Part shown: positions 1 through 64,000 of the stretch, in pieces
How positions within the stretch are numbered: the stretch's first letter is position 1
Layout: each line of letters begins with the position of its first letter
Assembly (NCBI RefSeq): GCF_018873765.1
Contig: NC_057925.1
Coordinates: forward strand, 12,287,568-12,351,567
Reading direction: 5' to 3'
DNA length: 64,000 bases
DNA from: Telopea speciosissima
Lineage: Eukaryota > Streptophyta > Magnoliopsida > Proteales > Proteaceae
Notes under the pieces: generated by a model
The model's database searches: none
The model's input: the letters and a program-made list of their open reading frames with translations, nothing else
Told to the model about the DNA's origin: nothing
Made by a program: the position numbers and the translations under genes

Positions 1-87
1 ATCTTCTTTAAAAAAATTCCGGATATGGAAAGTGGTGTTTATGCTTCACCAGAGTTTAATAGGTTTGCTTTAATATGTGCACCACAG

Positions 88-32836
<32,749 letters not shown>

Positions 32837-32890
32837 AGCTGGCTTCTGGATTTGTATGAAATGGTTGCTCAGACCCTCTGAAGCAAGTTT

Positions 32891-35479
32891 ATGTTGGCAG
32901 GTGGAGGTACTCCACCAATCTATTGTGCAGCCTAATGTTGAGCTATCAAATCAAATATAACCATTGTTATTCATGTAAAGATGCTGTAAAAAATAGTCAT
33001 GTAAAGGTTGCTTGTCAGCCCATGGACTCTTTGTTGGTAACAAAAAATTTACTTCTGTTGCATTCCCCCTCTCTAACTCTGATATAATAGCAGATGGCTG
33101 CCAGGTGATTGAAGATATGCGTGTTCTAAATTTATTATGGAAGGAGATTGAGATCAGCTTTCACTGACAGTTTTAATTCATGCTATTGGATCCGGAATCG
33201 GTCATGGGTGATACTGATACGATACCAACATATATCGGACAGTATTGATCCGAATCCGATGCCAATTTATATATATATAAAAAAAAACAGCACTTTTTTG
33301 CCCAATACTAACGATACATATTATGTATCAGTCATGGCTGATACGATTGATCCGATACCAATACCTAAAACTATGCTCACTGATCAGATCAAAACTTTAG
33401 ATCAGCAGCAGTGTCTGGTCCTTTCTTTACCTGGGTTTAACTGTATTAGGTCTTCTAACTGGAGGCTGAGAATTTCATCCATGGCATGATAATTTGTCTA
33501 GAGCTCGTACCTGGTAACATGACGTATATGAATTTTCTCTGTGACATTAATAAGAAGCAAGGGAAACTTTTGGAGGAAATTGCTTTCCTAAACCAACATA
33601 TGCCTATTTTCATATGTTTTAATATCAGTCAGGAGTTTAAATTAAAAAAACGTTCATGGATTTGGAACAGTATAACTCATATCCTACCTTAGGGGTGTCA
33701 AATGGTTGACTCGGTTTTGGTCGGGCTGAATCGGTTTCGGTCTCGGAATGGTAAGACCAAAACCAAACCATTAAGAAACTTCGGTTTGTAGTCGGTTTCT
33801 GTTTTGGTCTAGTGTGGTTTTGGGTTATTTTGGTTTTTTAATATCAAGTTAATACCGGTTTAGTTTGGTTTGTTTTCGGATTTGAACCACAATGAAATCT
33901 TACGCATTCAAAATTTGTAGTGAGGAAAGATTTTGATAAAAACACTTTAGTTCACATTCCCTAAGTCAAAAAATATATACAACCAAAAATAGGAAAATTT
34001 ATTTGATTTGTTTAGGTAGTAATCTGAACAAAGAATAATAAATTATAAGGGGAAGGATGGAAGATAACTAATATTCAATTTAATGAATAAATAGAGTTTG
34101 TAGCGAAATCATTGTTATAAATCATATAATTATTTATTATTAATTGTAATAGGAAGATAATTAAAATTGAAATAAATGAATAATCACTGAGAAGATAACT
34201 AATATTGAAATCACAAAATGAATCTTACTATCAAATCATTTATTTGTCAATCCAACTAACTTTGTATAGTGAACAAGGAGATCAATAGAAGAAACATTGA
34301 TACAAATCAATTTCTCTATTCATAACCTCATACTCATTGATTTGTAACAATTCCCCCTTACAACAAGAAATTTGCTCACTAATATTGAAATCAATGGATA
34401 ATCAATCACCTAAAATCATATCTATGACTGAGCAATCTTTCCGGCCATATAAAGAGTTGCTTCAGTTAAGGGCTTCCGTTAAGCACACCATGAGTTAAGG
34501 GTTCCAATTTTCCTCCTCAAAACAGGGGCATTCTAATTCAAAAATAATAATAAACACCGCAATTTCTTTGCAGATATTATTAATACATTTATTCAGATAC
34601 TGTTGCTTAGGCACACTTCACATATGCCAGCCCAAATGCATCACCAACAAGTTAATGGTAAAAGTTGACAGATATCCATAAGACATGATACCTGGTTCAC
34701 AATTTGAGACATCATGTTCATGCAACTTTGAGGGGTCTCCTCCATTGGCAACTCTATCTCTTAATTCTCTGAGACATGTCTGTTCAGAATCATATCACTG
34801 AATATAAGTCACAAACTTATAACAAATTATTTGGAAAAGAGTAAAAAGAAACGAAAGGACATGGGCACAAATAAAGCAATGAATCTAAATCACGTTAGAG
34901 AAGATCTTTACAAAGTAGTACAAAAATCTCAATTTAGTCAACATATCACTGAAATAGTTATATAACGTTCTTACAAACCCCAAATGTGCTTTTGGTATAA
35001 TTCATTCTAGTATGAATATGCCAGAATAACAAACCAAGCTGAGGATGTAGTACCCTGACACGTCTAGTGGCACCAACATTTTCCACCTTGTGTATTGACT
35101 GCTCAAAGGAGTAGAGGGAATTAAATGATTGTGCCACCGACCATATAACCCAATGATCCCAAGATCCCAAACCTACATAATCCCAATTGCAGATCGTTAA
35201 AAAACAAGAGTTATAAACAAAATAATTAAAATCAACAGTCATTACCAATCGCCCATGCAGTGATAATTGCCAAAACACTATCTTTCATTATCATTATTAC
35301 CCAAACACTAAAAAACATTTTCAGAAAGGAAAACCAAAACTGCAGAGATTTAATTGATAGAAGAATCAGAGAGCCTACGCAGAGAACAAAATCAATCTAA
35401 AAAATCTATAAAATTCAAAACCAAAGCTACAGTCAGAGTATTTATGCAAACCAGAACCCTTTGAAAACCCAGAATTGGT
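32891..35479. other. Intergenic region after NUP93
   Basis: AT-rich. It holds repeat-like blocks: GATACGATACC-type motifs (about 33,180-33,390) and a hAT-MITE-like start TAGGGGTGTCAAATGGTTGA at 33690 followed by CGGTTT-rich sequence to about 33,900. No right end or target duplication was found for the latter. No gene recognised. Confidence 0.5.
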
Positions 35480-35499
35480 TCAAATGAATAGTGAATACC

Positions 35500-36245
35500 A
35501 ATCTACAGGCAGTGATTGAAGTTTCCACAGCCCCCATCTTTCCAAGTCAGCCGATAACATAAAATTACCAAAAACAAAGAAACCCAAATACAAAGATACC
35601 GTCTGAGAGGGACAATACTTCTGGACACATCGTTGGACGTGGAAGCTACATACCCTCCCATACACTTTTCATCGAACACCTCAGACTCATACTGTTGCAA
35701 ATTCAGCTCCAGCGGCAGATTATGCCGTCAAGGATGGTTAGATGATAGGGACAGCGACAGGCCTTGCCCAGTGGAAACAGAATCATGGGCATGAGCTAAC
35801 GATAAGGGCGTAGGCTTGAAGGGGACCACTTCACCACCAATAAAGGAATGATCAAGATCTCTGAGATTCTGAGCCGTGTAAAGAAAAGGGCTGCAGGCAA
35901 GGGAAGAGTGTGGATCCAAGAAAGGCTGATGAGATGAAGAAGACGAAGAAGAAGCATTTATGAACCCTCCAACGTAACCCATTAAATTTCCTCCTTCCGC
36001 CTTAACAGTACAAACTGGGTTTTGCTTGGCTGTCCAGGTTAGAGACAGAGAAACGCTCTGACACCAGGGCGTCTGTCCAGCGTGAGAGGGTGAAAAGGAA
36101 AGCGATAGAGAGAGAGAGAGAGAACCATACCTGAATTGACTGGTAACGAAGCAGCAGTAGCTCCCTTGGAACAAAAGAAGAAGGTATGGAGGCGGTGGAC
36201 GAAGCGATGCTTGGAGATACCTTGATACCTACACACGATGATCAC
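35500..36245 (-). pseudogene. Broken 5' part of a BEL1-like homeodomain gene
   Basis: Minus strand. A probable 5' UTR exon (about 36,245-36,133, ending TCAATTCAG before GTATGG) is followed by a coding exon starting at 35982 with MGYVGGFINA. It has a Ser run, FLDPHSSLACSPFLYTAQNL and STGQGLSLSLSS. The last motif is typical of BEL1-like (BLH) transcription factors. A TGA interrupts the frame after SSNHP, and the same frame then goes on with LPLELNLQQYESEVF and VSRSIVPL, again BLH-like. The SKY/BELL domains and homeodomain are absent, with nothing like them found down to 32.9 kb. Probably a truncated pseudogene. The family call is by recall of short motifs only. Confidence 0.45.
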
Positions 36246-37639
36246 GAAAAAGAATTAGACAGAATATTGAATTAAAAAAATAATAATAGTAAGGGATTCT
36301 AGTGGAGAAATCAGCCTCATGAGATTCAAAATGGGAAAAAATATACTCCTCTCAAAGGTACTGCGTGACACATTTGATAGCTGTGTTTTTGCGCACCATG
36401 TTCGTGAGACCAACAGCTAACAGCTGCGCAGATTTGTTGGTTAGTTTTGTACACACCACACAGGATTAGGAGATATCTCTTTGTATTGACTCTTTTCCCA
36501 TGGCATTTTTTCTTCTATTGCATAATGATGCTAGGAAGAAAAAATATCTAATAATGTAATTCTTCACTAGTAATTTATAATATATATGTTCTTTTCTAAC
36601 CGAAAAAATAGGAAAAAATATACTCTTCTCAAAGGGATTTTTTTTCATAAATTTGGAAGATTTTTAGCTATAATTAAGACAGAGAAGAGTGAGAAAAGAG
36701 ATAAAGATTTGGGAAGAGAAGTGAGATGTCTAGGAGAGACGTGGAACGGGAGGAGCAAATCTAGAGTTTTCTAATATTAAATTATTAATATTAATATTAT
36801 AAATTTGAGGGTAAGGGAACCATTAATTTGTGAAAAATAAAAAATAAAAAACAGCAAGAAAAAGAGATAGAGAGAGAATAATATCTACCTTATTTAATTA
36901 AGGGTTTTTTTTTAATTGCATTAATTTTATGAGAGAGAATTGGAGAGATTTTCTCTCCATAATTGTTAACCGATCTATTTTTGTTAAATCTAATTTTGTG
37001 GAGAGATTTGCTTTAAATAATAATAAATATTATTAGGATTATTATTAGCGTAATAAGGGCCGGTTATTTTTTCAAATGTAACAAAAAGGTGAAAAGACTG
37101 GTAAGTGATAAAGAATAAAACATTTAAGTATCAATTAGATAGGACAATTTGGACATTTCATTTTCTTTATTAAAAGCTAATACTTATATTGTAAAATGAC
37201 ATATTAAATGGCATTTCTGTCATTTCATAACATACACTAGATGATTGACACGTGTCATACCTCCATCCAACGGTCATTTTTTAAGTGAAAAGTTTTTTCC
37301 CGCTCTCTCCCCTCTTTCCCGCACTTCTCTGTCTCTCTCTACTCCCACTCTCAATCTAAATCCGATTAAATATTCTCAATCTCAATCTCAATCTCGTGTC
37401 ATTCTTATCTCATATAAATTGAAGCCAAAGTGAGAAAAAAATCATGGTTCAAAGTACCGTATTGGTTTTGCACTTTGCTGATACAATATTCCGATATCGT
37501 ATTAGTGACACGGTATGGACATGAGGTAAATCTATCAAAAAATCTATTTTTAAAGGAAGATCAAGGGCAAATTTGTCCAATATGGCCGATCCTTGTACAT
37601 ACCGATCAAATACCATATTAGTTTCCAAGTTAACCAATA
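36246..37639. other. AT-rich intergenic region
   Basis: No gene recognised. From about 37,440 to 37,640 there are GATACGGTAT/CCGATAT-type repeat motifs like those near 33.2 kb. Confidence 0.5.
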
Positions 37640-38815
37640 CCGAACCGAATTGTTTGATAAATGAACCAGTTATGGTTTCAACATTGAGTCCGTTAATTAA
37701 ACGGTTTAAATCGAATCAGACCGCTTAACACTCTTGTACATATATAAATGTGCCAAAATCAAACGAAAACTGTTTAAACCGAAACCACGAAACTGTTTAA
37801 TAAATGGTTCTTTAATAAATGGTTCGATTATTGTTTCAACATTCAGATCGTTTAACTAAACAATTTAAATCGAACCAGACGACCGTTTAACACTCTTAGA
37901 TGTACTTAAATATGTCGAAATCAAACAAAAACCGTTAACTAAAACCAAACCGAACCATTAAAAATGAAACAGTGAAAACATTTAATAAACGGTTCGATTA
38001 TGATTTCAAAATTGAGACCATTTAATTAAACGATTTAAATCGAACCGGACCATTTAACACTCTTAGATGTACATAAATGTGTCGAAATCAACCAAAAACT
38101 GTTTACCGGAACCAAACCGAACCATTAAAAATGAAACAGTGAAAACATTTAATAAACTGTTCGATTATGATTTCAAAATTGAGACCATTTAATTAAACGA
38201 TTTAAATCGAACCGGACCATTTAACACTCTTAGATGTACATAATGTGTCGAAATCAAACAAAAACCGTTTACCGAAACCAAACCGAACCATTAAAATCAA
38301 AATGGTGAAAACATTTAATAAACGATTCGATTATGGTTTCAAAATTGAAACCATTTAATTAAACGATTTAAATCGAACCGGACCGTTTAACACTCTTAGA
38401 TGTACATAATGTGTCAAAATCAAACAAAAACCGTTTACTGAAACCAAATCGAACCATTAAAATCGAAACAGTGAAAACATTTAATAAATGGTTCGATTAT
38501 TGTTTCACCATTGAGACCATTTAATTAAATGGTTTAAACTGAACCGGACCGTTTAACACTCTTAGATGTACATAAATGTGTCGAAATCAAATAAAAACCG
38601 TTTACCGAAACCAAACCGAACCATTAAAATCGAAGCCGTGAAAATATTTAATAAATGGTTCAATTATGGGTTCAAAATTGAGACCGTTTAATTAAACGAT
38701 TTAAATCGAACCGAATTGTTTAACACTCTTAGATGTACATAAATGTGTCAAAATCAAACAAAAACCGTTTAACAAAACCAAATCGAACCATTAAAAATGA
38801 AACCGTGAAAACATA
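37640..38815. repeat. Seven-copy ~167-bp tandem array
   Basis: The marker CACTCTTAGATGTACATAA or a close variant occurs at 37729, 37891, 38058, 38225, 38391, 38557 and 38724, giving periods of 162, 167, 167, 166, 166 and 167 bp. Each unit also has AAACCGTTTACCGAAACC-like and AATTAAACGATTTAAATCG-like parts. Units differ by a few percent and small indels. Read on the minus strand, the unit carries TAAGAGTGTTAAACGGTCCG, resembling plant hAT-MITE ends, so the array may be an amplified MITE interior. Confidence 0.92.
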
Positions 38816-39291
38816 TATACATCATACCCAGGAATAGGGTTTACTTGAAAGAAAACACAGCTGAAAATCCTATAGACCTATACCCTATACCCTATACCCT
38901 TGTAACCCTAGAGTATAAGGGTTATCGATCTGAAAATTCGACCTTGATGGGTCCATTTGATTAGAGTGTAGGGTTTTACCACGTGCCATGGGCGTTGATG
39001 TGCCAACTAGGAGTTGGGGTAGCAGAAGGGTGGGTTGGGGTTATAGGGTAGGGTAGGGCAGGGTTGCAGGGGATGAGATGGTAGTGGTTCGGGTCAAGGT
39101 TGGCAGAAATGGAGGTGAAGGTGGGGTTACGGGTGGGAATGGGGTTGAGAGGGGCAAGCTTGAAAAATATATTTATTTTGGAGTATAACTAACCTACTAA
39201 GACACTCTAGGCATCACTTTTCAAACATGAGGTAACCAAAATGTCATTTTCTCAAACTTAAGGTATCTGAGGTGTAATTTAGAATTTTTAT

Positions 39292-39409
39292 CACCTCAAG
39301 TGCACCAAAAAGATATTTCTAACGGTGCACCTTAAAGTGATTTTGTTTAAAACACTTCTCCAAATACATGTGCACCGTTAGATGTACCTTTTTGGTGCAC
39401 TTGAAGGTG
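39292..39409. repeat. 118-bp foldback (near-palindrome)
   Basis: CACCTCAAGTGCACCAAAAA and TTCTAACGGTGCACC on the left are the inverse of GGTGCACTTGAAGGTG and GTGCACCGTTAGA on the right, with a loop of about 35 nt. It could be a tiny foldback element. No target duplication identified. Confidence 0.75.
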
Positions 39410-39477
39410 TACTGTACTTGAAAGGATAATGGTCTTGTAATTTACCTATAACTAATAAGAATTGATTAGGAGGAACC

Positions 39478-39511
<34 letters not shown>

Positions 39512-39544
39512 AATGGCTTATTAATGGGCATTTGGAGCGGAAAT

Positions 39545-39628
39545 GACATTGAGATAACATGTGAATACCTGGCTCATGTATGCAGGTGAATACCTGACAT
39601 TGAGATAACATGTGAATACCTGGCTCTC
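39545..39628. repeat. 51-bp tandem duplication
   Basis: GACATTGAGATAACATGTGA followed by ATACCTGGCTC occurs at 39545 and again at 39596 with no change seen over about 33 bp, so it is fairly recent. Confidence 0.85.
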
Positions 39629-40660
39629 TAATAGGATCTCACAAATCATAGTCCTAAATAAAACCGTCTGCTCTTTTTCCCACTTAAAAAGAAAAGGAAA
39701 GGAAAGCAAAGGAAATATATTCCATCTATCATTTTTTTGTAAATTACCCATTAATTAAACTAAAGGTGCGTCTGTTTACAAACAGACTTTGTAACCATAC
39801 ATTATTTTTAGCCTTTACAAACAGACTTTGTAACCATACAAACAGTATGCCGGAAATGGGCTCCGCCTCTACACTTTTTCATTCAAAGATTGCATTTATT
39901 TATTTATTTTTCTCAGAAACTCTCTAAAGGGGCGTGAATTTTGGATGAGCAGAGGGTAGAGGCTGGGGTTTTCTAAAAAAGGGATTGCTGCTGCTGCAAC
40001 TTCCGATAATACTCATTTGCACACTAAGAGAGAGAGAGAGAGAGATGCTCCTATCTAATTTTCTTTTAACCAATCCTCATGCTCATGGGCACTACGGCAA
40101 CCATCGAAAATAACATCCAATACCAAAAGTCATCCACGGATAGAGAAAATAAAGAAGAGTCTTAAGGGCTGAAGTTATGGTTGCCAAATGCTCTGTTTTT
40201 GGTCTCCACATGCTCTGTTTTCGATACTCTATCAGACCTTAAATCATAACTGAAACCTGCTACTTGCAACCATACTCCAAACTCAAAAGCCTTAAGAGTG
40301 CTCTCAGCCATAGCTTCTAATCAGAGACATGTCACAATAAGTGCAAAGTCTAATCAGTGTCCTACTTTGTTTTGTCAGCGATCCTTCTCCTGTTGTTGCG
40401 AATTTTCAGTTAGAGATCCATTACTTGTTCAATTGCCGGTGGTGGCGGAGGAGGAAGAGAGCAATTCTGAAACAAGGAAATGAAGAGAGAGCATGACTAT
40501 GAAATTACAAAAAGCACCTTATGTAAAAGCGGGTATAAGAGATATAGTTAAGGGTAAGAAAGAGAGGTTACAAAAGTGTATTGTAACCGGGTTGGTTACA
40601 AACAGCTTTACCCTTAAACAAAATCCACTTCGCTGTTAAGTGTTTAGTTGATATCTTCTC

Positions 40661-43195
40661 CTAAAAGAGGCAAAGCCATTTGATTAATTTTTTTGCTTTG
40701 CAGCATCTCAAATGACAAATTTTAATATGCCACTCAAGAAGTGCATTAAATTTAAATGTCACAAGCAATGTAGAAGCAGAAGCTGCACTTCCATCAAGAG
40801 CAATGGGAGCTGCTGCCATCAAGCACCTGAGTTTAATTGAAAAGGGCTTTCCTTTTTCCAACATCACTATGAGGGTTTAGAGAAGCGTTAACAATATCCC
40901 CCCCCCCCCCCCCCCCAACGTTTGAGTTCTACCAAATTAATTACTTTTCAGATCATTAAATTTCACCTTTATAAGCAATTTTCTGATGCCAGTAAGTCCT
41001 AGTTTTGGAAGTTGTATTAGTATTTCTATATGCAGTGTTGAGCTTCTGCCAAATCAAATTATAGAAAAACAAACTGAAAACAAAGTGAACGAAACTTCTG
41101 ACTTTTAGTGCATCTAAGACTAGTATAACCATAACCACCACTGACTTTTGGAATTCTGCCTAAAAAAATGCCAAATTGCTGAACTCTCTATGTTATTGCT
41201 TTGAGAGCTACAGATCCTAATCTCTCTCTCTCTCTATACCTGGTCATGCAGATACACTATTGACTCTTTCTCCATTTATATGAGAAATAACAAGACTACA
41301 ACAGACCAAACCCTCTCCAGTTCTCAGCCTATCATCAACACAGCCCAATTATAATATTGACTCTTTCTCATACACCAAGCAAAATGCCCTTCTTTTACAG
41401 TGTCCAAGAAAAAGAGTTCACTTCACCATTAGCATTTACTTACATTGACACACCCAAAATGAAGCGCAACTGAACTGAAAACCTTTCCATCCCAATAATA
41501 GCTATGCTCAAGAAATATATTGTAATAACCGAAACGTACATTTCAACATCCTAAAGTAATGCAACTTAAAAATGTCTTGATGAAGTAAAAAATGCAGTAA
41601 GAAACTACTAAACTCGATATCATAAATAGAGAAACATGATGAAAAACAGCCAAAAACTACTAAACTATGTCATCAATAGAGAAACATGATAGAAAACAGC
41701 AAAAAAGTACTAAACTCTTAAATTCCAAATGGAAAAGGCAGTACGAGCCTTGATGGACTCGAACCATCCTCTCCTGGGAACAAACCCAGAGGCTCTTCCT
41801 TTTTTGAGCAAAAGACCCACCTACCTCCATAAACTATGTTAGTTATGTCTATAACAAAAATTTAATGAATCACACAACATGAAATGATGTACAAAACAAA
41901 TAGAGTAACAAAACAATTCAAATTTCAAAGTATATATATTAAAATCTACCAACAACACCACAGTTCAATATTAAATTATTATTGAAGAAGCTATGGCCCT
42001 TTGAAAATATATGATAGGCTTCCTTTGCACCAAGCCAACAAACTCAGAGGTGGTATTGGGAGTGAAGATGGGTTTTCTGGTTGTAGATAACTGAGACTTC
42101 TTGAAATCGTTTGAACTTTGGATGGAAGATAAGTAGCAAATAAATTAAGGTCCATAGTCAAGCATAACCGCATCAACGAACTTATATCCTGGTAAGCAGG
42201 GGAAAAAAGAAACCAAAACGAAATTGTCAACAGAGTAGAACCTATAAACAGATTCACCAACACTAGTTAGCTTCTTACAAAATCATTACATCTATCCACA
42301 ATAGAGAAAACCACAGTATCATAACTACATTTATTAATTAGAGGACAGAAACAAAGGGATGGAATCTTACTGTTTTCTTATACATACTCCACCCAAAGGA
42401 ACATTGCCTTTAAAGACAAGGATAAGGATGACTTTTCTTTTTAAAAATGGTAGCAGAAGCAGGATAAAGACCAAACCAATTGTCCCTATTTCCTGAAGAA
42501 ATATAATGCACTCTAAGAGCTAAAATCAACTTCACATATTTGCCCAGTTATAATCTGACATGAGGTAATTTGGCAATCACATGGAAATGTTTTCATCCAT
42601 TTTGGTTTTCAAATGACATCATTAACACACATATTCATTTTATATTAGTCACCACTACAATGAGAGAGAGAGAGAGAGATGAAATGAGTTCAACTCTTAA
42701 ATCCTAAAATTAACACATCTTGGATACTTCCATAATAGAATCCCAGCCTATAACCGTTAAAGACTCATTTCATATGCTAAACTGGGACAAATTCTTTCTC
42801 ATTCTGCCTAAAGAATTCAAAATTTTAGAACTAACTCATACACCATGAACCAGCTCACCAAAATTCAACAAACTCAGAGGCAGAGATTCAAAGGACTTTC
42901 GAGTTTCGACTCAGTTTCTGAGGGTTACAGTCACTATCCAAAACAGAGTATCGATGGTAAACAAAAACAGAGAATAAAAGAATATTAATAAAGGAAGAAA
43001 TGAAGAAATAGAATAGAGAATATCAAACCTGGGAGGATCTTACCGTGGTCTGAATCTTTGAAGAGGAAACCTAGAAAAGATGAAAAAATCAAAGGAAAAA
43101 AACAAATCACAGCAGGGGAACCAGCAACACGGGTAATTTGTTTGTGAGATGAGATAGAGAATCTTACAGAAATTGAGTACTCAGTCTATCGTTCA
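40661..43195. other. Intergenic region
   Basis: No gene I can name. A 68-codon minus-strand open frame (40661-40867) has a non-random look (MAAAPIALDGSAASASTLLV) but no family I recognise. There is a C-run near 40,900-40,917, and GA/TC microsatellites near 41,221 and 42,662. The rest is AT-rich. Confidence 0.45.
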
Positions 43196-43405
43196 AGGAG
43201 TGAGAGGCGGAAGTGAGAACGACGGATCCTTCGTAAATTGATGATGGTCACAGTGGCAGGATAAGAAAATTGTTGCCTTCTCCAATGGGTACTCTGACAA
43301 ATGCAAAGGAGTGAGAGGCGGAAGTGAGAACAAAATCCGTCGTGTGATGGTCACAGCGGCAGGGTGACGCAGCTAGAGAGAGAGAGAGTGGAGTGAGGGA
43401 GAATT
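43196..43405. repeat. ~110-bp direct duplication
   Basis: AAGGAGTGAGAGGCGGAAGT starts at 43196 and 43306, and GATGGTCACAG-GGCAGG recurs in each unit. The units have diverged by substitutions and an indel. No coding role seen. Confidence 0.75.
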
Positions 43406-44118
43406 CGTTCGCAGTCGGAGAGGGAGGAGTGGAGAGGAGAGAGAAATGAGTTAGAGTTACGTTTTAACCCTTTCATAAAAAATTTAGTTAAAATTCTTGG
43501 GTTTCTTCTATTTTCCAGCACTAAGTGTGATTTTACTCAACTATCCTTACTAATTTATTTCCACCTGTATCCTTAACTGTAGTTTTAAGAGGGCATTAGA
43601 TGTCTTGTTATATTTGGATAAATAACAGACCCTTGTTACGATAATAATTTCCCATATTATTAATATTAATTATTATTAAGGGTACCTAAGATTATGAAAT
43701 TATAAAAAAAAATGACATAAAAATTAAGAATTAAATAATGAAATTTTAGATAAAAATGAAGGGTAGAATAAATAACTGAAATAATTACCATAACGTGCTT
43801 TTATATAATAGTATGATATGATATATATATATATATATAAAAGATAGAGGCTGAGTAACTAACTAATATGATCAAATCTGGCCTTTGAAAAGCATTTTTA
43901 TCATACTTTTCATCTTCTGTAGGAAAAGATAGAGGCTGTTTAAGAGGGTTTTGTAAATATTAGGAGAGAGGGAAGCTCTATATGGGATGGAAGCAAGATT
44001 TTAAGAGGTTGATTTTGTATTAGCTATTATCAGATTCATAAAACTCTAGAGGAAGAAGAAGATTGTATTGGCTCTCTATACAAAATGGGAAGGCTGATTG
44101 AGTGTATATACTGTATAC

Positions 44119-45135
44119 ATTAAAGAGTCCAGAGGCATGAGAATACATTCAAGATAAGAGACAACAGTCCATCCTGATCACAATACATTTCAACAAAAGC
44201 ACAGCAGACCTCAATAACATGTACAGGTAACCGAATGACACTACATCTCAATCTTTCTTCATATGATAACGCAAGTGATGTGGCTGAATACAGGGTAATC
44301 GAACGACGGATTTTTATCTTGTCGCGAATAAACTCAAATCTTGTCTTTGATAAGCTTTTAGTCAAGATTTCTACTATCTCATCAGTAGTGGAGATGAAAT
44401 GGACTATTAACTCATGTCGTGCAACATTATCACGCATATTTTGGAAATCGATCTCCACATTTTAATGCGAACATAGAAGATAAGGTTGGATGAGAGATAA
44501 GTGGCGCCGATCTTGTCCCATCATAAAATGAGAGGACACTCTTATGAGAACCCAATTTAGTAAAGAGAGACTGCGTCCAAGTGAGTTCAACCGAGACATC
44601 TACAAGCGCCTTGTACTTGGACTAGTTGACGAATGAGCCATAGTCTTCTGTTTTAAAGGCAACCATGAGATGAGATTTTTGCCCAAATAGAATGCGAATC
44701 CACCAGTAGCCTTACATTCATCAATAGAATCGTCCCAATCAGCATCTATAAATGTCTGTAGTTGTAGAAAAGATTGACGCTCGATGAGAAAACTATAATC
44801 TAATGTGCATTTTAAACGTCATAAAATACGCTTGACTAGAGCCCAATGATCCTCAGTCGAAGCATACATAAAATGATAGGTATGGTTGACATCAAAGGCA
44901 ACATCCGGTCTGGTGAGTATAATATACTGAATAGCAACAACCATTGACTGATATTTCGTAGGATCAGAGAACAAGACACCGCCTATTTCAGACGACTTTA
45001 TAGTAGTTGCAATTGGAATGTTCACAATTTACAGTTTGCCATGCTTGATTTTTACAGAAGATCAATGATATAGCGCTGCTAAGAGAGAACAAAACACTTG
45101 ATGGGGGACAACCGCAATGCCCGCCAAAAAGAAAT
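44119..45135 (-). mobile_element. Copia-3 pol relic, unit 1 copy
   Basis: Fossil of the 3' part of a Ty1/Copia polymerase on the minus strand. It has an RT-RNase H junction block (RPDVAFDVN near 44.9 kb) and the end of RNase H (NMRDNVARHELIVHFISTTD near 44.4 kb). Many breaks, no LTRs identified, old. The part from 44,543 rightwards is repeated at 57,404-57,990 as part of the sHSP segmental duplication, so it predates that duplication. Confidence 0.85.
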
Positions 45136-45829
45136 TCAAAGGGCTCAAATCCTTCAGTTAAAATTCAGCCTCTAAGCCTATGTTTGGAAGCCAAGAATCG
45201 AAAAGAAAAGAAAAGAAAAATTAAAAAAAAAAACTGAATTTGAAGAGAGAGATAGACACATAATTCAATCATTAATGTGTCATCATAATTTGTCTTTTTA
45301 TGTTTTTTCTTTGGGAAATTTACACATACCACCCCTGAGGTTTGACGAAAGGATATTTTCACCCCCCAGTTTTGGAAAATTTTGTGTACCCCCTTCAGGT
45401 TTGCAAATGGTAACAAATAAGCCCATTCCGTCAGTTCATGACTAACACTGTTAAAAATTAGACTTGAACTGGTGGAATTACCCTTCTAAGAAGAACCCAA
45501 AAAAAAATAAGAGGTGAATGGACAAAATTACCCTTACAAAGGCAAAAAAAAAAAAAATCCAGGTTTCAAAACCATAAGGGTGTTGAAGCCCTGCCATGCT
45601 CCCAAATAGAAAATTAACTAAAAGAAGAAGAAGAACTACATTGAAGATGATAATAATGAAAAAGAAAAAAAATTAACATAAAAAAAGGGGAGGGGCGAAG
45701 AAGAAAGTAACAGAAGAGAGAGGGCAGGGGTACCTCCGTCTGCAATAATCCCAATCCCAATCCCAATCCCAATCCCCCTTTGAAACTTCAAGATTGGAAC
45801 TTGATTTCATAATCTAAGCAAACAAAACA

Positions 45830-46309
45830 CTACGAGGAGGAAGGTGAGGATTCCGGCTTCCTGCAGAGGATCATGTGCATCGGAGTGAAAATCCCAGTCT
45901 TCCCACCTCTGGCCAGGTAATCAGCGGTCACGAATAGCATCTCATGGACATCGACAACACCCATAGGTGCGATCCCAATCCAAGATAGCAGAATCACCAA
46001 GATATGGTTTCTCCAGTAAGCAATCCTTCCCATCTTCAACCTCTGCCACCATGGTTTTGAAGGGGGTTTCGCCAGATCCTTCTCCTTCACAACTTCGAAT
46101 CCAACCTTCCTCGCAGTGTCTGCAACCTCATCGTACCTCCTCAATCCAGGCAATGCATCACCTCTCTCAATCCCATGAATGATCTCCACCTGCTTCGGGT
46201 CCTCCGCACTGTACCTATCGGTCGTGACCCACTCGTAGGACACGTACATTGATCCAAGCTTCAACACCCTGTAGATCTCTGCGTAGACTTCCTCAAGCTT
46301 GGGAGCATG
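45830..46309 (-). pseudogene. SMT2: Captured SMT2 3' fragment (sterol C24-methyltransferase 2)
   Basis: SMT2 adds the second C24 methyl group in plant sterol synthesis. On the minus strand 160 codons including the stop match the C-terminal part of SMT2: HAPKLEEVYAEIYRVLK, GSMYVSYEWVTTDRYSAED, IIHGIERGDALPGLRRYDEV, EKDLAKPPSKPWWQRLKMGR, VDVHEMLFVTADYLARGGKT, GIFTPMHMILCRKPES and a natural stop. The frame is open throughout. The N-terminal part with the main S-adenosylmethionine-binding motifs is missing (the full protein is about 360 residues), so it should not be active. It ends abruptly at 46309, where other sequence begins. Confidence 0.93.
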
Positions 46310-46390
46310 GCAGGTAGTTTCTTGTCTTTCCCCTTCTTCCTGTTGCCAGTGAGATCAAGGGAACAATCGATGTCTTCGATGACTATGATG

Positions 46391-46648
46391 AATTTGTTTA
46401 GGAACAAGTTGCACGGCGCGATTCCAAATTTCATTGGTGATTTGCCTGAGTTAGAAGTGTTGCAGCTTTGGGAGAATAATTTTACTGGAAGTATTCCTCA
46501 GGGACTTGGAAGGAATGGCAAGCTTCAACTCCTCGATTTGTCGTCGAACAAGCTGACGGGGATTCTCCCTCCGGATCCCTGTTCTGGAAATCGGCTTGAG
46601 ACGCTGATCTTATTGGGGAACTTTCTGTTCGGTAACATTCCTGAATCG
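46391..46648 (+). pseudogene. Captured LRR segment of a BAM1-type receptor kinase
   Basis: An open frame at 46307-46741 contains about 86 codons nearly identical to the mid-ectodomain LRRs of BAM1-class CLAVATA-type receptor kinases: NLFRNKLHG-IP-FIGDLPEL, EVLQLWENNFTGSIPQ, LDLSSNKLTG, CSGNRLETLILLGNFLFG. That is roughly three and a half leucine-rich repeats. There is no signal peptide, transmembrane segment or kinase. The frame starts in unrelated sequence and ends in an acidic, Lys-rich tail (ESDGEDGDDSVQAKRLKKSD) from a third source. A chimeric open frame of 144 codons; whether it is expressed is unknown. Confidence 0.9.
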
Positions 46649-47306
46649 AGTTTAGGGTTAGGGTTTGAGGGTGGAGCAGAGAGTGATGGTGAAGATGGTG
46701 ATGATTCGGTTCAGGCAAAGAGGTTGAAGAAGAGTGATTGAGAGGCAAACATTTTAACAATCAATGGGGCGCTGGGATGGTTGCAACTCATCTTCCCCAA
46801 TTGCTCTTGGAGAAGATGAGTTGCAGGTTTTTTTTTTTTTTTTTTTTTTTTTGGGTTCTTCATAGAAGGTCAATTCTGTCAGTTCAAGCCTAATTTCTAA
46901 CAGTGTTAGTCAAGAACTGACAGAATGGGCTTATTTGTTATCATTGCCAACCTCAAGGGGATACGCAGAATTTTTTAAAACTGGGGGGGTGAAAATATCC
47001 TTTCGTCAAACCTCAGGGGTGATATGTGTAAATTTCCCTTTTTCTTTTCTTTTCTTTTCTTTCCTTTCCCCATATGTTTTTTTTTTTAACTACCTTTTCC
47101 CTCTCTATTGTAGCAACTAGGAATAAGAAACTACTAAAAAAGATGGACACAAGACATGATTATGGGATTAAGAATTCCAATCACACACAATTAGGAAACC
47201 AAACACAACAAAAGGCTGCAACATGATATTTAAGCCAAATGCTTTCCAATCACACTAATAGGGTAAACGAGTACACAAGTAAATATAGATTTATTAAGAG
47301 ATCACT

Positions 47307-47753
47307 TTAACCAGAGATTTCAATGGCCTTGACCTCTGGTTTCTTGACTTCTTCCTTGGGGATGGTGACAGTGAGAACTCCATTCTCCACGGAAGCCTTT
47401 ACTTGATCCATCTTGGCATTCTCAGGCAATCTGAACCGGCGAAGGAACTTGCCGCTGCTACGCTCAATGCGATGCCACTGATCATTCTTCTCTTCCTGTT
47501 CTTTGGTCCTTTCTCCACTGATCTGAAGGACTCTTCCTTCTTCAACCTCGACCTTCACTTCTTCTTTCTTCAGCCCAGGAAGGTCAGCTTTGAAGATGTG
47601 GGCTTCTGGGATCTCCTTCCAATCTACGCGGAAATTGGCAAACGCAGCAGTATCACTGGAGAACTGAGGGCGAGAGGTTGTGAGTGAAGAGGAGAATGGG
47701 AAGTCCTGGAATGGATCCCAAAAGCCACCAAGGAAACTGGGAATGATCGACAT
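47307..47753 (-). CDS. Class I small heat-shock protein (sHSP-A)
   Basis: Cytosolic class I sHSP, 148 residues, intronless. It is an ATP-independent holdase that keeps heat-denatured proteins soluble. The N-terminal arm [10 protein letters not shown]...WDPFQDFPF is followed by the alpha-crystallin domain (about 44-135: [32 protein letters not shown], the [17 protein letters not shown] block, [12 protein letters not shown]) and the C-terminal I-x-I motif in KAIEISG. I chose the ATG at 47753 rather than the upstream Met in the longer open frame because MSIIPSF is the family start and aligns with sHSP-D. A TATA box and an imperfect heat-shock element lie upstream. It differs from sHSP-D (58.3 kb) at only two residues (Leu8/Ile and Val/Met in the last third). 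Confidence 0.96.
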
Positions 47754-47888
47754 TGTTTGGAGTACTCTCCGATTACAGAGACAAATGCAGGTGAACTGAA
47801 AAGGGTAAGATTTAGATGACGAAGTTTTGCTTGGAAACCTAATTAGTTTCTCGATCGCTTCTATGAGAATTGAGAGGGAGGTGCTCCA

Positions 47889-47936
47889 CAATTTATAGTT
47901 GAGTTGTTGGGAGAAAGAGAATTCTAGCAATTTCTC
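47889..47936 (-). promoter_or_regulatory. sHSP-A TATA box and heat-shock element
   Basis: On the minus strand AACTATAAAT (47891-47899) is about 140 bp before the ATG. Just upstream, GAAATTGCTAGAATTCTC (47919-47936) reads as nGAAn/nTTCn modules with two imperfect units. The identical arrangement precedes sHSP-D. This predicts heat induction through HSF binding. Confidence 0.65.
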
Positions 47937-48024
47937 TGGTTTTTCAACTTTTGAGCTACCAGAGAGACAATGAAGCTTCCATCAAAGTAGAGACCAAAGA
48001 GAAGATGAACCGGCCCGGGGGCCC

Positions 48025-48250
48025 GGGGGGGGGGGGCATCCTTCAACAGACCCCATTCTGGAGTATTCGCTTGTAGGGTCACAATTTGGGATAATTCCTC
48101 CCCGGCCCATTTGCTCCAAATAGTGTTTCCATAGCCCATAGGGGGGGGGGGGGCATCCTTCGACAGACCATTCTGGAGTATTCGCTTGTAGGGTCATAAA
48201 TTTGGGATAATTCCTCCCCGGCCCCATTTGCTCCAAATAGTGTTGCCATG
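48025..48250. repeat. 117-bp tandem duplication upstream of sHSP-A
   Basis: A G-run, then CATCCTTCAACAGAC, ATTCTGGAGTATTCGCTTGT, GGGATAATTCCTCCCCGGCC and TTTGCTCCAAATAGTGTT occurs at about 48,037 and again at 48,154. The duplicate locus upstream of sHSP-D has one copy (about 58,985-59,090), so the doubling followed the segmental duplication or was lost there. Confidence 0.88.
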
Positions 48251-48556
48251 CATGGGCTATGTGTCAAAAATTCATTAGTCCAGTAGTTCATGGTAATTGA
48301 TAGGTGCTGGTAAGATGGATTTGACTTAGAACCGACCTACTCAATTGTTTATTGGTCCAGTTATAGATCTATCGATAAATTATTGGTCGGGTTCTAGATC
48401 TAACAATTAGGAATAGTTGGAACCGGTGAAATAGGAACAAATTCTTAAGACTCAAAGCCATGAGAGCTAAGGTCAAACCCTCTATTTTTTTAGTCTTTCA
48501 ATTTTAACTGGTACCACTTGTCTAATATGCTATTTTACCAAAGATTTGACTGTAAA

Positions 48557-49576
48557 TTTAATGGTCAATTTGAGAATTTTAACTTAGGAACATAACTTAA
48601 AATAATTCTATTTTATGAGGGTGGTGGTGTTCTTAATTACTTATTACTTAATACAAAACAAGAGGTAATATAGACTACTATTGTGATTTGAGAAAAAAAA
48701 AAAAAAAAAAAAAGGCATATCTCATGTGATTGAAATTAGAGTCTTGTTATAATATTATTAAATATATGTAGCATGTGTTAGGGGATTTTTTCTTTAAAAA
48801 AAATTTGGAGTTTCTTAAAATCTTTAATTTTAGGAACCGGAACTGGCCCACCCATTAGTTAATGGTCCTAGATCACAGGTTTGGAACCGATTAGCTTGGA
48901 CTGGTTCTGGTCCTGACCCCTTAAGATCGGAACCGTCAAGGAACTAGACCGATAGCCCAGAACCGGACCAATTGACACCCCTAGTACCCCTCCTTTACAT
49001 GCCGAGTATGAGTGTATTGTAGTCTACCTCATTTAAGGGTGATGTAATTTTGTGAAATAACAAGCTCTCCTCCCAAAGGAGCTTGGATAAGGTTCTTGTA
49101 CGAGATCCATTCTCGTACGTCAGATGCCACACAGATGGAATCCACTCACTCTCTTGAATTACAAATGTGTAGCATCTAGCGTACGAGAATGTTCAATGTA
49201 CGCCTGAACCATTATGCTCCCACAGGTTGAACATGTCCTTTACGGATCTGGTTCTCCACCAACTGTAGCGGGAGCAACGCTCGAAAACCACCCCAAAAAC
49301 AGGGGATTGGTCATTTCACAGGTGGGGCCTAGGTGGGTTGGATCCTCCAGTTCCCACCACGATTGGAAGAAATCCATTTTCGTCCTTTACGCACCTTTTT
49401 CTAAAACCCACCAAGCCAAAAATAATACTCGGAATCGACTTATCCATTATCTATCTTATAAATAGGGAGGTAAAACACAAGGTACCTTCCATTCAATCTC
49501 ACACTCATACTCCACCTCAAGTTATTGCTCTTTCAGCTGCCTTGCTGTTGATCTGAATTTTGAATTAAGCATTGGA
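48557..49576. other. Unit-1-specific intergenic sequence
   Basis: Left part of the 2,021-bp stretch missing from unit 2. It has an A-run (about 48,690-48,712), an AACCGG-rich stretch ending GACACCCCTAG near 48,985 (like a hAT-MITE end, but no partner or target duplication found) and an inverted CGTACGAGA/TCTCGTACG pair near 49,098 and 49,190. No gene. Confidence 0.6.
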
Positions 49577-49584
49577 GAGTCTTC

Positions 49585-50530
49585 TAGGGCTGCATGATAA
49601 CACTTCTATTTCTGGGTCATGTTTCTATTCCAGAAATGATTTTTTCTATTTCTATTACTGGGACAAATTTCTTGACAAAAAAAAAAAAAAAAAAAATAGA
49701 ATCGCGTTTGTTATGTTCAATCATTTCTGTTTCTAGAACTTCTATAAAATTTTAAAAATGCCTTTGAATTACCAAAAAGTTGGTGGATGTGGAGGTGGTG
49801 CCGGTGGCGAAGGTGAAGGTGGTGGTGACAGTGGCGATGGCGAAGATGGAGGTAGAGGTGGTGGCGGTGGTGGTGCTGGAGATGGTGGCAATGGAGGTGG
49901 CAGTAGTGGTGGCAGAGGTGGTGTCAGTGGAGGTGGTGGAGTTTGAGGTGCTGGTGGCAGTGGTCATGGTGGAGGTGGCGGTGGCGATGGCAATGGCGGA
50001 GGTGGAGGTGGAGGTGGTGGTGGTGGAGGTTGCAGTAGTGGTGGAGGAGGTGGTGCCGGTGGAGGTGGAGGTGGAGGTGGTGGCAATGACAATGGTAGAG
50101 GTGATGGCGGTGGTGGCGGTGGCGGCGGTGGCGGTGGTGGTTGCAGTAGTGACGGTGGAGTTGGAGGTGGAGGTGGTGGAGGTGGTGGCAATAGTAGTGG
50201 AGGTAGTGGCGGTGGCGGTGGTGGTTGAAGTTGCATTGGATGTGGTGTTTTATTTTGAACATAAAATTATTGTTTTTCCCATCAAATTAATTAACCATGT
50301 GCTCATTAAAGAATAACTCCACCCTTATTGTTTCCTTTTATTTTTGGGATAGAGAAGATTCAAATTGGAGTTTCTTTTTCTTATTTCTCGGCAAATTTTT
50401 TTGTCCTGGTTCATTCCCAATAACAAAAAAATAAACCGGTGTTGACAAACAGATTTCTCTTAATGTTTTGTTCCTAGGAATAAAAGAATAGAGAAATAGT
50501 GCAACAAAAGTGTTATCATGCAGGCCCCTA
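49585..50530. mobile_element. hAT-like element containing a GGT minisatellite
   Basis: 946 bp. The left end TAGGGCTGCATGATAACACT and right end GTGTTATCATGCAGGCCCCT are inverted repeats. The flanks GAGTCTTC (49577-49584) and GAGTCTAC (50531-50538) form an 8-bp target duplication with one mismatch. No transposase. Most of the interior is a GGT/GGC-rich minisatellite. Absent from unit 2. Confidence 0.75.
49780..50226. repeat. GGTGGN/GGCGGN minisatellite
   Basis: About 450 bp of imperfect triplet repeats (GGT, GGC, GGA, GTG). It produces open frames on both strands that are poly-Gly, poly-Val, poly-His or poly-Pro. These are a by-product of the repeat rather than genes. Confidence 0.93.
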
Positions 50531-50781
50531 GAGTCTACTCCGGCCTCTCTGTTTTTCATGTTTTGGTCAGCTATAGGGAATTTTTTTTCTACCTTCAAAA
50601 GAGGCTTATCTTGATGGGAGCCCTTTCTAAGTGTTGTTTACGGATGATTTTTAACAAACTGAATATCTTATATGGATTACTATGTGTCAAAGTTGGCATT
50701 CAATTTCAACCATATGGCTCAACATTTTTAAAGTTTAAAATATGCATTTTCAACTGTTGTTCAACATCAGCTAAAGTTGAG

Positions 50782-51437
50782 TGTCCGCTTGATAACCTTA
50801 CTGCTATTTCTGTGCTGAGAAACAGCAGAACAGTTTTTTTCGTTTCTGTGCTGAGAAACCGTTTTTGTCCCGCGAGAAATGGTGTCTTCTGTTCACAGGC
50901 AATTTAAGACTAAAACAGTGAGCAAGAAATCCCTAAAATTTTTGGGGATTCTTTGATTTGGAGCAGCCTGCGAATGGGTTTTGGTCACTCTTATGTTCAC
51001 AATGGTTGCATGGAGTTCTAAAATAGCAGAGAGAGAATCATGGAACGTACCTGTCAATGGAGGTAGCAGGTTTGAACCTGCGCGAAGAGGAGGTAGGAGC
51101 TTGGCGATGGAGGAGGTGAGTTCTCAAGCTTGCAGGTTGAAGGAGCGTTGCAGATCGAAGGACCGTTGCAGCTTCTCCCAAACCGTCAGGTAAGAGTTGA
51201 GAGGTGAGAGAGAGGTTAGAGGCGTGACATGTTTTTAGGAGCTTTTATCGAGCAAACTTTTGTAATTTTCAGCCTAGAATTGCCAAAAGTCTTCCATAGG
51301 ACATAAATTTTGATTTATCCTCCCAAGAACATGTTCTACAAAACACCGTTTACCAAGCGCTTTTTAGGATATTTTTCCGTTTCTCAGAACGGGAAAACTC
51401 CAGAAACCATTTCTCATAAGGTTATCAAACGGACTCT
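50782..51437. mobile_element. 656-bp inverted-repeat element with preserved empty site
   Basis: The left end TGTCCGCTTGATAACCTTA and right end TAAGGTTATCAAACGGACTCT are imperfect inverted repeats. It is flanked by GAG on both sides (50779-50781 and 51438-51440). The duplicate locus near 59,570-59,590 reads straight through as AAAGTTGAGTTTCTTAAC, the empty site with a single GAG. A 3-bp duplication fits PIF/Harbinger or CACTA types, but the termini do not clearly assign it. No transposase. Confidence 0.85.
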
Positions 51438-51798
51438 GAGTTTCTTAACAAGTTTTAAGATGAGCTGACCCAGTTAATTAAATGATGATGTCGACATCTT
51501 CATAAAATTTTAGCCGTCAATTAAGCTGCCACATAGTAGATGTCTGTGAGACGTACAGATGGAATCCACTCCCAAATGGGTCCCACATGAGGATTCCACC
51601 TGTGCGATTCACAGCCGTTCTCGATCCCAACTCGTAGATGTACGTCAGGACAAAGGAGGTAATGTAAATGACCAGAACCACAGGTGATCTATGTTTACTG
51701 GCCCGGTCAATGACAATAAGTATTTGGGTTCCTAAGCCAATGCCTAACCCACACCGAGCCCAGATTTCCGAAAGTTTCTAATGGTTGGGAAAGTGCTA

Positions 51799-51934
51799 GA
51801 ATGTTCATGAACATCCATAGGAAAACAAAAATCTAGGAAAGTACTAGAAATCCAGATTCTCGCGGAAACTTGAAAACAAAGGGAAGGAAAAGCCGGGAAA
51901 GTACTGGAATCCTCCCTCCCCTGTTCTATAAATG
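51799..51934 (+). promoter_or_regulatory. sHSP-B promoter: heat-shock element and TATA box
   Basis: GAATGTTCATGAA at 51799-51811 is a perfect GAA-nn-TTC-nn-GAA heat-shock element. More GAA/TTC units follow (near 51,857-51,871). A TATA box CTATAAATG is at 51926-51934, about 115 bp before the ATG. The same layout precedes sHSP-E and, inverted, sHSP-C. Confidence 0.8.
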
Positions 51935-52048
51935 CAAGAATATTGTGAAACTCCTCTGCAACGCTAAGACACAAACTAAGCATTGAGCTATTTGTGAAAA
52001 GTTTTCAGCAATTCGTTTCGATCCTAAGCAAAGCTTTAATCAGTAGAA

Positions 52049-52504
52049 ATGTCGCTAATTCCAAGCTTCTTTGGTGGCCAGCGAAACATCTTCGATCCAT
52101 TCAACGATTTCCCTTTCTCAACTTCTCTCTCTGTTCCGCGCCCCCAATTCTCCAATGAAACAGTTGCATTCGCTAATGCCCGAATTGATTGGAAGGAGAC
52201 CCCAGAAGCCCATATATTCAAAGCTGATCTTCCTGGACTCAAGAAAGAAGAAGTGAAGGTTGAAGTGGAAGAAGGCAGAGTCCTTCAGATCAGCGGAGAG
52301 AAGAGCAAAGAGCAAGAAGAGAAGGGTGAGCAGTGGCATCGTGTTGAGCGTAGCAGTGGTAAGTTCCTGCGCAGGTTCAGGTTGCCTGATACTGCCAAGG
52401 TGGAGCAGGTGAAGGCTGCCATAGAGAATGGAATACTCACAGTCACAGTGCCCAAGGAAGAATTCAAGAAACCAGAGGTCAAGGCCATTGAAATCTCTGG
52501 TTAG
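52049..52504 (+). CDS. Class I small heat-shock protein (sHSP-B)
   Basis: Cytosolic class I sHSP chaperone, 151 residues, intronless. N-terminal arm [10 protein letters not shown]...[10 protein letters not shown]. Alpha-crystallin domain about 46-138 ([58 protein letters not shown]). C-terminal KAIEISG with the I-x-I motif used in oligomer assembly. The ATG sits about 115 bp after a TATA box, as expected. It is the unit 1 partner of sHSP-E but differs from it at about 13 residues, far more than the A/D pair. Full length, no damage. Confidence 0.96.
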
Positions 52505-52722
52505 AAGTCTTAATTCTGTTAATGCCTTCTTATGGCTCTAATAATTTATATATGATGAGATATCTAATAATTAAAGGGCTTCTTGTTGTAACTTTGTGTA
52601 TTGTAAAAGTAAATAAATAAATAGGTTATATAATTTTTGTTTTATGATTTTTATCTTGTCCAGCATTTGATAAAATTTTTTATTATTCACCTTTTTTTTT
52701 TTTTTTTAATTATTATAAATTT

Positions 52723-52846
52723 GGGAGAATATTTTTTGTGTCGGGGGCATAGGTTGCGCCTAGACACATGGGGGTGAGTGAAATGATCACCTTGCCCCCT
52801 AGATGGCAAGCCTATGTGTCTGCTATGGTACAGAGAACATCAACCT
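52723..52846. mobile_element. Small MITE, family 2 copy 2
   Basis: About 124 bp, from GGGAGAATATTTTTTGTG to CAGAGAACATCAACC with the shared core GACACATGGGGGTG. It lies about 220 bp after the sHSP-B stop. The equivalent copy is at 60811-60934, so this insertion predates the segmental duplication. Confidence 0.7.
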
Positions 52847-54990
52847 AAAAAGACAAAATTTTCCTCCACCCATAAAGAACAGTTCACCCATCATCCTAGG
52901 GTTCACAAATCCTTTTTAAGGTTTTAGTATGTTTCGAAATACCCTCCCAATATCCACTCCCGCCTTCTCCTGCCCCTCGGTGACCGTGGGTGGAGAAAAA
53001 CTTGGCCCATTTTTTAAATTTTTGAATTTTTTTTGTTTTATTGCCACCTTTAGGTAGCGATATTTTAAATCGTGGATTCAATGTATATTTGTTGTTACAC
53101 CAAGAGGGCTCAACAATTATGATGTTATGCAAAGAGGGCTTAAAGCCTTAATCGATCGATTCATAAGCTGAAAAATCAAGAACTATTAAACAATATGGGT
53201 GTCAATTTGAAACGGAAACTGAAAATTGAAACCTAATCCCGTCATTTGAAATTGGACCGAATCAAACCAAAGAAATATTGGTTCAGTTTTGATTTTAAAA
53301 CAAGGAAAATCTTTTTCCGGTTCAGGTTTGGATTTGGTTTCAAGGGTGAAAATATTTGTTTAGAACCAAATCGAATTTCATAAAAATTATCAACACACTA
53401 TGTCGATTGACAAGTGGTGATTGGTGACATCCTAACACCTTTTTTCCCATCTAGGCCTAGAGAGTGGCCTAGAGAGTGGTGGTGTTGCATGTGACCTTGT
53501 AATTGCAATGCTGTCATAGTATGATAGAAGTAGGTGACGGTGCACCATGTTGTCATACGCAGTCAAACATACCACATGGTTAAAAAACAATGTTCAGAAA
53601 TGGGGATTTTTGCGTAAGAACAATGACATAAGACCCTCATGTAGGTAGGCTAGATCCACGATCAGTGATAGAATGATTTCACTATTTCTTTGAAGCAAAA
53701 ATTTCAGATCCCTAGATTTTTCTCATACCCTCACAAAGAAATAAGAACACTTTATAAATCCGAACCTAGAAAAGTACAGAAAATGCCCCTAGAAACCCAA
53801 GAGACCCAACCGATTTGGTTCAGACCTGAATCCAACATATGTCGATATACAAATCATTTCGAAGGTCTCGACGAGCTCTAAAGGGCTAGGCCTATGACAC
53901 TGATGTATGCACTTTTAGGCTATTCTGACGTGTTTTGAAGGCTAAACAACCAACCAAAGAATCGCCAGAACATTTTCTAGACTGAGATTAAGCTTCACCA
54001 CTACACCACATTGACAAACCTAAACTAACAAAAAAAACATTGACCCAAAAAAAAAAAAAAAACTAATAAAGAAAACATTCTTTTCTCACACTTTACTGTT
54101 CTTTTTCTCATACGCCTTTGTTACTTTCTCAGCCTCATCAAACATCTTTCTTCTTGTGATCTTACCCCAAGATCAAGATGGGTTCCTTGTTTTTCTTGGA
54201 AGAGCTTCCCTTATAATAATATCCTTCCTCTTGAAAGGATAAGTCCATTGTTGATGACTATCAAGACGCTAAAATCTCTAATCCATATCGGTACTAATTT
54301 TCTTACCAATAGTGGAATTAAGCTAAATTTAATCTCCTATATATTTAATTTTAGGAAGAAAGAGTGCTACATGATCGCATGGCTCTTGCAACTAGGCACA
54401 GATATGTGCAAAGGTACCGACTCCCCGCCCCCTCCCCATGAAATCAGAAATGGTAATTAAATATATTCATACCTCTATGTGCATTCTCATTAGCCCTGTG
54501 CTCATGCAGGCGCTATTCATCCATTTTACTGGGAACTAAAGAACGCTAACTGTCATGTAACCCCTGGTCTAGCAGTAGCCAATGATAGTGTGCATAGAGA
54601 CATTGGTTTACATGCAATTTCCATTTCACTAGGACTGAATGATCTTTACCAAAATAAGGGGAAGGGTCTGAATAATCTAGTTGCGCACAAAGACATTGAT
54701 TTGTGTCTAGTGCTGCAACCAGACTAATCAAGCAACTGGCTAACATTCTTTTTCCCAAAAACTAAATCTTTTCTTTTCTTTTCTCAACGAAAGATAACAT
54801 TTAAAAGACAATAGAAACTGGAATTTAAAATGATATCAAATTCAACAAAATTTCTGTATTTCTATATCAAACACTCTCGATAATGCACAAACTCAAAAGT
54901 TACAACACACAGCTCTCTAAACATCGTTAGGGAGACCCAAATCATTATTAGATATCTCTTCATATATCAGTTTTTAGATCCATTAAGTGA
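52847..54990. other. Duplicated intergenic block (unit 1 side)
   Basis: Matches about 60,935-63,041. It contains GAAACC/GGTTTC-rich sequence (about 53,190-53,400) resembling hAT-MITE interiors and an unrecognised conserved stretch (about 54,100-54,760) with short open frames. No gene named. Confidence 0.6.
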
Positions 54991-55021
54991 CATAGGGGTG
55001 TAACAGATCGAACGAGAACTT

Positions 55022-55501
55022 CTAGCCAGAGATTTCAATGGTTTTGACCTCTGCCTTCTTTACTTCTTCCTTGGGCACGGTGACAGTGAGCACTCCATTC
55101 TCCATTGCAGCCTTCACCTGATCGATCTTGGCATTCTCAGGCAACATGAACCTGCGCAGGAACTTGCCGCTGCTACGCTCAACCCGGTGCCAATGGTCAC
55201 TCTTCTCTTCCTGCTCTTGGCTCCTCTCTCCACTGATCTGGAGAACTCTGCCTTCTTCCACTTCAACCTTTACTTCTTCCTTCTTGATGCCAGGAAGATC
55301 AGCTTTGAAGATATGGGCTTCTGGGGTCTCCTTCCAATCGATTCGAGCATTGGCAAACGCAGCTGTTTCATTGGAGAATTGGGAGCGAGGAATAGATAGG
55401 GAAGTTGAGAAGGGAAAATTGTTGAATGGATCCCAAATATCCATTGAGAATGGATCGGAGATGGTTCGCCGGCCACCAAAGAAACTTGGGATGAGCGACA
55501 T
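55022..55501 (-). CDS. Class I small heat-shock protein (sHSP-C)
   Basis: Cytosolic class I sHSP chaperone, 159 residues, intronless. N-terminal arm [20 protein letters not shown] then [11 protein letters not shown], longer than in its neighbours and closer to the usual class I length. Alpha-crystallin domain about 54-146 ([70 protein letters not shown]). C-terminal KTIEISG. I chose the ATG at 55501. The frame extends two codons upstream, but only to GTG. A perfect heat-shock element and a TATA-like box lie upstream. It stands between the two duplicated units and has no partner in unit 2. Confidence 0.96.
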
Positions 55502-55616
55502 TGACACTGATTTAGGCTTTGTTTGTGGATTAACACGAATTGCAGAGAACTCTTCACAGATTTCTTGATGCTTGGTGTAAAACTTCCTGAATGTGGTTGG
55601 GAAAGGACATGAGTCC

Positions 55617-55751
55617 TGTATTTATTGAACAGGGGATGGAGGATTCCAGTACTTTCTCAGGTTTTCCTTCACCTGGCTATAAAATTTCCTTGAAATTATT
55701 GGAGAGAGAAGGCACGAATCTGATTCTTTCTTCGGATTTTCCTGAACATTC
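55617..55751 (-). promoter_or_regulatory. sHSP-C promoter: heat-shock element and TATA-like box
   Basis: On the minus strand GAATGTTCAGGAA (55739-55751) is a perfect GAA-nn-TTC-nn-GAA element. AATAAATA (55619-55626) is the likely TATA box, about 120 bp before the ATG. The sequence between resembles the sHSP-B promoter. Confidence 0.75.
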
Positions 55752-55943
55752 TAGCACTTTCTCAGCCAATTGAAACTTTTTATAATCTGACCCCAGATTG
55801 TGGACTGTTAATGCGTTGGGCACTAACCCATGCCACCCAAACTTTTCTGGTGCTTTTCTTCATTTTTCGGATTTCATGTCTAGCACTTTCTCAGCCATTT
55901 GAAACTTTTGGCGTTGTGGGTTGTAAATGCATTGGGTTAGGAA

Positions 55944-56485
55944 TAGGGTTGCAATAGGGTCGGGTTGGGTCGGGCTTTATAGGACCCCTACTCCAATCTT
56001 GAGTCCCCTTAGCTGGGCCCAAGTCTGACTCGATCCTGATTTAGGGCTTAAAAAATCTAACCCTGACCTGCCCTCAGGGTCGGGTCGGGCTGATCTTGAT
56101 TGGCCCTACTCGTGGGGAGGGAGAAGGAAATGTATGGTCAGGGAGAAAATTATCAATTTTACATAAAATAACACTATAATAACTGTATTATATCACTTAT
56201 TATCTTCATATATAATATATTATTTAACAAAATGTGGATGGCGTTTAAATTTTATAATATATATATATATATATATATCAATATATATTTTATTGTATAA
56301 CTTAAAACAGGGTTGGACCGGGTCGGACCAAGCTTTGCCTAAAGCCTCAACCCTGGCCCGACCTGACCCTAACTCATGGTCAGAAATTTGCAACCCTGAC
56401 CAGCCCTTAGGGCCAAATATCTCAACCCAGACCCTGTTCAGGCTTAGGGCGGGTTCAGGCTAACAGGGCCAAACTTGCACCCCTA
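55944..56485. mobile_element. hAT-type MITE, 542 bp
   Basis: Begins TAGGGTTGCAATAGGGTCGG and ends AACTTGCACCCCTA, an imperfect inverted repeat. It has a perfect 8-bp target duplication GTTAGGAA (55936-55943 and 56486-56493). The interior has repeated GGGTCGGG / CCCGACCT segments and a TA microsatellite. No transposase. Confidence 0.85.
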
Positions 56486-56493
56486 GTTAGGAA

Positions 56494-57403
56494 CCCTAAC
56501 CAGCCAAATTGTATAATATATTATGTCTAGTAATAACTAAATGATTCGGTTAACCTTTTGGGATTAGTGTGTGGTTTGTGTGATTACATTTTCATAAAAA
56601 AAACTAAATGATTATTGTTTATAGTCTATAACTTATTATCATAATTGATTATTTATAAGTAGGTCATAAATGTAAATATAAACTATGCCAATGAGATTAA
56701 TTGATAGCTAAAATTTTGTGGAGATTGTTCATAACACTATTTCACTATTTGGTCGACTCAATTTACAATTGGTTAAAATTTATTAACTAGAAAAAAAAAA
56801 CACATACTTAAACGTTAAGAATGATGGGATATATGGTTATGGAATGCCGAATTTGACATATCGCTCTTTCATGTGGTTTACAATTTATTGGATAATTAGT
56901 TTATTGAATGAGCTAGCTTGCACAAGGCTCCAACAAAAAGGTGTGTATTAGGTTTAAACAAGCCACCTTCGAAGGTAAGTAGAAATTCTTTCTAATGATA
57001 ATAACAATATTGTTCGATTGATGGCTTCCAAGTAGAGTGCATGCCAAAAAAAAAAAAAACCAAAAAAATGTAGAGTGCATGCCCCCAGAAAGTCAAGGGA
57101 TCGATCTACTCTCCTGGTTTACATTTATGTTATAACTTAAGGGCATTCCAACATATTATTCCTCTCAACATTGGAAATTTGTTTTTCTCAGAAAATATTT
57201 AAAACTTTTAGAAAAGAGATTTTCTTATTGACACCCCTCAAGTGTCAAATAATTTGAAAAACTTTACCTTTTTGATCTTTTAGTATTTCATACAATTTTT
57301 TCCAACAAGGGTAAATATTTTCATTTTACATAGCTACTCAAAATATATGCATGAGAATGATACTATTTGATTTTTTTTAAGGTAAATGAATGACACATTT
57401 TGA
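56494..57403. other. AT-rich spacer between the duplicated units
   Basis: No gene, and no transposon identified. A short A-run lies near 57,044. Confidence 0.6.
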
Positions 57404-57990
57404 TAATGAGAACCCAATTTTAATAAACAGAGACTCCAAGTGAGTTCAGACGGTGCATCTGCAATTGCTTTGTTCTTGGACTTGGTTGACAAACAAACCA
57501 CAGTTTTCTATTTGTGAATCCGCCAGTAAACGTACAATCATCAATAGAACCGTCCCAATGAAGGCCTATAAATGTCTGCAATTGTAAGGAAGATGACCGC
57601 TCAATGATAAGACCATAATCTGATATGTGTTTTAAATAGCGTAAAATAAGCTTGATTAGAGTCCAATGATCCTCAGTGGGAGCATATATAAACTGATATG
57701 TATGGTTGACATCAAATGCAACATCCGGTCTAGTGAGTATAATATACTAAAGAACGACAACCACTGACCGATATTTTATAAGATTAGAGAACAAGACACC
57801 ACCTATTTCAAATGACTTTATAGTAGTTGCAATTGGAGCATTGACAATTTTACAGTTTGCCATGCTTGAATTTTGCAGAAGGTCAATGATATAGCATTGC
57901 TAAGAGAGAACAAAGCCATTTGATGGAGAACATCCGCAATGCCCAAAAATGAACTCAGAAGGCCCAAAAATTCAGCCTCTAATTGCTTGA
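57404..57990 (-). mobile_element. Copia-3 pol relic, unit 2 copy
   Basis: Fossil. Duplicate of the Copia-3 relic at 44.54-45.13 kb, with the same RT-RNase H part. Many breaks, no LTR. By eye it has diverged more from its partner than the adjacent sHSP coding sequences have. Confidence 0.8.
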
Positions 57991-58271
57991 GAAGGATGGC
58001 TAGGAAAATTGCTGGTAAATATCATCCATATTTTTTATTCTACCTCTTCCCTCTCTATTGTAACAAACTAGGAATAGAAAAGTACTAAAACAGATGGACA
58101 CAAGACATGATGGGATTAAGAATTCCAATCACACACAATTAGGAAACCAAACACAACAAAGGCTACAACATGATATTTAAGACAAAAGCTTCCATACAAT
58201 ACAAAACTTTCCAATCACACTCATAGGGTAACCTATTACACAAGTAAATATAGATTTATTAAGAGATCACT

Positions 58272-58718
58272 TTAACCAGAGATTTCAATGGCCTTGACCT
58301 CTGGTTTCTTGACTTCTTCCTTGGGGATGGTGACAGTGAGAACTCCATTCTCCATGGAAGCCTTCACTTGATCCATTTTGGCATTCTCAGGCAATCTGAA
58401 CCGGCGAAGGAATTTGCCGCTGCTACGCTCAATGCGATGCCACTGATCATTCTTCTCTTCCTGTTCTTTGGTCCTCTCTCCACTGATCTGAAGGACTCTT
58501 CCTTCTTCAACCTCGACCTTCACTTCTTCTTTCTTCAACCCAGGAAGGTCAGCTTTGAAGATGTGGGCTTCTGGGATCTCCTTCCAATCTACGCGGAAAT
58601 TGGCAAACGCAGCAGTATCGCTGGAGAACTGAGGGCGAGAGGTTGTAAGTGAAGAGGAAAATGGGAAATCCTGGAATGGATCCCAAAAGCCCCCAATGAA
58701 GCTGGGAATGATCGACAT
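58272..58718 (-). CDS. Class I small heat-shock protein (sHSP-D)
   Basis: Cytosolic class I sHSP chaperone, 148 residues, intronless, starting [18 protein letters not shown]. The alpha-crystallin domain and C-terminal KAIEISG are as in sHSP-A, from which it differs at two residues (Ile8 for Leu and Met for Val in ENGVLTV's preceding position). TATA box and imperfect heat-shock element lie upstream in the same places. Unit 2 partner of sHSP-A. Full length and probably functional. Confidence 0.96.
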
Positions 58719-58860
58719 TGTTTGGAGTACTCTTTGATTACAGAGACAAATGCAGGTGAACTGAAAAGGGTAAGATTTGGATCACGAAGTTTTGCTTGGA
58801 AAACCTAATTAGTTTCTCGATCACTTCTATGAGAATTGAGAGGGATCGAGGTGTTCCAAC

Positions 58861-58906
58861 ATTTATAGTTGAGTTGTTGGGAGGAAGAGAATTCTAGCAA
58901 TTTCTC
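58861..58906 (-). promoter_or_regulatory. sHSP-D TATA box and heat-shock element
   Basis: On the minus strand AACTATAAAT (58861-58869) is about 145 bp before the ATG, and GAAATTGCTAGAATTCTC (58889-58906) lies just upstream. Same as sHSP-A. Confidence 0.65.
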
Positions 58907-59944
58907 TGGTTTTTCTTCTACTGAACTACCAGAGAGACCATGAAGCTTCCAGCAAAGTAGTGACTAAAGAGAAGATGAACGGGGGGCCCATCCATCAACA
59001 GATCCACCCCATTCTGGAGTATTCGCTTGTAGGGTCACAATTTGGGATAATTCCTCCCCGGCCCCATTTTCTCCAAATAGTGTTTCCTTGCATGGGCTAT
59101 GTGTCAAAAAGTCATTAGTCCAGTAGTTCATGGTATTGATAGGTGAAAGTAAGATGGATTTGAATCGGAACCGACTTACTCAATTGTTTAGTGGTTCGGT
59201 TCTAGATCTGTCGATAAGTTATTGATTCGATTCTGGATCTAACAATTGGGAACAGTTGGACGGGTGAAATCGAAACAAATTCTTCAGACTCAAAACCATG
59301 AGAGCTAAGGTCAAACTTTTTATTTTTTTTAATCTTTCAATTGTGGTTGGTACCACTTGTCTAATATGTTATTTTACCAAAGATTTGACTGTAAAGAATA
59401 TTTTTTCTACCTTCAAAAGAGTTTTATCTTGATGGGAACCCTTTCTAAGCGTTGTTTAGGGATGATTTTTAACAAACTGAATATCTGATATGGACTACTA
59501 TATGTCAAAGTTGGCATCCAGCATTTTTAAAGTTTAAAATATGCATTTTCAACTGTTGTTCAACATCAGCTAAAGTTGAGTTTCTTAACAACTTTTATGA
59601 TGAGCTGATCCAGTTAGTTAATTGATGATGTCGACATCTTCATGAAATTTTAGCTATCAATTAAGGTGTCACATAGTAGATGTCTGTGAGACGCACGGAT
59701 GGAATCCACTCCCAAATGGGTCCCACATGAGAATTCCATCTGTGCAGTTCACAGCCGTTCTCGATCCCAACTCGTAGATGTACGTCAGGCAAAGGAGGTA
59801 TGCAAAGGACCAGAACCACACGTGATCTATGTTTACTGGCCCGGTTCAATGACAATAAGTATTTGGCTGGCAAGGGTTCCTAACCCGATGCTTAACCACA
59901 CCGAACCCAGATTCTGAAGGTTTCTAATGGTTGGGAAAGTGCTA

Positions 59945-60079
59945 GAATGTTCATGAAAATCCATAGGAAAACAAAAATCTAGAAAAGTACTAGAAATCCA
60001 GATTCTCGCGGAAACTTGAAAACAAAGGGAAGGAAAAGCCGGGAAAGTACTGGAATTCTCCATCCCCTGTTCTATAAAT
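59945..60079 (+). promoter_or_regulatory. sHSP-E promoter: heat-shock element and TATA box
   Basis: GAATGTTCATGAA (59945-59957) is a perfect heat-shock element. TCTATAAATG (60071-60080) is the TATA box, about 116 bp before the ATG. Nearly the same as the sHSP-B promoter. Confidence 0.8.
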
Positions 60080-60195
60080 GCAGGAAAATAATGTTCCTCC
60101 TCTGCAACGTTAAGACACAAACTAAGCATTGAGCTATTTGTGAAAAGTTCTCAGCAATTCGTTTCGGTCCTAAGCAAAGCTATTAATCAATAGAA

Positions 60196-60651
60196 ATGTC
60201 GCTCATTCCAAGCTTCTTTGGTGGCCAGCGAAACATCTTCGATCCATTCAACGATATCCCTTTCTCAACTTCTCTCTCTCTTCCTTCCTCCCAATTCTCC
60301 AATGAAACAGTTGCATTCGCTAATGCCCGAATAGATTGGAAGGAGACCCCAGAAGCCCATATATTCGAAGCTGATCTTCCTGGACTCAAGAAAGAAGAAG
60401 TGAAGGTTGAAGTGGCAGATGGCAGAGTCCTTCAGATCAGCGGAGAGAGGAGCAAAGAGCAGGAAGAGAAGAGTGAGCAGTGGCACCGTGTTGAGCGTAG
60501 CAGTGGCAAGTTCCTGCGCAGGTTCAGGTTGCCTGATAATGCCAAGGTGGAGCAGGTGAAGGCAACCATGGAGAATGGAGTGCTCACTGTAACAGTACCC
60601 AAGGAAGAATTCAAGAAACCAGAGGTCAAGGCCATTGAAATCTCTGGCTAG
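60196..60651 (+). CDS. Class I small heat-shock protein (sHSP-E)
   Basis: Cytosolic class I sHSP chaperone, 151 residues, intronless. Arm [10 protein letters not shown]...[10 protein letters not shown], alpha-crystallin domain about 46-138, C-terminal KAIEISG. Unit 2 partner of sHSP-B. Two of its differences fall in otherwise invariant parts of this family as seen here: HIFEADLPG where the four other copies have HIFKADLPG, and EVADGRV where they have EVEEGRV. Heat-shock element and TATA box are intact. The open frame is complete, so it is probably functional, perhaps with altered dimer or client contacts. Confidence 0.96.
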
Positions 60652-60810
60652 AAGTCCTAGTTCTGTTAATGCCTTCTTATAGCTCTACTAATTGATATAT
60701 GATGAGAAAAAATATAATTTTTGTTTTATGATTTTCATCTTGTCCAACATTTGATAAAAATTTTAATTATTAACCTTTTTTTTTTCTCTTGTTTTTATTA
60801 TTACAATTTT

Positions 60811-60934
60811 GGGAGAATGTTTTATGTGTCGGGGGCGCAGGTTGCGCCCAGACACATGGGGGTGGGCGAAATGACCACCCTGCCCCCTGAATGGCAGGTC
60901 CATGTGTATGTTGTAGCACAGAGAACATCCGCCC
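60811..60934. mobile_element. Small MITE, family 2 copy 3
   Basis: About 124 bp, from GGGAGAATGTTTTATGTG to CACAGAGAACATCCGCCC with core GACACATGGGGGTGGG. Duplicate of the copy at 52723-52846, and better preserved at its ends. Confidence 0.72.
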
Positions 60935-63041
60935 AAAAAGACAAAGGTTTCTTCCACCTATAGAGGACAATTCACCCATCATCATAGGGTTAACAAATCC
61001 CTTTTAGGGTTTTAGTATGTTCCAAAATACCCTCTCGATATCCATTCCCGCCTTCTCCCGCCCCTCAGTGAATGGAATCCCATTCATTCACTATGGGTGG
61101 AGGGAAACTTGCTCTATTTTTAAATTTTTTGAAATTTTTTTGTTTTATTTCCATCTTCAAGTACCGATATTTTAAACCATGGGTTCAATCTAGATTTGTT
61201 GTTATACCAAGAGGGCTCAACAATTATAATGTTATGTCAAGAGGGCTTAAAGTCTTAAATGATCAATTCAGAAGCTGAAAAATCAAGAACTACTAAACAA
61301 TAAGGGTGTCAATTTGAAATGAAACTGAAAATCGAAACCTAAACCCGCCGTTTGGAATTAGACCGAATCAAACCGAAGAAATATTGGTTCAGTTTTGGTT
61401 TTAAAACAAGGAAAATCTTTTTCCGGTTCAGGTTTGGATTTGGTTTCAAGGGTGAAAATATTTGTTTAGAACCAAACCGAATTTCATAAAAATGATCAAC
61501 ACACTATGTCGATTGACAAGTGGTGATTGGTGACAACCAACACCTTTTTCCCCATCTAAGCCTAGAGAGTGGCCTAGAGAGTGGTGGTGTTGCATGTTAC
61601 CTTGTGATTGCAATGGTGCCATAGTATGATAGAAGTAGGTGACGGTGCACCATGTTTTCATACGCGGTCATACGTACCACATGTTTAAAAAACAATGTCC
61701 AGAAATGGGGATTTTTGCAGAAGGAAACGACGATAAAGAGAAGAACAATGACACAAGACCAGGTTTTACATGGTTCAACCTCATGTAGGTAGGCTACATC
61801 CACGGCCAATGATAGAATGATTTCACTATGAAACAAAAATTACAGACCCTTAGATCTTTCTCACACCCTCACAAAGAGATAAGAACACTTTATAAGGAAA
61901 CCCGAATCTAGAAAAGTACAAAAAATGCCCTTAGAAACCCAAGAGATCCACCCGATTTGGTTCAGACCTGAACCCAACATATGTCGATATATAAATCATT
62001 TCGAAGGTCTCGACGAGCTCTCAAGGGCTAGGCCTATGACATTGGTGTATGGACTTTTAGGCTATTCTGGCGTGTTTTGAAGGCAAAACAACCAACCAAA
62101 GAATCGCCACAACACTTTCTGAACTAAGATCAGGCTTCACCAATAACACCACATTGACAAACCTAAACTAATAAAAAAACATCGACAAAAGAAAAAAAAA
62201 AAAAAAAAAAAACTAATAAAGAAAACATTCTTTTCTCATGCTTTCCTGTTCTTTTTCTCATATGCCTTTGTTACTTTCTCAGCCTCATCAAACATCTTTC
62301 TTCTCGTGATCTTACCCCAAGATCAAGATGGGTTCCTTGTCTTTCTTGGAAGAGCTTCCCTTGTAATAGTATCCTTCCTCTTGAAGGGATAAGTCTATTG
62401 TTGATGACTATCAAGACGCTAAAATCTCTAATCCATATCGGTACTAATTTTCTTACCAATAGTGGAATTAAGTTAAATTTTATCTTCTATATATTTAATT
62501 TTAGGAAGAAAGAGTGCTACATGATCGCATGGCTCTTGCGCCTAGGCACAGATATGTGCAAAGGTACCGCACTCCCCCCCCCCCCCCCCAATGAAATCAG
62601 AAATGGTAATTAAATATATTCATACCTCTGTGTGCGTTCTCATTGGCCCTGTGCTCATGTAGGCGCTATTCATCCATTTTACTGGGAACTAAAGAACGCT
62701 AACTGTTCTACCAAAAAAAAAAAAAAAACGAACGCTAACTGTCATGTAACCCCTACTCCAGCAGTAGCCAATGAAAGTGTGTATAGAGACATTGGTTTAG
62801 ATGCAATTTCCATTTCACTAGGACTGAATGATCTTTACCAAAATAAGGGGAAGGGTCTGAATAATCTTGTTGCGCACATAGACAAAATTTCTGTATTCTA
62901 TATCAAACACTCTCTATAATGCACAAACTCAAAAGTTACAACACGTAGCTCTCTAAAAATCATTAGGGAGACCCAAATCATTATTAGATATCTCTTCATA
63001 TATCAGTTTTTAGATCCATTAAGTGACATAGGGGTGTAACA
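60935..63041. other. Duplicated intergenic block (unit 2 side)
   Basis: Matches 52,847-55,005. It has A-runs near 62,190 and 62,715 and a C-run near 62,575. No gene recognised. Confidence 0.6.
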
Positions 63042-64000
63042 CATACCTCCAACTCCCCACCCCACCACGCCGTGTGACCAACAACCGGCCTCTAATGATC
63101 TCCACACCTCCCCATTCCCAAACATCATGAACCACCCTCTAGGGACCAATACAGCCCTCCAACCAATCCTACCTCAATTAACCACAATCAACCCAGCCCT
63201 CTCACCCTTGGCAGCGGCAGCACAACCCCACCACCCCAACGCACTCGGTCTCTCACAAACCTATACCATCAAACATCCATTTTGGAACCCACCAACCCAC
63301 CTCCCTCATGGCTCCATCCAATGAGGCTGCGTTCCACGCATGGTGCACCCTCCGCCCTTACATATCCATCCCTATGACTGAACCTACTTGCTACAGCCAA
63401 GCAAAACTTATTCCAGAATGGAGAGCAGCAATGGCAGAAGAATTTAATGCCCTGGTTCGAAATGGGACCTGGACCCTAGTGCCTAATAAGCCTGGACTGA
63501 GCATAGTCGGATCTAAATGGGTGTATCGCAATAAATGACAGGCAGATGATAGTCTTAAATGGTTTAAGCCCAGATTAGTTGCCAAAGGATATCACCAACA
63601 ACCAGGAATTGACTACATTGAGACCTTTAGCCCTGTTGTGAAACCCACAACAATTCACACCATTCTTGCTATAACTGTTTCACAGGGCTGGGGTATTCGC
63701 CAGTTGGATGTTCGAAATGCATTTCTCCATGGTGTACTAAATGAAGAAGTCTACATGAGCCAGCCACAAGGCTTCACAGACCCCAACTACCCCACCCATG
63801 TATGTCGCCTGCATCGGTCCCTATATGGACTCAAACAGGCCCCTCGGGCTTGGTTCCAGCGGGTATCGCAATTTCTTGAGAAAGTGGGGTTCAATGCTTC
63901 CAAGACTGATCCGTCCTTGTTCATTTACAGTAGAGCCACCACACAAATATATGTTCTGGTCTATGTCGATGACATTCTAGTCACCGGAAACCAGATGGAC
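63042..64000 (+). mobile_element. Copia-4 pol fragment running off the window
   Basis: Fossil of a Ty1/Copia polymerase on the plus strand. From left to right: a Pro-rich linker after integrase (63.1-63.3 kb), the start of reverse transcriptase (WRAAMAEEFNALVRNGTWTL near 63.42 kb), and the central reverse transcriptase with [11 protein letters not shown] (near 63.7 kb) and the YVDD active site at about 63,960. It has at least one break within view and continues beyond 64,000. A different lineage from Copia-1 and Copia-2. Confidence 0.92.

Follow-up and report, generated by a model that had tools for sequence, protein, structure and literature searches.

Introduction

Pack-MULEs of plants were reportedly treated by Jiang and co-workers in 2004, and interrupted gap repair of maize MuDR is said to have been proposed by Hsia and Schnable in 1996 for internal deletions. 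In plants, Pack-MULEs are bordered by target-site duplications (TSDs) of 9-11 bp and carry terminal inverted repeats (TIRs) of typically 100-500 bp, and TIRs at least 80% alike were the library criterion for such elements (Ferguson and Jiang, 2012; PMC3310237). In 2021, the way in which they acquire genes was still described as "perplexing" (PMC8277862). In the same paper, gap filling together with template switching was put forward as a model of cargo acquisition by TIR transposons of animals, and the authors considered the relevance of gap-filling/FoSTeST models to plant Pack-MULEs worth exploring (PMC8277862). Fillers are also known from other junctions. For example, those at Arabidopsis junctions have been called a hallmark of end joining by polymerase theta, with other donor molecules often being their source (PMC10923293). 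In the maize p2/p1 gene, a 50-bp filler was derived from two sites and was attributed to non-homologous end joining (PMC2686159).

Here we describe an element in a 64,000-nucleotide stretch of DNA (the window), which has a GC content of 0.40 and was judged to be plant nuclear DNA from its gene content. We consider it, with a probability of roughly 0.8, to be a Pack-MULE whose cargo came from at least two and very probably three donors, was assembled by break repair and was mobilised by a transposase acting in trans.

Structure and class of the element

The element spans positions 45313-47038 (1,726 bp), and its 198-bp TIRs enclose 1,330 bp. The features of the locus were as follows (strand in brackets):

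45304..45312 (no strand): left TSD, TTTTTCTTT, from flank comparison
45313..45510 (+): left TIR, first bases GGGAAATTTACACATA, from the TIR alignment
45511..45564 (+): left subterminal stretch, A-rich, not part of the aligned inverted repeat
45565..45605 (-): templated filler, inverted exact matches to the SMT2 piece
45565-45575, within the filler: 11-bp scrap, reverse complement of 46051-46061
45576, within the filler: single base without a match to the SMT2 piece
45577-45589, within the filler: 13-bp scrap, reverse complement of 46258-46270
45590-45605, within the filler: 16-bp scrap, reverse complement of 46299-46314
45606..45829 (-): stretch beyond the SMT2 stop on the 3' side, perhaps a donor 3' untranslated region judging by its position
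45830..46317 (-): captured 3' part and stop codon of a sterol C24-methyltransferase (SMT2-type) coding sequence, right edge approximate
46307..46741 (+): chimeric open frame of 144 codons, with a leader antisense to SMT2/AAA, the LRR and an acidic tail
46318..46389 (-): probable Walker-B segment of a BCS1/ASD-like AAA-ATPase, IIVIEDIDCSLDLTGNRKK, from comparison with a presumed AAA-ATPase sequence, edges approximate
46390..46648 (+): LRR segment captured from a BAM-type receptor kinase, from Pfam, PDB and comparison with a presumed BAM1 sequence
46649..46781 (+): stretch with a coding-like acidic tail, until the TGA at 46739-46741, from frame reading
46782..46825 (no strand): 19-bp foldback, 18/19 paired, 6-nt loop, adjoining the right poly-T and TIR
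46841..47038 (-): right TIR, from the TIR alignment
47039..47047 (no strand): right TSD, TTTTTCTTT, from flank comparison
47307-47981 (-): open frame of a presumed small heat-shock gene, from the ORF list

The two TIR arms (45313-45510 and 46841-47038) were identical in 177 of the 199 aligned columns, with 20 mismatches and 2 gap columns, so that the inverted repeats of about 185 bp reported in the initial annotation are present and slightly longer. The exact 9-bp duplication that it had noted was also found: it borders both TIRs and could not be extended on either side. At a fixed boundary, a 9-bp TSD was expected by chance at 6.5e-5 (first-order Markov draws, flank model), and random 9-mer pairs from the window were identical at 3.1e-5. 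When the actual 100-bp flanks were compared, 3 of 8,372 9-mer pairs matched, the TSD itself being one of them; the flanks are T-rich, which raises a chance match above the usual level, yet it stays small. Since the TIRs end precisely at the repeat, a chance origin of the TSD is not credible. As the source of the whole structure, inverted repeats arising by chance and a faulty assembly join can practically be dismissed as well: the TSD is indeed T-rich and of low complexity, but inverted repeats with 89% identity over 199 columns (E 1.7e-67) end exactly at it. Besides the two TIRs, matches to them elsewhere in the window reached at most 23 bp, no other long copy being present, and a search of viral contigs with the TIR end gave no match. 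The window-wide TSD scan dropped two-letter words, and the element is consequently absent from the list of that scan.

The element is a Pack-MULE, a well-known kind of non-autonomous Mutator-like element. It has a 9-bp TSD, 198-bp TIRs and fragments of ordinary genes (Sterol_MT_C, LRR), and its 16 internal stop-to-stop frames of at least 50 aa gave no Pfam match to a transposase. Matches of single internal frames to zf-RING_Vps41 (13 bits) and Pcc1 (12.5 bits) lay below the Pfam cut-off and were treated as chance. Pack-CACTA elements have CACTA termini and a 3-bp TSD, and this class was ruled out by the termini GGGAAATTT and the 9-bp TSD. The reading first proposed, in which a Pack-MULE carries pieces of two or more unrelated genes, is supported, with a third donor being likely.

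Other elements were observed in the window. The MULE-like element at 29590-31475 has the 9-bp TSD TAATTCTTT (scan of 25 bp either side), and its TIRs are identical in 65 of 68 columns, counted from the sixth base inward. It contains inner inverted pieces (30010-30060 and 31016-31066, 98%) as well as short direct duplications that are exact, for example of 28 bp at 29692-29719/29762-29789, all of which may be further repair scars. A second MULE-like element, at 14212-18806, has the 9-bp TSD TAGACTTAA (same scan) and TIRs with 143 of 177 columns identical; it contains a gag-like frame (16863-17588) that scored 22.6 bits with Pfam Retrotrans_gag, below the cut-off of 24.1. In addition, there are an LTR retrotransposon at 19971-25547, judged Copia-like by inspection, whose minus strand has long open frames and whose direct repeats are 97.6% identical, and a tandem array at 37650-38817 with a unit of about 160-170 bp.

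Captured gene pieces

On the minus strand a frame is open from 46354 to a stop at 45830 and holds the last ~160 codons of a sterol methyltransferase gene (Pfam Sterol_MT_C, 80.3 bits; cut-off 21.7), in agreement with the uninterrupted tail of 160 codons annotated before. When compared with a presumed Arabidopsis SMT2 sequence, 163 residues (46321-45833) were 76.7% identical; the label SMT2, as opposed to the family alone, rests on this comparison. The frame gave no match in the PDB sequence search and nothing in NCBIfam, and no relatives of it were found in the viral contigs searched. In the frames scanned from 45606..45829, downstream of the stop, no Pfam match exceeded the cut-off.

The LRR piece lies on the plus strand and comprises about 86 codons, as had been claimed. 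Pfam LRR_1, LRR_4 and LRR_8 were above cut-off, and 180 PDB sequences matched the frame at E <=0.01, with plant LRR receptor kinases leading the best 60 of the 180. NCBIfam yielded nothing but LRR look-alikes well under its cut-off (<=24.4 bits). BAM1 is presumably the nearest type, going by comparison with a presumed BAM1 sequence.

The two pieces had been said to meet within about 80 bp. This spacing was confirmed, but the gap is probably not empty: the ~72 bp that separate the SMT2 and LRR pieces probably come from a third donor, a BCS1/ASD-like AAA-ATPase. IIVIEDIDCSLDLTGNRKK resembles what we take to be the Walker-B region of plant BCS1/ASD-like AAA-ATPases, and a presumed AAA-ATPase sequence matched the window with 80% identity over 25 residues (E 1.5e-8, 46395-46321). 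The comparison sequence was chosen after the frame had been read, so this identity may be biased. The piece is on the same strand as the SMT2 piece and in a different frame. The stretch gave no match in Pfam or PDB and nothing in NCBIfam, and no mention of the motif letters was found in the papers searched. To the right of the LRR piece, the stretch with the coding-like acidic tail (46649..46781) had no Pfam match and is possibly a piece of a fourth donor.

The 144-codon chimeric LRR frame reported at first does exist, and counts exactly 144 codons from the ATG at 46307. Its start is hydrophobic (mean hydropathy 2.07 in an 11-residue window from residue 5), which we regard as a curiosity and no evidence for a product. 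It is very improbable that the frame is a young gene, in which the LRR fragment behind a hydrophobic leader would act as a secreted decoy of BAM-type peptide receptors. Such a reading would fit the open frame with its ATG, the hydrophobic start and the LRR stretch free of stops. However, the leader derives from DNA antisense to other genes, the LRR lacks end caps, and at low divergence an open frame is expected by chance. Considering substitutions only and no selection, the probability that no stop-making substitution occurred was 0.88, 0.53 and 0.28 for this frame at 1, 5 and 10% divergence, and 0.84, 0.41 and 0.17 for the SMT2 frame. Unbroken frames, which had been taken as a sign of recent capture, are therefore a weak one, as stop-free frames are often expected without selection, and they say little on age or function. 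Most likely the cargo is without protein function.

Filler at the left seam

Self-comparison of the element and an exact-match scan revealed a filler at 45565..45605, in which 40 of 41 bases are accounted for by three exact, inverted and reordered scraps of 11, 13 and 16 bp from the SMT2 piece. The 13-bp and 16-bp scraps abut and form a compound run of 29 bp. None of 3,000 dinucleotide shuffles of 45511-45829 produced a compound run longer than 15 bp. This segment shares ten 11-mers and one 16-mer with the SMT2 piece, which was reached in none of the 3,000 shuffles; the same was true for the counts of shared 12-, 14- and 15-mers, and the 13-mer count was reached in one.

As a control with real DNA, the window was divided into 1,580 overlapping segments, and each was compared with its neighbour under a low-complexity filter. 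Compound runs of at least 20 bp were present in 29 segments and those of at least 25 bp in 20, of which 19 start at 37,441-38,321 (the tandem array) and one is the filler locus. A single exact match of at least 16 bp occurred in 64 of the 1,580 segments (tandem array included) and is thus not rare alone; the strength of the filler evidence hence lies in the compound run. By both the shuffles and the window segments, the match of the filler to nearby sequence exceeds chance. The scraps cannot be the remains of one longer inverted copy, because their order is reversed relative to SMT2. No microhomology between the 16- and 13-bp scraps was obvious by eye. Matches of 12 and 13 bp at 46719-46732 were treated as chance.

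The filler is likely the footprint expected of template-switching break repair. Template switching acted on the element once, with the SMT2 piece already present or arriving, and this does not show that the gene pieces came in by the same event. A further possible scar, of the snap-back kind, is the foldback at 46782-46825. It exceeded all of 100 Markov sequences (their best 13 versus 16) and folds well (z -5.28), but was barely above the best of other stretches in the window (15, 15 and 15 among 48 tiles). We place little weight on it, since those stretches fold back nearly as well.

We consider it most likely that a break arose within a MULE and that the cargo was put together during its repair. 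Repair synthesis would have jumped to ectopic templates, namely SMT2, AAA-ATPase and BAM genes, and the left seam would have been closed with short inverted scraps re-copied from the SMT2 sequence by end joining with template switching, of the kind carried out by polymerase theta. Insertion of the element, with the 9-bp duplication as its trace, would be due to a MULE transposase supplied in trans. The order of these events, the enzyme and the mobilisation in trans are what we infer, and the donor identities at gene level and the donor boundaries are provisional, any junction microhomology being hypothetical. A more specific version, that one theta-like repair episode both joined the three genes and sealed the seam, and that Pack-MULE formation in plants is a by-product of theta-mediated end joining and not of transposase action, is tentative and less likely than not.

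A review describes a tandem-insertion model for Pack-type TIR elements (PMC13317346). Applied to this locus, capture would have occurred by aberrant excision and recombination of neighbouring elements, as in Pack-CACTA, and the filler would be a later, unrelated scar. The two further MULE-like elements in the window indicate that elements can be close together, and nothing ties the filler to the captures in time. However, with several unrelated donors in mixed orientation, several such events would be needed, and the outermost scrap ends at 46314, within about 3 bp of the probable SMT2/AAA seam, which fits a shared event. We therefore regard this origin as unlikely and keep assembly by break repair as the preferred one.

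Genomic setting and age

The distance from the stop of the gene at 47307-47981 to the end of the element, which lies downstream of it, is 268 bp (259 bp to the TSD). This gene reads towards the element and presumably encodes a class I small heat-shock protein. Five frames of at least 150 residues that presumably resemble such proteins lie at 47307-60651 in a duplicated region, where 51437-54695 and 59577-62884 are 86.5% identical. The flanks of the element have a paralogous segment: on the right side 47082-48130 matches 58031-59087 at 90.6%, and on the left side 44693-45149 matches 57513-57968 at 82.6%. In the paralogue (about 57984-58030) the element is missing together with its ~160-bp CT/A-rich surroundings, and about 45 other bases are found instead. 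This suggests that the element inserted after the segment duplication; as a precise empty site, the paralogue was rejected for the additional ~160 bp missing there. The CT/A-rich stretch itself (45178-45312 and 47048-47075), which the element interrupts, has no second copy in the window and is possibly a small older insertion that served as the landing site.

Mismatches between the TIR arms were found at 1 of 58 compared positions in the outer part versus 19 of 139 in the inner part (Fisher p 0.009, with the cut chosen post hoc). As they are mostly in the inner part, the difference between the arms is probably for the most part older than the last insertion, and TIR divergence was rejected as a clock for the same concentration. 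The last insertion may be young, and the scarcity of mismatches in the outer TIR part is a better hint of this than the open frames.

If the element is transcribed, RNA of the plus strand would have antisense orientation towards the SMT2 and AAA donors, and RNA of the minus strand towards the BAM donor. Transcripts running on from the heat-shock gene would be in sense orientation for SMT2/AAA and in antisense orientation for BAM. It could be asked whether the locus is a source of small RNAs that silence the parent genes. Whichever strand is read, the RNA would be antisense to one donor or more, a hairpin could arise from the 198-bp TIRs, and the heat-shock gene 268 bp away would supply BAM-antisense RNA by read-through. 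Against this, the foldback at 46782-46825 gave no match in Rfam and contains no recognised donor sequence. We hold such a role to be rather improbable.

Discussion

Compound templated fillers at cargo seams provide a concrete and searchable signature by which the template-switching model can be tested directly: inverted, reordered scraps of 10-20 bp of an element's own cargo could be sought across the Pack-MULEs of a genome. Furthermore, with a heat-shock gene reading into the element, it could be tested in a simple way whether antisense RNA is made from such cargo.

With the interrupted gap repair reportedly proposed for maize MuDR, the element shares break repair within a Mutator element; there the outcome was internal deletions, whereas here foreign gene pieces are present. 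It resembles the Pack-MULEs of plants in TSD size, TIR length, internal gene fragments and its non-autonomous nature, and at 1.7 kb it is larger than the size peak of tomato Pack-MULEs (1,000-1,200 bp; PMC3310237). What sets it apart from them is a short compound filler copied from the cargo of the element itself, of which no report in a Pack-MULE was found in a non-exhaustive search of partial texts. The fillers of theta-mediated end joining in Arabidopsis are similar in that inserts are templated nearby or from another molecule (PMC10923293), and the maize p2/p1 filler in that it is compound and from two sites (PMC2686159). Unlike the present one, neither is described at a cargo seam within a transposon in the portions of the two papers used here. 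Animal Pack-TIRs are likewise TIR elements that acquired cargo via template switching (PMC8277862); the element reported here differs from them in being a plant MULE, in having several donors and in carrying a fragmented inverted filler instead of simple microhomology.
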